A model generated the notes under the pieces. That model ran no database searches. It saw only the letters and a program-made list of their open reading frames with translations, and had not been told where the DNA came from. From an uncultured Psychroserpens sp. (GTDB lineage Bacteria > Bacteroidota > Bacteroidia > Flavobacteriales > Flavobacteriaceae), in assembly GCA_947488655.1 (NCBI GenBank), contig CANKZZ010000002.1, forward strand, positions 620,001 through 684,000: a stretch of 64,000 nucleotides of DNA. Direction: 5' to 3'. Both the position numbers and the translations under genes were made by a program. This document shows positions 1 to 64,000 of this stretch, piece by piece; position 1 is the first letter of the stretch, and each line of letters starts with the position of its first letter.

Positions 1-53
1 ATTTTAAATACCCTTCAGATCATTTTCCTGTTTATGTAGAATTAGAATTTTAA
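1..53 (+). CDS. C-terminal end of an endonuclease/exonuclease/phosphatase (EEP) family protein, partial
   Basis: Only the last 16 codons lie in the window, ending in TAA at 51-53. They read F-K-Y-P-S-D-H-F-P-V-Y-V-E-L-E-F. The S-D-H-x-P-V motif near the C-terminus is the hallmark end of the EEP superfamily, where the Asp and His are part of the metal-dependent phosphodiesterase active site. The next gene starts 10 bases later, so the two are probably co-transcribed. Everything upstream is outside the window, so the substrate cannot be guessed. Confidence 0.6.
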   Translation, partial: FKYPSDHFPVYVELEF

Positions 54-62
54 TACGTTTTT

Positions 63-2429
63 ATGAGATTATCACCATTATTTTTTTACAAGTTTGTTAT
101 TGGTTTTATTGTAGTTATTATTGTGTTTACAAGCTATACTAAACTTACTGCACAAGATAAATCTGGGCCTTCTCAAATTGTTTTAGATGCAAACAGGTCT
201 TCTAGTAATCACAAAAATAGCAGTATAGAGAATAAAGTAGATTCAGTATTATCACTAATGAAAATCAACGAAAAAGTTGGTCAACTCGTGCAGTATAGTG
301 GTAAATGGAATATGACAGGACCATCATCATCAAAAGGAGATCAGTATAAATTAGATAAACTTAAAAAAGGAGAAGTTGGGTCTATGCTCAACATAACATC
401 CGTAGCGTCAATTAGAGAAACACAACGTATTGTTATGGAAAATTCTAGGCTAAAAATACCTTTAATTTTTGCCTATGATGTTATTCATGGTTATAAAACC
501 ATATTTCCAATCCCATTAGGAGAAAGTGCAAGTTGGGATTTAGATATTATACAACAATCTGCAGCTGTGGCTGCCAAAGAATCTGCAGCGTCTGGACTAA
601 ACTGGACTTTTGCGCCAATGATAGACGTCTCAAGAGATGCACGTTGGGGACGTTCTATGGAAGGAGCAGGAGAAGATCCATATTTAACTACGGAAATTGG
701 AGTTGCAAGAATAAATGGCTTTCAAGGTAAAGATTTGGCAAACAAATATACTATTGCAGCTTGTGCTAAGCATTTTGCTGGCTATGGTTTTGGAGAGGCA
801 GGACGTGATTATAATACAGTAAATATTGGTGAGTTCGAATTGCATAATACAATTTTACCTCCATTTAAAGCTGCAGCAAAAGCTAATGTAGCCACCTTTA
901 TGAATGCTTTTAATGAAATTGATGGGATTCCTGCTACAGGTCACAGTGTATTACAAAGAGACTTATTAAAAGGAGAATGGAATTGGAATGGTTTCATGGT
1001 GTCAGATTGGGGAAGTATTGGAGAAATGGTTGCTCATGGTTATGCCAAAGATAAAAACCATGCAGCACAAATAGCATTAAATGCAGGTAGTGATATGGAT
1101 ATGGAGTCTTATGCTTATGAGGCAGCCTTAGAGACATTGCTGGAAGAAAATAAAATAAGCATAACGCATATAGACGACGCAGTTAGACGTGTATTACGAA
1201 TAAAATTTGAATTAGGATTATTTGATGACCCTTACAAATATTGTAATGAAGAGCGAGAGCAAACTCAAGTTTATTCTGAAGAAAATATAGCTATTGCTCG
1301 TGATGTAGCTAAAAAATCAATTGTACTTCTAAAAAATGAAAATAATATTCTTCCGCTATCAAAAAACATTGGTAGTATAGCAGTAATTGGTCCGTTGGCA
1401 GATGATAAAGATTCGCCTTTAGGTAATTGGAGAGCTAAGGCAGAGTATAATTCTGCTATTTCATTATTAGAAGGCGTAAAAGCTTCCGTAGAAAAAAACA
1501 CAACTGTTTATTTTGAAAAAGGAATTGATTTAACAATTCCTAATATAAAACCAGGAGATAACCAGTTTTTACATCCTTTAAATTTTAATACTACCAATCG
1601 GTCGGGCATTGAGAAAGCAGTGCAGATTGCAAAAAAAGCAGATGTAGTATTATTGGCAATTGGCGAAGATGCTTACCAAACTGGAGAGGGAAGAAGTCAA
1701 GCAGATATTGGCTTTAAAGGGTTGCAGTTAGAGTTGTTAGATGCTGTAAGAGCTGTAAATTCTAATATTGTGGTGGTTTTAATGAATGGTAGGCCAATGG
1801 ATTTAAGTTATCCAGCTAAAACAGTACCTTCTATTTTAGAATGTTGGCATTTAGGTTCTCAATCTGGTCATGCTATTGCAGATGTACTTTTTGGAGATTA
1901 TAATCCGTCAGGTAAATTACCTGTTTCATTTCCGCACAATGTTGGTCAAGAGCCTTTATATTATAATCAAAAAAATACAGGAAGACCGTATAATAATAAG
2001 CATGTAACTTTCTCAGGATACAGAGATGCTCCAAAAACCGCCTTATATCCATTTGGTTTTGGGTTAAGCTATACCACTTTTAAATATGGTGGATTAACAA
2101 GTGATAAATCTATTATTAAATCTAATGAATCTCTAACCGTTACAGTAGATGTAACAAATACGGGAAAGGTTGCGGGAGAAGAAGTTGTGCAACTTTATAT
2201 TAGAGATTTAATTGGTAGTCTCACTAGGCCAATTAAAGAATTAAAGGGATTTCAAAAAATTATGTTACAGCCCGGAGAAACTAAAACTTTATCCTTTGTT
2301 ATAGACGCTCAAAAACTTGAGTTCTATACTGTAAATCGTAAATGGGAAGTTGAACCAGGCGACTTTGATGTTTGGGTTGGTGGTAGCTCACAGGCTGAGC
2401 AAAAAATAAGTTTTACAGTAACTGAGTAA
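63..2429 (+). CDS. bglX: Glycoside hydrolase family 3 beta-glucosidase (BglX-like)
   Basis: Full-length periplasmic GH3 enzyme (788 aa) that hydrolyses terminal beta-glucosides from oligosaccharides. An N-terminal hydrophobic segment (about residues 10-30) ending in T-A-Q looks like a signal peptide. The (beta/alpha)8 domain carries the K-H-F-A-G motif (236-240) and the nucleophile motif V-S-D-W with Asp315. A second alpha/beta domain with G-E-D-A-Y-Q-T-G-E-G (about 540) supplies the acid/base Glu, and a fibronectin-III-like domain (about 690-788) ends the protein. The start is 10 bases after an EEP gene, and a sugar symporter follows 43 bases downstream. I infer it belongs to a neighbouring beta-glucan (laminarin-type) locus rather than to the alginate PUL. 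Confidence 0.93.
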   Translation: MRLSPLFFYKFVIGFIVVIIVFTSYTKLTAQDKSGPSQIVLDANRSSSNHKNSSIENKVDSVLSLMKINEKVGQLVQYSGKWNMTGPSSSKGDQYKLDKLKKGEVGSMLNITSVASIRETQRIVMENSRLKIPLIFAYDVIHGYKTIFPIPLGESASWDLDIIQQSAAVAAKESAASGLNWTFAPMIDVSRDARWGRSMEGAGEDPYLTTEIGVARINGFQGKDLANKYTIAACAKHFAGYGFGEAGRDYNTVNIGEFELHNTILPPFKAAAKANVATFMNAFNEIDGIPATGHSVLQRDLLKGEWNWNGFMVSDWGSIGEMVAHGYAKDKNHAAQIALNAGSDMDMESYAYEAALETLLEENKISITHIDDAVRRVLRIKFELGLFDDPYKYCNEEREQTQVYSEENIAIARDVAKKSIVLLKNENNILPLSKNIGSIAVIGPLADDKDSPLGNWRAKAEYNSAISLLEGVKASVEKNTTVYFEKGIDLTIPNIKPGDNQFLHPLNFNTTNRSGIEKAVQIAKKADVVLLAIGEDAYQTGEGRSQADIGFKGLQLELLDAVRAVNSNIVVVLMNGRPMDLSYPAKTVPSILECWHLGSQSGHAIADVLFGDYNPSGKLPVSFPHNVGQEPLYYNQKNTGRPYNNKHVTFSGYRDAPKTALYPFGFGLSYTTFKYGGLTSDKSIIKSNESLTVTVDVTNTGKVAGEEVVQLYIRDLIGSLTRPIKELKGFQKIMLQPGETKTLSFVIDAQKLEFYTVNRKWEVEPGDFDVWVGGSSQAEQKISFTVTE

Positions 2430-2472
2430 GTCAATAACTTAAAATTCTAAGGCTTATATATCTTATAGAAAC

Positions 2473-3852
2473 ATGAAAAAAAGAAGGTTTTTATTATTAA
2501 TTACAGCAATTTCAGCTTTAGGAGGCTTATTATTTGGTTACGACACAGGTGTTATTAACGGAGCGCAATTTTATTTAAGTAAGTATTTTGAATTAAGCGA
2601 CGCTTTAAAAGGTTGGGTGGTTAGTAGTGCATTATTGGGTTGTTTTATAGGTGCGATTGTGTCAGGCAAATTAAGCATACAAGTTGGTAGAAAGAATTCT
2701 CTAATTATATCTGCAATACTTTTTGCTATTTCTGCATTTGGCTCTGGTTTACCTAGTATATTCCCAGAGACGGTTTCGGTACTTGTAACTTTTAGAATAA
2801 TTGGAGGTCTAGGTATTGGTATTGCTTCTATGAACGCACCAATGTATATTGCCGAAATTGCTCCTAGCTCGATAAGAGGGAAGATGGTTACCTATTATCA
2901 ATTAGCAATTGTTTTAGGCTTTTTTAGTGTTTTTTTAGTAACCTATTTTATTGGTGACACCTTATCTCAGGAAGAGAATGTGCAGTTTGGCTGGCGACGT
3001 ATGTTTTGGTCTGAAATGATACCAAGCTTATTGTTTTTAGTTTGCTTATTTTTTGTACCTAAAAGTCCAAGATGGTTTGTTTTAAAAGGTAGAAATGATG
3101 AAGCGCTGAAAGTATTAAAAATGGTTCAGGATGACATTAATGCTCAAAACGATTTTATTGAAATTCAGAACTCTATTAATGAGGAAACTGTATCTAAAAC
3201 TAAAGTCAATTATCTTTCAAAAGTAATTTTAACAATAATTATTATTGGGACAACGCTTTCGGTTTTACAACAGTTTACAGGAATTAATGCAGTCTTATAT
3301 TATGGAGCAGATATTTTTGAAAAAGCTTTAGGCTTTGGTCAAGAAGATGTTTTAAAACAACAAATATTATTAGCCTTTATCAATGTCATATTTACATTTG
3401 TAGCTATGTTTACAGTAGATAAGTTTGGTAGAAAGCCCTTAATTTATATTGGCTGTCTTGGTATGATCTTAGGGTTTTTATTGCTAGGTGTTAGTTTACA
3501 GCAGGAAAGTGTTGGTATCATATCATTAATTGGTATTTTGGTCTTTATTGCTTCATTTTCGTTGTCTATGGGACCAGTTGTTTGGGTGCTTTTATCTGAG
3601 ATGTTCCCTAATAACATTAGAAGCGTTGCAATGTCTATAGCAGTGTCTGCGCAATGGGCAGCAAATTTTGCAGTATCCCAATCTTTTCCAGTTATTGTTG
3701 GGAGCGACACAAATAATAATTCTTTCTGGAATGGGTCATTGCCTTATTTTATCTTCATTTTCTTTATTATATTAATAATAGTTATAACCTATAAATTTGT
3801 GCCAGAAACTAAGGGTAAAAGTTTAGAGGAGGTTGAAGCTGTTTGGAAATAA
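2473..3852 (+). CDS. MFS sugar:proton symporter (sugar porter family, XylE/GLUT type)
   Basis: A 459-aa inner-membrane carrier with 12 predicted transmembrane segments. Sugar porter signatures are all present: G-Y-D-T-G-V-I-N-G-A in TM1, G-R-K between TM2 and TM3, a P-K-S-P-R-W variant of P-E-S-P-R-W after TM6, Q-Q-F-T-G-I-N in TM7, a second D-K-F-G-R-K, and P-E-T-K-G at the C-terminus. The family imports hexoses or pentoses with H+. It sits 43 bases after the GH3 gene and probably takes up the glucose released by it. A 9-bp hairpin (3859-3882) lies just after the stop but has no T-tract. Confidence 0.9.
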   Translation: MKKRRFLLLITAISALGGLLFGYDTGVINGAQFYLSKYFELSDALKGWVVSSALLGCFIGAIVSGKLSIQVGRKNSLIISAILFAISAFGSGLPSIFPETVSVLVTFRIIGGLGIGIASMNAPMYIAEIAPSSIRGKMVTYYQLAIVLGFFSVFLVTYFIGDTLSQEENVQFGWRRMFWSEMIPSLLFLVCLFFVPKSPRWFVLKGRNDEALKVLKMVQDDINAQNDFIEIQNSINEETVSKTKVNYLSKVILTIIIIGTTLSVLQQFTGINAVLYYGADIFEKALGFGQEDVLKQQILLAFINVIFTFVAMFTVDKFGRKPLIYIGCLGMILGFLLLGVSLQQESVGIISLIGILVFIASFSLSMGPVVWVLLSEMFPNNIRSVAMSIAVSAQWAANFAVSQSFPVIVGSDTNNNSFWNGSLPYFIFIFFIILIIVITYKFVPETKGKSLEEVEAVWK

Positions 3853-4151
3853 TTGCAATACGGTAACGAACTTGTTATCGTAATAGATAGGATGATAATT
3901 TAATAGTAAAAATGTGCTATCAATTCAATAAATTACAGTCTATCTGTTATTAAGCAAAATGAATTTCAAATATTATTTTATAAAGAAATTTAATTGGTAA
4001 TAAGTCTTTCGCCAACCGTTAATTTTATGCTTTGGTAGCAAGCGGTTTAATTGATATTAAGCTAAATTTTATCACATTCTTAATTTTACTGTTATTAAAA
4101 GAGCTTTTTGTTAATCATTTAAGTAAAGTTTGCATAATTCATAATTTTGTC

Positions 4152-4180
4152 TATATTTGGTAAACCAATCTGGTAAACCA
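4152..4180 (+). promoter_or_regulatory. Probable GntR operator: two tandem TGGTAAACCA palindromes
   Basis: Two copies of TGGTAAACCA (4158-4167 and 4171-4180), start to start 13 bp, each with TGGT/ACCA arms. The whole 29 bases recur without a mismatch at 15739-15767 before susC. The motif resembles the TTGGTATACCAA sites of E. coli UxuR/ExuR, FadR-type GntR regulators of uronate genes, and a FadR-type GntR gene lies at 23694. A TTTG at 4156-4159 overlaps the first palindrome and could be the -33 element, which would fit repression by occlusion. Binding itself is inference. Confidence 0.8.
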
Positions 4181-4294
4181 GTTTGAGTTTTGAAAAAATT
4201 AGTGTTTGAATTAGTGAGTTAGCATTACTAAATCAGTACAAATAGAAATACTAAAACACAATAATTATTGAGTAGTCTAAATTTAGTTTTTCTT

Positions 4295-4326
4295 AAAAAG
4301 CCTTTTAACATTAAAAAGGCTTTTTT
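4295..4326 (+). terminator. Intrinsic terminator inside the PL6 leader
   Basis: A perfect 12-bp stem (4295-4306 with 4314-4325, GC core GCC/GGC), a 7-base loop and a run of six T (4321-4326). It lies 115 bases after the operator and 48 bases before the PL6 start, so it would end transcripts started at the operator before they reach the gene. Confidence 0.8.
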
Positions 4327-4374
4327 GTATTTTCAAGAACTAAGATAATTAATTGTAATACTAAAAATCTTTCT

Positions 4375-6681
4375 ATGAAAAAGAGTCTGTTTTTTCTTGG
4401 CATAATTCTGTTTTACTTATCGTGTAATGATGTGACTACAGGTAATGTTATAACAGTATCAAACATTAACGAGTTAAATACTGCCATTAAAGAAGCTAAA
4501 CCTGGTGCTAACATTGTATTAGCAAACGGAACGTATAAAGATGTAGAGTTAAAGTTTGTTGGAGAAGGAACAGAAAATAATCCTATAACTTTAAAGGCGG
4601 AAACTGCAGGAAAAGTATTTATAGAAGGAGAATCTAGCCTAGAAATTAGCGGAAATTACTTAGAGGTTAGTGGTCTCTTTTTTAGAAATGGACATTCGCC
4701 AAAAGATAATGTCATTGCATTTAGAACCAGTGAAAAGGACGTTGCAAACCATAGTAAAGTCACAAATTGTGTGATTTTAGATTTTAACAATTTAGAACGC
4801 GACCAAGATAATCTTTGGGTACAGTTGTATGGTAAACATAATGAGTTAAGCAACTGTTATATTGCTGGAAAAACTAATGGTGGACCAACAGTTAGAGTAG
4901 ATTTAAAAGGTAACCAGAGTATAAGAAATTATCATAAAATTATAAATAACCACTTTGGACCAAGACCTCGTAAAGGTGGAGCTAGAGGAGAAACTATTCA
5001 ATTAGGAAGTAGTTTTACATCCATGAGTCCTAGTAATACATTAATTGCAAATAATTTATTTGAAGAGTGTAATGGTGAGGTTGAAATTATCTCGAGTAAA
5101 ACCAATTTCAATAGTATTAAAAACAACGTGTTTTATAAGAGTGAAGGTTCTGTTGTAACGCGTCATGGTAATTACGTGACTATAGATGGTAATTATTTTA
5201 TTGGAGATGGTGTAAACGACCAATATGGTGGTATTAGAATTATAAACACAGGACATTGGGTTATAAATAATCTGTTTTACAAAATAAAGGGGAAGAATTT
5301 TAGAAGCCCAATTGCGATTATGAACGGAATTCCAAAATCGCCTCTTAACAGATACAATCAAGTTACCGATGTTGTTGTCGCTTACAATACGTTTGTAGAT
5401 TCAGATTCGCCATGGCAATTTGGTGTAGGTACAAATATTTCGCAAGCAGATGTATTACCAAAGTCGGAAATTCGCTCTGCAAGACCATTAAGAACCGAGG
5501 TTGTAAATAACGTTATTTATAATTCCGTTGGTGATGCAAACCCAATTATCGAGCATGATAAGGCAGATGGTGTAACTTTTGCAAATAATATTATTGATAA
5601 CAATGGCGTAGAAATTAAAAATAGTCATGGTTTAATTTCTAAAGATTTAACGTTAACAGATGTTGGCACAAATCTATCGATCCCAACCACTGGTTTTGAT
5701 GATGTTGAAGTGTATAATGGTTTCGATTTTGAAATTATAAAAGAAGATTTACTAGGAAACTCAAGAAGCAAATCCAATCAAATTGGAGCAATAGTAAATT
5801 CAGGAAACATTAATTTAGACCTTTTAGATAAATCAAAATATGGTGCAGATTGGTTTTCAAATGAAGCTGAAGCAAAAGATCCAACAACACATACTGTGGC
5901 GAATGCTTCAGAACTTGTTGTTAAGCTTCAGGAAGCCGAAAGTGGAGATATTATCGCTTTAAATGATGGTGTTTTTAATTTTTCAGAATCTTTAATAATC
6001 AACAAAACAATTACTATTCAATCTAAAGGAAATTCAGAAATTATATTTGAAGGTGCTTCAAACACACCAGCTTTTTCATTAAATCCTTACGGTAAATTAA
6101 CAGTTAAAAACATTAAATTAAAAGGTAATGGATCTAATTATGCGTTTGCTAGTTTAAAAGAAAACATGTCTAACCATTTTGGTTTAGAGGTTATTGATTC
6201 TCAAATCAGCAATTTTAATTATGCGCTAAGGGTTTACAAACAAGCGTTTTCCGAAGAAATACTATTTAAAAATACGTCTATTGCAGACTGCGAAAATGGT
6301 ATCGAATTATCTGAAGAAACAAATGACAGAGGAGATTATAATACAGAATATCTAACTATTGATAATTGTAATTTTACTAACGTCCAACAAAATGTTGTCG
6401 ATTATTACAGAGGTGGTTATGACGAGTCTACTATTGGAGGAAACCTTTTAATCACGAACAGCACGTTTATAAATTGTGGTGCTAAGGAGAAAAACAAGAG
6501 ACTACTTAATCATAACGGAATTGTAAATGTGAACATCAATAACAACACATTTAAAAACAATAATGTAAAATTTGTTTCTATTCTTTGGGGAGCAAAAAAT
6601 AATGTGGAATCTAATAATACTGTCATTAACTCAGGACAAATTAAGACGGAAGAAAATCTAGTTATGACACTCATGTATTAA
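4375..6681 (+). CDS. PL6 family alginate lyase, two-domain lipoprotein
   Basis: A 768-aa parallel beta-helix lyase of the chondroitinase-B/PL6 fold that cleaves alginate by beta-elimination. The signal peptide ends in a lipobox with Cys17, so it is probably anchored to the outer membrane. Lys242 (in I-I-S-S-K-T-N) and Arg263 (in V-T-R-H-G-N-Y) are spaced 21 residues apart, as are the catalytic Lys and Arg of the two-domain enzyme AlyGC. Glu235 and Glu237 match its calcium-binding pair. A second, shorter beta-helix region occupies about residues 490-768. It is the first gene of the lyase operon; PL7 follows 57 bases later. Family call is firm; whether it acts on G-blocks or mixed blocks is not visible. 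Confidence 0.93.
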   Translation: MKKSLFFLGIILFYLSCNDVTTGNVITVSNINELNTAIKEAKPGANIVLANGTYKDVELKFVGEGTENNPITLKAETAGKVFIEGESSLEISGNYLEVSGLFFRNGHSPKDNVIAFRTSEKDVANHSKVTNCVILDFNNLERDQDNLWVQLYGKHNELSNCYIAGKTNGGPTVRVDLKGNQSIRNYHKIINNHFGPRPRKGGARGETIQLGSSFTSMSPSNTLIANNLFEECNGEVEIISSKTNFNSIKNNVFYKSEGSVVTRHGNYVTIDGNYFIGDGVNDQYGGIRIINTGHWVINNLFYKIKGKNFRSPIAIMNGIPKSPLNRYNQVTDVVVAYNTFVDSDSPWQFGVGTNISQADVLPKSEIRSARPLRTEVVNNVIYNSVGDANPIIEHDKADGVTFANNIIDNNGVEIKNSHGLISKDLTLTDVGTNLSIPTTGFDDVEVYNGFDFEIIKEDLLGNSRSKSNQIGAIVNSGNINLDLLDKSKYGADWFSNEAEAKDPTTHTVANASELVVKLQEAESGDIIALNDGVFNFSESLIINKTITIQSKGNSEIIFEGASNTPAFSLNPYGKLTVKNIKLKGNGSNYAFASLKENMSNHFGLEVIDSQISNFNYALRVYKQAFSEEILFKNTSIADCENGIELSEETNDRGDYNTEYLTIDNCNFTNVQQNVVDYYRGGYDESTIGGNLLITNSTFINCGAKEKNKRLLNHNGIVNVNINNNTFKNNNVKFVSILWGAKNNVESNNTVINSGQIKTEENLVMTLMY

Positions 6682-6738
6682 CATATTCTTGCAAACGCAG
6701 GAACCTCATAAATTGTACTGAAATTTAAAATTAATTAA

Positions 6739-7767
6739 ATGAAAAAAGTAGCCCTCACATTAAGTATTCTTATAACCATTTTTGCCTGTAAGAATGACGC
6801 TAAAACTGTGGCAGATTCAACTACAACTTCAGATCCAATTTCAACAGTAAAATATCCTAGTGACGTTATTCCGTTTATGGATAAATGGAAAATTCTTTTA
6901 GGTGATGGGACCTACGAAGACAACTTAGTAAACTTTCAAAAAGACGATTTTTTTTATGTTGAAAACGATGGTAATACAGATTGGGTGGTTTATAAAACAC
7001 CAAATTCAGGCATTACATCAAGAACATCTAGTAACACAAGAACAGAGTTAGGTGAAAAAAAACATTGGATTCCAGAAACTGGAGGAAAACTTACAGGAAC
7101 ATTAAAAGTACAACATGTGTCAACAACTGGTGACGCTACTAAGGCCTCTTCTTACTCAGTGGTTATAGGGCAAATTCATAGTGATGAAGGTCATGAAAAC
7201 GAGCCATTAAAAATCTACTATAAAAAATTCCCAGGTCATACAAAAGGTTCTGTGTTTTGGAATTATGAAATAAACACAAAAGGAGATAATTCTGGACGGT
7301 TTGATTTCTCAACTGCAGTTTGGGGACATGATTTTTCGGTTACTGGTACAAGTCCAAACGCGTATCCCGAAGAACCAAAAAATGGCATTGCTTTAGGCGA
7401 AGAATTTAGCTATGAAGTAAATGTTTATAAAGGCATTATGTATCTCACATTTACAAGTGAAGGTCATGAAACGATAAAATTTACAAAGAGTTTGATAAAA
7501 TCTGAGTTTGCTACGAGAGCAGATATTCCTGAACAAGTTTTAAGAGTGTATGCAAATAGGGATAAGGGTGACGGAGTTGAACGCGAAATTGCTTATGCTG
7601 GCGAAATCAATTATTTCAAACAAGGAGCGTATAATCAGGCTAACGGTAAATCTACGAAATCGGAAACGTATGATGGAGATATTGTAAAGCAATACGAAAA
7701 TGGAAGTTATGCTGAGGTTTGGTTTAAAGAAGCCACTGTAGGAGAGTCAACAGCACCAAAACAATAA
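6739..7767 (+). CDS. PL7 alginate lyase, lipoprotein (copy a)
   Basis: A 342-aa beta-jelly-roll alginate lyase with lipobox Cys17 (I-F-A-C). The PL7 active site is complete: Arg101 in R-T-E-L, Gln145 and His147 in Q-I-H, and Tyr298 in Y-F-K-Q-G-A-Y-N-Q. Q-I-H rather than Q-V-H is generally associated with activity on guluronate-containing blocks. It is a close paralogue of the PL7 at 10976; both share long runs around G-H-T-K-G-S-V-F-W and Y-P-E-E-P-K. Gluconokinase begins four bases after its stop. It probably acts at the cell surface or on imported oligomers. Confidence 0.93.
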   Translation: MKKVALTLSILITIFACKNDAKTVADSTTTSDPISTVKYPSDVIPFMDKWKILLGDGTYEDNLVNFQKDDFFYVENDGNTDWVVYKTPNSGITSRTSSNTRTELGEKKHWIPETGGKLTGTLKVQHVSTTGDATKASSYSVVIGQIHSDEGHENEPLKIYYKKFPGHTKGSVFWNYEINTKGDNSGRFDFSTAVWGHDFSVTGTSPNAYPEEPKNGIALGEEFSYEVNVYKGIMYLTFTSEGHETIKFTKSLIKSEFATRADIPEQVLRVYANRDKGDGVEREIAYAGEINYFKQGAYNQANGKSTKSETYDGDIVKQYENGSYAEVWFKEATVGESTAPKQ

Positions 7768-7771
7768 AACT

Positions 7772-8257
7772 TTGAAAAAAGTAATATTTATAATGGGAGT
7801 TTCGGGTTGTGGAAAAAGCACAATTGGAAGCCTATTGGCTCAAGAACTATATATTCCTTTTTTTGATGGTGACGATTTTCACTCAGAAGCTAATATTAAA
7901 AAAATGACAAGTGGTCAACCTTTAAATGATGATGATAGAAAAGGTTGGTTAGAGACTTTAAATGATTTAGCTAAAAAGCAACTGGCTATTAATGGTTGCG
8001 TGATTGTATGTTCTGCTTTAAAACAGAAATATCGAAATACGCTATGTCATGATATTGAAGCAGAAACAAAATGGGTGTATTTATCAGGTTCTTTTGATCA
8101 GGTTTTTGAAAGACTAAATAGCAGAGCAGGACATTTTATGCCATTAGAATTATTACAATCTCAGTTTGATACGTTGGAAGAACCAAGAGGTGCATTAAAA
8201 ATTGATATTAGCTTAACACCAGAAAAAATTATAAAAAAGATAAAAACAAATTTATGA
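7772..8257 (+). CDS. gntK: Gluconokinase (GntK type), TTG start
   Basis: A 161-aa P-loop kinase, normal for the GntK family, phosphorylating D-gluconate to 6-phosphogluconate with ATP. Walker A is G-V-S-G-C-G-K-S-T (9-17), followed by F-F-D-G-D-D-F-H-S and the G-Q-P-L-N-D-D-D-R segment typical of the family. The best start is TTG at 7772, four bases after the PL7 stop; the first in-frame ATG (7793) would remove the first beta-strand before the P-loop. Its stop overlaps the next start (ATGA at 8254). Location inside an alginate operon is unusual because alginate yields KDG, not gluconate. Confidence 0.92.
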   Translation: MKKVIFIMGVSGCGKSTIGSLLAQELYIPFFDGDDFHSEANIKKMTSGQPLNDDDRKGWLETLNDLAKKQLAINGCVIVCSALKQKYRNTLCHDIEAETKWVYLSGSFDQVFERLNSRAGHFMPLELLQSQFDTLEEPRGALKIDISLTPEKIIKKIKTNL

Positions 8258-9663
8258 GTACTTCGGAATTTGGATTATTTGGTTTAGGTGTCATGGGAAA
8301 AAGTCTATGCCGAAATTTAGCTAACAACGGTTTTAAGATAGCTATGTTCAATAGGCATGTAGATGGTGTTGAGGTTGATATTGCTAAAAACTTTAAAGCA
8401 GAGTTTAATGAATTGTCTGAAGCGTCTGCTTTTGACAATATTTCAGCATTTGTAAACGCATTAGAAACACCAAGAAAAATTATGCTCATGGTTAATGCAG
8501 GAAAAACAATAGACTTTGTTATTGAAGATTTACTGCCATATTTATCTGAAAACGATATTTTAATTGATGGCGGAAATTCTAATTATTTAAATACGAAAGA
8601 ACGTTGTGAGTATTTAAAAACTAAAGGCATTCATTTTATTGGAACAGGTGTATCAGGTGGTGAAGAAGGCGCTTTAAAAGGACCATCGATAATGCCAAGT
8701 GGCCATTTAGAAGCTTATAATCGCGTGAAGCCTTTTTTGGAAAAAATTTCAGCAAAAGATAAAAACAATTTACCGTGTTGCACTTATATTGGACCAGAAG
8801 GTAGTGGTCATTTTATTAAAATGGTGCATAATGGAGTAGAGTATGTAGAAATGCAATTATTGGCAGAGGTAGTTACCATTTTAGAGGCTACTGGTCAAAA
8901 CTTAGACGAGATTGCTAATATTTTAGAAAGCTGGAAAAGCACTGCTAACAGCTACTTATTAGAGATAACAATAGATATTCTTAGAAAAAAAGAAGGCAAC
9001 AATTGGTTAGTAAAAAAAATATTAGATAAAGCAGGAAATAAAGGTACAGGAAACTGGACAACTATCGCATCCGCAGAACTTGGTGTACCAAGTACTTTAA
9101 TCTCGTCAGCATTATTTGCTAGATATACGTCGTTCTATAAAGAGGAGCGTATACAGTTAAACACTAAATTTAAAAGTGACACTGTTTCAAATTTGCAGTT
9201 GACTTCTACCGAAATTTTAGAAGCCTATCAATTTGCTAGAATCATAAATCACTATCAAGGGTTTAAACTCATTGCAGAAGCTTCTAATAAATTCTCTTGG
9301 GATTTAAATTTAAGTGAAATTGCTAGAATTTGGACAAACGGTTGCATCATAAGGTCCACATTAATGGAAGAATTGGTTGAGGTCTTTAAAGAGACTACAA
9401 ATATATTAACCAATCCAGAGCTAATAGCATCAATAAAACAATACAAACTGTCTGTAAAGAAAGTGGTGTCTCAATGCGTGCTTAATGATATTACAGCATC
9501 TTGTCTTGGTGAGTCTATTCAGTTTTTTAACGGAATAACAACGGTAGAATCTTCAGCAAATATAATACAAGCTCAACGCGATTATTTTGGAGCACATACA
9601 TATAAAAGAAATGATGATGATGGCGTAAAAAATCATCACACCATTTGGAATAAAACGTACTAA
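8254..9663 (+). CDS. gnd: 6-phosphogluconate dehydrogenase, decarboxylating
   Basis: A 469-aa full-length enzyme converting 6-phosphogluconate to ribulose-5-phosphate, CO2 and NAD(P)H. It has the Rossmann motif G-L-G-V-M-G, Asn-Arg after beta2 (N-R-H, favouring NADP), V-S-G-G-E-E-G-A, the catalytic block K-M-V-H-N-G-V-E-Y with both the general-base Lys and acid Glu, K-G-T-G for substrate phosphate, and the C-terminal Y-K-R...H-H-T tail. No active-site residue is missing. Its ATG overlaps the gntK stop, so the two are translationally coupled. Together they form a gluconate-to-pentose-phosphate branch that could provide reductant for DEH reduction; that role is inference. Confidence 0.93.
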   Translation: MSTSEFGLFGLGVMGKSLCRNLANNGFKIAMFNRHVDGVEVDIAKNFKAEFNELSEASAFDNISAFVNALETPRKIMLMVNAGKTIDFVIEDLLPYLSENDILIDGGNSNYLNTKERCEYLKTKGIHFIGTGVSGGEEGALKGPSIMPSGHLEAYNRVKPFLEKISAKDKNNLPCCTYIGPEGSGHFIKMVHNGVEYVEMQLLAEVVTILEATGQNLDEIANILESWKSTANSYLLEITIDILRKKEGNNWLVKKILDKAGNKGTGNWTTIASAELGVPSTLISSALFARYTSFYKEERIQLNTKFKSDTVSNLQLTSTEILEAYQFARIINHYQGFKLIAEASNKFSWDLNLSEIARIWTNGCIIRSTLMEELVEVFKETTNILTNPELIASIKQYKLSVKKVVSQCVLNDITASCLGESIQFFNGITTVESSANIIQAQRDYFGAHTYKRNDDDGVKNHHTIWNKTY

Positions 9664-9667
9664 TATT

Positions 9668-10942
9668 ATGGATACAACTACACCAAAAAAATCTTTGCTT
9701 AAAAAAATTATTGCCATCGTATTAGGTTTTGGTCCAGGTATTTTCGCAATTGGGTATACTATTGGTACAGGTAGTGTAACGTCTATGATTGTAGCAGGAA
9801 GCAAGTTTAATATGCAATTGCTTTGGGTGCTTTTACTAAGTTGTATCTTTTCAGGTGTTCTTATGTTTGCTTACGGAAACTATGGATTAATAACAGGCGA
9901 AACAGCACTTTATGGTTTTAAAAAGCATTTAAAATATGGTAAAGCTTTAGCTATATTAATAATAATAGGTATCACCTTTGGACAATGGAATTCATTAATG
10001 GGAATTCTGGGTATTTCGTCAAATATAATTTTCGAAATTTTAGCAGTCAATTTTGGAGGCTTAAGTGGTTATAAATATGAGACCGTTTTAATAACAGCTA
10101 TTATCATTATTATAACATTCTACTTATTGATGCTCGTTGGTAAGTATACATTTTTTGAAAAGATACTAGTCATCTTCGTAACCTTAATGGGTTTCTCATT
10201 TATAATATCATTATGTTTCGTGCAGCCACTTCCCATGGATGTGGTTAAAGGATTAATACCAACTATACCAGATGTTCCTGGTGGTAAAATGCTGGTAGCT
10301 GCTTTTGTAGGTACAACTATGGCTTCTGCAACCTTTTTATCCAGACCCTTATTTGTAAAAGGAAAAGGATGGACCATTAAAAATTTAGATCAACAAAAAA
10401 AAGATTCAATAACTGCAGCGGTATTAATATTTATAATAAGTGGTGTTATTATGGCGGTAGCTGCAGGCGCTTTGTATTATCAAAGTAAGGAGGTTGGTCA
10501 AGTGCTGGATATGGCAAATACATTAGAGCCAGTAGCAGGTAAATGGGCTGTAACGATTTTCTTTTTTGGAGCCTTAAGTGCAGGTTTGTCATCTATTTTT
10601 CCTTGTTTATTAATTGCACCATTATTAATTGCCGATTACCAATCTGGTGAGTTGGATACTAACTCAAAACAATTTAGAATTATAACATTTATTGCTTGTT
10701 TAGTTGCATTAATTGGGCCTGCTTTTGGTGCTAACCCGATTGAAGTTCAAATTCTTTCTCAAGTATTTAATGTGTTTGTATTACCAGCAGTGGTATTAGG
10801 AATCATTTTAATGGTCAACAGTAAAAAAGTAATGAAAGATTATAAAACAGGTCTAGGAGTTAATATCGGGCTTTTTGCTGCATTGTTCTTTTCGTTAGTT
10901 ATTTCATATAACGGAATTGTAGCACTAACTGAATATTTTTAA
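9668..10942 (+). CDS. Nramp-fold membrane transporter lacking the metal-binding residues
   Basis: A 424-aa protein with about 11 transmembrane segments and an N-terminal F-G-P-G-I-F that matches TM1 of the Nramp (MntH) family. In true Nramp metal transporters TM1 carries D-P-G-N and TM6 carries M-P-H. Here the equivalent positions read G-T-G-S (33-36) and M-A-S (218-220), so the Asp, Asn and His that chelate the metal are absent. It starts four bases after gnd and precedes a PL7, in an operon with gluconokinase. I infer it moves something other than a divalent metal, possibly a sugar acid. An automatic annotation would call it a Mn/Fe transporter, which the sequence does not support. Confidence 0.75.
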   Translation: MDTTTPKKSLLKKIIAIVLGFGPGIFAIGYTIGTGSVTSMIVAGSKFNMQLLWVLLLSCIFSGVLMFAYGNYGLITGETALYGFKKHLKYGKALAILIIIGITFGQWNSLMGILGISSNIIFEILAVNFGGLSGYKYETVLITAIIIIITFYLLMLVGKYTFFEKILVIFVTLMGFSFIISLCFVQPLPMDVVKGLIPTIPDVPGGKMLVAAFVGTTMASATFLSRPLFVKGKGWTIKNLDQQKKDSITAAVLIFIISGVIMAVAAGALYYQSKEVGQVLDMANTLEPVAGKWAVTIFFFGALSAGLSSIFPCLLIAPLLIADYQSGELDTNSKQFRIITFIACLVALIGPAFGANPIEVQILSQVFNVFVLPAVVLGIILMVNSKKVMKDYKTGLGVNIGLFAALFFSLVISYNGIVALTEYF

Positions 10943-10975
10943 AATATATAATTAAAAAAATGAAACTATATAATC

Positions 10976-12079
10976 ATGACTAAAAAATCAATCACAATAG
11001 CACTTTGTATTTTATGTGCATTTTTCACATTAAATAACTGTAAAAACACAGATAAAAAAGTAGAGGAAACAACCAAAGCAAATGAGAGTATAGACACTGT
11101 TTATGCAAGTGATGTGATACCATTTTTTGAGCATTGGAAATTAGTTTTAGGCGATGGATCTAATGTTGGAATTGCCAATAATTTTGAAAACAAAGATTTC
11201 TTTTACACTGAAAAAGATAGTGATGGTGACTGGGTTGTTTTTAAAGCACCAAACGCAGGAAGCACTCATGGAACATCAAATAATACAAGAACCGAATTAG
11301 CCCAAACCAAAAAATGGTATCCAAAAACAGCTAACGATAAGCTTACCGCAACCTTAAAAGTTATGAATGTATCTGCAACTGGAGATGCTCGAGTAGCTGC
11401 TTCACATGCAGTAGTTGTTGGGCAAATTCATAGTGCAGATAAGCATGAAAATGAACCTCTTAAAATATTCTACAAAAAATTTCCAGGTCACACTAAAGGT
11501 TCTGTGTTTTGGCATTATGAAATAAATACAAAAGGTGATGATAATGCAGGACGTTGGGATTTTTCTACAGCAGTTTGGGGTCACGATTTTTCAGTAGTAG
11601 GTGATACAGAAAACACCTATCCAGAGGAGCCAAAAGATGGTATTGCTTTAGGTGAAGAATTTAGTTATGAAGTAATAGTTAAAGATGGTATTATGACTTT
11701 AAATTTTACAAGTGATGGTCATGAAACAAAAACGTTTACCAAAAACTTATTGGAATCTGAATACACTACAAAAGCAGATATCCCAGAACAAACACAAAAA
11801 TTATTTGTGCCAATAGGTCAAGATGGCGTAGAGAGGAAAGACGCTTATGCAGGTGAGGGTTGCTTTTTTAAGCTAGGAGCTTACAATCAAACAAATGGTA
11901 AGTCACCTGAATTAAATAAAAATTGGTGCTCTGGAGCAGAAACTCATGGTGGTGATATTCAAAAACAATATGCCGATGGAAATTACGCCGAAGTATGGTT
12001 CAAAACTGGCAGTATTTCAATAAGTGACAATGCGGTCTCAAATGAAGGATATTTCAGTAAAAATGATAAAGTAAAATAA
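10976..12079 (+). CDS. PL7 alginate lyase, lipoprotein (copy b)
   Basis: A 367-aa PL7 enzyme with lipobox Cys22. Active-site residues are Arg105 (R-T-E-L), Gln150 and His152 (Q-I-H) and Tyr303 (G-A-Y-N-Q). It is the closest relative of the copy at 6739, with matching blocks across nearly the whole catalytic domain, but has an insertion near residues 308-330 containing N-K-N-W-C-S-G and a C-terminal extension of about 20 residues. The two copies flank the gntK-gnd-Nramp cassette. The SDR gene follows seven bases after its stop. Confidence 0.93.
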   Translation: MTKKSITIALCILCAFFTLNNCKNTDKKVEETTKANESIDTVYASDVIPFFEHWKLVLGDGSNVGIANNFENKDFFYTEKDSDGDWVVFKAPNAGSTHGTSNNTRTELAQTKKWYPKTANDKLTATLKVMNVSATGDARVAASHAVVVGQIHSADKHENEPLKIFYKKFPGHTKGSVFWHYEINTKGDDNAGRWDFSTAVWGHDFSVVGDTENTYPEEPKDGIALGEEFSYEVIVKDGIMTLNFTSDGHETKTFTKNLLESEYTTKADIPEQTQKLFVPIGQDGVERKDAYAGEGCFFKLGAYNQTNGKSPELNKNWCSGAETHGGDIQKQYADGNYAEVWFKTGSISISDNAVSNEGYFSKNDKVK

Positions 12080-12086
12080 AATTAAT

Positions 12087-12860
12087 ATGGCGATGATAAA
12101 TAATAAACTTTCAGGAAAAAATATATTAATTACAGCAGGTGCTCAAGGTATTGGAGAAGCCATCACTAAGCACTTTATTGATAGTGGTGCAAATGTGGCT
12201 ATTCACTATTTTTCTAGTGCAGAAACTGCAAATACTTTGGTTGACTATGCAAAAAGTAAAAGCCTTAAAGCAGTTGCTATTGGTGGTGATTTAACTAAAG
12301 AACAAGAGGCTAATGCCTTAGTTGAAAAAACGGTAGAAGTCTTAGGTAGTTTGGATATACTTATAAATAATGCAGGGTCATTAGTTGCTCGTAAATTGCT
12401 CAATGAGTTAGAAGCTGATTTTTGGCATAAAGTAATGGATATAAATATGACCTCTATGCAATTTGTAACAAGAGCTGCTGCGCCTTTTTTAGCAAATAAT
12501 GAGAATAGTAGTATTGTTAATCTCGCATCGCTTGCAGGACGTAAAGGAGGTCATCCAGGTTCTTTAGTATATGCCACCAGTAAAGGTGCTATTTTAACTT
12601 ACACACGTGCGCTTTCAACCGAACTCGGTCCAAAAGGTATTAGGGTAAATGCTGTTGCTCCAGGTTTAATCTTAGGTACATCGTTTCATAATACACACAC
12701 CACAAAAGAATCTGCAGCTAAAACCATTGAAGGTATACCTATTCAACGTGCTGGAAATGCAAATGATGTTGCAAGAGCAGTGTTATATCTCGCGTCAGAA
12801 TTTGATGGTTTCATCACTGGTGCTACGCTAGACATAAATGGTGGAGTTTATAATATGTAA
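12087..12860 (+). CDS. Short-chain dehydrogenase/reductase (sugar-acid or DEH reductase candidate)
   Basis: A 257-aa classical SDR: cofactor loop T-A-G-A-Q-G-I-G (16-23), N-N-A-G (94-97), and the catalytic Ser148, Tyr162, Lys166 triad. The C-terminal I-N-G-G is typical. It lies seven bases after a PL7 and 46 before PL17, so it is part of the lyase operon. It could reduce DEH (4-deoxy-L-erythro-5-hexoseulose uronate) to KDG. Alternatively, given gntK and gnd upstream, it could make or oxidise gluconate-type acids. It is clearly different in sequence from the SDR at 25764, so the two probably have different substrates or cofactors. ATG at 12093 is an alternative start. Confidence 0.8.
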   Translation: MAMINNKLSGKNILITAGAQGIGEAITKHFIDSGANVAIHYFSSAETANTLVDYAKSKSLKAVAIGGDLTKEQEANALVEKTVEVLGSLDILINNAGSLVARKLLNELEADFWHKVMDINMTSMQFVTRAAAPFLANNENSSIVNLASLAGRKGGHPGSLVYATSKGAILTYTRALSTELGPKGIRVNAVAPGLILGTSFHNTHTTKESAAKTIEGIPIQRAGNANDVARAVLYLASEFDGFITGATLDINGGVYNM

Positions 12861-12906
12861 TTTTATATATATATACAGTTACGCCTAAAATAAATCATTA
12901 TTTTCT

Positions 12907-15180
12907 ATGAAAAATATATTCTTTTATCGCATTGCATTAGTCCTTATGGTTTTTCAATTATTGTCGTGTAATAACGATAAATCTCCTGAGGTTACAGATA
13001 AAAATGAGTCATCAACTTCTCAAGAACACCCTAAATTAATTTTAACTGCTCAAGGCGTAAAAGATATAAGGTCGCAATTAGGGAGTATTCCAATTTTTGA
13101 TAAGTCTTTGCAAGATGTAAAAGAAGAAATTGATGCAGAAATAGCATTAGGGATAGAGGTGCCAATTCCTAAAGATTACTCAGGTGGTTACACTCATGTA
13201 AGGCATAAACGCAATTGGGTAGTAATGCAAAAAGCAGGCGTGTTGTATCAAATTTTAGATGACGATAAATATGCCAAATACGTAAAGGATATGTTAATGC
13301 AATATGAAGCTATGTATAAAACGTTGCCTCTGCATCCTAAAACAAGATCATATGCTAGAGGTAAATTATTTTGGCAATGTTTAAACGATTCTAATTGGTT
13401 GGTATATGTGAGTCAAGCATACGATTGTATCTACAATTTTTTAACTGAAGAAGAACGCAACAAATTAGAAACAAATTTATTTAGACCATTTGCAGATCAT
13501 ATTTCTATAGACAGTCCGCAATTTTACCAACGTGTGCATAATCATAGTACTTGGGGAAATGCAGCAGTTGGTATGATAGGTTTAGTTATGGACGACGAAG
13601 AATTAATTAATCGTGCATTATACGGAATTAAAGATTTAAAATTAGATGCTAACAAAAAAGACGATGATGGTGGTTTTTTAAACAAAGACGGAAAAGCAGG
13701 ATTTTTAGCAAATATAGAAGAGCCTTTTTCTCCAGATGGTTATTATAATGAAGGTCCATACTATCAACGCTATGCTATGTATCCCTTTTTAATTTTTGCA
13801 GAGGGTTTACACAATGTAAAACCAGAGCTAAAAATATTTGAATATAAACAAGGCGTACTTTTAAAATCTATAAATGCATTATTAAATTTATCTGATGCTG
13901 ATGGTGATTTTTTTCCTCTTAATGATGGGCAAAAAGGTATGTCTTATTACAATAATGCCTTAGTCACAGCTGTAGATATTTCGTATCACTTCGGAAATCA
14001 AGATCCAGGATTATTATCAATTGCCAAACAACAACAAAAAGTATTATTAGACGATTCTGGTTTAGCGGTAGCATTAGGTATAAAAAACGGAAAAGAAGAA
14101 CCTTTTGATAAGACATCTATTAATCTATCTGATGGGCCAGAAGGAAAACAAGGAGGAGTAGGTATTTTAAGAAATCAAGAATTAGAGCTTGTATTTAAGT
14201 ATGCTTCTCAAGGATCTAGTCACGGTCATTATGATAAATTATCCTATTCGTTGTATGAAAATGGTGAAGAGGTTATACAAGATTATGGTTTAGCACGTTT
14301 TGTAAATATCGAGCAAAAAGGTGGAGGTAATTATCTTAAAGAAAACAAAACCTGGGCAAAGCAAAGTATTGCACATAATACGTTGATACAAAATGAAACC
14401 TCTCATTTTAATGGTCAATATGATATTGGTAGTTTGCACCACTCAGATTTAAATTATTTTTCTGCGGAAAATGAAAATATCAAGGTAATAAGTGCTAAAG
14501 AAATAAACGCATATCCAGGCACTCAAATGCTTCGCACAATGGCAGTAATTAAGGATAAAGATTTTGAAAAACCTTATATGCTTGATATCATGAGAGTAAC
14601 TTCGGTTACAGCAAATTCCTATGATTTTCCATTTTATTATTTCGGACAAATATTACAAACAAATTTTAAATACGTTACACCTCAAACCTTAAAACCATTA
14701 GGAACTAAAAACGGTTACCAGCATTTATATTTAGAAGGTTCTGGAAAACCATCAGGAGATAATTCTAAATTTTCATGGTTTAATAATAGCAAGTTTTATA
14801 CGCTTACAACAGCAACAACCTTAAATGATCAATTAGTATTTGCTAGGATAGGAGCAAATGATCCCGAATTTAATTTAAGAAGAGACCCAGCTTTAATTTT
14901 GAGAACAAATAATACTAAAAATCGCACATTCGTTTCAGTTATAGAAACACATGGTAGTTATAGTCCGGTTTCAGAATCTGCAAAAAACTCTAATAGTAGT
15001 ATAAAAGAGTTAAAAATTCTTTTAGATACAGAGGCATATACTGCCATCGCAATAACAAATGTAAACGGTACAACCAAACTTTTTATAACCGCAAATTCAA
15101 AGGCTTCAGAAGAAGCAAACCATAAATTAAACATTAACGATAAGAATTATGAGTGGTCAGGTTCTTATTATTTTAAATAA
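12907..15180 (+). CDS. PL17 oligoalginate lyase (exolytic), lipoprotein
   Basis: A 757-aa enzyme of the heparinase II/III-like PL17 family, which releases unsaturated monouronate from alginate oligomers. Lipobox Cys21 (L-L-S-C). The N-terminal alpha/alpha toroid contains the family signature Y-T-H-V-R-H-K-R-N-W (95-104), Asn202 and His203 in V-H-N-H-S-T-W-G-N, and the Tyr-rich G-Y-Y-N-E-G-P-Y-Y (268-276). The beta-sheet region has S-S-H-G-H-Y-D-K (427-434), matching the catalytic His region of the Saccharophagus enzyme Alg17c. It is followed 27 bases later by kdgF, its metabolic successor. Confidence 0.93.
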   Translation: MKNIFFYRIALVLMVFQLLSCNNDKSPEVTDKNESSTSQEHPKLILTAQGVKDIRSQLGSIPIFDKSLQDVKEEIDAEIALGIEVPIPKDYSGGYTHVRHKRNWVVMQKAGVLYQILDDDKYAKYVKDMLMQYEAMYKTLPLHPKTRSYARGKLFWQCLNDSNWLVYVSQAYDCIYNFLTEEERNKLETNLFRPFADHISIDSPQFYQRVHNHSTWGNAAVGMIGLVMDDEELINRALYGIKDLKLDANKKDDDGGFLNKDGKAGFLANIEEPFSPDGYYNEGPYYQRYAMYPFLIFAEGLHNVKPELKIFEYKQGVLLKSINALLNLSDADGDFFPLNDGQKGMSYYNNALVTAVDISYHFGNQDPGLLSIAKQQQKVLLDDSGLAVALGIKNGKEEPFDKTSINLSDGPEGKQGGVGILRNQELELVFKYASQGSSHGHYDKLSYSLYENGEEVIQDYGLARFVNIEQKGGGNYLKENKTWAKQSIAHNTLIQNETSHFNGQYDIGSLHHSDLNYFSAENENIKVISAKEINAYPGTQMLRTMAVIKDKDFEKPYMLDIMRVTSVTANSYDFPFYYFGQILQTNFKYVTPQTLKPLGTKNGYQHLYLEGSGKPSGDNSKFSWFNNSKFYTLTTATTLNDQLVFARIGANDPEFNLRRDPALILRTNNTKNRTFVSVIETHGSYSPVSESAKNSNSSIKELKILLDTEAYTAIAITNVNGTTKLFITANSKASEEANHKLNINDKNYEWSGSYYFK

Positions 15181-15207
15181 AAACTAACAAATAGTAAAAT
15201 TAAAATT

Positions 15208-15582
15208 ATGAAAAGATTTAGCGAAAAATACATTGTAACAAAAGATATGGAGTGGGAAGTCCTTGGTGGAGGCGTATCTAGAAAATTTTTAGGATATGAT
15301 AACCAAATAATGATGGTACGCGTAAAATTTGAAAAAGGAGCACTAGGATCGCCACATCAACATTTTCACACTCAAGCGACCTATTGCGTTTCTGGCAAAT
15401 TCGAATTTGAAATCGATGGAGTAAAACAAATAGTTGAGGCAGGAGATGGAGTTTATATAGAGCCTAATTTATTACATAGTGCAGTTTGCTTAGAAGAAGG
15501 AGAACTTATTGACACATTTAGTCCTGTAAGAGAAGATTTTTTAAGTGGTGGTGAGGTTTCTTATTTTGGAGATAAATCTTAA
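15208..15582 (+). CDS. kdgF: KdgF-type cupin, unsaturated uronate ring-opening enzyme
   Basis: A 124-aa single-domain cupin matching KdgF, which turns 4,5-unsaturated monouronate from pectin or alginate into the linear ketone DEH. The metal site is visible as His50, His52, Gln56 (P-H-Q-H-F-H-T-Q) and His90 (N-L-L-H), with a typical cupin G-D-G-V-Y-I-E-P before the last His. No signal peptide is seen, so it is probably cytoplasmic. It is the last gene of the lyase operon, directly after PL17, whose product it processes. Confidence 0.92.
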   Translation: MKRFSEKYIVTKDMEWEVLGGGVSRKFLGYDNQIMMVRVKFEKGALGSPHQHFHTQATYCVSGKFEFEIDGVKQIVEAGDGVYIEPNLLHSAVCLEEGELIDTFSPVREDFLSGGEVSYFGDKS

Positions 15583-15738
15583 GTACAAAACCTGCGAGCC
15601 TTAGTCGTAAATGTAAGACCTTTTAAGGGATGTATTATAATTCTTACCAAATATATAGTTGTTTGCTATTTTAACTCAAACATCTTCTATTTTAACATAT
15701 AAAATTTCCGAAAACGTTGTAATTAACAAAATTTTATA

Positions 15739-15767
15739 TATATTTGGTAAACCAATCTGGTAAACCA
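15739..15767 (+). promoter_or_regulatory. Probable GntR operator upstream of susC (second copy)
   Basis: Identical over 29 bases to 4152-4180, with TGGTAAACCA at 15745-15754 and 15758-15767. A TTTG (15743-15746) overlaps the first palindrome and a TAATTTTA (15770-15777) lies 23 bp beyond, a near match to the Bacteroidota -7 element TAnnTTTG. The pair implies that the lyase operon and the susCD operon are co-regulated by one factor, most simply the GntR at 23694. Confidence 0.8.
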
Positions 15768-15786
15768 ATTAATTTTATAACAAAAA

Positions 15787-15870
15787 AAAGGATAGATTGG
15801 AGTCTATCCTTTAAATAAAATACTTCTTAGAACCGAAGTATAAAACACACAGTTATTAAAGTGTGCTTTA
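15787..15870 (+). promoter_or_regulatory. Structured susC leader: three consecutive stem-loops
   Basis: Stem 1: perfect 10 bp (15787-15796 with 15803-15812, 6-base loop). Stem 2: 7 bp (15820-15826 with 15835-15841). Stem 3: 10 bp with one mismatch (15841-15850 with 15861-15870), followed by TTTA. Stem 1 is flanked by eight A on its left, so read on the minus strand it is a canonical intrinsic terminator with eight T. On the plus strand the block would sit at the 5' end of the susC mRNA. Function is unknown. Confidence 0.55.
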
Positions 15871-15962
15871 TTTAGCAAAGTTACAAAATCGTTAATACTT
15901 GCTGAAATTAAGAGCCTTAAGTAATTGTTAATTTTAACTTAATCAATTCAAAAAGACTAATT

Positions 15963-18900
15963 ATGAATTTAAAAAACAAACTTACATTACTAGTTGCGCT
16001 TTTGTTTAGCGTGGTGATGTTTGCTCAAGAAAGCTTCTTGCTCAAAGGTACTGTTGTGTCTGAAGTGGACAAGCAGCCTATTCCAGGTGTTAATGTATTA
16101 GTACTAACGACATCTAGAGGTGCGTCTACCGACTTTGATGGTAATTTTCAAATCAAAGTGACACCAGGAGAAGTACTTCAATTCTCCTATTTAGGATTTG
16201 TTACCAAAACAGTTATTATTGATAATCAAACAACACTAACTGTTACGTTAGTTGAAGACTCTGCTCAATTAGATGAGGTTGTTGTCATTGGTTATGGTAC
16301 ACAAAAGAAAAGCCATTTAACTGGTGCAATATCCAAAGTTAAAAATGAGAAGTTAGATCAAATTGCAGTATCTCGTGTTGATGATGCTTTAATAGGTCAG
16401 GTGTCTGGTGTTAATATTCAATCTACAAATGCAGAGGCAGGTGGAGCTCCAACTATTAATATTAGAGGTGTTGGGTCTATTACTGCAGACTCTGGTCCTG
16501 CGTTAGTTATTGATGGTATTGTTGTAAGTTCAGATTTTCTTGGAAATTTAGATATGAACGATATTGAATCTTTTGAAGTTTTAAAAGATGCTGCGTCTGC
16601 TGCTATTTATGGAAGTGAAGGATCTAATGGTGTTATCTTAATTACAACTAAAAGTGGTAAAGAGGGTAAAACACAATTTAGCTACCAAACATATATAGGT
16701 TTCAAAGATGCTCATGGAAGTGATGATTATAGAAAAAGTGTAGCAGATTGGGCTAGGCTAGAGCAGGCTGCAACAGGAACACTCTCAGGTGAGACTTTAT
16801 ATGCTCAATTATTAGTTGCTACAACTGGTATAGATAGAGATTGGCAAGATGTTTTCTTTGATGGAGGGAATATTAGTAGTCATTCTTTTTCAGCACGTGG
16901 TGGTAGTAAAAGTACAAAGTTTAGTACATCTTTAAGATTTTTACATGATGAAGGTGTTGTAATTACAGATGATTTCAAATTGTATACAGCAAATGCAAAA
17001 GTAGATTCAAAATTAGGTGATAACTTTAAATTTGGTGTAAGTATTACACCATCTTATACAGCGCAAAGAAGATTACCAACATCGATACACAACCCTATAC
17101 GTCAATCACCTTGGCTACCTATTTATCATACAGAAGAAACGTTACAGTTTATTAATACTGATACTTATCCAGACGTTGGTGTAGGAGATTATTTCTATGA
17201 AAATCATTTAATTAATTTAGATTTAGATAATGATGGTAATACTGAAAGACCTCGTACATCAGGAGATTCTAATCCTTTTGCTCAATATGTAGAGAGAGAA
17301 CATTATGAATATAATACGAAGTTATATGGTTCTACATATTTAAGTTATGAAATTTTAGATGGATTAACAGCAAGAACATCTCTTGGTGTTACTTTAGAAC
17401 AAAGAAAAAGAACAAGATGGGATGGTACAAAACACCACGCGAGTGGAAATAGTAGAGCGCAATATAATTTACAAAATAGATATAGAAAGAGGCTCATTTC
17501 AGATAATACATTAAACTATTCTAAGGTATTTGGAAATCATGAGTTAGATTTTCTTGCTGGACTAACGGTTCAACAGAGAACGTCAGAAAATAGTGATATT
17601 ACAGGTAATGGTTATACTAATGATTTACTTAAAAATCTTCAAGGTGCAACTGCAATTTCAGATTTTGTAGAAATCAATACAGAATTAAAAAAAGTAGGTT
17701 ATTTTGGTAGAGTTAATTATGCTTATGCCGACAAATATTTAGCTTCTGTGTCTTTTAGACGTGATGGTAGTTCTGTATTTGGTATTAATACTAAATACGG
17801 TAATTTCCCAGCAGCGTCAATAGGTTGGAATGTGCACAATGAAGATTTTTTGAATGGTAGTGAGGTTTTAAATAGATTAAAGTTAAGAGTTAGTTATGGT
17901 CTTACTGGTGCAGAGAATTTTAATGTAGGTGATGATAATGTCAATCTATATCCTTATTTAGCACTTTTGCAAAATTCAAATGCCATTACAGATGGTAGTA
18001 TTACTGCAGGTGTTTCACCCCTTAATATCGCAAATGCATTATTACAATGGGAAGCATCTGAAGAATTTAACCCAGCAATTGATTTTGGTTTTTTAAATAA
18101 CAGAATATCTGGTTCTGTAGATTATTATCGAAGAACCAGTGACGAGTTACTTTTAGAGAATCCAGTATCTTATATAACAGGATTTACAAGTGGTATAGTT
18201 AACTTAGGTAAAGTTCAAAACAGAGGATGGGAATTTGAGTTAAGAACTAAAAACGTAGCTACAGAGAAATTCTCTTGGAATTCGACCTTAATTGCATCAA
18301 CAAATCAAAATGAATTATTAAGTTTTGGTGATTCAAACAATGCACTAATCGAGGATACCTATGGAAGAAATTCACAATGGATTAATAGAATAGGTGAGCC
18401 AATATCATCTTTTTGGGGATATGTAGTAGATGAAGAAGCTTATGACGAAACAGCGTTTAGAACAACCTATGTTGATAATCCTTGGAATCGTATTAACGGT
18501 CAAGCTGATGATACTATAGTAAAAGATTTAAATGGTGATGGTATAATTACAGATGAGGATAAAACTATTTTAGGAGATCCTTATCCAGATTTAATTTACA
18601 GTTTCACAAACGATTTTAAATTTGGAGATTTTGATTTCTCTTTTATGGTTCAAGGTAGCTTAGGTGCTCAAGTAAATAATATTGGAGACCAATACTTCTA
18701 CAATTGGTTTGGTAATAGAACTAGAAGTGGTGGTGAGGCACAAGCGGTTGCAGATGGACTTGTACCGCATGAATCTTTCATTCAAGAAAAAGTCTTAACT
18801 AGTGAGGTTATTGCAAGTGCAGATTATTTTTCCTTACGAAATGTTAGTTTAGGATATAATTTTTCAGATAATATAAAAGATAGATTAGGATTGACAGGAC

Positions 18901-19067
18901 TAAGAATTTATGCAACAGCTCAAAACTTAATTTACATTACAGCCGATGATTATCATGGATTTAATCCTGAGCATGTAGATGGTGACAACCCTAGAGCGTA
19001 TGGTTCTCAAAGAGCTGGTACACCTATATTCAAAACAATAACATTTGGTCTTAACGTAGATTTTTAA
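15963..19067 (+). CDS. susC: SusC-like TonB-dependent outer-membrane transporter for alginate oligomers
   Basis: A 1034-aa SusC/RagA protein. Signal peptide ends near F-A-Q (about 22), followed by a carboxypeptidase-regulatory-like domain (about 27-105, G-T-V-V-S-E-V-D...P-G-V-N-V), the TonB-box region V-V-V-I-G-Y-G-T, the plug (about 115-225, with N-I-R-G-V-G-S and G-S-E-G-S-N-G-V-I-L-I-T-T) and a 22-strand barrel ending in aromatic N-V-D-F. It imports oligosaccharides with its SusD lid, energised by TonB-ExbBD. Substrate is inferred from surrounding lyases. It opens an operon with susD (19-bp gap) and the PKD protein. Confidence 0.95.
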   Translation: MNLKNKLTLLVALLFSVVMFAQESFLLKGTVVSEVDKQPIPGVNVLVLTTSRGASTDFDGNFQIKVTPGEVLQFSYLGFVTKTVIIDNQTTLTVTLVEDSAQLDEVVVIGYGTQKKSHLTGAISKVKNEKLDQIAVSRVDDALIGQVSGVNIQSTNAEAGGAPTINIRGVGSITADSGPALVIDGIVVSSDFLGNLDMNDIESFEVLKDAASAAIYGSEGSNGVILITTKSGKEGKTQFSYQTYIGFKDAHGSDDYRKSVADWARLEQAATGTLSGETLYAQLLVATTGIDRDWQDVFFDGGNISSHSFSARGGSKSTKFSTSLRFLHDEGVVITDDFKLYTANAKVDSKLGDNFKFGVSITPSYTAQRRLPTSIHNPIRQSPWLPIYHTEETLQFINTDTYPDVGVGDYFYENHLINLDLDNDGNTERPRTSGDSNPFAQYVEREHYEYNTKLYGSTYLSYEILDGLTARTSLGVTLEQRKRTRWDGTKHHASGNSRAQYNLQNRYRKRLISDNTLNYSKVFGNHELDFLAGLTVQQRTSENSDITGNGYTNDLLKNLQGATAISDFVEINTELKKVGYFGRVNYAYADKYLASVSFRRDGSSVFGINTKYGNFPAASIGWNVHNEDFLNGSEVLNRLKLRVSYGLTGAENFNVGDDNVNLYPYLALLQNSNAITDGSITAGVSPLNIANALLQWEASEEFNPAIDFGFLNNRISGSVDYYRRTSDELLLENPVSYITGFTSGIVNLGKVQNRGWEFELRTKNVATEKFSWNSTLIASTNQNELLSFGDSNNALIEDTYGRNSQWINRIGEPISSFWGYVVDEEAYDETAFRTTYVDNPWNRINGQADDTIVKDLNGDGIITDEDKTILGDPYPDLIYSFTNDFKFGDFDFSFMVQGSLGAQVNNIGDQYFYNWFGNRTRSGGEAQAVADGLVPHESFIQEKVLTSEVIASADYFSLRNVSLGYNFSDNIKDRLGLTGLRIYATAQNLIYITADDYHGFNPEHVDGDNPRAYGSQRAGTPIFKTITFGLNVDF

Positions 19068-19085
19068 TTAAAAAATAAATAAATT

Positions 19086-20540
19086 ATGAAACATATAAAA
19101 TATATAGTCTTAGCAGCATTTGCAGGATTTATTTATACTTCCTGTAGTGATGAGTTTTTAAATCCATTGCCAGAGACAGCTGTTGCTGTTGAATCTTTCT
19201 TTCAGTCTGATGATGATGTATTGGCAGGAGTTATAGGAATCTATGATGCGCTTCAAGGTGTTAATGAAAACACAGAAACAAATATTGGTAGAGCTAATAG
19301 AGGAGTGCAGTTTGAACATCTTTTAACAGAGCATCGTTCAGATAATACTAGAAATGGAACACTCGAAGGTTCAAAGTCTGATTTTCATAGGTATGTAGTT
19401 AATGCTAACAATGTAGAATCTGAGGATTATTACCAATCTATGTACCAAGTTATTTTTAGAGCTAATAATATCTTAAACTTTATAAGTATTGCTGATGAAG
19501 AGAATCAAGCAAAATATGCAGCTGAAGCTAAGTTTTTAAGAGCCTATGCCTATTTTAATTTAGTTAGATTATTTGGTGATGTACCTTTAGTAACTTCGGT
19601 TGTTGGTCCTACAGATAATGCTGCTCTTTTTACAAGAATACCATCATCTGAGATTTATCTACAAATTATTGATGATTTAAATGAAGCGATCGCATCATTA
19701 GATAATAGCTCTAAAGCAAGAGCATCTAAGGCAGCAGCTCAAGGCATATTAGCAAAAGTTTTCTTAACTCAGCCAAATCGTAACTATACAGGAGCTCAAC
19801 AACTTTGTGAATCTATAAAATCAAGTATGGATTATGAGTTAGTAGATAATTTTAGCGACGTATATTATTCAGAATTAAATAGTGAAATTATTTTCGCTAT
19901 TCAATACCAAACAGGAAACTCATTTGAGAGTCAAAGTTTTTCTTCGGAATTTACTTCGGCATTCCGTCAGGGAAGAGAGGATGGACAAAATATTGTAAAT
20001 ACTAATCTTTTCTTAGATTTTGCTACTTATGGCGGAAATAGAACAGATGTTTCTATTACGAATCTTGGCTTTCTTGGACAAGATGATAATGAAGTAATTA
20101 AATATTTACCTGATGGATCAGATATAACTACTTCTCCTCCTACCTATGGTGGAAATGCTCGAGATGCTGGTAATGACTATATCGCATTACGATATGCAGA
20201 TGTGCTTTTAATGCACGTTGAAGCAATCATGGCTGGAGGTGCACAAACAAGTAATTCAGCTGCTTTAAGTTCTTTTCAAGAAGTTAGAAACAGAGCTGGG
20301 TTAACCGATCCAGTATCTAATATTACAAAAGATGACTTACTAAGAGAAAGACGAGTAGAATTGGCATTTGAGAATCAACGTTGGTATGATTTATTAAGGT
20401 TTGGTGTAGCAGAGTCTGTTTTAAGTGCTCATGCACAAGATAGAGGTTATGTTTTTTCAGGTAGAGATTTACTGTTACCAATTCCGTCAAGAGAAATAAA
20501 TTTAAGTGGTGGACTTTTAACTCAAAACCCTGGATATTAA
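19086..20540 (+). CDS. susD: SusD/RagB-like surface oligosaccharide-binding lipoprotein
   Basis: A 484-aa SusD-family protein with lipobox Cys20 (I-Y-T-S-C). The helical TPR-like scaffold includes A-E-A-K-F-L-R-A-Y-A-Y-F-N-L-V-R-L-F-G-D-V-P-L, the strongest SusD signature, and the C-terminal block L-L-R-E-R-R-V-E-L-A-F-E-N-Q-R-W-Y-D-L-L-R-F, ending in the usual P-I-P-S-R-E-I-N...Q-N-P-G-Y. It forms the lid over SusC. At 484 aa it is a little shorter than the common 500-600. Alginate specificity is inferred from context. Confidence 0.95.
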   Translation: MKHIKYIVLAAFAGFIYTSCSDEFLNPLPETAVAVESFFQSDDDVLAGVIGIYDALQGVNENTETNIGRANRGVQFEHLLTEHRSDNTRNGTLEGSKSDFHRYVVNANNVESEDYYQSMYQVIFRANNILNFISIADEENQAKYAAEAKFLRAYAYFNLVRLFGDVPLVTSVVGPTDNAALFTRIPSSEIYLQIIDDLNEAIASLDNSSKARASKAAAQGILAKVFLTQPNRNYTGAQQLCESIKSSMDYELVDNFSDVYYSELNSEIIFAIQYQTGNSFESQSFSSEFTSAFRQGREDGQNIVNTNLFLDFATYGGNRTDVSITNLGFLGQDDNEVIKYLPDGSDITTSPPTYGGNARDAGNDYIALRYADVLLMHVEAIMAGGAQTSNSAALSSFQEVRNRAGLTDPVSNITKDDLLRERRVELAFENQRWYDLLRFGVAESVLSAHAQDRGYVFSGRDLLLPIPSREINLSGGLLTQNPGY

Positions 20541-20558
20541 TATTTAAATAATTAAACG

Positions 20559-22478
20559 ATGAAAAATAAAATAAATATTTTCCGTAAAACAATGCTACTG
20601 GCAAGTTTCTTTATAGCTGGTCTTTTAGTAGTTGGTTGTACGCTACGAGATGATTTGCCTGATTCAAATTCTAAAGTAGATACTGTACCACCAGAAGCGA
20701 ACTTTTCATACGCGTCTGATAGTGATGATTTTAGAACTATTAATTTCACCAATCTTTCTACTGAATCAACAATATTTGATTGGGATTTTGGAGGAGGTAA
20801 TACCTCAGATGAACAAGATCCATCATTTACGTTTGATGCTGGAGAAGGCACCTATGCTGTAACCTTAACAGCGAGTGATGCATTGGGAGCTGTAAATACT
20901 ACAACCATTGATGTTATAGTAGTTGAAGGTCCATTTCAACCAATTATACTAGAACCAGGATTTGAAGATGATACCTTACCTGAAGGAGGAGGAGATGGCA
21001 GAGATTCATGGAGAAATAATGATTTAGGTGGTGTAATTCAAATTACAGGTAGTCCAGTTACATTTGGAGATCAAGGTGCTAAGTTACCTGTTCCTGCAGG
21101 AGACCGTGTTGGTTATCAAGAAATTACTGTAGAACCTGATACTAATTATGACCTGAGATACTATTATACAATGTTAGATAATTCCTCTAACCCATCGTTA
21201 ACTGTATCAATTTTAGGTGTGACAGAGTTTGGAACCCCTACATCAACGCAAGAAGCTAATGATGCAACTATAGCATCTGTAACAGTAACCGATGATTCAG
21301 AGCCTGATGTATATGTTCAATCTACTTTAACTTTTAATTCTGGAATAAATAATACTGTTGCAATTTATTTTACTAACGGTCCTGTTGAAGCTAGACTAGA
21401 TGATTTTACAATTGATGTAGCACCTGAAGGTGCAGTGCCTCCTTCTGTAGGGTTTACTTCTGTTCAGAGTGAAGATAATTATTTGGAGTATGCATTTAAT
21501 AACTCTTCTACAGGAGCGATTAGCTACCTATGGGATTTTGGAGATGGTAATACTTCAACAGAAGAATCTCCAACGCACGTTTATGCAACTGCAGATGTTT
21601 ACACAGTAACACTTACAGCTACTAATGATGCAAATTTATCTGCTTCTTTAAACCAGAATATAGATATACAAGCACCAGTCACAGCAGATTTTACATTTAT
21701 GGTTGATGAATCTGATTATAGAACTTACAGTTTTATGGATGCATCAGTTGGCGCAGTAACACTCTTATGGGAATTTGGAGACGGTTTCCAATTTACAGGT
21801 ATGAATCCTTCTCACACTTATTTGGAAGATGGAATCTACGATGTAACCTTGACAGCAACTAGTGTAACAGGTTTAACAAATCAAGCAACTGAGCAATTAG
21901 TAGTGTCAGAAGGGTTTGTTGTGCAGGTTCTTAACGGTACTTTTGATGAATTTACTGTAAATACAGGTGATAATGCAGATGCATGGGATATGACACCTAA
22001 CAGTACAGTTGTAGACAATGATGGCAATACAATTCCTAGTCCGTATAATGGTCTTTGGGATAATGATGCTTTAGATTCATGGCTAGATGGTTTTTACGGT
22101 GATAATAGTGAACAAGCTGGTTCAACAAGTGACGGAAATAATGGTACAAGAGGAGCAAAGCTTGATGAAGCAGGTCGTCGTTTGTATCAGGTAGTTTCAG
22201 TTCAACAAGGAGAAACATATACGTTTTCTATTGACGTAAAAGGTGATTCTGCTGGTTTAACACCTGAAGTGTTTATATTAAATACTGAAATTGAAGATGA
22301 GACAGGTATTAATGCCTCTACGTCTGATTCTGCTATTGATGGATACTTAGAAATTCAAGCAACTACTGATTATGCAACATACACATTTGATTTTACAGCA
22401 TCTACAAATGAAATTGTTATTTATGTGAGAACTGTAGTTGGTTCGACAAGGATAGATAACATTGTAATTACAGATTAG
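20559..22478 (+). CDS. Surface glycan-binding lipoprotein with three PKD domains
   Basis: A 639-aa lipoprotein (lipobox G-C at about residue 27) encoded 18 bases after susD, the position of SusE/SGBP proteins. Three PKD domains are visible by their W-D-F-G or W-E-F-G and Y-x-V-T-L-T-A motifs (about 45-127, 290-375 and 378-455). They alternate with two beta-sandwich, carbohydrate-binding-module-like regions (about 130-285 and 460-639), each opening with G-F-E-D or G-T-F-D-E. No catalytic residues recognised. I infer it binds alginate at the surface and feeds SusCD. The protein is acidic, which is notable for binding an acidic polymer and may point to calcium-mediated contacts. Confidence 0.85.
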   Translation: MKNKINIFRKTMLLASFFIAGLLVVGCTLRDDLPDSNSKVDTVPPEANFSYASDSDDFRTINFTNLSTESTIFDWDFGGGNTSDEQDPSFTFDAGEGTYAVTLTASDALGAVNTTTIDVIVVEGPFQPIILEPGFEDDTLPEGGGDGRDSWRNNDLGGVIQITGSPVTFGDQGAKLPVPAGDRVGYQEITVEPDTNYDLRYYYTMLDNSSNPSLTVSILGVTEFGTPTSTQEANDATIASVTVTDDSEPDVYVQSTLTFNSGINNTVAIYFTNGPVEARLDDFTIDVAPEGAVPPSVGFTSVQSEDNYLEYAFNNSSTGAISYLWDFGDGNTSTEESPTHVYATADVYTVTLTATNDANLSASLNQNIDIQAPVTADFTFMVDESDYRTYSFMDASVGAVTLLWEFGDGFQFTGMNPSHTYLEDGIYDVTLTATSVTGLTNQATEQLVVSEGFVVQVLNGTFDEFTVNTGDNADAWDMTPNSTVVDNDGNTIPSPYNGLWDNDALDSWLDGFYGDNSEQAGSTSDGNNGTRGAKLDEAGRRLYQVVSVQQGETYTFSIDVKGDSAGLTPEVFILNTEIEDETGINASTSDSAIDGYLEIQATTDYATYTFDFTASTNEIVIYVRTVVGSTRIDNIVITD

Positions 22479-22511
22479 TCTTAATGAGACAATCAATTAA
22501 TTAAGGTATAA

Positions 22512-22550
22512 AGCCACCCAGAATTTAAATTAAGTACTGGGTGGTTATTT
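22512..22550 (+). terminator. Intrinsic terminator after the PKD surface protein
   Basis: Stem CCACCCAG (22514-22521) with CTGGGTGG (22537-22544), extended by a G-T and an A-T pair, a 15-base loop, then TTATTT. It lies 33 bases after the stop and separates the susCD-PKD unit from the PL7 gene at 22613, so that PL7 is either read through at lower level or has its own promoter. Confidence 0.7.
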
Positions 22551-22612
22551 AAAAACCTTGATGTGTATATAGGACTTTATTAGTAATGTTGAGGTGATAA
22601 TTAAAATATAAA

Positions 22613-23536
22613 ATGAAAAACTTCCGAAAAGAAATATTAACAACCTTAATGATACTATTCATATCAGTTAATGTTACCTCTCAAGAAAAGATAAGTAGCA
22701 ATACAGAATTGGATAGAAAAATCGAAAAAAAAGATAAAAAAAGAAAGAAGAAAAAAAAGAAAGTAAAATTGCCTAATATCGATTTGTCTCATTGGAAAGT
22801 AACTATTCCAGTAGCAAATGAAAAAGGTAAGCCTTATGAAGTTGAAGCACCAGAAATATTAGATTATGCCAATAATGAGACGTTAAAGCCTTATATGTAT
22901 AACGATTCAACTAAAGGAGCATTAGTTTTTTATGCAAAACCTACAAGCTCAACGACCAAGAATACAAAGTATTCTAGATCAGAATTAAGAGAGCAAATGG
23001 TTCCTGGTGATAATAATACGAACTGGACTTTTGCTCAAGGTGCAACTATGAAAGGTAAGCTTGCTATTGATGAAGTTTCTAGAGATGCAGACGGTAAATA
23101 TCATCGCATTATTATTATGCAAATACATGGGAGATTAACTAATGAACAGAGAGACTTAATTGGGCAGGATGATAACAATGCACCACCTATATTGAAAATT
23201 TATTGGGATAAAGGTAAGATAAGAGTTAAAACGAAACTATTGAAAAATCTTGATGCTACAGGAGATGAGCTTTTACATGAAGATGCATGGGATAATGACG
23301 AAGGATTTAATTTTGAGCAAGAAGTTGGATTTGGAAAGTTTACTTTAGAAGTACAAGTTTCAGAAGGAAAAATGGTAATAGTTTTAAATAATACAGAGTA
23401 TAAAGTATATGAAAATATTCATATAAGAAAATGGGGAATATTTGAAAACTATTTTAAAGCAGGCAACTATTTTCAAACAAGAGATGAAGGTGCTTTTGCT
23501 CGTGTAAAATATTACAGTTTAGAAGTAAAACATTAA
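22613..23536 (+). CDS. PL7 alginate lyase with lysine-rich N-terminal linker (copy c)
   Basis: A 307-aa PL7 enzyme more canonical than copies a and b: Arg122 in R-S-E-L-R-E, Gln170 and His172 in Q-I-H, Tyr286 in Y-F-K-A-G-N-Y-F-Q. The signal peptide (about 1-24, ending V-T-S-Q) has no lipobox Cys, so this enzyme should be soluble in the periplasm or secreted. Between signal and catalytic domain lies a strongly basic stretch (residues 36-52, 13 Lys/Arg of 17). Such a polybasic linker could hold polyanionic alginate; that is inference. The encoding DNA contains several runs of 7-8 A. A terminator precedes the gene. Confidence 0.92.
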   Translation: MKNFRKEILTTLMILFISVNVTSQEKISSNTELDRKIEKKDKKRKKKKKKVKLPNIDLSHWKVTIPVANEKGKPYEVEAPEILDYANNETLKPYMYNDSTKGALVFYAKPTSSTTKNTKYSRSELREQMVPGDNNTNWTFAQGATMKGKLAIDEVSRDADGKYHRIIIMQIHGRLTNEQRDLIGQDDNNAPPILKIYWDKGKIRVKTKLLKNLDATGDELLHEDAWDNDEGFNFEQEVGFGKFTLEVQVSEGKMVIVLNNTEYKVYENIHIRKWGIFENYFKAGNYFQTRDEGAFARVKYYSLEVKH

Positions 23537-23693
23537 AATTTGTTTATTTGAGAGTTGACCATTTATTTTGTGCTACTTGTCATAATTGATGTGAGTAGGA
23601 TTCTATAAGTTTTAGAGGTGTGTTAATAATGTTTAGAACAAATAGATGAGTATAATTTGTATAAATTTACTTTATAATTAAAGAGACTTAAAT

Positions 23694-24395
23694 ATGAAAA
23701 TAGAAATTTTAACTAAATCAGATAATTCAAATAGTCAGAAAGAAATAATATCGAAAATTAGTGATTTAATTAATTTCAAAAACCTTGAACCAGGAGATAA
23801 ACTCCCTTCAGAGAGAATGTTGTCCGAAAAATTTGGAGTGTCAAGAAGTAATGTTAGAGAAGCTATTCAAAAGTTAGAATTTTATGGCCTCCTAAATTCC
23901 ATACCTCAAAGTGGAACTTTCGTTGCAAATATTGGTGTTATAGCCATGAATGGAATGATTGAAGATATTTTGAGATTAGAAGATCCAGATTTTAAGTCTT
24001 TAGTTGAAACAAGAATTTTATTAGAACTTAAAACGGTTAGACTAGCAGCATTAAGAAGAACCGAAGAAGATCTCATTAAGTTAAAGAAAGCGCTAGAGGC
24101 TTATGAGCAAAAAGTGTTAGATGGAGGCGACGCAGTTCAAGAAGATTTGTTATTTCATTTAGCAATAGCTAAAGCTAGCGGAAATAGTACCATGAATACC
24201 TTTATGCTTATTATCACTCCCGAGATTATTACAAATTTCGAAAAATATCATGTTTGCGATAAAGGACTTTCAGCACGTGGTATTAAAGAACATAAAGAGA
24301 TATTTGATGCTATCAAAAGACAAAAACCGCAATTAGCGAAGTCTAAAATGAAAGAGCATTTTAGTGTGTTATATCAATATTGTTATAACTCTTAA
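23694..24395 (+). CDS. GntR/FadR-family regulator, probable alginate PUL repressor
   Basis: A 233-aa transcription factor: winged helix-turn-helix (about 18-80, with P-G-D-K-L-P-S-E-R and V-S-R-S-N-V-R-E-A-I) plus an all-helical FCD effector domain (about 95-225). FCD metal ligands are visible as Asp151, His155, His200 and His222. In Zobellia galactanivorans a GntR repressor (AusR) controls the alginate operon with KDG as effector, as I recall the literature, and this gene is placed likewise. The most likely targets are the tandem palindromes at 4152 and 15739. No copy of that motif is seen before its own start. The MFS gene follows 22 bases after its stop. Confidence 0.88.
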   Translation: MKIEILTKSDNSNSQKEIISKISDLINFKNLEPGDKLPSERMLSEKFGVSRSNVREAIQKLEFYGLLNSIPQSGTFVANIGVIAMNGMIEDILRLEDPDFKSLVETRILLELKTVRLAALRRTEEDLIKLKKALEAYEQKVLDGGDAVQEDLLFHLAIAKASGNSTMNTFMLIITPEIITNFEKYHVCDKGLSARGIKEHKEIFDAIKRQKPQLAKSKMKEHFSVLYQYCYNS

Positions 24396-24417
24396 TAATA
24401 GTTTACACTTAATAAAT

Positions 24418-25722
24418 ATGAAATTAAAAGGATTAAGATGGTGGGTAGTAGGTCTTGTAGCATTAGCTGCAGTAATCAACTACATAGATAGACAGGCTTT
24501 TGGAGCCTTGTGGCCAGATATCGCTAAAGATTTATTTCCAGAAATGGATAAAGATGGTCATAAAGCAATCTACGGTACCATATCAACAGTATTTATACTT
24601 TCATATGCAGGAGGACAAGCCCTTTTTGGTAAAATCTTTGATTGGATAGGAACAAGAATTGGTTTTGCAATCTCAATTGGTGTATGGTCAATCGCCACTT
24701 TTTTACATGCATTTGCCCAAGGCATGCTTAGTTTTTCAATCTTTAGATCTATTCTAGGTATTGCAGAGGCAGGTAACTGGCCTGGAGCAGCTAAAGCTAA
24801 CGCAGAATGGTTTCCAACCAAAGAGAGAGCACTTGCTCAAGGAATTTTTAATTCGGGAGCTGCAATAGGAGGTATAGTTGCTTATCCAGTAATTGGATTA
24901 CTAGCTGTATATTTTGACTGGAAAGCTATATTTATTGTAGTCGCAGCACTTGGTTTTATATGGTTATTACCTTGGCTTTATGTTGTTAAAGGAGTGCCTA
25001 AATCTCACCCTTGGTTAACAGAAGATGAAAGAAAATATATTCTATCAGGTCAAAGAAATCAAGATATTAATGAAGATGGTAATTATGATGAAGGGTATAC
25101 TCCTGATACAGCACAATTACTAAAACATAAAGAAAGTTGGGGAGTTATTATTGCATCTGCAGCTATAGACCCTATTTGGTGGCTTTTTATTGTTTGGATT
25201 CCAATTTACTTATCTGAAGTTTTTGGAATGGATGTCAAAGAGATTGCTTTCTCAGCTTGGGTACCTTATGTGGGCGCAATGATTGGTGCTATTTTTGGAG
25301 GGTTACTTGCTAAAAATAGAATTTCGGCAGGATGGTCTGTAGATAAAACACGAAAAATGACTATAACTTTAGGTTGTTTAATTATGATACCATGTTTTTT
25401 CTTGTTAAAAGCACCAGCATCTGCTTTAAATGCAGTTATTATTATGGCAGTTTTACTTTTTGGTTTTCAAGTTGCAATAGGAAATATTCAAACAATGCCA
25501 AGCGATCTTTTTAGCGGAAAAATTGTGGGTACATTGTCAGGATTTGCAGGAATGGCTGCTAAACTTGGTGCAGCGGGACTTACCATTTTAGTTACATTTA
25601 TAACAACAGGAGGCAACTATACACCTGCTTTTTTAATAGGTGGAGCTTTAGCAATAATAGCTTTAATGGCTGTTTGGTTATTATGTCCTAAAATAGAACC
25701 TTTAAAACCTAAAGGATATTAG
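24418..25722 (+). CDS. MFS transporter of the hexuronate/sugar-acid (ACS) family, probable DEH importer
   Basis: A 434-aa, 12-helix inner-membrane carrier resembling ExuT-type anion:cation symporters: Y-I-D-R-Q-A-F-G-A-L-W-P in TM1, G-K-I-F-D-W-I-G-T-R after TM2, and R-S-I-L-G-I-A-E-A-G-N-W-P-G-A-A-K in TM4, the ACS family signature. It probably brings the unsaturated uronate or DEH into the cytoplasm. I chose ATG 24418 because an upstream in-frame ATG (24364) lies within the GntR gene and adds a non-membrane leader atypical of the family. It sits between the GntR gene and the DEH reductase candidate. Confidence 0.88.
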   Translation: MKLKGLRWWVVGLVALAAVINYIDRQAFGALWPDIAKDLFPEMDKDGHKAIYGTISTVFILSYAGGQALFGKIFDWIGTRIGFAISIGVWSIATFLHAFAQGMLSFSIFRSILGIAEAGNWPGAAKANAEWFPTKERALAQGIFNSGAAIGGIVAYPVIGLLAVYFDWKAIFIVVAALGFIWLLPWLYVVKGVPKSHPWLTEDERKYILSGQRNQDINEDGNYDEGYTPDTAQLLKHKESWGVIIASAAIDPIWWLFIVWIPIYLSEVFGMDVKEIAFSAWVPYVGAMIGAIFGGLLAKNRISAGWSVDKTRKMTITLGCLIMIPCFFLLKAPASALNAVIIMAVLLFGFQVAIGNIQTMPSDLFSGKIVGTLSGFAGMAAKLGAAGLTILVTFITTGGNYTPAFLIGGALAIIALMAVWLLCPKIEPLKPKGY

Positions 25723-25763
25723 AATAAGAAATATTAAAATAAATATAATTTAAGAAAAAAGAA

Positions 25764-26528
25764 ATGAATAATAACAAAGGTAAAGTGGCTGTAGTAACAG
25801 GTGCTACGGGAGGAATAGGATTTGAAGTAGCAAAGAGATTAGGTAAAGATGGTTATACTGTAGTTCTAAATGGTATAGATGATGAGGCAGGAGCCGAAAG
25901 ATTAAAAGAGCTTACTGCTGAAGGTGTAACAGCCGAATATCTTGGGTTTGATGTTACTAAAGAAGATCAAGTAACAACTAATATTACAAATATTGGTGAA
26001 AAATACGGGAGAATTGATGTACTTGTAAATAATGCAGGTGGACTTGGCGGAAGATCTAGATTTGAAGAGATGACTACAGATTTCTATAGATTTGTTATGG
26101 CTCTAAATTTAGACTCGGTATTTTTTGCATCAAGAGCAGCAATACCATTTCTAAAAAAAGGAGAGCATCCATCTATCATCAACTATACTTCAAATGCAGG
26201 ATGGACTGCAGGAGGACCAGGAGCTGGTATTTACGGAACATCTAAAGCTGGAGTTCATGCGATAACAAGAGCATTAGCAAAAGATTTAGCAGAATACGGT
26301 ATACGAGTTAATGCAGTATCTCCAGGTACTATTGACACACCATTTCATGCTCAAATTAAAGCAACAAAGCCAGAAGTTTTTGCTTCATGGGCAAATAATA
26401 TTATGTTAGGAAGATTAGGTCAGCCAGAAGATGTTGCTGGAGTAATTTCTTTTTTAGCTAGTAAAGATGCAGCTTTCATTACTGCAGAAACTATCCAAAT
26501 TGGAGGTGGTCAAGCTTTAGGTATATAA
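25764..26528 (+). CDS. SDR-family DEH reductase candidate
   Basis: A 254-aa classical SDR: T-G-A-T-G-G-I-G (12-19), N-N-A-G (89-92), catalytic Ser143, Tyr157, Lys161, and C-terminal I-G-G-G-Q-A. It follows the uronate-type MFS carrier by 41 bases and precedes a KDG kinase, exactly where flavobacterial alginate loci place the reductase that converts DEH to KDG with NAD(P)H. A strong terminator follows. The product call rests on context, since SDR sequence alone does not fix the substrate, but this is the better DEH reductase candidate of the two SDRs in the locus. Confidence 0.82.
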   Translation: MNNNKGKVAVVTGATGGIGFEVAKRLGKDGYTVVLNGIDDEAGAERLKELTAEGVTAEYLGFDVTKEDQVTTNITNIGEKYGRIDVLVNNAGGLGGRSRFEEMTTDFYRFVMALNLDSVFFASRAAIPFLKKGEHPSIINYTSNAGWTAGGPGAGIYGTSKAGVHAITRALAKDLAEYGIRVNAVSPGTIDTPFHAQIKATKPEVFASWANNIMLGRLGQPEDVAGVISFLASKDAAFITAETIQIGGGQALGI

Positions 26529-26556
26529 CCTTAAAGTACTTTTTTTGAATAAATAC

Positions 26557-26590
26557 AAATAGCCTTTCAATGTAGAAGGGCTATTTTTTT
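26557..26590 (+). terminator. Intrinsic terminator after the DEH reductase gene
   Basis: Stem AAATAGCCTTTC (26557-26568) with GAAGGGCTATTT (26575-26586), one G-T pair, 6-base loop, followed by further T to 26590. It closes the GntR-MFS-SDR unit and separates it from the kinase at 26616. Confidence 0.85.
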
Positions 26591-26615
26591 GTAAATTAAA
26601 TTAAAATCATCAGTT

Positions 26616-27623
26616 ATGCATCAAACAGTAACATTTGGCGAAGTATTAATGCGTTTATCTCCTTTAGGAAATAAAAAATTTATGCAATCTAACCGACTAG
26701 AATTTTATTTTGGAGGCACAGAGGTTAACGTTGCTATTTCTATTGCTAATTTTGGAGGAAAGGTAAGGCATGTCTCATCAATTTCAGATGATTTTATTGG
26801 AGATACAGCAAAGTCATATTTAAGAAAATTTGGAGTGAGTACTTCAAAAATTGTTCGCTCTAAGCGTCCCTTAGGTGTATATTTTCTAGAAGTTGGTGCA
26901 GTTATGAGACCTAGTGCAATTTCATACAATAGATCTCACTCAGCATTTTCAGAGATTAAACCAGAAGTGGTTAATTGGAATAAAGCTTTAAAAAAATGTA
27001 CTTGGTTTCATTGGACGGGTATTACACCAGCCTTATGTGAAGGAGGATACCATACTTTAAAAGAAGGACTAAAATTAGCTCAAAAAAATGGTATTGAGGT
27101 TTCTGTAGATCCAACCTATAGAAGTGGTTTGTGGCAATATGGTGCAGATCCAAAAGAAACTTTATCAGACTTGCTACAATATTGCACCATTTTTATTGGT
27201 GGTATAAACGAAATGAATGAAGTGTTAGGAACAAATTACCAATATTCTAATGAAGAGTTTATAGAAGCGAGTAAAGCGCTTATTAATAAGTTTCCTAACA
27301 TAAAAAAAACATTCGATAAAATTAGAACACCTATCAATGCATCATGGCATAAAATAAGATCTCGCATGTGGAATGGTACTAATTTTAGAGAAACGACAGA
27401 CTTAGATATAACCCATATTGTAGATAGAATTGGAACTGGAGATGCATTTGCAGGAGGTTTAATTTATGGCTTACAGCATTTCGATGATGATTTTAAAGCC
27501 ATAGAATTTGCAGCAGCAGCTAGCGCGTTAAAACACACTTATGAAGGTGATGTTAACTTTTCTAGTGTTGATGAGGTAATGAATATTATAGAAGGTAATA
27601 CTTCGGGTAGATTTAACAGATAA
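26616..27623 (+). CDS. kdgK: PfkB-family kinase, 2-keto-3-deoxygluconate kinase paralogue 1
   Basis: A 335-aa ribokinase-fold enzyme that would phosphorylate KDG to KDPG. N-terminal G-G-T-E-V-N-V-A (33-40), N-E at 198-199 and the catalytic D-R-I-G-T-G-D-A-F-A-G-G with Asp276. It is clearly paralogous to the kinase at 28781; both share F-H-W-T-G-I-T-P-A (131-139 region). The ATP-loop segment differs: where paralogue 2 has T-T-L-R-G-S-I-S-A-S, this one reads K-T-F-D-K-I-R-T-P-I. It may be a less active or differently specific kinase. It lies after a terminator and its stop abuts the convergent lacI stop with no spacer. Confidence 0.82.
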   Translation: MHQTVTFGEVLMRLSPLGNKKFMQSNRLEFYFGGTEVNVAISIANFGGKVRHVSSISDDFIGDTAKSYLRKFGVSTSKIVRSKRPLGVYFLEVGAVMRPSAISYNRSHSAFSEIKPEVVNWNKALKKCTWFHWTGITPALCEGGYHTLKEGLKLAQKNGIEVSVDPTYRSGLWQYGADPKETLSDLLQYCTIFIGGINEMNEVLGTNYQYSNEEFIEASKALINKFPNIKKTFDKIRTPINASWHKIRSRMWNGTNFRETTDLDITHIVDRIGTGDAFAGGLIYGLQHFDDDFKAIEFAAAASALKHTYEGDVNFSSVDEVMNIIEGNTSGRFNR

Positions 27624-28643
27624 TCATTTACTAGAAGATGCTCTAACTATTAATCTAGATTCTAAAATATTTTTATTTAATGTAGGTTTCCAGTTTTCGG
27701 TATTTATACGTTGTATAAATGTTTGGGCAGCAATTTTACCAATTTGTTCACTGTGTTGATCTATAGTTGTAATGGTAGGACTAACTAGTGATGTAAATGG
27801 CTCATTTCCGAAGCCAACTAAACAAATGTCTTGAGGCACCTTAATATGTTTTTCATTTAAAACTTGCAAAGCGCCTAAAGCAGCATAATCACTAGCAACA
27901 TAAACCGCATCTGGTGGTGTATCTAAAGTTAATAAATGCTCCATTTTTAATCGTCCGTCTTCCAATGTTAAATTACTTTCCATTAATAAAGCATCATCAT
28001 TTGGTAGATTATATTTGTTGATGGCATCTATATAACCTCTTATTCTGTTGTTAAAAATTCTTGTTCGTCTATAACCGCCAATATGCGCGATACGTTTACA
28101 ACCTTTGCTTATTAAGTGTTCTATAATTATATGGCTGCTATTATAATCGTCAATACCTATATAATCTACATTTAAATCATTTTCTCCTCTATCAAATAAT
28201 ATTAGTGGTATCCCTTTAGATTTTATCTTTTCATAATGAGATAAATCTACAGTTTCATTTGCCATAGATGCGATAATACCATCCACTTGAGTAAAAAGTA
28301 AGGTGTCTATATTATCACATTCTTTTTTAAAAGACTCATTAGACTGTGTAATTATAATATTATAGCCTTCTTTATTTAAGACTTCCTCCATGTTTTCAAT
28401 TACTGAGGAAAAAAAATTACTATTGGTTCTTGGGACAATGACACCAACTAAATTGCTTTTACCACTACGTAAGGCACTTGCCAAATGATTGGGTTGATAA
28501 TTAAGCTCTTTAGCAACACGTTTAACTGCATCTTTGGTTTTAGCACTAATTCTAGAATCATCATGTAATGCTTTAGATACAGCAGCAGGAGAAATATTTA
28601 AAACATTTGCAATGTCTTTTATGGTCGTTCTTTTTTTTTTCAC
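27624..28643 (-). CDS. LacI-family transcriptional regulator of the KDG kinase/aldolase operon
   Basis: A 339-aa full-length LacI regulator. The N-terminal helix-turn-helix reads T-I-K-D-I-A-N-V-L-N-I-S-P-A-A-V-S-K-A-L-H with hinge Y-Q-P-N-H-L-A-S-A-L-R-S-G-K, followed by a periplasmic-binding-protein fold effector domain. It is divergent from kdgK paralogue 2, and the 137-bp gap between them holds two palindromes (28658 and 28739) of the central-CG type used by LacI proteins, so I infer autoregulation plus control of kdgK-eda. The effector is probably a KDG-pathway intermediate; not visible from sequence. Confidence 0.9.
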   Translation of the reverse strand: MKKKRTTIKDIANVLNISPAAVSKALHDDSRISAKTKDAVKRVAKELNYQPNHLASALRSGKSNLVGVIVPRTNSNFFSSVIENMEEVLNKEGYNIIITQSNESFKKECDNIDTLLFTQVDGIIASMANETVDLSHYEKIKSKGIPLILFDRGENDLNVDYIGIDDYNSSHIIIEHLISKGCKRIAHIGGYRRTRIFNNRIRGYIDAINKYNLPNDDALLMESNLTLEDGRLKMEHLLTLDTPPDAVYVASDYAALGALQVLNEKHIKVPQDICLVGFGNEPFTSLVSPTITTIDQHSEQIGKIAAQTFIQRINTENWKPTLNKNILESRLIVRASSSK

Positions 28644-28657
28644 CTAGTTTTTATATA

Positions 28658-28679
28658 TTTGCTTAAACGTTTAAGCAAA
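28658..28679. promoter_or_regulatory. LacI-type operator 1 (perfect 22-bp palindrome)
   Basis: TTTGCTTAAAC at 28658-28668 is followed directly by its reverse complement at 28669-28679. Central CG and 22-bp symmetry are typical of LacI operators. It lies 15 bases upstream of the lacI start, so binding would repress lacI itself. Confidence 0.85.
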
Positions 28680-28738
28680 AGTATCATTTAAAGATTAAAA
28701 ATCAAAATAAACCCTATTTTGATTTATTTTTTGCAATC

Positions 28739-28756
28739 TGCTTAAACGATTAAGCA
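28739..28756. promoter_or_regulatory. LacI-type operator 2 (near palindrome)
   Basis: TGCTTAAACGATTAAGCA, matching operator 1 in 17 of 18 positions, with the same central CG. It is 25 bases before the kdgK start. The centres of the two sites are about 79 bp apart, close to 7.5 helical turns. Confidence 0.83.
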
Positions 28757-28780
28757 AACAATAACAAATTAAATTATACA

Positions 28781-29827
28781 ATGAAAAAAGTAGTCACATT
28801 TGGAGAAATTATGTTAAGATTAGCTCCACAACAATTTTTAAGATTCTCACAGGCTTCTAGCTTTGACGTAGTTTATGGTGGAGGAGAGTCTAACGTTGCA
28901 GTTTCTCTTGCAAATTATGGAGTACCTGTAGATTTTGTAACACGTTTACCAAAAAATGATATTGGTGCATGTGCAATGATGGAAATGCGAAAGAGAGGTG
29001 TTGGAGTCGATAAAATTATTTATGGTGGTGACCGTTTGGGGATTTACTTTTTAGAAACAGGTGCAGTGAGTAGAGGTAGCAAAGTAGTTTATGATAGGGC
29101 ACACTCTGCAATATCAGAAATTACTCCTGGTATGATAGATTGGAAATCTGTATTTAAAGACGTGGCTTGGTTTCACTGGACAGGTATTACTCCAGCAATT
29201 TCTCAAGGCGCAGCAGATGCTTGTTTAGAAGCAGTTAAAGTGGCTAGTGAAATGGGAGTGACTATTTCTACAGATTTAAATTATAGAGCAAAACTTTGGA
29301 CATTTTGTGATGACGCTCACAGAGAAAAAATAATGACAGAGTTAACATCATATTGCGATGTTGTCTTAGGTAACGAAGAAGATGCCGAAAAGCACTTTGG
29401 TATTCATCCAGAAGGTTTAGATGTGCACAAGCATGGACATGATGTAAAGGCAGAAGCTTTTTTATCTGTTTGTAAGCAAATGATGGCAAAATTTCCTAGG
29501 GCTAAAAAGGTTATCACTACTCTAAGAGGGTCTATTTCTGCATCTCATAATACTTGGGCAGGAGTTTTATATGATGGAGAAAAAATGTTTGAAACGCGTC
29601 AATATCAAATTACAGATATTGTAGATAGAGTAGGTGGTGGAGATTCTTTTATGGGAGGATTAATTTACGGATTACTAAAATATCCTGAAGATGATCAAAA
29701 CGCATTAGACTTTGCTGTTGCAGCTTCTTGTTTAAAACACACTATTAAAGGAGATGCAAACTTAGTTACAGTTGCAGAAGTAGAAAAATTAATGGGTGGA
29801 GATGCCTCTGGTAGAGTTGCTCGTTAA
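28781..29827 (+). CDS. kdgK: 2-keto-3-deoxygluconate kinase (PfkB family), paralogue 2
   Basis: A 348-aa canonical KDG kinase: F-G-E-I-M-L-R-L at the start, G-G-G-E-S-N-V-A (33-40), D-L-N-Y-R-A-K-L-W (165-173, sugar-acid pocket), N-E-E-D (198-201), T-T-L-R-G (246-250) and the catalytic G-G-G-D-S-F with Asp288. It makes KDPG from KDG with ATP. It precedes KDPG aldolase by 56 bases and is under the two LacI-type operators. All motifs are intact, so this is the main KDG kinase of the pair. Confidence 0.92.
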   Translation: MKKVVTFGEIMLRLAPQQFLRFSQASSFDVVYGGGESNVAVSLANYGVPVDFVTRLPKNDIGACAMMEMRKRGVGVDKIIYGGDRLGIYFLETGAVSRGSKVVYDRAHSAISEITPGMIDWKSVFKDVAWFHWTGITPAISQGAADACLEAVKVASEMGVTISTDLNYRAKLWTFCDDAHREKIMTELTSYCDVVLGNEEDAEKHFGIHPEGLDVHKHGHDVKAEAFLSVCKQMMAKFPRAKKVITTLRGSISASHNTWAGVLYDGEKMFETRQYQITDIVDRVGGGDSFMGGLIYGLLKYPEDDQNALDFAVAASCLKHTIKGDANLVTVAEVEKLMGGDASGRVAR

Positions 29828-29883
29828 TTAAAACATTAAAATATAAATAAACAGTATAACTCTACTGTTTTATCAAAATCATT

Positions 29884-30552
29884 ATGGCAAATTATACAAG
29901 AATAGAAGTTGCAAATGTTATGAAGCAAACAGGTATGGTCCCTTTGTTTTATAATGCAGATTTAGAAATAAGTAAAAAAGTAATAAAAGCAACCTATGAT
30001 GGTGGAGCTCGATTATTAGAGTTTACCGCAAGAGGAGATTTTGCACACGAAGTTTTTGGCGAGCTTAATAAATGGGTTCTTAAAGAACTACCAGGTATGA
30101 TAATGGGAGTAGGATCTGTTACAGATGCAGCCTCTGCGTCTCGTTTTATGTCATTAGGAGCTAATTTTATTGTGACACCAGTTTTAAGAGAAGATATTGC
30201 AATTGTATGTAATAGACGTAAAGTTGCATGGTCTCCTGGATGTGGTTCTTTAACCGAAATTTGCAGAGCTGAAGAGCTAGGCTGTGAAATAGTAAAATTA
30301 TTTCCTGGTGGCATATATGGTCCTGATTTTGTGAAAGCAATAAAAGGTCCGCAACCATGGACAAGCGTAATGCCAACAGGTGGAGTTTCTCCAACTCGCG
30401 AAAATTTAGAGGGTTGGTTCAAAGCAGGAGTAACTTGTGTTGGAATGGGTTCTAAACTCATTGCAAAAGATGCAAATGGAAATTACGATTTAGCTAAAAT
30501 TGAAGCAGATACTAAAAATGCACTAACTATAATTTCTGAACTTAAAAAATAA
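29884..30552 (+). CDS. eda: KDPG aldolase (2-dehydro-3-deoxy-phosphogluconate aldolase)
   Basis: A 222-aa class I aldolase splitting KDPG into pyruvate and glyceraldehyde-3-phosphate, the last step of the alginate/Entner-Doudoroff route. The Schiff-base Lys138 lies in E-I-V-K-L-F-P-G and the general-base Glu46 in L-L-E-F-T-A-R-G. Phosphate-binding M-P-T-G-G-V and G-M-G-S-K-L are present. It follows kdgK and is followed eight bases later by a truncated LacI gene, so all three are probably one transcript. Confidence 0.95.
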   Translation: MANYTRIEVANVMKQTGMVPLFYNADLEISKKVIKATYDGGARLLEFTARGDFAHEVFGELNKWVLKELPGMIMGVGSVTDAASASRFMSLGANFIVTPVLREDIAIVCNRRKVAWSPGCGSLTEICRAEELGCEIVKLFPGGIYGPDFVKAIKGPQPWTSVMPTGGVSPTRENLEGWFKAGVTCVGMGSKLIAKDANGNYDLAKIEADTKNALTIISELKK

Positions 30553-30560
30553 CAATTAAA

Positions 30561-31079
30561 ATGAAACATCAAGAAACTGCTATAACATTAAAAGAATTGT
30601 CACGTATATCTGGTTATGCAGTTTCTACAGTTTCTAAAGCCCTAAATAACAAGCTTGATATAAGTTTAGAAACTAGAAAAATAATTAAAACTATAGCCAA
30701 AGCGCACAATTATATACCTAATAATTATGCTGTAGCTTTGAGAAAAAAAAGAACTAAAGCTATTTCTGTAATTGTTCCTCAAGCTAATACTCATTATTTT
30801 AGTTACTTTTTATATAATATTCAAAAAGTAGCGCACTCTGTAGGTTATAGAATAATTTTGTTCCAGTCTTTTGAAGATGATTCTAAAGAGCGAGAATTTA
30901 TTAACGCAAGTAATGATGGTAGCGTAGATGGTGTAATTATTTTATCTAGAAATATACTTTGTAAAAAGATTAATAATTTGCCAATAGAGTATATTCAAAT
31001 TAATGAAGATATATCAATAGAGCGTTTAAAAAAAGATTGCATTAATACTTTTAGTAAATTGTTAAGACGTCTTGATTAA
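30561..31079 (+). CDS. Truncated LacI-like protein (DNA-binding domain plus part of the effector domain)
   Basis: 172 aa against about 330-340 for LacI proteins. Residues 8-65 are a good LacI headpiece (L-K-E-L-S-R-I-S-G-Y-A-V-S-T-V-S-K-A-L-N, hinge Y-I-P-N-N-Y-A-V-A-L-R) followed by the first part of the N-subdomain (I-S-V-I-V-P-Q-A-N-T-H-Y-F-S). It ends after I-I-L-S-R and an unrelated-looking tail. The rest of the effector domain is missing and the next gene starts 22 bases later, so no remnant is visible. The ORF is clean in its first 150 codons. It may be a ligand-blind repressor, a dominant-negative partner of the LacI at 27624, or an early pseudogene. Confidence 0.8.
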   Translation: MKHQETAITLKELSRISGYAVSTVSKALNNKLDISLETRKIIKTIAKAHNYIPNNYAVALRKKRTKAISVIVPQANTHYFSYFLYNIQKVAHSVGYRIILFQSFEDDSKEREFINASNDGSVDGVIILSRNILCKKINNLPIEYIQINEDISIERLKKDCINTFSKLLRRLD

Positions 31080-31087
31080 CGTCTTAA
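31062..31087 (+). terminator. Hairpin spanning the truncated lacI stop codon
   Basis: Perfect 8-bp stem TTAAGACG (31062-31069) with CGTCTTAA (31080-31087); the TAA stop sits in the loop. The following TTAAAAATA is poor in T, so it would be a weak terminator at best. Confidence 0.35.
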
Positions 31088-31100
31088 TTAAAAATATCAT

Positions 31101-31931
31101 ATGCCTAGAAAAGCAATTGGATTAATGATTTTGAGTGCTTTGGCCTTTGCACTTTTAAATGTATTTGTAAAAGGATTAGATCAATTTAATGTGTATCAAA
31201 TTGTGTTTTTTAGGTCTATAGGTTCTTTAGTATTTACCATTCCGTTTTTAGTACAGCAAAAAATCCCTTTTCTTGGTAAAAAGAAAAGTTTACTAATTGC
31301 TCGAGGTGTTGTTGGTTTTGTAGCAATGACCTTATTTTTTACTTCATTAAAATTTTTATCAATGGGACCTGCGGTTTCCATTCGTTATATAGCACCAATA
31401 TTTGCAGCAATATTTGCATTTTTAATTCTCAAAGAAAAAATTAAACTTCTACAATGGGTTTGCTTTGGTATAGCATTATCTGGTGTTTTTATTTTAAAAG
31501 GCTTTGACGCTAGTATGAATGGTATTGGGTTACTCTACGCTATGCTATCTGCTGTATTTACTGGATTAGTTTTCATCATAATTAGAAAAATAGGTAATAA
31601 TGATCATCCCATAGTGGTGGTTAATTACTTTATGATTATTGCAGCAATTTTTGGTGGAGTATTATCAATTTCAGATTGGGTTAACCCAGTTGGTTTAGAG
31701 TGGGTTCTACTATTATCTCTTGGTGTTTTTGGTTATTTTGGTCAATATTATATGACAAAGGCGATCCAAACAACAGAAATTAATCAAGTCGTGCCTCTCA
31801 AATATATTGAAGTTATTTTTACAATGATTATAGGCGCTGTTTGGCTAAATGAAACCTACACTTTAATTAGTCTACTAGGTATACTATTAATACTAGTTGG
31901 ATTAATTTTAAATTTTCTTTTAAAGCGATAG
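31101..31931 (+). CDS. EamA/DMT-family inner-membrane permease
   Basis: A 276-aa protein with about ten transmembrane helices in two EamA repeats (about 5-135 and 145-275), typical of drug/metabolite exporters and nucleotide-sugar or amino-acid permeases. Family cues are R-S-I-G-S-L-V-F, the A-I-F-A-F-L-I-L-K-E-K end of repeat one and the matching V-W-L-N-E-T-Y end of repeat two. Substrate unknown. It lies 22 bases after the truncated lacI and converges on glgC. I cannot tie it to alginate use beyond proximity. Confidence 0.85.
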   Translation: MPRKAIGLMILSALAFALLNVFVKGLDQFNVYQIVFFRSIGSLVFTIPFLVQQKIPFLGKKKSLLIARGVVGFVAMTLFFTSLKFLSMGPAVSIRYIAPIFAAIFAFLILKEKIKLLQWVCFGIALSGVFILKGFDASMNGIGLLYAMLSAVFTGLVFIIIRKIGNNDHPIVVVNYFMIIAAIFGGVLSISDWVNPVGLEWVLLLSLGVFGYFGQYYMTKAIQTTEINQVVPLKYIEVIFTMIIGAVWLNETYTLISLLGILLILVGLILNFLLKR

Positions 31932-31964
31932 GTTATATAGCTTCCAAATAAAAAAACGTGATAA

Positions 31965-33239
31965 TTAAAATTTATCTATTATAAACCCTTTAGGGATAGT
32001 TACCCCTTTTTTAAGTACTACAATACCATCTTTAACTAAATAAGTATCTGTTTCTGTATCTTCTAGATGTTTCCCTCCATTTATTCTTACATCATCTGCT
32101 ATTCTACAGTTCTTATCAATTATTGCGTTTTTGATAAAACATCGTTCTCCAATACCAAGTAAGACTTCAATTTTATTAGTATCAATTTCTTCTAAAGTTT
32201 CATAATGATCATTACCCATCATATAGGTATTGATAACTGTAGATTCTTTGCCTATTCTAGAACGAATACCTATTACAGATTTTTCTATCTTGGCTGCACT
32301 TATAATACAACCGTCAGAGATAACAGCTCTTACTAAAGTTGTGCCAGCTATTTTTGTAGTAGGTAGCATTCTTGCTCTTGTATATATACGTTTTGTTTTA
32401 TCGTATAAATCAAATTTTGGGATATCTTGAGTTAACCCAATGTTTGCTTCAAAAAAAGAATCAATATTTCCAATATCTGTCCAGTAGCCTTCATATTGGT
32501 AACTTACTGTTTTATGTTTTTCTATACTTTGTGGTATAATCTCTTTTCCGAAGTCATTAGTATCGGGATTTTTCATTAACTCAGTTAATAATTCTCTATT
32601 AAAAATATAGATTCCCATAGAGGCTAGGTAATGTCGTCCTTGTCCTTTCATGTCATCGCTTACTTCTGAGGTCCAGTCTGGAAGTAATTTTTTATCTGGT
32701 TTTTCTATAAATGAGGTAACAACATTTTGATCATCAGCTTTCATAATCCCAAAAGATGTAGCGTCTTTTGCATCTACAGGAATAGTTGCTATTGATATTT
32801 TAGCGTTACTTTTCTCATGAGCGTCTATCATTTTTTTGTAATCCATTTGGTATAATTGATCTCCAGATAGAATTAAAAAATATTTAAAATCATGACTTAA
32901 AAAGTGATGCATACTTTGACGTACAGCATCTGCAGTACCTTGAAACCATGTTTTGTTATTAGGAGTTTGCTCAGCAGCCAATACATCTACAAAGGCAGAA
33001 CTAAAAAAGCTAAAGTGATAGGTGTTTTTTATATGACGGTTTAATGAGGCAGAGTTAAATTGCGTTAACACAAACATTCTTTTAATATCTGAATTTATGC
33101 AATTTGAAATAGGAATATCTACTAGTCTATATTTTCCTGCAATTGGTACTGCAGGTTTTGAGCGCTCTGCTGTTAAAGGGTAAAGTCTAGAACCTTGTCC
33201 TCCACCCAAGATTATTGATAATACGTCATTATTTATCAT
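31965..33239 (-). CDS. glgC: Glucose-1-phosphate adenylyltransferase
   Basis: A 424-aa ADP-glucose pyrophosphorylase making ADP-glucose for glycogen. The nucleotide motif G-G-G-Q-G-S-R-L-Y-P-L-T...K-P-A-V-P is at about 12-33, then I-S-N-C-I-N-S, W-F-Q-G-T-A-D-A-V-R, the F-I-E-K-P sugar-binding site, and a C-terminal left-handed beta-helix with M-M-G-N-D-H-Y-E-T. It is transcribed after the synthase gene with a 9-bp gap, forming a two-gene glycogen operon. Confidence 0.96.
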   Translation of the reverse strand: MINNDVLSIILGGGQGSRLYPLTAERSKPAVPIAGKYRLVDIPISNCINSDIKRMFVLTQFNSASLNRHIKNTYHFSFFSSAFVDVLAAEQTPNNKTWFQGTADAVRQSMHHFLSHDFKYFLILSGDQLYQMDYKKMIDAHEKSNAKISIATIPVDAKDATSFGIMKADDQNVVTSFIEKPDKKLLPDWTSEVSDDMKGQGRHYLASMGIYIFNRELLTELMKNPDTNDFGKEIIPQSIEKHKTVSYQYEGYWTDIGNIDSFFEANIGLTQDIPKFDLYDKTKRIYTRARMLPTTKIAGTTLVRAVISDGCIISAAKIEKSVIGIRSRIGKESTVINTYMMGNDHYETLEEIDTNKIEVLLGIGERCFIKNAIIDKNCRIADDVRINGGKHLEDTETDTYLVKDGIVVLKKGVTIPKGFIIDKF

Positions 33240-33248
33240 AGTTAGTCG

Positions 33249-34451
33249 TTATATTATAGATTGATATAATTCTTTTACTTGCACAGCAATGGCTTTCCAG
33301 TCAAAATGAGCTTCTACACGATCTCGTCCTTTTTGTGCCATAGATTTACTTAACTCTAAGTTACTAATTATTTGGTTAATACCTTGCGCCAAATCCTTAG
33401 AGAATTGCTCTGGGTTTATAGGCTCAAAAGGTGCTTCTTTTTGTTGCTCAACAGGGATTAATAACCCTGTTTCATTATGAACAACTACTTCTTTTATACC
33501 ACCAACTGCACTTGCAACTACAGCAGTATTACATGCCATAGCCTCAATATTAATTATACCGAAGGGTTCATAAATTGACGGACAGCAAAAAACATCTGCA
33601 TGAGAATAAAACTGAATGATATCTTTTTTATTCAACATTTCAGAAATCCAAATGACATTATCTCTATTTTCTTGTACTTTGGCGACACTCTCTTGCATCT
33701 CCAATTCAATTTCTTTCGTGTCTGGAGCACCAGCACACAAAACAACTTGAGTATTTTTATCTATATGCTTAATGGCATTTATTAAATGTATAATACCTTT
33801 TTGGCGTGTAATTCTACCCACAAAAAGCACATATGGTTTGGTGATATCTACGTTATAGCGTTCTAAAGCAGAAGTGTCACTAGTTGGTTTATACTCTTCT
33901 AGATTAATACCATTATAGATAACTTTTATTTTTTGTTCTTGTACATTAAAATGCTTTAATACATCGTTTTTAGTTTCTTCGGAAACTGCTATAATAGCAT
34001 CTGCCATTTCTATTGCAGTTTTCTCAATCCATGACGAAGCATCATAACCTTTACCCAGTTGCTCTCTTTTCCAAGGACGAAGAGGCTCTAATGAATGTGT
34101 GGTAACTACCAATGGTGTACCATAACATAGTTTGGAAACTATACCAGCAAATTGCGCATACCAAGTATGACAGTGAACAACGTCTGCATTAAATGCTCCT
34201 GTATTCATTCTAATACAGGTTTCCATAAATTTAAAGATTGGTTTTAGATTATCTTTTGTGTTATCTAAGTTTAACACTTCTGACGAAAATCCTTTAACTG
34301 TTAAATTGCCTGTGTTGACATCTTGATCTCCAACACATCTTACTTCTACATCCATAAGTTGCGCTAATTCGCTAGCTAAATATTCTACATGAACACCAGC
34401 TCCTCCATAAACATAAGGTGGAAATTCTCTGGTATAAAAAACAACTTTCAT
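33249..34451 (-). CDS. glgM: GT4-family glycogen synthase / maltose-1-phosphate synthase (actinobacterial GlgA/GlgM type)
   Basis: A 400-aa GT-B glycosyltransferase. The start T-R-E-F-P-P-Y-V-Y-G-G-A-G-V-H-V, H-C-H-T-W-Y, T-H-S-L-E-P-L-R-P-W-K-R-E-Q-L-G, F-V-G-R-I-T-R-Q-K-G and P-S-I-Y-E-P-F-G-I-I-N-I-E-A-M-A-C closely follow the mycobacterial enzyme Rv1212c, which uses ADP-glucose to make maltose-1-phosphate or extend glucan. It is not the 470-aa GT5 GlgA usual in other bacteria. Pairing with glgC fits ADP-glucose as donor. Whether the acceptor is glucose-1-phosphate or glycogen is not visible. Confidence 0.87.
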   Translation of the reverse strand: MKVVFYTREFPPYVYGGAGVHVEYLASELAQLMDVEVRCVGDQDVNTGNLTVKGFSSEVLNLDNTKDNLKPIFKFMETCIRMNTGAFNADVVHCHTWYAQFAGIVSKLCYGTPLVVTTHSLEPLRPWKREQLGKGYDASSWIEKTAIEMADAIIAVSEETKNDVLKHFNVQEQKIKVIYNGINLEEYKPTSDTSALERYNVDITKPYVLFVGRITRQKGIIHLINAIKHIDKNTQVVLCAGAPDTKEIELEMQESVAKVQENRDNVIWISEMLNKKDIIQFYSHADVFCCPSIYEPFGIINIEAMACNTAVVASAVGGIKEVVVHNETGLLIPVEQQKEAPFEPINPEQFSKDLAQGINQIISNLELSKSMAQKGRDRVEAHFDWKAIAVQVKELYQSII

Positions 34452-34739
34452 AATGATGGTTTTAGTTTAATCAAAGTTCGTGATAATTAAAAGATTAGAC
34501 CTTTATTTACGGTAAAATAAACTTTAAATTAGTGATAATTGAAGGGTTTTTACAAGGATGTTTAAATTTATAAGAAAAAATCATTTTTTCTTTAAAATAC
34601 AGTCATTTATTTTAAATATTCTTAATATTTTAATGAGGTAATAATACAATTAGCCTGTGGTATTTAATGTAGAGCGCATGTAGCAGTAAAAATTTTAATA
34701 TGTTTTAATAAGATTTAAAGAATACTTATTTTTGATTTT

Positions 34740-35198
34740 ATGATAAATAACTTCGAGAATGAGTTCTTTGGCATAGGGATTCAAAATGGGAAAACACCAG
34801 AAAACTTAGGTGTACTTTGGCGTTCGGCACAAAATCTAGGTGCAAGTTTTATTTTTACCATCGGAAACAGATATGCAAAACAAGCTAGCGATACTCATAA
34901 TGCAGTTAAGTCTATGCCATATTTTCATTACGATAATTTTGAAGAATTTCATAAAAATTTACCAAAAGGAGCTAGAATAGTTGGAGTAGAATTAACTGAT
35001 GAAGCTGAAGATTTGGAAAACTTTCACCATCCAAGACGTTGTGTGTATTTATTGGGTGCCGAAGATCATGGACTTACCGCACAAGCTATTCAAAAGAGCC
35101 ATTTTTTAGTTAAATTTAAATCGGTGTTGAGTCTTAATGTTTCCGTAGCAGGTAGTATAGTTATGTATGATAGAGGTATTAGTAAACCAAGGTCATAA
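34740..35198 (+). CDS. SpoU/TrmH-family RNA 2'-O-methyltransferase (SPOUT fold)
   Basis: A 152-aa SPOUT methylase. Motif 1 is P-E-N-L-G-V-L-W-R-S-A, motif 2 G-A-E-D-H-G-L-T and motif 3 S-L-N-V-S-V-A-G-S-I-V-M-Y-D, which form the SAM-binding knot. It modifies tRNA or rRNA; the exact site is unknown. It is the short form without an N-terminal substrate-binding extension. A TATTTTTG (-7 like, 34727-34734) lies only six bases before the ATG, so the message may be nearly leaderless. Confidence 0.88.
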   Translation: MINNFENEFFGIGIQNGKTPENLGVLWRSAQNLGASFIFTIGNRYAKQASDTHNAVKSMPYFHYDNFEEFHKNLPKGARIVGVELTDEAEDLENFHHPRRCVYLLGAEDHGLTAQAIQKSHFLVKFKSVLSLNVSVAGSIVMYDRGISKPRS

Positions 35199-35336
35199 AT
35201 TGTAGTGGTTATTGTTGAAAGGCTTTAGCAAAATGCGTAATGTATTTGCATTTGGTATTTCTCAAATGCATTAAAAACAAATCTTTAGGAGCAAAGATTA
35301 TGGTTTGGTTTTTTGTAAACTTACAACCTCAATACG

Positions 35337-36254
35337 ATGTGTATGGCTATATCAAAATTTAAAATAAAACATTTACCCAAATTATTAATTAATACATATA
35401 AAGCCTGGGATTCTAACGATCCTTGGAGAATGAGTGCTGTTGTTGCTTATTATGCAGTTTTATCATTACCTGGATTACTAGTAATTGTCGTAAATATAGT
35501 GGGTAGTATTTGGGGACGAGAGATCGTACAAGGTAAATTAACTGGTAAAATTGCCTCTATTTTAGGAACCGATTCTGCCGAGACTATTAAAACGATTATT
35601 TCTCAAACCTTAAACACCGAAAGCAATGTGGTATCTACAATTATTGGTATTGCAACCATTATATTTGGTGCGACAGGTGTGTTTTATCAATTACAAATCT
35701 CATTAAATAAAATTTGGAAAGTGGAAAACATATCTAAATTTAGCTTTAAAAAAATCTTAACAGATAGAGCTAGAAGCTTTGCGTTTATACTTGCTGTTGG
35801 TTTTTTGTTATTAATAAGTTTTGTTTTAACTACTGTTATCTCTGCATTAACAGATGTAATTAATAATTCGTTTCCAGATATAGTTTTGTATGTGGTATAT
35901 ATTATAAATTTTATCGTATCAATTTCTATTATTTCTACGCTTTTTGCATTGATGTTTCGTTATATGCCAGATACTAAAGTAAGATGGAAAACGGTCTGGA
36001 TAGGAGCTATCTTAACTGCAGTTTTATTTGTTTTAGGGGAGTTTCTTTTAGGTTTATATTTTGGTAAATCTAATCCAGCGTCAACTTATGGTGCTGCAGG
36101 TAGCATTGTGCTGGTATTGCTTTGGGTATCATATTCTTGTTTAATTTTCTTTTTTGGAGCGGAGTTTACAAGACAATATTCTATAAAATATGGACATGAT
36201 TCTCATACTTATAAAAACAAGATTGCAGACCTTGTAGAAAAACAAGATAATTAG
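35337..36254 (+). CDS. YihY/BrkB family inner-membrane protein
   Basis: A 305-aa protein with about six transmembrane helices. Family cues include an N-terminal amphipathic region ending W-R-M-S-A-V-V-A-Y-Y-A-V-L-S-L-P-G, the central F-G-A-T-G-V-F-Y-Q-L-Q-I-S-L-N-K-I-W, and F-R-Y-M-P-D-T-K-V-R-W-K. Once called ribonuclease BN by mistake; the true function is unknown, with transport of small molecules suggested. ATG at 35343 is an equally possible start. A small hairpin (35247-35270) precedes it. The era gene follows. Confidence 0.88.
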   Translation: MCMAISKFKIKHLPKLLINTYKAWDSNDPWRMSAVVAYYAVLSLPGLLVIVVNIVGSIWGREIVQGKLTGKIASILGTDSAETIKTIISQTLNTESNVVSTIIGIATIIFGATGVFYQLQISLNKIWKVENISKFSFKKILTDRARSFAFILAVGFLLLISFVLTTVISALTDVINNSFPDIVLYVVYIINFIVSISIISTLFALMFRYMPDTKVRWKTVWIGAILTAVLFVLGEFLLGLYFGKSNPASTYGAAGSIVLVLLWVSYSCLIFFFGAEFTRQYSIKYGHDSHTYKNKIADLVEKQDN

Positions 36255-36257
36255 GTT

Positions 36258-36265
36258 TATCTTTG
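36258..36265 (+). promoter_or_regulatory. Promoter -7 element of era
   Basis: TATCTTTG, a full match to the Bacteroidota -7 consensus TAnnTTTG, 22 bases before the era ATG. A TTG at 36232-36234 lies 23 bp upstream as a possible -33 element. Confidence 0.55.
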
Positions 36266-36287
36266 TAACCTATATAAAGTTATTATA

Positions 36288-37169
36288 ATGAGTCATAAAG
36301 CAGGTTTTGTAAATATTATTGGTAATCCAAACGTTGGAAAATCCACATTAATGAATGCCTTTATTGGTGAGAAGTTGTCTATTATTACTTCTAAAGCTCA
36401 AACGACAAGACATCGTATCTTGGGCATTGTTAATGGAGAAGATTTTCAGGTTATATTAAGTGATACACCAGGAATTATTAAACCAGCTTATGAGTTGCAA
36501 GCCTCAATGATGGATTTTGTAAAATCTGCATTTGATGATGCCGATGTATTAATTTATATGGTAGAAATTGGAGAACAAGAGCTTAAAGATGAAGCGTTTT
36601 TTAAAAAAATCACCAATTCTAAAATCCCAGTATTACTGCTTCTAAATAAAATTGATAAGTCAGATCAAGGACAATTAGAATCTCAAGTTGCATTATGGTC
36701 TAGCAAAGTACCAAATGCAGAAATTTTTCCAATTTCGGCATTAGAAGGATTCAATGTGAAAGAAGTATTTGGAAGAATTATTGAGTTGTTACCTATGTCT
36801 CCTGCTTTTTATCCTAAAGATCAATTAACAGATAAGCCAGAGCGTTTCTTTGTTAACGAAACAATTAGAGAGAAAATCTTAATGCATTATAAAAAAGAAA
36901 TTCCTTACGCTGTAGAAATTGATACCGAAGAGTTTTTTGAAGAAGAAAATATTATTAGAATGCGATCTGTAATTATGGTAGAGCGCGAAACTCAAAAAGG
37001 TATCATTATTGGTCATAAAGGTACAGCACTAAAACGTGTTGGTATGGAATCTCGCAAAGACTTAGAGAAATTTTTTGGTAAGCAAGTACACCTAGAGTTG
37101 TACGTTAAAGTAAACAAGAATTGGAGAAGTAACCAACGCCAACTAAAACGTTTTGGTTATAATCAATAA
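36288..37169 (+). CDS. era: GTPase Era
   Basis: A 293-aa ribosome-assembly GTPase binding the 3' end of 16S rRNA. G1 is G-N-P-N-V-G-K-S-T (12-20), G3 D-T-P-G, G4 N-K-I-D and G5 S-A-L. The C-terminal KH domain (about 200-290) carries G-I-I-I-G-H-K-G. Length and domain order are normal. It is followed by a second GTPase gene, der, with its own promoter element. Confidence 0.97.
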   Translation: MSHKAGFVNIIGNPNVGKSTLMNAFIGEKLSIITSKAQTTRHRILGIVNGEDFQVILSDTPGIIKPAYELQASMMDFVKSAFDDADVLIYMVEIGEQELKDEAFFKKITNSKIPVLLLLNKIDKSDQGQLESQVALWSSKVPNAEIFPISALEGFNVKEVFGRIIELLPMSPAFYPKDQLTDKPERFFVNETIREKILMHYKKEIPYAVEIDTEEFFEEENIIRMRSVIMVERETQKGIIIGHKGTALKRVGMESRKDLEKFFGKQVHLELYVKVNKNWRSNQRQLKRFGYNQ

Positions 37170-37232
37170 TCCCATACGTTACATACTATCTACAATTTAG
37201 CTTTAAAACAATAGCTCATCCAACTTATTGAT

Positions 37233-37240
37233 TATCTTTG
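37233..37240 (+). promoter_or_regulatory. Promoter -7 element of der
   Basis: TATCTTTG matching TAnnTTTG, 43 bases before the der ATG. No convincing -33 TTTG is seen at the expected spacing. Confidence 0.5.
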
Positions 37241-37283
37241 CAACCGCTTACAGGATATGTAATGCATATAAAATAAAGATGTT

Positions 37284-38591
37284 ATGAGTAATATAGTTGC
37301 TATAGTAGGTCGCCCAAATGTTGGAAAATCAACTTTTTTTAATCGTTTAATTCAGCGTAGAGAGGCTATTGTTGATGCTGTAAGTGGTGTAACTAGAGAT
37401 AGACACTACGGTAAAAGTGATTGGAACGGAAAAGAATTTTCTCTCATAGATACAGGAGGATACGTAAAAGGTAGTGACGATATTTTTGAAGCCGAAATAG
37501 ATAAACAAGTAGAATTGGCAATCGATGAGGCAGATGCTATAATCTTTATGGTAGATGTTGAGACAGGTGTTACCGGAATGGATGAGGATGTAGCACGATT
37601 ACTTCGCAAGGTTGATAAACCAGTATTTCTTACAGTTAATAAAGTAGATAATAATAAACGTGCAGAAGACGCAGTAGAGTTTTATTCTCTAGGTTTAGGA
37701 GAGTATTATACCATTGCTAGTATTAATGGTAGTGGTACTGGAGATTTATTAGATGCTTTAGTAGATGCACTACCAGAAATAGAAGAAGAGGAAGAAAAGG
37801 ATGAACTGCCTAGATTTGCTGTAGTTGGTCGCCCTAATGCAGGAAAATCATCATTCATTAACGCACTTATTGGAGAAGACAGATATATTGTTACAGATGT
37901 AGCTGGTACGACCAGAGACTCTATAGATACCAAATACAATCGTTTTGGTTTTGAATTTAATCTAGTAGATACTGCTGGTATTAGACGTAAATCTAAAGTA
38001 AAAGAAGATTTAGAATTTTACTCTGTAATGAGAAGTGTACGTGCCATTGAGCATTGTGACGTTTGTTTATTAGTTCTAGACGCAACAAGAGGATTTGATG
38101 GTCAAGTTCAAAACATTTTTTGGCTGGCACAACGTAATCGTAAAGGTATTGTAGTACTTGTTAATAAATGGGATTTGGTTGAGAAAGAAACTCAAACAAT
38201 GAAGGAGTACGAAAAGGTGATTAGAAAAGAAATGGAACCTTTTACCGATGTCCCAATAGTGTTTATTTCAGTTTTAACAAAACAACGTATTTTTAAAGCT
38301 ATTGAAACTGCTGTTGAGGTGTATAACAACAGAACTAAAAAAATTAAAACAAGTAAGCTTAACGAGGTGTTATTACCAGTTATTGAAAATTATCCACCAC
38401 CAGCTTACAAAGGTAAATTCGTGAAAATTAAATACATCATGCAATTGCCAACTCCACAACCACAGTTTGCATTCTTTTGTAACTTACCACAGTATGTGCG
38501 AGAACCTTATAAGCGCTTTTTAGAAAATAATCTAAGAGAACTTTTTGACTTTAAAGGAGTTCCTATAAGTGTATATATGCGTAAAAAATAA
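37284..38591 (+). CDS. der: GTPase Der (EngA)
   Basis: A 435-aa protein with two tandem G domains, the diagnostic of Der, needed for 50S ribosome maturation. G1 of domain 1 is G-R-P-N-V-G-K-S-T (8-16) and of domain 2 G-R-P-N-A-G-K-S-S (about 183). G4 motifs are N-K-V-D and N-K-W-D. The C-terminal KH-like domain follows from about 350. The linker between G domains is acidic (E-I-E-E-E-E-E-K-D). Normal length; 15 bases separate it from the next gene. Confidence 0.97.
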
Positions 38592-38606
38592 ATTATATTA
38601 ATAAAT

Positions 38607-41045
38607 ATGAACATAAAGTGGTTAGTTTTTTTAGTGCTAGTTTTTTCTTTATTTAAAAGGGGTAACGCACAAAACACACCACCCACTATTACTGTAGAAG
38701 GTAATCAAGAATTCTGCGGAAGCGCTCCAATGAACATTGTAACCAGCATATCTATTACAGATCCAGATGTTGGTGATGTAAGCTTAGATAATGTATTTGT
38801 TCAAATTTCCGAAGGATACGTAGAAACCCAGGATTTATTAATTTTATCAGGTACACATCCTAATATTACTACCACTTGGAATTCTCAAGAAGGTAAATTA
38901 ATACTACAAGGTCCAGCAAGTTTTATAGAGTTTGAAAACGCCATAAGTGATGTGTTGTATCAAACCACTCAAACCAATTTTACCCAAGACAAATCGTTTT
39001 CTATAAATTTGGGAGACGCTAATTATTTACCATCAACTGGTCATTATTATATTTACGTCTCTAGTCCTGGTATTACATGGACTGCAGCCAAAACAAATGC
39101 AGAAAATACGTTTTACTTCGGAATTCAAGGTTATCTCGTTACAATAACTAGCGATGAAGAATCTCAATTTGCAGGAGAACAAAGTCCAGGTTTAGGATGG
39201 ATTGGTGCTAATGATGCAGAAACCGAAGGTACTTGGAAGTGGGTAACAGGTCCAGAAAATGGGCAAACCTTCTGGATAGGAGAAGTTAACGGAAGTGCGC
39301 CAAATGGAGAATTCTCTAATTGGAATGCAGGAGAGCCTAATGATTTTCAAAACAACGAAGATTACGCGCATATTACAGATCCATCTATAGGTAATATTGG
39401 TTCTTGGAATGACTTACCCAATGCTGGTGATCCCTCAGGACCAGGCAATCCTTACTACCCAAAAGGTTATCTCGTAGAGTTTGGTGGCATGCCAAATGAT
39501 CCAGAGATTAATCTATCTGCAAGTACAACTATAATTACACCTAAATTAACATTAGAGGCTAGCGTAGGCTGTACAGATGGTACATCCATTTTAAATGTAA
39601 CCTCAAATACACCTAATGTTTTATGGTTTGAGACACCATCATCAACAACAATTCTAAACTCTGGCTATATTTATAATGTACAACTAACCCAAGATACCAC
39701 CTTGTGGGTATTGCCATTGTTTGATGGTTGCGATGGTGGAGCGAGAATACCTTTCGCTATAGATGTTTTAGAAAGTCCTGAGGCTATAGATATAACTATA
39801 AGTCAATGTGATGATGCAATATTAGATGGCTTTACCGATTTTAGTTTGTCGCTATATGAAGAAGATATCACTAATGGGTTAACTCAAAATAGAGATGTTA
39901 TTTTCTATGAAAATGCCAATTTAACTAGTGAGATTTCTGGAGATTTATTTACAAATTCTAGTAATCCGCAAATAGTCTACGCACAAGTTATTGATACTAA
40001 TACAGGTTGTACATCAGTAGCAGAGGTTACTATTGAGGTCAACTCAAATTCTTTAAATCCAATAATCCTCCAGGTTTGTGATGATCCTTTAGAGAGCGGT
40101 TTAGCAAGTTTTGATTTAACTTTAGCTATTTTAGAAATTTCGCAAAATGTACCTATAGATGCAACCATTAATTTTCATGAAACTTACGAGGATGCAATTT
40201 TAGAGCTTAATGTATTACCAATAAACTTTACTAATAACGTACCCTACAATCAAACCATTTATGCTAGAGTAGAAGAGCAGGATGGCTCTTGTTTTACAAT
40301 TGTAGATGTACAATTACAGGTTTTAGAATTGCCTAATATTTTAAATGAGGAGACCATTTTATATTGTTTAAATAATTTTCCGCAGACCATAACATTGAGT
40401 GGTGGTATTATAGGAGACGTACCAAATAATTACTATTACAATTGGTCTACTGGAGAAACAACTATCGATATAGAAATAAATGAAATTGGTATATATACAG
40501 TAGAGGTAGCATTTGTTGACGGATGCTCAAAAACTAAAACTATAGAAGTGTTACCATCTAATATTGCAACTATTGAGAATGTAATAGTAGAAGATTTAAA
40601 TACTAATAACTCAATTACTATTTTAGTTTCGGGAGAAGGTGATTATGTTTATGCCTTAAATGATATTAATGGTGTCTATCAAACATCAAACACTTTTAAT
40701 AATGTAACAGCTGGTATTTATACAGTGTTCGTAAAAGATATAAAAAATGATTGCGGTATCGTAGAAGATGATGTGTCAATTATTGGCTACCCTAAATTTT
40801 TTACGCCTAATGGAGACACAATTAATGATACGTGGCAAATTAAAGGCATTTCAGAGCAATTCCAACCCAATACTAAAGTGTATATTTTTGATCGCTTCGG
40901 AAAATTACTATATACACTAAATTCGCCTTTTGATTCTTGGGATGGCACATTTAATGGCAAACCTTTACCCACTTCAGATTATTGGTTCTCTGCAACCTTG
41001 CAAGATGGTCGTACCTTTAAAAATCATTTTACGTTAAAGCGTTAG
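38607..41045 (+). CDS. Secreted C-type-lectin-domain protein with T9SS type B C-terminal sorting domain
   Basis: An 812-aa exported protein (signal peptide to about residue 21, G-N-A-Q). After a short beta-rich region comes a C-type lectin-like domain (about 145-295) with G-Y-L-V-T-I-T-S, W-I-G-A-N-D, W-N-A-G-E-P-N-D and a final Y-L-V-E-F, then several repeat-like beta domains with paired Cys, then the type B sorting domain (about 730-812) with F-F-T-P-N-G-D-T-I-N-D-T-W and F-D-R-F-G-K-L-L-Y. It should leave through the type IX system and stay on or near the surface. Ligand unknown; the W-N-x-G-E-P-N-D loop suggests calcium-dependent glycan binding. Confidence 0.87.
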   Translation: MNIKWLVFLVLVFSLFKRGNAQNTPPTITVEGNQEFCGSAPMNIVTSISITDPDVGDVSLDNVFVQISEGYVETQDLLILSGTHPNITTTWNSQEGKLILQGPASFIEFENAISDVLYQTTQTNFTQDKSFSINLGDANYLPSTGHYYIYVSSPGITWTAAKTNAENTFYFGIQGYLVTITSDEESQFAGEQSPGLGWIGANDAETEGTWKWVTGPENGQTFWIGEVNGSAPNGEFSNWNAGEPNDFQNNEDYAHITDPSIGNIGSWNDLPNAGDPSGPGNPYYPKGYLVEFGGMPNDPEINLSASTTIITPKLTLEASVGCTDGTSILNVTSNTPNVLWFETPSSTTILNSGYIYNVQLTQDTTLWVLPLFDGCDGGARIPFAIDVLESPEAIDITISQCDDAILDGFTDFSLSLYEEDITNGLTQNRDVIFYENANLTSEISGDLFTNSSNPQIVYAQVIDTNTGCTSVAEVTIEVNSNSLNPIILQVCDDPLESGLASFDLTLAILEISQNVPIDATINFHETYEDAILELNVLPINFTNNVPYNQTIYARVEEQDGSCFTIVDVQLQVLELPNILNEETILYCLNNFPQTITLSGGIIGDVPNNYYYNWSTGETTIDIEINEIGIYTVEVAFVDGCSKTKTIEVLPSNIATIENVIVEDLNTNNSITILVSGEGDYVYALNDINGVYQTSNTFNNVTAGIYTVFVKDIKNDCGIVEDDVSIIGYPKFFTPNGDTINDTWQIKGISEQFQPNTKVYIFDRFGKLLYTLNSPFDSWDGTFNGKPLPTSDYWFSATLQDGRTFKNHFTLKR

Positions 41046-41192
41046 ATCTTAAGCTAGTTTAAGTAGATTTTCTATTTCTTAAAACAAGATTAATAGAGAG
41101 TTTTATAAAAATATTAAGAAAACTCATACGAAAATTAAACTATATTCGTTTTTGTAGAAGTACAATTAATCATCAATCAATCAACCAATAAC

Positions 41193-43973
41193 ATGAAAAA
41201 AGTAATCTTTTTCATCGCACTTTTTAGTGTCGCTATATCATTCTCTCAATCAAAATCATTTAAAATTTCTGGTAAAGTGTTATCGCAAGATAATAAAGAG
41301 CCTTTAGAGGCAGCCACAGTTTATTTAGAGCGTATTAAAGATAGCAGTCTCGTAACTTATACAATATCTAATAAAGATGGTCTCTTTGAAATAATTGATG
41401 AAACCTACGATGAAAAACTCAATTTGTATATAGATTTTGTGGGTTATCAAACATTTTATAAACAAATAACTATAAATAAAGAAGTAATAGATATTGGTAC
41501 CATAGAGTTAGGTATTAGTAACGCATTAGATGAGGTCGTAATAAAGTCTAGAGCACCAATAACGATTAAAAAAGATACTTTAGAGTTTAACGTAAAATCT
41601 TTTAAAACCAAGAAAGATGCTAATGTTGAAGATTTACTTAAACAACTGCCAGGTGTTGAGGTTGACGAGGCTGGAAAAATCACAGTAAACGGTAAAGATG
41701 TAAGTAAAATTTTGGTTAATGGAAAACCGTTTTTTGGAGACGATCCTACAATTACAACTCGTAATCTTACTAAAGATATAATCGAAAAAGTACAAATTAC
41801 AGATACTAAAACAAAATCGGAAGCTTTTACTGGAGAAGAAGGAGATAAAGAAAATAAAACAATAAATCTTACCATAAAGGAAGAAAATAATAAAGGGGTT
41901 TTTGGAAGAGTATCTGCAGGAGCAGGAACCGATGAGCGGTATGAACTTGCTGGTATGGTCAATTTTTTTGATAATGATAGACGTATTAGTATACTCGCTG
42001 GAGGAAATAATACTAATTCTCCAGGTTTTAGTTTTGGCGAAATCCAGAAAATGTTTGGTGGTGGTTATAGTATGAGTGTCAATAGTAATGGAGCATTTAC
42101 TATAGATGGCAGATCGTTTGGTAATGGAGAAGGTATCACCACATCACAAAATGTTGGAGCAAACTATGCAGATGTTTTAAGTGATAAGGTAGAAATTAAT
42201 GCCGATTATTTTTACTCTGGAAGCGATTCAAATAACGAGACTATTACCCAAAGAGAAAACATTTTACCAGACTCTAGATTCTTTTCAGATTCGCGATCAC
42301 AGTCTTTAAGCGAAGGTAAAAACCATAGCGCAAACCTTGGTTTTGATATAGAAATAGATTCGACGTTTTTAATTAATATCAACCCTTCAATTAGATGGTC
42401 TACCTCAAATAGATCGTTTAACGAAGATGAAGAAACACGAAATGAAGACGATGAATTAACTAACCAATCTACAGCTGCCTCGTTTTCAGATAATGATGCC
42501 AAGAACTTTGGTAATGAAATAGAAGTCACAAAACGTTTTGGTAATAAAGGAGCATTTTTAAAATTTGAAACAGGTTTAGAATATAACACCAACGATTCTG
42601 ATGATTTTCTAACATCTGAAACCAACTTCTTCAATTCCGAAGAAGATGATGTTTTAAGAGATCAATTTACAGATTCCGAAAATAAAAATAGAACCTTTAG
42701 AGCTTCTGCAACCTATAGAATACCATTAATTGCAAAAGAATTATTTTTAGATTTCGAATATCGTTTTAGGGATGAAAAACGTACTAATTTAAGAAGTACT
42801 TTTGATAGAGATGTCGTGAGTAATCAATACGACGATTTTAATTTAGATCTTAGTACTGATTTTGAATATTTAAATCAAGAAAACACACCTACGATAAAAC
42901 TATCGTATCGTAAAGAAAAATGGTCAACAAACTTTACAACTAGGTATGTATTTAGAACTTTAGAAAATAAAGATTTTTTAAGACCAGAATTAAATATAAA
43001 GCGAAACTTTCAGGCTCTAGAATTACGATCATATTTTAACTATCGTTTCAGTGAAAAATCCTCTATGTATACAGGTTATTCCTTAAATAATAGACCTCCA
43101 AGTTTAACCCAATTACAACCGTTTCAAAATGTTACAAATCCATTAAATACTATTACTGGTAATCCTAATTTAGAGCCAACAAATAGTCATCGTTTGTATG
43201 TTGGCTATAATGCGTTTGATTTTCAGAAAAAAACAGGAGTTTATAGTTATGCCAGTGTAAATTTCGAGAATAATGCAGTCGTTTCTAGAACCATTGTAGA
43301 TCCAGAAACATTAAAGCGAACAACAACATATGCTAATGTGAATGGTAATTATAATATCTACGGAAATATCAACTATAGTAAAACCGTTAAGGCAGATTCT
43401 ATTAGATCCATTAAATTTGATATTGGCATGTCAGCTAGCTTAAACCAAAATGTTAACTTTAATAATGAAATACAATATAAAAGCAATGTCACCTCATTAA
43501 CACCAAGTCTGGGATTAAGATTTACATGGAATAAAGTTTTAGAATTAAGACCTCGTTATAGACTGACATTTAGCAAAAACACCTATGATATAGACACTTT
43601 TGAAGATGTTAATTTTGCAAGACATGATTTAGATTTAAACTTCACCACTTTTTTGCCTAAGGATTTTGAATGGACAAATAATATAGATTTTTCATACAAC
43701 CCAAATGTGGCGCCAGGATTTCAAAAGAGTGCTTGGTTCTGGAATTCTACACTGGCTTACTCATTTATGAAAGACAAAGCGGTAATGACCTTAAAAGTGT
43801 ATGATTTGCTTAATCAAAATACTAATGCTAGACGTAGAGCAACTCAAAACTATATAGAAGATAGGCAAAGTACAGTTTTAGAACAATACTTTATGTTGAG
43901 CTTTAGTTGGAAATTTAATAGCCTTGGGTCAAAAGGAGAAACTGATAGTAATAGTATGTTTTTTATTGATTAA
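41193..43973 (+). CDS. Outer-membrane beta-barrel protein with carboxypeptidase-like N-terminal domain (TonB-dependent receptor-like)
   Basis: A 926-aa protein with signal peptide (to about 19), a carboxypeptidase-regulatory-like domain (about 23-110, S-G-K-V-L-S...E-A-A-T-V-Y), a plug-like region containing L-L-K-Q-L-P-G-V-E-V-D-E-A-G-K-I-T-V-N-G and a large C-terminal barrel. This matches the outer-membrane beta-barrel family common in Bacteroidota and related to TonB-dependent receptors. No SusD partner lies beside it, so it is probably not a glycan importer. It may move a siderophore, peptide or other ligand; nothing in the sequence decides. Confidence 0.85.
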   Translation: MKKVIFFIALFSVAISFSQSKSFKISGKVLSQDNKEPLEAATVYLERIKDSSLVTYTISNKDGLFEIIDETYDEKLNLYIDFVGYQTFYKQITINKEVIDIGTIELGISNALDEVVIKSRAPITIKKDTLEFNVKSFKTKKDANVEDLLKQLPGVEVDEAGKITVNGKDVSKILVNGKPFFGDDPTITTRNLTKDIIEKVQITDTKTKSEAFTGEEGDKENKTINLTIKEENNKGVFGRVSAGAGTDERYELAGMVNFFDNDRRISILAGGNNTNSPGFSFGEIQKMFGGGYSMSVNSNGAFTIDGRSFGNGEGITTSQNVGANYADVLSDKVEINADYFYSGSDSNNETITQRENILPDSRFFSDSRSQSLSEGKNHSANLGFDIEIDSTFLININPSIRWSTSNRSFNEDEETRNEDDELTNQSTAASFSDNDAKNFGNEIEVTKRFGNKGAFLKFETGLEYNTNDSDDFLTSETNFFNSEEDDVLRDQFTDSENKNRTFRASATYRIPLIAKELFLDFEYRFRDEKRTNLRSTFDRDVVSNQYDDFNLDLSTDFEYLNQENTPTIKLSYRKEKWSTNFTTRYVFRTLENKDFLRPELNIKRNFQALELRSYFNYRFSEKSSMYTGYSLNNRPPSLTQLQPFQNVTNPLNTITGNPNLEPTNSHRLYVGYNAFDFQKKTGVYSYASVNFENNAVVSRTIVDPETLKRTTTYANVNGNYNIYGNINYSKTVKADSIRSIKFDIGMSASLNQNVNFNNEIQYKSNVTSLTPSLGLRFTWNKVLELRPRYRLTFSKNTYDIDTFEDVNFARHDLDLNFTTFLPKDFEWTNNIDFSYNPNVAPGFQKSAWFWNSTLAYSFMKDKAVMTLKVYDLLNQNTNARRRATQNYIEDRQSTVLEQYFMLSFSWKFNSLGSKGETDSNSMFFID

Positions 43974-44019
43974 GTAAGATGTTATGGTATAGGGTAGATT
44001 ATTATACATCAATAATAAT

Positions 44020-44871
44020 TTACCAGCTTCCACCAGCACCACCTCCAGAGAATCCGCCTCCACCGAAGCCACCTCCAAAACCGCCACCTCCAAAGCTTCC
44101 GCCAGAACTACCGCCTCCAAAAATGCCACCACTTGATCTGCTTCCACCATAGCTTCCACGTCCCATATTGCTTAAAATAATAGCATCTAAAATACTAGTG
44201 CCATTAGTTCGTTGTCCACCACTACCGTTATTTCCTCCACCTCTTCGGTTTTTTGAAATAGCAATAATAAATATGATGAATATTATAAATAATACTATAA
44301 AAAATAAGATTGGAAATTCACCTCCAGAGTTTGACTGCCTCGTCCCTTGATAAGTACCATTTAATCTTTCAAATATTGCATCAGATCCTTTATTGAGTCC
44401 TTCATAATAGTCTCCTCTCTTAAATTGTGGTATAATGATGTTTCTCGTTATTTCTCCAACAATACCAGCAGTTAATTTATCTTCAACGCCATAACCAGGA
44501 GAAATCCAGATTTTACGATCTTCACTAGCCAAAAGTATAAAAACACCATTATCTTCTTTAGCTTGGCCAATTCCCCATTCTTGAGCCCATTTAGGAGCTA
44601 ATAGTCCGATATTTTCACCTTTAGATGTTGCAATTATAGCTACAACAATTTGAGTTGATGTGGTGTCAGAATATCTAACGAGCTTTTGTTCTAGATTGTT
44701 TTTTTGTGTAGATGATAATAATCCAACATAATCATAAACGCTTGTTTGTTCTTTAGGTATTGGCGGAATGTCAAATTGAGCAGAAACAGTTTGCACAGCA
44801 AACAAAAAGAGAACACACAATGAGATTGTTTTCTTAAATAAGTTCCATGTACTGTAAACTAAATACTGCAT
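44020..44871 (-). CDS. TPM-domain (YgcG-like) protein with glycine-rich C-terminus
   Basis: A 283-aa membrane protein: signal peptide (to about 32, V-S-A-Q), a TPM domain (about 42-170, with V-Y-D-Y-V-G-L-L-S, G-V-F-I-L-L-A-S-E-D-R-K-I-W-I-S and G-Y-G-V-E), one transmembrane helix (about 185-208) and a cytoplasmic tail ending in about 45 residues of Gly-Ser-Phe repeats and G-G-S-W. The glycine tail is typical of YgcG proteins. Last gene of a minus-strand operon with another TPM gene and lemA; such LemA-TPM sets are widespread but of uncertain role. Confidence 0.88.
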   Translation of the reverse strand: MQYLVYSTWNLFKKTISLCVLFLFAVQTVSAQFDIPPIPKEQTSVYDYVGLLSSTQKNNLEQKLVRYSDTTSTQIVVAIIATSKGENIGLLAPKWAQEWGIGQAKEDNGVFILLASEDRKIWISPGYGVEDKLTAGIVGEITRNIIIPQFKRGDYYEGLNKGSDAIFERLNGTYQGTRQSNSGGEFPILFFIVLFIIFIIFIIAISKNRRGGGNNGSGGQRTNGTSILDAIILSNMGRGSYGGSRSSGGIFGGGSSGGSFGGGGFGGGFGGGGFSGGGAGGSW

Positions 44872-44886
44872 ATTGCTGTCTATTTT

Positions 44887-45324
44887 TTATCCTTTAGAAA
44901 TCTCGTTGGGAAGTTCGTTAATGTCTCCATGAACCCAAGGAAAATGTTTCTCTAATTGCTGTCCAGCTTTTAAAACACCTTCAATTAAGCCTTGTTTAAA
45001 GTTATTGGCTTTAAAATGAGATAGCATTACATCTTTGGTACTATCCCAAAAATTTGGTGGTACCACATTGTTTATCCCTTGATCTCCATAGATCACAAAA
45101 GTTTTGGCATCTACAGCAACATAAATAAGTACACCATTTTGTTGCTTAGTGTTGTCCATTTTTAAAAAATGGAATACTTCCATGGCACGATCAAAAGCAT
45201 CGAGCTCAGTATCACGTTCTATATGAATTCTAATTTCACCAGATGTGTTTTTCTCAGCGTCACGTATGGCATCAATAATTTCTTGCTCTTCTTGCGCTGT
45301 TAAAAAGTCTTCTACTTTAGACAT
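44887..45324 (-). CDS. TPM-domain protein
   Basis: A 145-aa protein made of one TPM domain without signal peptide or clear membrane helix: I-R-D-A-E-K-N-T-S-G-E-I-R-I-H-I-E, N-G-V-L-I-Y-V-A-V-D and V-I-Y-G-D-Q-G-I-N. Its start overlaps the lemA stop by one base (TAATG), and the second TPM gene follows 15 bases later. Related to the TPM domain of plant TLP18.3, a photosystem repair phosphatase; the function here is not known. Confidence 0.88.
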   Translation of the reverse strand: MSKVEDFLTAQEEQEIIDAIRDAEKNTSGEIRIHIERDTELDAFDRAMEVFHFLKMDNTKQQNGVLIYVAVDAKTFVIYGDQGINNVVPPNFWDSTKDVMLSHFKANNFKQGLIEGVLKAGQQLEKHFPWVHGDINELPNEISKG

Positions 45325-45929
45325 TATTCGTTGTCAAAATCAAATTCTACATCAACAGGTTTCTCTGCTCCAGCCTCTGCATCAAAATAAGGTTTAGCAT
45401 CAAAATCTAATATACCAGCAAGTATAGAATTTGGAAATTCTTTTACATGAATATTATATGGCTTTATCGCCTCATTATAACGTGTACGAGCAGTTTGTAT
45501 GGTATTTTCTGTACTTGTTAATTCATCTTGAAGTTTTAAGAAATTTTGGTTAGATTTTAAATCTGGATAACGCTCAACAGTCACCAATAATCTAGAAAGA
45601 GCACTACTTAAACCACCTTGTGCTTCGTTAAATTGTTTTAACTGCTCTGGAGTAATATTAGAAGGGTCAATGGTTGTTTGCGTTGCTTTAGAACGTGCTT
45701 CTATAACATCTTTTAAAGTATTACGCTCAAAATCTGCAGCACCTTGTACGGTTTTTACTAAATTTCCAATTAGATCATTACGACGTTGGTAAGAGGTTTG
45801 TACATTTCCCCATGCTTCGCTCACATTTTCGTTAAGTTGTACAGCTGTATTGTTAAATCCTTTTCCCCAAGAATAGAGTGCAAATGCTATTAAGGCAATA
45901 ATTATTACGGGAACGAGCCATTTTTTCAT
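45324..45929 (-). CDS. lemA: LemA family protein
   Basis: A 201-aa protein with an N-terminal transmembrane helix (about 5-20) and a long alpha-helical domain: R-R-N-D-L-I-G-N-L-V-K-T-V, L-L-V-T-V-E-R-Y-P-D-L-K-S-N-Q-N-F, then I-Q-T-A-R-T-R-Y-N-E-A and Y-N-I-H-V-K-E-F-P-N-S-I-L-A, all hallmark LemA segments. Probably periplasm-facing. It lies between a MerR gene and two TPM genes in one operon. Function in bacteria is unresolved, with envelope links suggested. Confidence 0.93.
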   Translation of the reverse strand: MKKWLVPVIIIALIAFALYSWGKGFNNTAVQLNENVSEAWGNVQTSYQRRNDLIGNLVKTVQGAADFERNTLKDVIEARSKATQTTIDPSNITPEQLKQFNEAQGGLSSALSRLLVTVERYPDLKSNQNFLKLQDELTSTENTIQTARTRYNEAIKPYNIHVKEFPNSILAGILDFDAKPYFDAEAGAEKPVDVEFDFDNE

Positions 45930-45941
45930 AATGATAGAGTT

Positions 45942-46271
45942 TTAAAGTTGTGATTTAATTTTGTTTAGTTGTGCTTTAATACCTTCAAGCTTTTCAATTA
46001 TTTCAAAAGTATCAAGTGATTGCTTTTTGCCTTCTTTAAGATGTGTTTTTGCACCTTCTAAAGTAAAACCGCGTTCTTTTACCAAATGGTAAATAAATTT
46101 TAAGTTTTTAATATCCTCAGGTGTAAATTTACGATTGCCTTTGGCATTTTTTTTAGGTTTTAAGATGTCAAATTCTTTTTCCCAAAATCTTATTAATGAG
46201 GTGTTAACATCAAAAGCTTTAGCGACTTCGCCAATACCGTAATATCGTTTTTCTGGAAGATTTATGTGCAT
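45942..46271 (-). CDS. MerR-family transcriptional regulator (short form)
   Basis: A 109-aa protein with the MerR winged HTH (about 10-78: Y-Y-G-I-G-E-V-A-K-A-F-D-V-N-T-S-L-I-R-F-W-E) and a short coiled-coil dimerisation helix. No effector domain or metal-binding Cys follows. This compact form with I-R-F-W-E-K-E-F is common in Bacteroidota next to M23 peptidase and LemA genes. It begins five bases after the M23 stop and ends 12 bases before lemA, so it probably regulates its own operon. Confidence 0.9.
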   Translation of the reverse strand: MHINLPEKRYYGIGEVAKAFDVNTSLIRFWEKEFDILKPKKNAKGNRKFTPEDIKNLKFIYHLVKERGFTLEGAKTHLKEGKKQSLDTFEIIEKLEGIKAQLNKIKSQL

Positions 46272-46275
46272 AGCT

Positions 46276-47247
46276 TTAGTCTAAAGATTGATTTTCTAAT
46301 GATGCTTTTTGTAATAAACGCGCATATTCTTCCGCAGTTAAATTTCCGTAGTAAAAATTTATTGGGTTAATACGTTCTTCATCTTTAAACACTTCATAAT
46401 GAAGATGTGGTGCCTCAGATCGTCCTGTACTACCAACATAGCCAATTAAATCGCCACGTTTTACTTTTTGATTTGCACGCACTTTATATTGGTATAGATG
46501 TGCGTATAAAGACACATAACCGTAACCATGATCTATTCTAATATGGTTGCCATAACCAGATGAGTTATTGTCTGCACGTGTAACTACGCCATCTCCAGTT
46601 GCGTAAACAGGAGAACCACGAGGTGCTGTAAAATCCATACCAAAATGAAATTTTCTAACTTTAGTAAATGGGTCTGTTCTATAACCATACCCAGAAGCCA
46701 TGTGTTTTAGATCTTTATTTCTAACAGGTTGTATAGCTGGTATTGATGATAAAAATTTCTCTTTATCTTCTGCCAAAACAGCAATTTCATCTAATGATCT
46801 AGATTGTACGACAACTGCTTTTTGAAGTTTATCTAGTCGCTTATTACTTTCTATAATAAGTTTAGAATTATCGTATCCTTCATATTTTTTGTAACGGTTA
46901 ACACCTCCAAAACCTGCTCTACGTTGCTCTTCTGGTATTGGGTTAGCTTCAAAATATAACCTGTAAATTGAGTTGTCTCGCTCTTCTACGCTTTCTAGCG
47001 CAGCAAAAGCATCATCAATACGTTTGTTCAATAATTCGTACTGTAACTCCATATTTGCCAACTCACGTTTTAGTGCACGTTCTCTTGGCGATTGGATGTA
47101 TTGGCTAGCAATAAAAACAAATAAAAATCCAAAAAGGGCAGAGGCTAATAAAAATATAAATCCATAGGTAACAGTTTTCCCCTTCTTACGCTCGATTTTG
47201 CGATAAGAAAGTGTTTCTGGATCGTAATAATATTTTACTTTAGACAT
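46276..47247 (-). CDS. M23-family (LytM) murein endopeptidase, membrane anchored
   Basis: A 323-aa protein with one N-terminal membrane helix (about 28-50), a coiled-coil segment (about 60-110) and a C-terminal peptidase M23 domain (about 190-300). The zinc site is complete: H-F-G-M-D for the first His/Asp and H-L-H-Y-E for the last His pair. It would cut peptidoglycan peptide bridges. First gene of the minus-strand operon M23-merR-lemA-TPM-TPM. A CAAATATA (47292-47299), the reverse complement of TAnnTTTG, lies 45 bases upstream. Confidence 0.93.
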   Translation of the reverse strand: MSKVKYYYDPETLSYRKIERKKGKTVTYGFIFLLASALFGFLFVFIASQYIQSPRERALKRELANMELQYELLNKRIDDAFAALESVEERDNSIYRLYFEANPIPEEQRRAGFGGVNRYKKYEGYDNSKLIIESNKRLDKLQKAVVVQSRSLDEIAVLAEDKEKFLSSIPAIQPVRNKDLKHMASGYGYRTDPFTKVRKFHFGMDFTAPRGSPVYATGDGVVTRADNNSSGYGNHIRIDHGYGYVSLYAHLYQYKVRANQKVKRGDLIGYVGSTGRSEAPHLHYEVFKDEERINPINFYYGNLTAEEYARLLQKASLENQSLD

Positions 47248-47269
47248 ATCTTAAAAAATTCTATTTTTG
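47239..47269 (+). promoter_or_regulatory. Probable alaS promoter
   Basis: TTTA (47239-47242), 19 bp, TATTTTTG (47262-47269), one mismatch from the Bacteroidota TTTG-N19-TAnnTTTG consensus. It overlaps the first codons of the divergent M23 gene and predicts an alaS leader of about 80 bases. Confidence 0.55.
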
Positions 47270-47353
47270 CAAGACGAAATAGAACGTAACACAAATATAT
47301 AAATTGTTTCTTATTAATCTAATTTTAATAAGAACAAGGTTTAACCACAAGAT

Positions 47354-49969
47354 ATGAAGTCTCAAGACATTCGAAATACATTTTTAAACTTCTTTGAAGA
47401 AAAAAAGCATAGTATCGTGCAATCTGCACCAATGGTTTTAAAAGATGATCCAACATTGATGTTTGTCAATTCTGGGATGGCGCCTTTTAAAGAGTTTTTC
47501 CTCGGAAATGCGCAACCTAAGAACAACCGTCTTGCAGACACTCAAAAGTGCCTGCGTGTTTCAGGGAAGCATAACGATTTGGAAGAAGTAGGTTATGATA
47601 CCTATCATCACACGCTTTTTGAAATGTTAGGGAACTGGAGTTTTGGAGATTACTTTAAAAAAGAAGCGATTGCTTGGGCTTGGGAGCTATTAACCGAAAA
47701 ATTTGGGATAGATAAAGATATTCTTTACGTAACCGTTTTTGAAGGTAGTGATGATGCAGATAAGCTACCAATGGATCAAGAGGCTTACGATTTTTGGAAA
47801 AGTTACATTTCTGAAGATAGAATCCTCATGGGAAATAAGAAGGATAATTTTTGGGAAATGGGAGATCAAGGACCTTGTGGACCTTGTAGCGAAATTCATG
47901 TAGATATACGTTCTGCTGAAGAGAAAGCTAAAGTAGACGGGAAAACGTTAGTTAACATGGATCATCCTCAGGTGGTAGAAATCTGGAATTTGGTTTTTAT
48001 GCAATACAACCGTAAAGCAAATGGCTCTTTAGAGAATTTACCCGATAAGCATATTGATACAGGAATGGGGTTTGAGCGTTTGTGTATGGTTATGCAAAAC
48101 GTACAATCTAATTATGATACAGATGTGTTTACGCCAATTATTCGTGAGATTGAGACTATTACAGATAAGGATTATGGTAAAGAAGAGAAGATTGATATTG
48201 CAATACGTGTAATTTCAGACCATGTACGTGCAGTAGCTTTTTCTATTGCAGATGGTCAATTGCCAAGTAATACAGGAGCTGGTTACGTTATTCGTAGAAT
48301 TTTACGTCGTGCAGTACGTTACGGATTCACATTTTTAGATAAAAAAGAACCCTTTATTTATAGATTGGTAGAAGTACTTGTAAAACAAATGGGTAAAGCC
48401 TTCCCAGAGTTAAAAGTACAACGTCAATTAATAGAAAATGTCATAAAAGAAGAGGAAGCTTCGTTTTTAAGAACTTTAGATCAAGGTTTAATTTTATTAG
48501 ATCGTATTATAGAGAATTCTAAAACAAAAGAAATCTCGGGCGCTAAAGTATTTGAATTAAAAGATACTTATGGTTTTCCAGAAGATTTAACAGATTTAAT
48601 TCTTCGCGAAAATGGTTATACCTATAATCATGATGATTTTGATAAAAAATTAAAAGAACAGCAAGAACGTGGTAAAGAAGCTTCTCAATTAAAATCTGAT
48701 GATTGGACGGTTCTTATAGAAGATGAAGAGCAAGAATTTATTGGTTATGATGCTTTAGAAGCAAATGTGAAAATTGTAAAATACCGTAAAGTAACCTCTA
48801 AAAAAGATGGTGAACTTTATCAACTTGTTTTTAATATTACACCTTTTTATGCAGAAGGTGGAGGGCAAGTAGGTGATAAAGGTTATCTAGAAGATACACA
48901 TGGTGATGTCGTTTACATTATAGACACAAAACGAGAGAATAATGTCACAGTTCATTTTGCTAAAAATTTACCAAAACACGTAAATGAAGTTTTAAAAGCA
49001 TCTGTAGACAAAAAGCAACGGTATAGAACAGAGTGTAATCATACAGCTACACATTTATTACATCAAGCTTTACGTGATATTTTAGGTACACATGTAGAGC
49101 AAAAAGGCTCGGCAGTACACTCTAAATATTTACGTTTTGATTTTTCTCATTTCTCTAAATTAACTGTAGAAGAATTGCGAGAAGTAGAAGATTTTGTAAA
49201 TAGACGTATCTACGGAAAATTGCCTTTACAAGAAAAGCGCAATATCCCAATGCAACAAGCTATAGATGAAGGCGCAATGGCTTTATTTGGTGAAAAGTAT
49301 GGAGATACAGTTAGAGCAGTTAGGTTTGGTCAATCTATAGAATTATGTGGAGGTACTCATGTGCAAAATACAGGAGATATTTGGCATTTTAAAATAGTGA
49401 GTGAAGGTGCAGTGGCTGCTGGTATACGTCGTATTGAAGCCATTACTAGTGATGCTGTTAAAGATTTCTATTTTGAAAATAACAGAGCGTATTTTGAAAT
49501 GAAAGATTTATTAAATAATGTAAAAGAACCTGTTAAGGCATTACAAAATTTACAAGATGAAAATATAACGCTAAAAAAACAAATTGAAGGTTTATTAAAA
49601 GACAAAGCAAAATCTATAAAAGGTGATCTCAAAAACGAGATTACAGAGATTAATGGCATCAATTTTTTAGCTAAAAAATTAGATTTAGATGCAGCAGGAA
49701 TTAAAGATGTATGCTTCGAATTAGGAAGTCAGTTTGATAATTTGTTCTTGTTATTTGGAGCAGAAAATGATGGTAAAGCTATTTTATCATGTTATATCTC
49801 TAAAGAGCTTGTTGCAAGTAAAGATTTAAACGCAGGAACGATTGTAAGAGAATTAGGGAAACACATCCAAGGAGGAGGTGGCGGACAACCATTTTTCGCA
49901 ACTGCAGGAGGAAAGAATCCTGATGGGATTGAGGCTGCTTTGAAGGCTGCGGAAAACTATTTAAAATAA
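47354..49969 (+). CDS. alaS: Alanyl-tRNA synthetase
   Basis: An 871-aa class II synthetase. The N-terminal catalytic core has N-S-G-M-A-P-F-K and [15 protein letters not shown]. The editing domain has the zinc motif H-T-A-T-H-L-L-H (about 564) and C-G-G-T-H, and the C-terminal DHHA1 domain has [14 protein letters not shown]. Length is normal and nothing is missing. A dispersed-repeat hairpin lies between its stop and the next gene. Confidence 0.97.
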
Positions 49970-49978
49970 CAGAAGTTT

Positions 49979-50004
49979 GTCATCCTGAACTTGATTCAGG
50001 ATCT
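49979..50004. repeat. REP-like intergenic hairpin element
   Basis: A perfect 8-bp stem ATCCTGAA (49982-49989) with TTCAGGAT (49995-50002) around CTTGA, inside GTCATCCTGAACTTG... followed by ATTCAGGATCT. This wording matches a short repeat family scattered between genes in many bacterial genomes. It lies 10 bases after alaS and just before the next ATG, and could double as a terminator. Confidence 0.6.
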
Positions 50005-50010
50005 CATGAT

Positions 50011-50961
50011 ATGAACCTACAAACCAAAATACCACTACAACCAAACAGATATAATCAAATAGATTATAACTCAAAGGTGCTTTTGTTAGGGTCTTGTTTT
50101 TCTGAGAATATAGGTGAGAAGTTTGAGTATTTTAAATTTCAGCAGTTACAAAATCCGTTTGGAATCTTGTTTCATCCTTTAGCAATAGAGACATTAATCT
50201 CTAATGCAATTAATGAAAAAGAATATACTAAAGACGATATCTTTTTTCATAATGAACAATGGCATTGTTTTGATGCACACTCTAAATTTTCAAATGCTTC
50301 GGAAATTGAACTACTCCAAAATTTGAACCATCAAATAAAAAGTACGCATCAATTTTTAAAAGAAGCATCTCACATCATCATCACTCTAGGAACTGCTTGG
50401 GCTTATCGTTTGATTGAATCTGATAGTGTCGTTGCTAACTGTCATAAAATTCCGCAGAAAAAGTTTTTAAAAGAGTTGCTCTCCGTAGAACAAATTACAG
50501 AGTCTTTAGAAGCTATAATGAGTTTGGTTAAAAGCATAAATCCTAAGGTTGCTTTTATTTTTACAGTTTCACCAGTACGACATATTAAAGATGGCTTTGT
50601 TGAGAATACGCAAAGTAAATCACATTTAATTACTGCAATTCATCAAGTAACAAAACCAAGGGATCATAACTATTATTTCCCGTCTTATGAGATTATGATG
50701 GATGAACTTCGGGATTACAGGTTTTATAAAGAGGATATGTTACATCCTAATGCGACTGCAGTTAACTTTATATGGCAACGTTTTAAAGAGGTTTACATTT
50801 CCGAAGAAACAAACACTACAATGACATCTGTTGAGGAGCTCCAAAAAGGATTATCGCATAGACCTTTTAATGAAAAATCAGATGCTCATAAAGCATTTCT
50901 ATTGCAGTTAGAGCAAAAAAAGACACTGCTTAATTCTCGTTTTCCACACATGCTTTTCTAA
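50011..50961 (+). CDS. GSCFA-domain protein
   Basis: A 316-aa cytoplasmic protein named for its motif, here L-L-L-G-S-C-F-S-E-N-I-G (29-40), with a Ser/Gly/Asn arrangement like GDSL/SGNH hydrolases, followed by N-P-F-G-I-L-F-H-P and, near the end, D-M-L-H-P-N-A-T-A-V-N-F-I-W, which resembles the catalytic Asp-x-x-His block of that superfamily. The family is common in Bacteroidota and uncharacterised; esterase or acyltransferase activity is inference. The start ATG lies within seven bases of the REP-like element. Confidence 0.88.
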   Translation: MNLQTKIPLQPNRYNQIDYNSKVLLLGSCFSENIGEKFEYFKFQQLQNPFGILFHPLAIETLISNAINEKEYTKDDIFFHNEQWHCFDAHSKFSNASEIELLQNLNHQIKSTHQFLKEASHIIITLGTAWAYRLIESDSVVANCHKIPQKKFLKELLSVEQITESLEAIMSLVKSINPKVAFIFTVSPVRHIKDGFVENTQSKSHLITAIHQVTKPRDHNYYFPSYEIMMDELRDYRFYKEDMLHPNATAVNFIWQRFKEVYISEETNTTMTSVEELQKGLSHRPFNEKSDAHKAFLLQLEQKKTLLNSRFPHMLF

Positions 50962-51021
50962 CCTAATTTCTTTTAGTTTAAAATTGATTTTCTAAAGTAA
51001 TCATCTGATACTGTTAAAAAT

Positions 51022-51039
51022 ATACGTCATTTGTCGTAT
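51022..51039. promoter_or_regulatory. 18-bp near-palindrome upstream of the lipoprotein gene
   Basis: ATACGTCATTTGTCGTAT: 8-base arms around TT with one mismatch. The same pattern (ATACGACATTTGGCGTAT) recurs at 55675-55692 before the response regulator gene. It lies 59 bases upstream of the ATG at 51099 and is a candidate binding site of that LuxR-type regulator. Confidence 0.6.
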
Positions 51040-51098
51040 TGTCTTGCCTGTTGTTATATCGCAACTTTGTCTCATTATTAATCACAAAATATTCAACA

Positions 51099-51632
51099 AT
51101 GAGAAATTTAAGACAATTTATGTTATTTGTAATGACGGTAACATTAGTAACGTTGACATCATGTTCTAGTGATGACGATGGAGGAGAAGCGGGTAATGCT
51201 GCATCTGGAGTTATGGTCGCCAAAGTAGATGGAGCATCATTTCAATCTTTAGAAATTTCATCTTCGGCAACTGTAGCTAATGGAGGGCAAAATCTAATTA
51301 TTATAGCTTCTAGTACAGATGCTACAGCCTTCGCTTTTACAGTTTTAGGATATGATGGTGTTGGCACATATCCTTTGGGAGGAGGAGCAAACATTTTTAA
51401 TAGCGCATCATTTACTCAAACAGATGTTGATTTAAACAATCCTCAAAATTCTACAACAGAAATTTGGCAAGCTCCTTACGATGATACCATGGTTGGTGAG
51501 ATTAATGTTGCCGAAGAAACAGATACTAAAATAATTGGAACTTTTAGTTTTACATGTAAAAATGTGGGTGGTGATCAAACTGTAAAGACTATTACAGAGG
51601 GTTCGTTTAATTTAAATAAGCAGGTGCAATAA
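51099..51632 (+). CDS. Small lipoprotein of unknown function (DUF6252-like)
   Basis: A 177-aa lipoprotein with signal peptide and lipobox T-S-C-S-S-D-D-D (Cys about 23) followed by an acidic Asp-Asp-Asp-Gly-Gly stretch that often keeps Bacteroidota lipoproteins on the surface. The mature part is beta-rich and ends K-T-I-T-E-G-S-F-N-L-N, a layout seen in DUF6252 proteins. I chose the ATG at 51099; an upstream in-frame ATG (51039) falls on the regulatory palindrome and would precede the signal peptide with 20 non-signal residues. The propeller gene follows 10 bases later. Function not recognised. Confidence 0.72.
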   Translation: MRNLRQFMLFVMTVTLVTLTSCSSDDDGGEAGNAASGVMVAKVDGASFQSLEISSSATVANGGQNLIIIASSTDATAFAFTVLGYDGVGTYPLGGGANIFNSASFTQTDVDLNNPQNSTTEIWQAPYDDTMVGEINVAEETDTKIIGTFSFTCKNVGGDQTVKTITEGSFNLNKQVQ

Positions 51633-51642
51633 TCTTTAAATT

Positions 51643-53520
51643 ATGAAAAAGCTATTATTTAAATTAAAGCAGTTAATGAGCTATGTACTTGTATTAAGTG
51701 TATTAGTATTGCAGGCCCAAAAGGCAGAAACTCCAAACCATAATTATGAGCTTGGAGCCAAAATTAATGAGATGACTATTACAGATGGTGGAACCGTTGT
51801 AATTGCAACAAATGACGGTTTGGTTGGAATTAAACCAGGTCACGATGAGTTGTTATTTAATTTTAAGGATTACGGTCGGGTAAAACCAGAAGAGTTAACT
51901 TTTGTGCCAAAAGCACCTTATGTAATGGTTCAACAAGTTGGTTTTGCCAATTTGAGTTCTAAAAGAGCGGTTATAGATTATATGTCTGGTAAAGTATTAT
52001 TTACTACAGAGTCTAAAGGTTGGAAAAATATATTTTCGGCTAATATTTACATGCCTCAAAACAAACTTGTAGTTAGCGGTTTTCAAAATGGTGGAGCCAA
52101 ACATGAGAGTGTAACACCTAAAGTAACAGTATATGATTTAAATACAGGAGAAGAAGATTATTCGTTTTTTTTAATGACGCCAGGTAAAGTTACTATGAAA
52201 AATTATGCAATTACAGGTACGCCTCTTTTATTAAAAAATCAATTGTTAGTGCCAACAAGCCAAGGAATTATTGCAAAGTCAAAAACAGGAGAAACACTAT
52301 GGGACAATAAAGTTAAGAATGTAAATTGGATGACAAGTAATGATACAGAAAGCGAAATATATGCATTTGCAGCAACCTCAAACGGTAAAAACACTAGAAT
52401 TTATAAAATCAATTCTAATGGTAGTGAAGCTTGGAGTGATGAGCGTAAGGTAAAAGGTAGTGTATCTAATTTTCAAATTTTACCGCAAGGCCTTGCTGTA
52501 GTGAGTGATGTTTCTGGAGGTAGTAGCGTGATAGCTGCTAAATCTGAATCTAAAATAACAATGTTTAGTGCTTCAACAGGAGAAGATTTATGGGATAAGG
52601 CACCTAAGACAAAAGGGTATGTTCAACATTTTTATATTATGGATGATGGTATTCTCTTCGGAATTAAAGAAGGCGGAATAAACAAAATCGCTTATAATGG
52701 TAAAACACTTTTTAAAAAGCCATTAAAAACTGGAGAAAATATTTTAACCATGGCACACACACCACAAGGTTTGCTATATATCACGTCGGAAGATGCTAAT
52801 ATTGTTAATCTAGATACTGGAGATCAAGTTTGGGACAAAGCAATGAAATTTAAAAGAGCTGAGGTTGTTAGTTCTGATTTAGACAAAACTCATAATAATT
52901 ATTTAATTAGTGCAGATGATAAGTTGTTTGCTATAAATGCAATTTCTGGTGAGTTTAAGTTATTAGCAGAATCTAACTTTGAAGGCAAAGAAGATCCAAC
53001 TTTTGTTGAGGTAAGAAACGACGGTGTCTTATTAACCTCAAGTCAAAATTTAATGATGCTAGATTTTGAAGGCAGTCAATTATGGCATGAGTATTATAAA
53101 GCACCAGGAAAAAGTGCATTTGGAGCAATTTTGGCTGGTGTTACAGCAGTTGCAACAGCAGCAGCTGCGACAAGCTCTTATTCAATAGCAAATAATAATA
53201 GAAACATTTTAGGTGGCTATACAACAACTGGACAGCGTTATGCAAACTTAGGAGATGGTATGTCTGCAGCATCTGGAGCATCTGTGGCAGAAATGCTAAA
53301 ACGCTTTAAAGCAACAGCAGCAACACAAAATTTTCAATTTATATTAACCAAATTAGAGGATGGTGTGGGATTAGTTAAGGTAAATAAAGATACAGGTAAA
53401 GTAGAAAAAGAGATTGTTTTAAAGGATAAAAAACCAGAATATCAGGTTGATGAGTTTGGTGGTTATTTGTATTATAAAGTAAACGATAAGACTATTTATG
53501 CATACAATCTTAATGATTAA
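51643..53520 (+). CDS. PQQ-like beta-propeller repeat protein with internal Ala-rich hydrophobic segment
   Basis: A 625-aa exported protein (signal peptide to about residue 26, L-Q-A-Q) built of repeated blades of the form G-E-x-L-W-D or G-D-Q-V-W-D (for example near 215, 305, 395 and 475), as in PQQ-like/BamB-type propellers. No PQQ-dehydrogenase catalytic motif is seen, so it is probably a binding or scaffold protein. A non-polar segment at about 491-512 (A-I-L-A-G-V-T-A-V-A-T-A-A-A-A) interrupts the repeat pattern and could be a membrane or turn insertion. Co-transcribed with the lipoprotein upstream (10-bp gap); a strong terminator follows. Confidence 0.8.
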   Translation: MKKLLFKLKQLMSYVLVLSVLVLQAQKAETPNHNYELGAKINEMTITDGGTVVIATNDGLVGIKPGHDELLFNFKDYGRVKPEELTFVPKAPYVMVQQVGFANLSSKRAVIDYMSGKVLFTTESKGWKNIFSANIYMPQNKLVVSGFQNGGAKHESVTPKVTVYDLNTGEEDYSFFLMTPGKVTMKNYAITGTPLLLKNQLLVPTSQGIIAKSKTGETLWDNKVKNVNWMTSNDTESEIYAFAATSNGKNTRIYKINSNGSEAWSDERKVKGSVSNFQILPQGLAVVSDVSGGSSVIAAKSESKITMFSASTGEDLWDKAPKTKGYVQHFYIMDDGILFGIKEGGINKIAYNGKTLFKKPLKTGENILTMAHTPQGLLYITSEDANIVNLDTGDQVWDKAMKFKRAEVVSSDLDKTHNNYLISADDKLFAINAISGEFKLLAESNFEGKEDPTFVEVRNDGVLLTSSQNLMMLDFEGSQLWHEYYKAPGKSAFGAILAGVTAVATAAAATSSYSIANNNRNILGGYTTTGQRYANLGDGMSAASGASVAEMLKRFKATAATQNFQFILTKLEDGVGLVKVNKDTGKVEKEIVLKDKKPEYQVDEFGGYLYYKVNDKTIYAYNLND

Positions 53521-53539
53521 ATCTTGTTGTTGAGATTAT

Positions 53540-53580
53540 GATTAGGCGTGATTATTAATGAATTACGCTTAATCTTTTTT
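53540..53580 (+). terminator. Intrinsic terminator after the propeller gene
   Basis: 14-bp stem (53540-53553 with 53561-53574, two G-T pairs), 7-base loop ATTAATG, six T. It lies 20 bases after the stop and closes the lipoprotein-propeller operon. Confidence 0.85.
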
Positions 53581-53654
53581 AATTACCTCTCATCGAAAAA
53601 ATCCTAACTCACTGTATATAAATTATATATTCGTCATGCTATTAATCAATTTTG

Positions 53655-53713
53655 AAAAAGCGTCAGCTCATTTATCGACCCCAAAAGGCCATTTAAATCT
53701 GATGCTTTTTTTT
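53655..53713 (+). terminator. Second intrinsic terminator in the kinase leader
   Basis: Stem of about 12 bp, AAAAAGCGTCAG (53655-53666) with CTGATGCTTTTT (53699-53710), one G-T pair, 32-base loop, ending in eight T. It lies 75 bases downstream of the first terminator and 76 bases before the kinase start, so it must end a short transcript or act as an attenuator. Confidence 0.65.
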
Positions 53714-53789
53714 ATGCCCTAAAATGAGATTAAGAATGCAGACTGTTAACAAATAGTATTACCTTAGAGATGCTATTAATTATTACAAG

Positions 53790-55673
53790 ATGAAAAAATA
53801 CATTCTCATTTTATGCCTTAGTTTTATAATTCAAACAGTTTCTTCACAAGAATCACCAGCTCAACTCAATGATAGGGCTATGAATGTTTATAAGTCTAAC
53901 CCTAATGAAGCGTTAGATATTTTGGACCAAGCACTTAAAATTTCCGAAGAAAAAAACGATAATATCTTAATCGCAAAAACTAAAAATAATATTGGTATTG
54001 TTTATAGAGATCTTGGGCGTTTTGAAGAAGCAAAAGCTTTATCTAAAGAGGCTTTGAGCGTTAACGATTCTATCATATTAGCTTCGGCCTATAATAATAT
54101 TGGTGTTGTAGACAGAAATTTGGGTTTATATGATGAAGCTTTAACAAATTATTTAAAAGCACTTAGCATATATGAAGCTAAAGGGATGGATAAGTATATA
54201 GCAATTACTCACAATGCGATTGGGTTGGTTTATAGTTTTAACGGTATAAATAATAAGGCTATAGAGTATCATTTAAAAGCAAAAGCCTCTTTTGAAAAAT
54301 TAAATGACAAAAAAGGCATCTCTGAGGTGTATAATAACATTGCAATTATTTATGCCAACGATGGAGACTTAAATAAGGCTTTAGATTATTTTAAATACTC
54401 GTTAAAAATTGAAGAAGATTTAAATGATAAAAAGGGTATTGCAGAGTCTGTAAATAATGTTGGAGCAGTTTATTATTACATGGAGAAAGTAGACTCTGCT
54501 TTGGTGTATTTTAATAGATCTGCAGCCATAGAAAAATCTATTGGAAATCTTGCAGGTGTTGCTGCCAGTTACAATAATATTGCAGATGTATTGCTATCTA
54601 CAGGAAAAACAGATAATTCTAAATTATATATAGATAGTGCTTATTATTATGCAAAAAACTCAAAAGTATCTGTAGATATAGAAACTGCTTTAATAAATTA
54701 CTCTTTATATCATGAATATAAAAATGAGCTTAAAAAATCTATTGATTACCATAAAAAATTAGCAAAATTTAGAGACAGTACACTTAATATAGAAACCAAT
54801 CAAAAAATTGCTGAGCTCGAAATTGGTTTTCAAACAGAAAAGAAAGAGAAGCAAATCTCAGCACAACGCGCAGACTTGGCAGAGAAAGAACTCTCGCTAA
54901 ATAAAAAAAATACACAACTCATAGTGTTAATTGCCTTAGCTATTTTATTGGCATTAATTGGGTATTTATTTTATAACCAGCAAAAGCTTAAAAACAAACA
55001 ATTAAAAAAAGAGAACGAGCTTAAAGACGCGCTTTTAAAGATTGAAACTCAAAATAGATTGCAAGAACAACGTTTAAGAATTTCTCGTGATTTGCACGAT
55101 AATATTGGTGCTCAGCTAACATTTATAATTTCTTCAATTGACAATTTAAAGTATGGTTTTGATATAAAAGACCAAAAGCTTACAACTAAATTAGAAACCA
55201 TAAGCGAGTTTACAACTGCAACAATATATGAGTTGAGAGATACCATTTGGGCTATGAATAAAACCGAAATCTCTATTGAAGATTTGCAGGCAAGAATTTC
55301 TAATTTTATAGATAAAGCAGAGTTGGCTTTAGAAGGCGTTGACTTTAGCTTTAGTTCAAATACCTCGGAAATTGAAAATCTCAAATTTTCGTCTGTAGAA
55401 GGAATGAACATCTATCGTATTATACAAGAAAGTATAAATAATGCTTTAAAATATTCTGAAGCAAATCATATTAACGTTCGTTTTTACGCTAAAAATAATA
55501 CACTTGTTTTTGAGATATTGGATGATGGTATAGGGTTTGATTTAGCAAATACAGCCATGGGAAATGGCATAAACAACATGAAAAAAAGAGCTCAAGACAT
55601 AGGAGCCAATATTAAGGTTAATTCTAAAGTTAATGAAGGTACAAAAGTGTGCTTAAAGTTGAATCACAATTAA
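53790..55673 (+). CDS. TPR-containing sensor histidine kinase (NarL/HisKA_3 type)
   Basis: A 627-aa kinase: signal peptide (about 1-20), six or so tetratricopeptide repeats in the periplasmic part (about 24-300, with N-N-I-G-I-V-Y, N-A-I-G-L-V-Y, N-N-I-A-I-I-Y, N-N-V-G-A-V-Y, N-N-I-A-D-V-L), a coiled coil, one transmembrane helix (about 375-395), then a HisKA_3 dimerisation domain with phospho-acceptor His436 in R-D-L-H-D-N-I-G-A-Q-L and an HATPase_c domain (Q-E-S-I-N-N-A-L-K-Y-S, D-D-G-I-G-F-D, G-N-G-I-N-N-M). The partner regulator follows 68 bases later. The signal sensed is unknown. Confidence 0.93.
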   Translation: MKKYILILCLSFIIQTVSSQESPAQLNDRAMNVYKSNPNEALDILDQALKISEEKNDNILIAKTKNNIGIVYRDLGRFEEAKALSKEALSVNDSIILASAYNNIGVVDRNLGLYDEALTNYLKALSIYEAKGMDKYIAITHNAIGLVYSFNGINNKAIEYHLKAKASFEKLNDKKGISEVYNNIAIIYANDGDLNKALDYFKYSLKIEEDLNDKKGIAESVNNVGAVYYYMEKVDSALVYFNRSAAIEKSIGNLAGVAASYNNIADVLLSTGKTDNSKLYIDSAYYYAKNSKVSVDIETALINYSLYHEYKNELKKSIDYHKKLAKFRDSTLNIETNQKIAELEIGFQTEKKEKQISAQRADLAEKELSLNKKNTQLIVLIALAILLALIGYLFYNQQKLKNKQLKKENELKDALLKIETQNRLQEQRLRISRDLHDNIGAQLTFIISSIDNLKYGFDIKDQKLTTKLETISEFTTATIYELRDTIWAMNKTEISIEDLQARISNFIDKAELALEGVDFSFSSNTSEIENLKFSSVEGMNIYRIIQESINNALKYSEANHINVRFYAKNNTLVFEILDDGIGFDLANTAMGNGINNMKKRAQDIGANIKVNSKVNEGTKVCLKLNHN

Positions 55674-55674
55674 A

Positions 55675-55692
55675 ATACGACATTTGGCGTAT
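55675..55692. promoter_or_regulatory. 18-bp near-palindrome upstream of the response regulator
   Basis: ATACGACATTTGGCGTAT begins one base after the kinase stop and ends 49 bases before the regulator ATG. It matches the site at 51022-51039 in 16 of 18 bases, each copy having one mismatch at a different place in otherwise perfect ATACGACA/TGTCGTAT arms. Suggests autoregulation. Confidence 0.6.
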
Positions 55693-55741
55693 TACTTATA
55701 AAGTATAAAAAAATTACCTTTAAGTTCTAAACTAAAGTTCA

Positions 55742-56392
55742 ATGCAGATTAAAATTGCCATAGTAGACGATAATACTTTTTTAATACAAACGGTAAAAGA
55801 GAAGCTTTCTTTTTTTGACAATTTTACTGTAAAATATACAGCCATAAATGGGTCTGATTTACTATCTCAAATAGAAACAGATTATAATTTAGATTTAATT
55901 TTAATGGATATTGAAATGCCAATACTTAATGGGATTGAAACAACTGAGATTATAAAGAAGAAACATCCTCATATAAAAATTATCATGCTTACTGTTTTTG
56001 ATAATGATGAGAACATTTTTAATGCAATTAAAGCTGGAGCCGATGGCTATTTGCTAAAAGAAATTAATGCTAAAAATCTTCATGATGGCATTGTAGATAC
56101 ATTAAATGGTGGTGCAGCAATGAATCCATCAATTGCGTTAAAAACACTAAAATTACTTAGAAATCCCTTAAGTTTAGAAAACGTTAAAGATATTGAGGTT
56201 ATAAAATTAACCAATAGAGAGACAGAGGTATTAGAGCATTTAAGTAAAGGTCTAAACTATGTGCAAATAGCCGACAATCTTATAGTGTCTAAAGGCACTG
56301 TTAGAAAACATATTGAGAATATATATAGAAAATTACAGGTGCATAATAAGCTTGAAGCTGTGCAAAAGGCTAAGCGAAACAATCTTATTTAA
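55742..56392 (+). CDS. LuxR/NarL-family response regulator
   Basis: A 216-aa regulator: receiver domain (about 3-120) with phospho-acceptor Asp56 in L-M-D-I-E-M-P, Thr in M-L-T-V-F and Lys in L-L-K-E, then a GerE/LuxR helix-turn-helix (about 150-212) starting L-T-N-R-E-T-E-V-L-E-H-L-S-K-G and V-S-K-G-T-V-R-K-H-I-E-N-I-Y-R-K-L. Cognate partner of the kinase upstream. Probable targets are the palindromes at 51022 and 55675. Its last eight bases overlap the convergent coaD gene. Confidence 0.95.
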   Translation: MQIKIAIVDDNTFLIQTVKEKLSFFDNFTVKYTAINGSDLLSQIETDYNLDLILMDIEMPILNGIETTEIIKKKHPHIKIIMLTVFDNDENIFNAIKAGADGYLLKEINAKNLHDGIVDTLNGGAAMNPSIALKTLKLLRNPLSLENVKDIEVIKLTNRETEVLEHLSKGLNYVQIADNLIVSKGTVRKHIENIYRKLQVHNKLEAVQKAKRNNLI

Positions 56393-56840
56393 CACGAACA
56401 CTATTTGGTACCAACTTTGTGTAGTCGCCATTATTTCTAATTACATCTCGTACAATAGACGAAGAGATATATGATGTGCTTGCAGCAGTTAATAGAAAAA
56501 CGGTTTCTATAGGAGCAAGATCTCTGTTAGTATGTGCTATAGCTTTTTCAAATTCAAAATCGGCAGGATTTCTTAAACCTCTTAAGATGAATTCTACATT
56601 GTTTTTTTGACAAAAATCTACCGTTAGCCCTTTGTAGGTTACTACTTTTATTTTTGGTTGATCTTTAAAAGCCTCTTCAATAAATTTTTTGCGCTCTTCT
56701 AATGAAAACATGTATTTTTTATCTGCATTAATACCAATGGCTACAATTACTTCATCAAAAAGTTTAACACTGCGATTAATAATATCTTCGTGACCTAAAG
56801 TTATAGGATCAAATGATCCTGGGAAAATTGCCTTTTTCAT
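56385..56840 (-). CDS. coaD: Phosphopantetheine adenylyltransferase
   Basis: A 151-aa enzyme of coenzyme A synthesis joining 4'-phosphopantetheine to AMP from ATP. The nucleotidyltransferase motif is G-S-F-D-P-I-T-L-G-H (8-17), with R-G-L-R-N-P-A-D-F-E-F-E and the C-terminal I-S-S-S-I-V-R-D. Length is normal. It follows ddl on the minus strand by 29 bases and overlaps the end of the response regulator gene tail to tail. Confidence 0.97.
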   Translation of the reverse strand: MKKAIFPGSFDPITLGHEDIINRSVKLFDEVIVAIGINADKKYMFSLEERKKFIEEAFKDQPKIKVVTYKGLTVDFCQKNNVEFILRGLRNPADFEFEKAIAHTNRDLAPIETVFLLTAASTSYISSSIVRDVIRNNGDYTKLVPNSVRVK

Positions 56841-56869
56841 AATGAGATTTCTAGTGCTAAAGATAATTA

Positions 56870-57847
56870 TTATTTTTTGAGTGCACTTTCTATAGCGTTT
56901 TCAAAAAGCTCACTCATATTTATGCCAGCAGCTTGAGCTTGCTGAGGTAGAATGCTTGCAGCAGTTAAACCAGGTACTGTGTTTACTTCCAGTAAATGTG
57001 GCTCTCCATTTTTAAATATGTATTCGCTTCTACTAAATCCCTTCAATTTTAATACTTGGTAAACTTTTTTTGCTAGAGCACTCACCATTTTAGCTTGGTC
57101 ATCATTAATTCTCGCTGGAGTTATTTCTTGAGATTGACCAAGATATTTTGCTTTGTAATCAAAGAAATCGTTATCTGAAACAATTTCAGTAATAGGTAAT
57201 ACAATGACTTCTCCTTTATAATTTATAACACCTACCGAAACTTCAGTGCCATCTAGATAAGATTCTATTATAACTTCATCATCTTCTTTAAAAGCCACGT
57301 CAAGCGCATGTTGTAGTTCTTCTTTTTTATACACTTTTGTAATACCAAAACTACTGCCTGCTCGATTGGCTTTTACAAAGCAAGGCAAGCCAACTTTATT
57401 TACAATTTGATCTTCATTAATAGAGTCGCCAAAGTTTACAAAATAAGACGTTGCTGTTTTAATTCCGTAGGGTTTTAAAGCACTTAAACAGTCTCTTTTA
57501 TTAAAAGTCAAAGCAGCTTGATACATATTGCAACTCGTATGAGGTATCTCTAACAACTCAAAATAGCCTTGCATAAATCCATCTTCTCCAGGAGACCCGT
57601 GAATGGCATTAAAAACACAATCAAAGTTTATTTTTGTTTCATTTACGAGTACAGAAAAATCATTCTTATCTATATGAAATTCTTCGTCCATGTCATTGAC
57701 AAATACCCATTTTTGTTTAAAAATATGAATACGATAAGCATTGTATTTTGATTTGTTAAGTGTATCGTATACTACTTGACCGCTTTTAAGGGATATTTCA
57801 AACTCACTAGAATATCCACCCATTATGATGGCAATGTTTTTTTTCAT
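56870..57847 (-). CDS. ddl: D-alanine--D-alanine ligase
   Basis: A 325-aa ATP-grasp ligase making D-Ala-D-Ala for peptidoglycan. Visible motifs: M-G-G-Y-S-S-E-F-E-I-S-L-K-S-G at the start, H-G-S-P-G-E-D-G (85-92), V-K-A-N-R-A-G-S-S-F-G-I-T-K, and the C-terminal L-E-V-N-T-V-P-G-L-T. The coaD gene follows 29 bases later. A CAAATTTA (57910-57917), the complement of TAnnTTTG, lies 63 bases upstream as a possible promoter. Confidence 0.96.
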   Translation of the reverse strand: MKKNIAIIMGGYSSEFEISLKSGQVVYDTLNKSKYNAYRIHIFKQKWVFVNDMDEEFHIDKNDFSVLVNETKINFDCVFNAIHGSPGEDGFMQGYFELLEIPHTSCNMYQAALTFNKRDCLSALKPYGIKTATSYFVNFGDSINEDQIVNKVGLPCFVKANRAGSSFGITKVYKKEELQHALDVAFKEDDEVIIESYLDGTEVSVGVINYKGEVIVLPITEIVSDNDFFDYKAKYLGQSQEITPARINDDQAKMVSALAKKVYQVLKLKGFSRSEYIFKNGEPHLLEVNTVPGLTAASILPQQAQAAGINMSELFENAIESALKK

Positions 57848-58202
57848 TTATGCTTAATTTGCTTATGCTGATAGTTGTTAAGTGTATCAGTAGTTATTTC
57901 CGAAGAAAACAAATTTATTATTAGATTTATTTTAAATGTAGCAATAAAATGGCATTATTTATTGTTAAGCTAAAATACCAAATAAACTCAAGAACTCAAC
58001 TTGGCTTTTAATGTTTAATCTAAAATGTATAAAAATATATTGAGATGAGTTTATTTATGACAATCATAGCATCGTAACCATTAGGTAATTAAGCATAAAA
58101 TAAGCGAGTTTTGACTCTTTTTAATGAAACAGATAAAGTAGAGTTGAGTACTATATAAAAACCCTTTCCTTTTTATATATTTGCGATACAATAAAATATA
58201 AG
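57848..58202. other. 355-bp divergent intergenic region between ddl and the PASTA gene
   Basis: A/T-rich with no ORF. It should hold two outward promoters: CAAATTTA (57910-57917) for ddl and TATATTTG (58176-58183) for the PASTA gene. A short inverted repeat CTGATA...TATCAG lies in the ddl leader near 57870. Nothing else recognised. Confidence 0.6.
58176..58183 (+). promoter_or_regulatory. Promoter -7 element of the PASTA-rluD operon
   Basis: TATATTTG, a full match to TAnnTTTG, 19 bases before the ATG. No clear -33 TTTG is present at the usual spacing. Confidence 0.5.
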
Positions 58203-58763
58203 ATGAGTTTAATACAATTTCTTAAGAGTAAGACTTTTTTTAAGCAAATAGCATTAGCAATTATTGCATTAATTGTTATTGTGTTTTTTACAATGCAATA
58301 TTTAAAAAGCACGACTAATCATGGTGAGTTTATAGAAGTGCCTGAGTTAAAAGGGAAGTCTTTAGCGACGGTTCAAATAGAGTTGGAGGATAATGATTTG
58401 GTCATGGAAATTCAAGATTCTGCAAATTACAACCCTAAGTATCCTAAGTTTTCTGTCATTGAGCAATATCCAAAAGCAGGTTCGCAGGTTAAAGAGAATA
58501 GAAAGATTTACTTAACTTTAAACCCATCAGGATATCGTAAAGTTTCAGTGCCAAATATTGTGCGTCGTACGTTTAGACAAGCAAAGCCAACTTTAGAAAC
58601 TTTAGGTTTTGAAGTAGGTAAGGTCACTTATGTTGATGATATTGGAAAAGAAGAAGTGATTGCAATAAAGTACAAAGGAGAAACTATAAAAGCAGGAGAT
58701 ATGCTTCCGCTAACTTCAAAAATTGATGTTGTTTTAGGTAACGGAAAAAGAGGGTCTAACTAA
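58203..58763 (+). CDS. Membrane-anchored PASTA-domain protein
   Basis: A 186-aa protein with a single N-terminal transmembrane helix (about 14-30) and two PASTA domains (about 38-108 with V-P-E-L-K-G-K-S-L-A, and 112-183 with V-P-N-I-V-R-R-T-F-R-Q-A). PASTA domains bind peptidoglycan fragments or penicillin-binding-protein partners. There is no kinase or transpeptidase domain, so it is a stand-alone binder, probably periplasmic. One base separates its stop from rluD, and ddl is divergent from it, which fits a cell-wall role. Confidence 0.9.
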   Translation: MSLIQFLKSKTFFKQIALAIIALIVIVFFTMQYLKSTTNHGEFIEVPELKGKSLATVQIELEDNDLVMEIQDSANYNPKYPKFSVIEQYPKAGSQVKENRKIYLTLNPSGYRKVSVPNIVRRTFRQAKPTLETLGFEVGKVTYVDDIGKEEVIAIKYKGETIKAGDMLPLTSKIDVVLGNGKRGSN

Positions 58764-58764
58764 A

Positions 58765-59805
58765 ATGGCTGAATATACAGTAACAGAGAAGGATGATGAC
58801 GATTTATATGAGCATCACTCTTTCGTGGCGGATAAAGGTCAGGCACCTCTACGCATAGATAAATATTTAATGAATCGTATTGAAAATGCGACTCGAAATA
58901 AAATTCAAGCAGCAGCCAAAGATGGTAGTATTTACGTAAATGACGTCCAAGTAAAACAAAATTACAAGGTAAAGCCATTTGATAAAATTCGAGTGCTTTT
59001 TGAACATCCACCATTTGAGAATTTATTAACTCCAGAAGATATACCATTAGATATTGTTTATGAAGATGATGAACTTTTGGTACTCAATAAACCTGCAGGT
59101 TTAGTTGTTCATCCTGGTCATGGTAATTACTCTGGGACGTTAATTAATGCTTTGATTTTTCATTTTGAAAACTTACCTAATAACTCCAGTGAGCGTCCAG
59201 GATTAGTTCATAGAATTGATAAGGATACATCAGGATTGCTTGTAGTGGCAAAGACTGAACATGCTATGACGCATCTCTCCAAACAGTTTTTTGATAAAAC
59301 TAGTGAGCGAGAATATGTAGCCATAGTTTGGGGAAATATGGATAACGATGAAGGCACTATAGAAGGTCATATTGGGCGTCATCCTAAAAACAGATTACAA
59401 AACACTGTTTTTGAAGGTGATGAAGCAGACGAAAAAGGAAAACCAGCAGTTACTCATTATAAGGTGATTGAACGTCTAGGATACGTAACTCTCGTTACTT
59501 GTAAATTAGAGACAGGACGTACGCACCAAATACGTGTGCATATGAAACATATTGGGCATACACTTTTTAATGACGAACGATATGGTGGAGAGCGTATATT
59601 AAAAGGTACAACATTTACAAAATACAAGCAATTTGTAGATAACTGTTTTAAAATTTTACCAAGACAAGCACTACATGCAAAAACATTAGGTTTTGTACAT
59701 CCTAAAACCGGAGAAAAAATGAGCTTTGATTCTCCAATTCCTGAAGATATGCAGCAATGTATAGAAAAATGGAGGCATTATGCAAAGCACAAAGATTCTA
59801 ATTAG
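58765..59805 (+). CDS. rluD: 23S rRNA pseudouridine synthase, RluD type
   Basis: A 346-aa enzyme with an N-terminal S4 RNA-binding domain (about 28-75) and a RluA-like catalytic domain; the catalytic Asp is in H-R-I-D-K-D-T-S-G-L. Other family blocks are N-K-P-A-G-L-V-V-H-P-G and G-R-T-H-Q-I-R-V-H. It isomerises uridines in helix 69 of 23S rRNA in E. coli. It is coupled to the PASTA gene upstream. A strong promoter for the next gene starts three bases after its stop. Confidence 0.93.
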   Translation: MAEYTVTEKDDDDLYEHHSFVADKGQAPLRIDKYLMNRIENATRNKIQAAAKDGSIYVNDVQVKQNYKVKPFDKIRVLFEHPPFENLLTPEDIPLDIVYEDDELLVLNKPAGLVVHPGHGNYSGTLINALIFHFENLPNNSSERPGLVHRIDKDTSGLLVVAKTEHAMTHLSKQFFDKTSEREYVAIVWGNMDNDEGTIEGHIGRHPKNRLQNTVFEGDEADEKGKPAVTHYKVIERLGYVTLVTCKLETGRTHQIRVHMKHIGHTLFNDERYGGERILKGTTFTKYKQFVDNCFKILPRQALHAKTLGFVHPKTGEKMSFDSPIPEDMQQCIEKWRHYAKHKDSN

Positions 59806-59807
59806 AA

Positions 59808-59838
59808 TTTGATTAAGTTAAAAATTATATTATTTTTG
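59808..59838 (+). promoter_or_regulatory. Consensus Bacteroidota promoter of the DDGYY lipoprotein gene
   Basis: TTTG (59808-59811), exactly 19 bp, TATTTTTG (59831-59838): a perfect match to TTTG-N19-TAnnTTTG. Predicted start of transcription is near 59845, giving a leader of about 15 bases. Confidence 0.8.
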
Positions 59839-59860
59839 AGTAAGAATTTTATTATATCAT

Positions 59861-60109
59861 ATGAAAAGAAGAGATTTTATAAAGAGATCAGGACAAGCGT
59901 TAGTAATAACATCTGTAGCTAGTATTGTAGGCGTATCTGCAGTGTCTTGCTCATCGTCTGATGATGATGCAGCAATGTTTGACGATGGTTATTATGATGA
60001 CGGTTATTATGATGATGGATATTATGACGATGGTTACTACGATGATGGATATTATGATGACGGTTACTACGATGATGGTTACTATGATGACGGATATTAT
60101 GATGATTAG
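59861..60109 (+). CDS. Small Tat-signal lipoprotein with eight Asp-Asp-Gly-Tyr-Tyr repeats
   Basis: An 82-aa protein. The N-terminus M-K-R-R-D-F-I-K-R-S-G is a twin-arginine signal, followed by a hydrophobic stretch and a lipobox-like S-A-V-S-C (Cys30), then S-S-S-D-D-D. The rest (41-82) is eight perfect D-D-G-Y-Y units plus D-D. The repeat peptide is strongly acidic and aromatic with no other residues. Codons differ between units (GAT/GAC, GGT/GGA, TAT/TAC), showing selection on the peptide. It has its own consensus promoter and a strong terminator, so it is a single-gene unit. I do not recognise the family; cation binding or tyrosine cross-linking at the cell surface are only guesses. Confidence 0.85.
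   Translation: MKRRDFIKRSGQALVITSVASIVGVSAVSCSSSDDDAAMFDDGYYDDGYYDDGYYDDGYYDDGYYDDGYYDDGYYDDGYYDD
59981..60100 (+). repeat. Eight 15-bp tandem repeats encoding DDGYY
   Basis: Eight in-frame 15-base units of the type GA(T/C)GA(T/C)GG(T/A)TA(T/C)TA(T/C). All differences are synonymous third-position changes. Because 15 is a multiple of three, slippage would change copy number without a frameshift. Confidence 0.95.
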
Positions 60110-60161
60110 TAGCATTTAAAACTACTAGAAATCAATATAATCTTGTTTTTTAAAAAAATAA

Positions 60162-60209
60162 AAAAGTGTTTTTCAATTATCCATAATGTATAATTTGAAA
60201 AACATTTTT
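60162..60209 (+). terminator. Strong intrinsic terminator after the DDGYY gene
   Basis: About 19-bp stem, AAAAGTGTTTTTCAATTAT (left arm, ending at 60180) with its complement at 60190-60209, one bulged base, 9-base loop, T-rich right end. The A/T-rich symmetry would allow it to act in both directions. Confidence 0.75.
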
Positions 60210-60263
60210 GTTTATAATACTTTTACGCTTCAATAGATTACAAAAACGACCTAAAACATATAA

Positions 60264-61448
60264 ATGAGTTCTTTAAAAAATGACGAAAATTCGTCTATTT
60301 TAGTATATAAAAGTTATGGTGGAATTGGTGATATTTTTTTCACCATCCCTTCATTATATATGTTGAAGCAAAAATTTTCTCAAGTAACTTATGCAACTCA
60401 GCCTAGAATGGTTAATCTTTTTAAGACCCATCTAAAAGGTATAAATGTAATTGACGAAAATCTTGCTAACGAAACTCATTATGATGAAGTTATAGAGTTG
60501 GGTAATTATCCAAGATTTAATAATACTGCCGAAAAAAAGCCTCAAATAAAATACCACACACATAAAAGAGTTAGACAACACTCTATTGAGCATTATAAAG
60601 ATGGTATTGTGTCTGTATTTTCTGAAATTGAAAAAGCCACAACACCTTATCCGTATTTTGAAAAAAGAAACACAAAAGAACGTTATTATACCATACATCC
60701 TGGAGCAGGTTTTATTTTAAAAGCATGGCCAATTAATTATTATGCTAAGCTAATCGAACTTATAAACGACGCATTTCCGCAGTTTAAAGCAAAAATAATT
60801 ATTGGACCAAATGATCCAAATCCTGTACCGCATTTTACAAAAGAGAATTTAAACTTTGAGTTAATCACTGGAGATATAGATGAGGTTGCTCATGAGGTTT
60901 CTGGCGCACAATTTCATGTTGGTAACGATGCAGGAATTACACATTTGGCTGGTGCCTTTAATATACCTATTCTTACAATTTATGGTCCAACAGGACCTGG
61001 ATCTTGGGGAGCTTTTTCAGATAAGGTAGAGCTCATTTGGGGTAAGAAAGGAAATTGCGGTTTAAGATGTAGATATGAAGTTATTATAAATTGTGAAAAT
61101 CGTGTATGCCTGAGTAATGTGAAGCCAGAAAAAATGTTCTTTAAATTACTTAAGTTATTGCATAAAATATATGATACTCCATCAAATTTATATTGGTTAA
61201 ATCCTGATTTTAAAGTTGATATAGAAGATGATTCTTACATCTTTACAAGTAAAGAAAACGAATATTTATTAGAGATAAAAGATTTTGAAAGTCGGAAATT
61301 TTTGGCAAATAACCTGACAGAAAATAGTGTATTTATAGAAGAAATGCCAACTCAATTTAAAGAAACATTTCAAGCTCTAGAGAAGCTTCAGGTATTTACT
61401 GCTTATCCTAATTTAACTTTTAATACTACTAATGAAATCACTGCTTAA
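60264..61448 (+). CDS. Glycosyltransferase family 9 (heptosyltransferase-like)
   Basis: A 394-aa GT-B enzyme. The N-terminal K-S-Y-G-G-I-G-D-I-F-F-T-I-P (17-30) and the C-terminal H-V-G-N-D-A-G-I-T-H-L-A-G-A-F-N-I-P with Y-G-P-T are GT9 signatures of ADP-heptose:LPS heptosyltransferases. A Cys-rich segment (N-C-G-L-R-C-R-Y...N-C-E-N-R-V-C) follows the domain. It probably adds a sugar to lipopolysaccharide or a surface glycan; donor not visible. The next glycosyltransferase gene overlaps its 3' end by 17 bases. Confidence 0.85.
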   Translation: MSSLKNDENSSILVYKSYGGIGDIFFTIPSLYMLKQKFSQVTYATQPRMVNLFKTHLKGINVIDENLANETHYDEVIELGNYPRFNNTAEKKPQIKYHTHKRVRQHSIEHYKDGIVSVFSEIEKATTPYPYFEKRNTKERYYTIHPGAGFILKAWPINYYAKLIELINDAFPQFKAKIIIGPNDPNPVPHFTKENLNFELITGDIDEVAHEVSGAQFHVGNDAGITHLAGAFNIPILTIYGPTGPGSWGAFSDKVELIWGKKGNCGLRCRYEVIINCENRVCLSNVKPEKMFFKLLKLLHKIYDTPSNLYWLNPDFKVDIEDDSYIFTSKENEYLLEIKDFESRKFLANNLTENSVFIEEMPTQFKETFQALEKLQVFTAYPNLTFNTTNEITA

Positions 61449-62820
61449 TCTAGAAAATGTTACCTTGTTAGGAGTTGACTGTGTAGATTTAGATAGATTA
61501 ATCTGTGCAGCAGATATTTCAGAAAAATTTATAAATTTTAAAACTGTAAAACTTTTAACGCACTTTGAGTCTAACGATAATCGTGTGATTAAAATTCCGC
61601 AGATAAAATCAATCGAAGCCTATAGCGAATTTATGATCAAAGAACTCTACAAATATGTAGAGACAGATTTTGTTTTAGTATTTCAATATGATGGTTTTGT
61701 GATTAACCCAAACCGATGGTCTAAAGATTTTTTTAATTATGATTATATAGGAGCGCCTTGTTTTTGGGGAATGGGAAATGGAGGTTTTAGTTTACGGTCC
61801 AAAAAATTACTTCATATTCTAAAAGACGAAAATAGTATAGTAAATTTTCATCCAGAAGATTTCGTTATTTGTGATACATATAAAGCTCAACTAGAAGCAA
61901 AAGGTATTATATATGCGCCCAATGATATTGCTAAAAAATTTAGTGTAGAGAATAATACTTGGAATGGGCAATTTGGTTTTCATAATGCAGACATAGCACT
62001 TTGGGATAGTGACAAATTTACGAGTACACCTAAGTTAGAGCAATTTGTAAATAATCTACATAGTAATAAAGACGAATCTAACCCAATAAAGCTGAGCTAT
62101 GTAGTGCCTATTTATTTAGAAGATAATAAATCTAATCCTTTACAAGAATTAATCGATGTGTACAGTGGTTATAGTAGAGATTTACTTAAACATATACATT
62201 TTGTTTTTGTTGACGACCACTCACCAATACCTGTTAAAATCCCGAAAGACACGATACTTAACTATACCCTTTTAAGAGTTAAAACCGATATCATGTGGAA
62301 TCAAGGAGGTGCGAGAAATTTGGGAGTTAAATATGCGAAATCTGAGCGTTTTATTGCTACAGATTTAGATATTATGTTTCCAGAAAATCTATTAAATAAA
62401 CTGCTAGACTATAGTTTGCCAAACAATTCTATTTTTAAGTTTAATACAATTTCTAACTTAGAGTCTGTAAGACCACACGTAAATGTTTTTTATATGACCA
62501 AAAAGGTATTTATGAAAACGAATGGTGTTGATGAAGAATTCTGCGGAAATTATGGTTATGAAGATATCTTTTTTTATCATCAACAGAGAGCTTTAGGTAC
62601 TAAGTTTTATTTATATCGTTATTCTAATATTGTTCATAAAGAGCATAAAGATTCCGAAGAAATTCAACATAATAATTTAATTAGAGAATCTTCAATTAAC
62701 GATCAACTCATAGCAGATAAATTAGAGATTATTAAAAACTCTACAAATCCGTTAGATGCAAGAAGTTCGCAATATCTTAATTTTGAGTGGGAAATTGTTG
62801 ATGAGCAATTGCACAAATAG
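61432..62820 (+). CDS. Bifunctional-looking glycosyltransferase: DUF5672 domain fused to a GT-A (GT2-like) domain
   Basis: A 462-aa protein of two parts. Residues about 10-200 match the DUF5672 glycosyltransferase-like pattern: V-F-Q-Y-D-G-F-V-I-N-P, Y-D-Y-I-G-A-P-C-F-W, G-N-G-G-F-S-L-R-S and P-E-D. Residues about 218-440 are a GT2-like domain with Y-V-V-P-I-Y, F-V-D-D-H-S-P, N-Q-G-G-A-R-N-L-G, D-L-D-I-M-F-P and a C-terminal G-Y-E-D-I-F-F. Both halves keep their acidic metal or donor motifs. The gene overlaps the GT9 gene by 17 bases, so the two are translationally linked and likely build one glycan. Acceptor unknown. Confidence 0.75.
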   Translation: MKSLLNLENVTLLGVDCVDLDRLICAADISEKFINFKTVKLLTHFESNDNRVIKIPQIKSIEAYSEFMIKELYKYVETDFVLVFQYDGFVINPNRWSKDFFNYDYIGAPCFWGMGNGGFSLRSKKLLHILKDENSIVNFHPEDFVICDTYKAQLEAKGIIYAPNDIAKKFSVENNTWNGQFGFHNADIALWDSDKFTSTPKLEQFVNNLHSNKDESNPIKLSYVVPIYLEDNKSNPLQELIDVYSGYSRDLLKHIHFVFVDDHSPIPVKIPKDTILNYTLLRVKTDIMWNQGGARNLGVKYAKSERFIATDLDIMFPENLLNKLLDYSLPNNSIFKFNTISNLESVRPHVNVFYMTKKVFMKTNGVDEEFCGNYGYEDIFFYHQQRALGTKFYLYRYSNIVHKEHKDSEEIQHNNLIRESSINDQLIADKLEIIKNSTNPLDARSSQYLNFEWEIVDEQLHK

Positions 62821-62871
62821 TCTATTATAAATTTTACTTATTAGCAGATAGGTTTTCTCTTAGTTATTGAG

Positions 62872-62902
62872 TTGAAAAGTCGCGCTTATAATTGTATTTT
62901 TG
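62872..62902 (+). promoter_or_regulatory. Probable yaaA promoter
   Basis: TTG (62872-62874), 20 bp, TATTTTTG (62895-62902), a full match to TAnnTTTG. The ATG lies 51 bases downstream. Confidence 0.6.
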
Positions 62903-62953
62903 AGCATAATTAATAGATTCTCAAATGTAAGAGAGCTACAAAAAAACATGTAG

Positions 62954-63712
62954 ATGAAACTCGTATTATCACCAGCAAAATCATTAGATTACGATAGTAA
63001 ATTGCCAACAACAAAAGCGACAGAGGCTTGTTTTTTAAACGAGGCGCAACGCATAAATAAATTACTTAGAAAAAAATCTGCGAAGAGTTTATCTAAGTTA
63101 ATGCATATCTCTGATAATTTAGGGCAATTAAATTATGAGCGTAATCAAGAATGGACATTGCCATTTACAAGTGATAATGCACGACCAGCCATTTATGCTT
63201 TTAGTGGTGATGTGTACAGAGGCTTAGATGCTTATACGATAGACACAAAAAAGCTAGATAAAGTGCAGGATACAGTACGTATTATCTCTGGTCTCTACGG
63301 AATTTTAAAACCACTAGACCTTATTCAACCTTACCGTTTAGAAATGGGAACAAAATTTCCAGTAGGTAAAAATAAAAACTTATACGAGTTCTGGAAAAAG
63401 GAAGTTACACAAGCATTAAATGATGAGTTAGAAGATGATGAGTTGTTTTTAAATTTAGCAAGTAACGAATATTTTAAAGCCATTGATACTAAGGTTTTGA
63501 AAGTGCCAGTTGTAAATGTTAAGTTTCAAGAATTAAAAAATGGTAAGTATAAAACAATTGCCATATTTTCTAAGTTGGCTCGTGGTTTAATGACAAGGTA
63601 TGTAATTGATACCAACGCAAAAACTATAGAAGATATTAAAGGCTTTGATTTAGATAATTACCGTTATACCGAAGATTTATCTAGTGATAAAGAGTTGGTG
63701 TTTACGAGATAA
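62954..63712 (+). CDS. yaaA: YaaA family protein (UPF0246/DUF328), peroxide stress related
   Basis: A 252-aa protein with the family start L-V-L-S-P-A-K-S-L-D-Y, F-S-G-D-V-Y-R-G-L-D-A, R-I-I-S-G-L-Y-G-I-L-K-P-L-D-L-I-Q-P-Y-R-L-E-M-G-T, and L-A-S-N-E-Y-F. In E. coli YaaA limits intracellular free iron during hydrogen peroxide stress. Length is normal. It stands alone between a glycosyltransferase operon and a repeat element. Confidence 0.95.
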   Translation: MKLVLSPAKSLDYDSKLPTTKATEACFLNEAQRINKLLRKKSAKSLSKLMHISDNLGQLNYERNQEWTLPFTSDNARPAIYAFSGDVYRGLDAYTIDTKKLDKVQDTVRIISGLYGILKPLDLIQPYRLEMGTKFPVGKNKNLYEFWKKEVTQALNDELEDDELFLNLASNEYFKAIDTKVLKVPVVNVKFQELKNGKYKTIAIFSKLARGLMTRYVIDTNAKTIEDIKGFDLDNYRYTEDLSSDKELVFTR

Positions 63713-63730
63713 TTTAAAACAATCTCCTTA

Positions 63731-63763
63731 TTCATTCCAAACGAAGAACGAGGAGGAATCTCA
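63731..63763. repeat. Variant of a dispersed intergenic repeat (ATTCC ... GGAATCTCA)
   Basis: TTCATTCC at 63731-63738 and AGGAATCTCA ending at 63763 frame an A/G-rich middle. The wording resembles the dispersed element with consensus close to GTCATTCCGAGCGAAG followed by CGAGGAATCT that occurs between genes in many bacterial genomes, often together with the type seen at 49979. Recognition is from memory, so moderate confidence. Confidence 0.4.
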
Positions 63764-63773
63764 ATTTGTGTGA

Positions 63774-64000
63774 CATAATATTAAAATTTACTATCAATAT
63801 TCTAAATTAGAACTTCTGTTTCATCACAAACACCCATATAAACCATTTATTAAAAACGATACTACAAAACTTATTGTTGGTACATTACCACCTCCAAGAT
63901 TTACAACTGGAGATTTATTAGAAAAAGATGTTGATTTTTGCTACGGAAGCTACCATAACTCACTTTGGAAATTTATAGATAAAATTCATAATCTTAATTT
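63774..64000 (+). CDS. Uracil-DNA-glycosylase-like protein, 5' part, start codon unclear
   Basis: The frame opens after TGA at 63771-63773 and runs off the window. It reads L-L-F-H-H-K-H-P-Y-K-P-F-I, then K-L-I-V-G-T-L-P-P-P-R-F and D-V-D-F-C-Y-G-S-Y-H-N-S-L-W-K, the typical beginning of a uracil-DNA-glycosylase-superfamily protein. No ATG, GTG or TTG precedes the homologous part in this frame; CTG at 63813-63815 (just before F-H-H) or ATT at 63780 would have to serve. It could use a rare start or be a 5'-truncated pseudogene next to the repeat at 63731. Confidence 0.5.

Follow-up and report, generated by a model that had tools for sequence, protein, structure and literature searches.

The small DDGYY-repeat protein encoded in the window, by which the whole analysed stretch of 64,000 nucleotides is meant, is probably the dedicated substrate of the GT9 glycosyltransferase encoded downstream, and it would be glycosylated and exported by Tat; this reading is held at somewhat better than even confidence. 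The pairing of a small repeat protein with one particular glycosyltransferase in related bacteria suggests that the cell decorates the repeated tyrosines with sugars and exports the product to its surface. An earlier note on this DNA had missed the strictly linked GT9 gene; with this gene considered, the protein reads as a substrate for modification instead of a structural peptide. No description of the peptide-GT9 pair was found in the open-access literature searched. The features are listed in Table 1.

Table 1. Features around the DDGYY-peptide gene, in window coordinates.
Feature	Position	Strand	Basis and remarks
Bacteroidota-type promoter TTTG-N19-TATTTTTG	59808-59838	+	pattern match
DDGYY-peptide ORF	59861-60109	+	ORF call; 82 aa, ATG start
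Tat signal peptide (MKRRDFIKRSGQ...), ending at predicted lipidation Cys30 (59948-59950)	59861-59950	+	sequence features, 38 relatives
Ser/Asp linker SSSDDDAAMF, resembles lipoprotein export signal	59951-59980	+	sequence; comparison with parts of PMC5080379
DDGYY array, proposed modification sites	59981-60100	+	8 consecutive exact units; family-wide unit statistics
AT-rich hairpin between peptide and glycosyltransferase genes	about 60162-60209	+	RNA fold
GT9 glycosyltransferase with C-terminal RRE-like domain	60264-61448	+	394 aa; Pfam, Foldseek
C-terminal RRE-like domain, co-occurs with DGYY peptide	61170-61427	+	profile search, predicted fold
Second glycosyltransferase, DUF5672 and GT2, accessory	61432-62820	+	PF18922 E 4.9e-19; PF00535 and PF10111 barely past cut-off

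The product of the peptide gene reads MKRRDFIKRSGQALVITSVASIVGVSAVSC-SSSDDDAAMF-(DDGYY)8-DD. As the earlier note had stated, eight exact units make up about half of this Tat lipoprotein (40 of 82 residues). The array is also detected independently by Tandem Repeats Finder (TRF). Seven distinct DNA versions of the unit are present among the eight. Five of the 15 sites in the 15-bp unit are variable, and every one is a third codon position with synonymous differences, which confirms the note on this point as well. With 15.6% of random single changes being synonymous, the chance of five out of five is ~1e-4, a rough figure as the units are not independent. The synonymous-only differences, together with relatives in family genomes, support the view that the peptide is real, conserved, and under selection. 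The further claim that the repeats are not a recent slippage product is fair for the array in the window, but relatives have anything between 3 and 19 units, indicating that units are gained and lost. Another tandem repeat in the window (44039-44121) looks ordinary: it encodes the glycine-rich tail of a predicted membrane protein of 283 aa (ORF 44020-44871, minus strand).

A protein search over 57 related genomes found the peptide in 13, one of them the window's own. These 13 all belong to the window's genus, and the 23 genomes from the order's other families gave no match. An alignment search of 397 family genomes gave 28 matches, 27 of which have repeats; the other, in G142, is a repeat-free lipoprotein and is considered a chance match. 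The hosts among the matches listed include Psychroserpens damuponensis, Hanstruepera ponticola, Aureisphaera galaxeae, and Kordia and Mangrovimonas MAGs (at least 11 loci, most of them on contigs that also belong to the genomes searched above). Orthologues, whose absence would have counted against the original proposal, are thus present, and the comparison of repeats and unit number between relatives that it recommended has revealed a family. Every confirmed relative belongs to the window's family, Flavobacteriaceae. A candidate from Ignavibacterium (L066) is an unrelated Tat-signal protein without repeats. One labelled as a Clostridia MAG (L058) has no DGYY frame after filtering and was left out of the counts.

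The 38 distinct proteins contain 321 units when these are anchored on G. The second D is retained in 310 of them and either Y in 316, while the first position is free to drift (D in 238, G in 47, N in 15, then V, E, and others). Thr, Lys, Arg, and His are absent from the repeat regions of the 38 proteins, and Ser is present in three. In 35 of the 38 members, no hydroxyl residue other than Tyr is present in the repeat region. In one protein, found at both L056 and L043, the unit is xDGYY with V, M, N, or E as x, and nine of ten units keep DGYY while position one varies freely. The same protein (L056:6001-6290) has Cys at both ends of its variant array, and a disulfide closing a rod is possible.

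No family was found at cut-off by Pfam for four DGYY proteins or by NCBIfam for three, and nothing was found for the window protein. The L043/L056 protein has a sub-threshold N-terminal match (E 0.0022) in NCBIfam to TIGR04117, the Cys-Xaa-Xaa-Xaa repeat radical SAM target protein, which is another repeat protein with a dedicated enzyme. The same relative has a further sub-threshold N-terminal match, to NF045871 (E 0.23). An extra C-terminal domain of ~112 aa is present in nine of 39 DGYY proteins (L029, L031, L032, L034, L035, L036, L039, L042, and L049). By eye it resembles a lipocalin; two examples scanned had no Pfam match, and a PDB search with one protein returned nothing at E<=0.05. At L070 (G145:C1:2338032-2338666), tandem DGYY genes precede one glycosyltransferase, one being short and the other having the extra C-terminal domain.

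The twin arginine and a later Cys are present in 38 of 38 distinct relatives, and the spacing between them is 27 in 34. One G, one L, two S, and one I of the leader are kept in 32 to 37 of the 38, the h-region has conserved residues, and the leader looks unusually constant for a signal peptide. TatC (PF00902, 220.8 bits) is encoded in the window's genome. With the twin arginine, a hydrophobic stretch, the Cys, and a Tat translocase in the genome, the window protein has the predicted features of a Tat lipoprotein. The view that it is undescribed agrees with the literature searched, in which no description of it was found.

A surface-exposed lipoprotein of Bacteroidota is expected to have a polar residue and acidic residues at about +2 to +6 from the Cys. 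The Cys of the window protein is followed by the acidic residues of CSSSDDD at +5 to +7, and relatives have variations such as CSSDDD. The sequence resembles Bacteroidota lipoprotein export signals, which are SDDDD in Bacteroides fragilis and SDDFE in Flavobacterium johnsoniae according to parts of PMC5080379; the acids start at +5, later than the best Capnocytophaga position in the same source, C-X-K-(D/E)2-X. The peptide is possibly displayed on the cell surface, anchored by lipid, as its predicted signals indicate. It had also been argued that the use of Tat points to folding or cofactor binding before export. This is not supported: according to a review, Tat can transport hydrophilic segments of 100-120 aa that are unstructured, although other cargo was stopped by a hydrophobic stretch or, for one antibody fragment, by an unstructured tail (PMC6708511, available sections). 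The adjacent, presumably cytoplasmic glycosyltransferase offers another reason for the use of Tat, as modification in the cytoplasm would fit export by this route.

The protein encoded downstream of the peptide belongs to GT9 by both Pfam and fold. It matches PF01075 with E 4.8e-18 and 65.8 bits against a cut-off of 22, and the top folds for its full-length model in Foldseek are 3TOV, WaaC, heptosyltransferase II, 1PSW, and TibC. GT9 enzymes usually build lipopolysaccharide and are typically heptosyltransferases. The genome of the window has two other GT9 matches.

The two genes form a strict pair. In a neighbourhood comparison, members of a single protein cluster adjoined the peptide at almost all loci. 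When a profile of the last ~85 residues of the enzyme was used and L010, which is at the end of a contig, was set aside, a gene with this C-terminal domain was the next downstream, on the same strand, for 38 of 38 assessable distinct DGYY genes. From the stop codon of the peptide to the first in-frame start there are 3-183 nt in the pairs, and therefore no room for another ordinary gene; the exception is one tandem pair with a second DGYY copy between. The C-domain is fused to GT9 in 37 of 38 loci. The GT9 motif pattern was found in 36; L057 failed, but the gene from the same contig (L015) clusters with GT9, giving 37, and L130 is the stand-alone case.

The genomes with the C-domain are nearly the same as those with the peptide. 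The C-domain search in the 57 genomes returned the same 13. Among the 397 family genomes it gave 29 matches, 27 of them in common with the 28 peptide matches; these genomes are related and the events are not independent, which inflates such counts. The match in G351 is due to chance, as it falls within an ORF of 1074 aa on the opposite strand. In G149, the contig edge is upstream of the enzyme and the peptide gene would be out of view. The G149 enzyme (L127:6530-8053, minus strand) has a different N-terminal part and no Pfam match beyond GT9. In a phylum sample of 395 genomes from 171 genera, the C-domain was found in two genomes, both of the window's family.

The setting of the pair varies. 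A gene that we take to be rluD is its neighbour in the window and, among others, in Hanstruepera and Mangrovimonas; elsewhere the pair has various other settings, even inside the window's genus (L019, L020, and L024). The pair thus persists although its surroundings change. A second locus type in the window's genus (L019, L020, and L024/L025) is in another genomic place, with a different type of leader (SGKAILVTSTISL) and a longer enzyme (686-689 aa); the types of leader and enzyme covary. The long forms of the enzyme, at about 690 aa, are extended at the N-terminus, and in L064, the one scanned, this extension has only a weak, sub-threshold GT1-type match (E 0.022). Relatives of the second glycosyltransferase in Table 1 are present in some loci only. 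Metallopeptidase-like neighbours, recognized by eye from HE..H, form cluster c15 in six loci (L076, L078, L079, L083, L084, and L086), and cluster c35, also metallopeptidase-like by eye, is in three (L019, L020, and L024). They are restricted to some loci and possibly reflect local synteny.

The C-terminal domain of the enzyme can be separated from GT9. In Hanstruepera ponticola (L060:6236-7252, on contig G274:C7), it is encoded alone as an 82-aa ORF beside the peptide, and there is no GT9. The gene order there is rluD, peptide, 82-aa C-domain, GT2, and yaaA, and that in the window is rluD, peptide, GT9 with C-domain, DUF5672-GT2, and yaaA. The full-length enzyme is also encoded in this Hanstruepera genome, at a second locus (G274:C6). 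This one case suggests that the C-domain is a separable module tied to the peptide, as a substrate adaptor would look.

The predicted structure of the C-domain (pLDDT 82.8) has strands at 7-10, 15-19, 22-26, and 31-35, a helix at 39-48, a strand at 53-55, a helix at 61-72, and a strand at 76-78. In a Foldseek search of 350,542 PDB chains, RiPP enzymes and RREs were at ranks 1-6, 9, 10, 12, and 14 (also 19, 21, and 37), although these are raw ranks of whole chains, multi-domain ones included, the best E is 0.02, none is at or below 0.001, and TM is about 0.5. The top RRE-type matches were ThcOx, a cyanobactin heterocyclase, the PbtF RRE bound to its leader, TbiB1, and TruD. ThcOx, TruD, and the cyanobactin heterocyclase contain RREs. 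Ribosome chains are interleaved with the RRE-type matches and account for most other listed rows. HHalign of the C-domain against 26 PqqD domains (from 30 loci) gave a weak match over 32 columns (Prob 5.6). Its score of 18.1 compares with at most 17.3 for 28 control families, and none of 40 column shuffles was as good. A PDB profile search with the C-domain gave nothing relevant and no RRE match, and Pfam gave no PqqD or RRE match for 27 members. The strict RRE order is a bbb-aaa winged helix in the available text of PMC12710340, and the model is b-b-b-b-a-b-a-b. Because it departs from this order and has no significant match, the domain is called RRE-like on the basis of its model, short of assignment as an RRE.

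The following pathway is proposed. The RRE-like domain of the enzyme would bind the peptide in the cytoplasm, probably via the conserved Tat signal, which may be at the same time the leader read by this domain. The GT9 catalytic domain would then transfer sugar to the DDGYY repeats in the cytoplasm. The acceptor is most likely the tyrosine hydroxyl, since no other hydroxyl is present in most of the repeat regions. Fused or neighbouring GT2, DUF5672, and the weakly GT1-like N-terminal part of the long forms could extend the glycan. The modified protein would be exported by Tat and lipidated at Cys30, and may be displayed at the outer surface as a short acidic glycan-bearing rod or brush. Roles as a surface brush, in adhesion, or in shielding from phages or grazers can be envisaged. 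That RRE-like leader recognition, glycosylation of consecutive tyrosines, and ready-made Tat export together constitute a new surface glycoprotein pathway producing a lipid-anchored glycan brush is a more tentative proposal, somewhat short of an even chance.

Other explanations place the sugar, or the function, differently. The repeats need not carry sugar: Ser or Thr is present in all 38 linkers, and the enzyme could glycosylate these residues past the lipidated Cys, leaving DDGYY as an acidic spacer. The general O-glycosylation of Bacteroidetes, in the same phylum, has the motif D(S/T)(A/I/L/V/M/T/S/C/G/F) in the sections available of PMC8698959, and a scan with [AILVMTSCGF] at the third position showed that 18 of the 38 proteins have such a D(S/T)x motif somewhere beyond their Cys. 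Modification of the linker is nevertheless unlikely. The window protein is without the motif, and a dedicated enzyme is proposed for it here; the linkers differ in both length and sequence, whereas YY hardly changes across the 321 units; and the export signal would in any case call for Ser close to the Cys. The tyrosines could alternatively act as a glycogenin-like primer on which a longer polysaccharide (capsule or exopolysaccharide) starts, so that the lipoprotein anchors polymer chains, not short glycans. The nearly invariant Tyr hydroxyl would suit this, as would the presence at many loci of two or more glycosyltransferase domains clustered with the peptide, but no polymerase or capsule exporter was noticed among 12 recurring neighbour clusters read by eye, and it is regarded as rather unlikely.

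A structural, metal-binding, or adhesive lipoprotein (Ca, Fe, or dityrosine), merely linked to a lipopolysaccharide GT9 gene, would agree with the acidic-aromatic repeats, with the typical heptosyltransferase function of GT9, and with the two other GT9 matches in the genome, although none of the findings hints at metal binding or dityrosine. A bystander gene is held less likely as the pair persists across settings and the C-domain and the peptide have near-equal genome distributions; strict pairing over different neighbourhoods, matching presence and absence, and a stand-alone C-domain would all be unexpected, making this explanation improbable. The Hanstruepera locus without GT9 speaks against a dedicated GT9 substrate. 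There, with a stand-alone C-domain and GT2, the RRE-like domain could recruit a different chemistry (GT2 alone, or an unlinked enzyme), GT9 adding sugar to something else. It is the sole such case in 38, in a genome that has the full-length enzyme as well, and this explanation seems very improbable.

The reading of the DDGYY protein as a substrate of GT9 can be compared with known systems. AIDA-I/AAH and TibA/TibC, whose autotransporter heptosyltransferases have a GT9-like fold, likewise consist of a surface protein with its own glycosyltransferase and multiple sites. The top fold matches of the window enzyme include TibC, which is a heptosyltransferase acting on protein, and both have four conserved Cys near the C-lobe. 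The substrate in those systems is an autotransporter, in contrast to the small Tat lipoprotein with Tyr repeats here, and the RRE-like domain of the window enzyme is a further difference. The four Cys are invariant in seven aligned enzymes (positions 265, 269, 277, and 282), and residues 261-281 are modelled with low confidence. The spacing of the four Cys is C-x3-C-x7-C-x4-C, compared with Cys 339/342/358/370 in TibC (parts of PMC4358343). The argument that four Cys prove an iron finger was dropped, the spacing being unlike that of TibC. Similar Cys groups occur in other GT9 enzymes. With a small Tat lipoprotein as the linked gene and a different Cys spacing, the enzyme is not placed in the BAHT group of TibC and AAH.

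RiPP systems with an RRE (cyanobactin, lasso, and thiopeptide enzymes, and PqqD) likewise have a short precursor-like gene beside the enzyme, and the RRE-like domain here also has one stand-alone and many fused versions. Fusions of RRE with a glycosyltransferase (PF00535) are mentioned in the accessible portion of PMC12710340. A RiPP precursor is expected to lie beside its modifying enzyme and to have its leader removed by dedicated cleavage. Such adjacency holds for 38 of 38 DGYY genes, and the peptidase-like neighbours noted by eye are present in some loci only. Differently from RiPPs, the product here seems to remain a protein anchored by lipid, a Tat lipoprotein signal takes the place of the leader, and the enzyme is GT9. 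SpaA of Paenibacillus alvei and other S-layer proteins are also surface proteins with sugars on Tyr; their hosts are Gram-positive, transfer by an oligosaccharyltransferase during export has been proposed, and the available part of the source makes no mention of a Tyr-repeat substrate (PMC2943079).

If the DDGYY protein is a GT9 substrate, glycosylation ahead of export would be the reason why so small a protein uses Tat, and GT9 enzymes would gain a tyrosine-repeat peptide as substrate. RRE-type recognition would then be tied to surface proteins rather than secreted natural products. A function would be assigned to a gene pair that recurs in Flavobacteriaceae and whose peptide is without a family model in Pfam and NCBIfam. 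The two-gene unit is a possible compact protein-glycosylation tag.

The perfect consensus promoter described in the earlier note fits a Bacteroidota form and not the sigma-70 one. The element in Table 1 has the full pattern that we take to be the Bacteroidota consensus, TTTG-N19-TAnnTTTG, but a sigma-70 promoter scan found nothing upstream of the peptide gene, and the pattern is weak alone in this AT-rich window (six found versus a mean of 2.89 expected, with as many in 5 of 100 shuffles). Upstream of related genes, the full pattern is present in 3 of 38 versus 0.1 expected. TAnnTTTG is within 45 nt of the start in 11 of 38 genes with enough upstream sequence, compared with 1.4 by shuffling, and it is 30-32 nt before the start in all nine distinct rluD-side genes of the window's genus.

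A strong terminator had also been described; "strong" is not established, as the hairpin is not listed by a simple terminator scan. The AT-rich hairpin is a possible attenuator or terminator. The region 60110-60230 folds at -16.9 kcal/mol (z = -2.54), and z is below -2 in the 110 nt past the stop codon at 21 of 37 related loci, with 30 simple shuffles for each.
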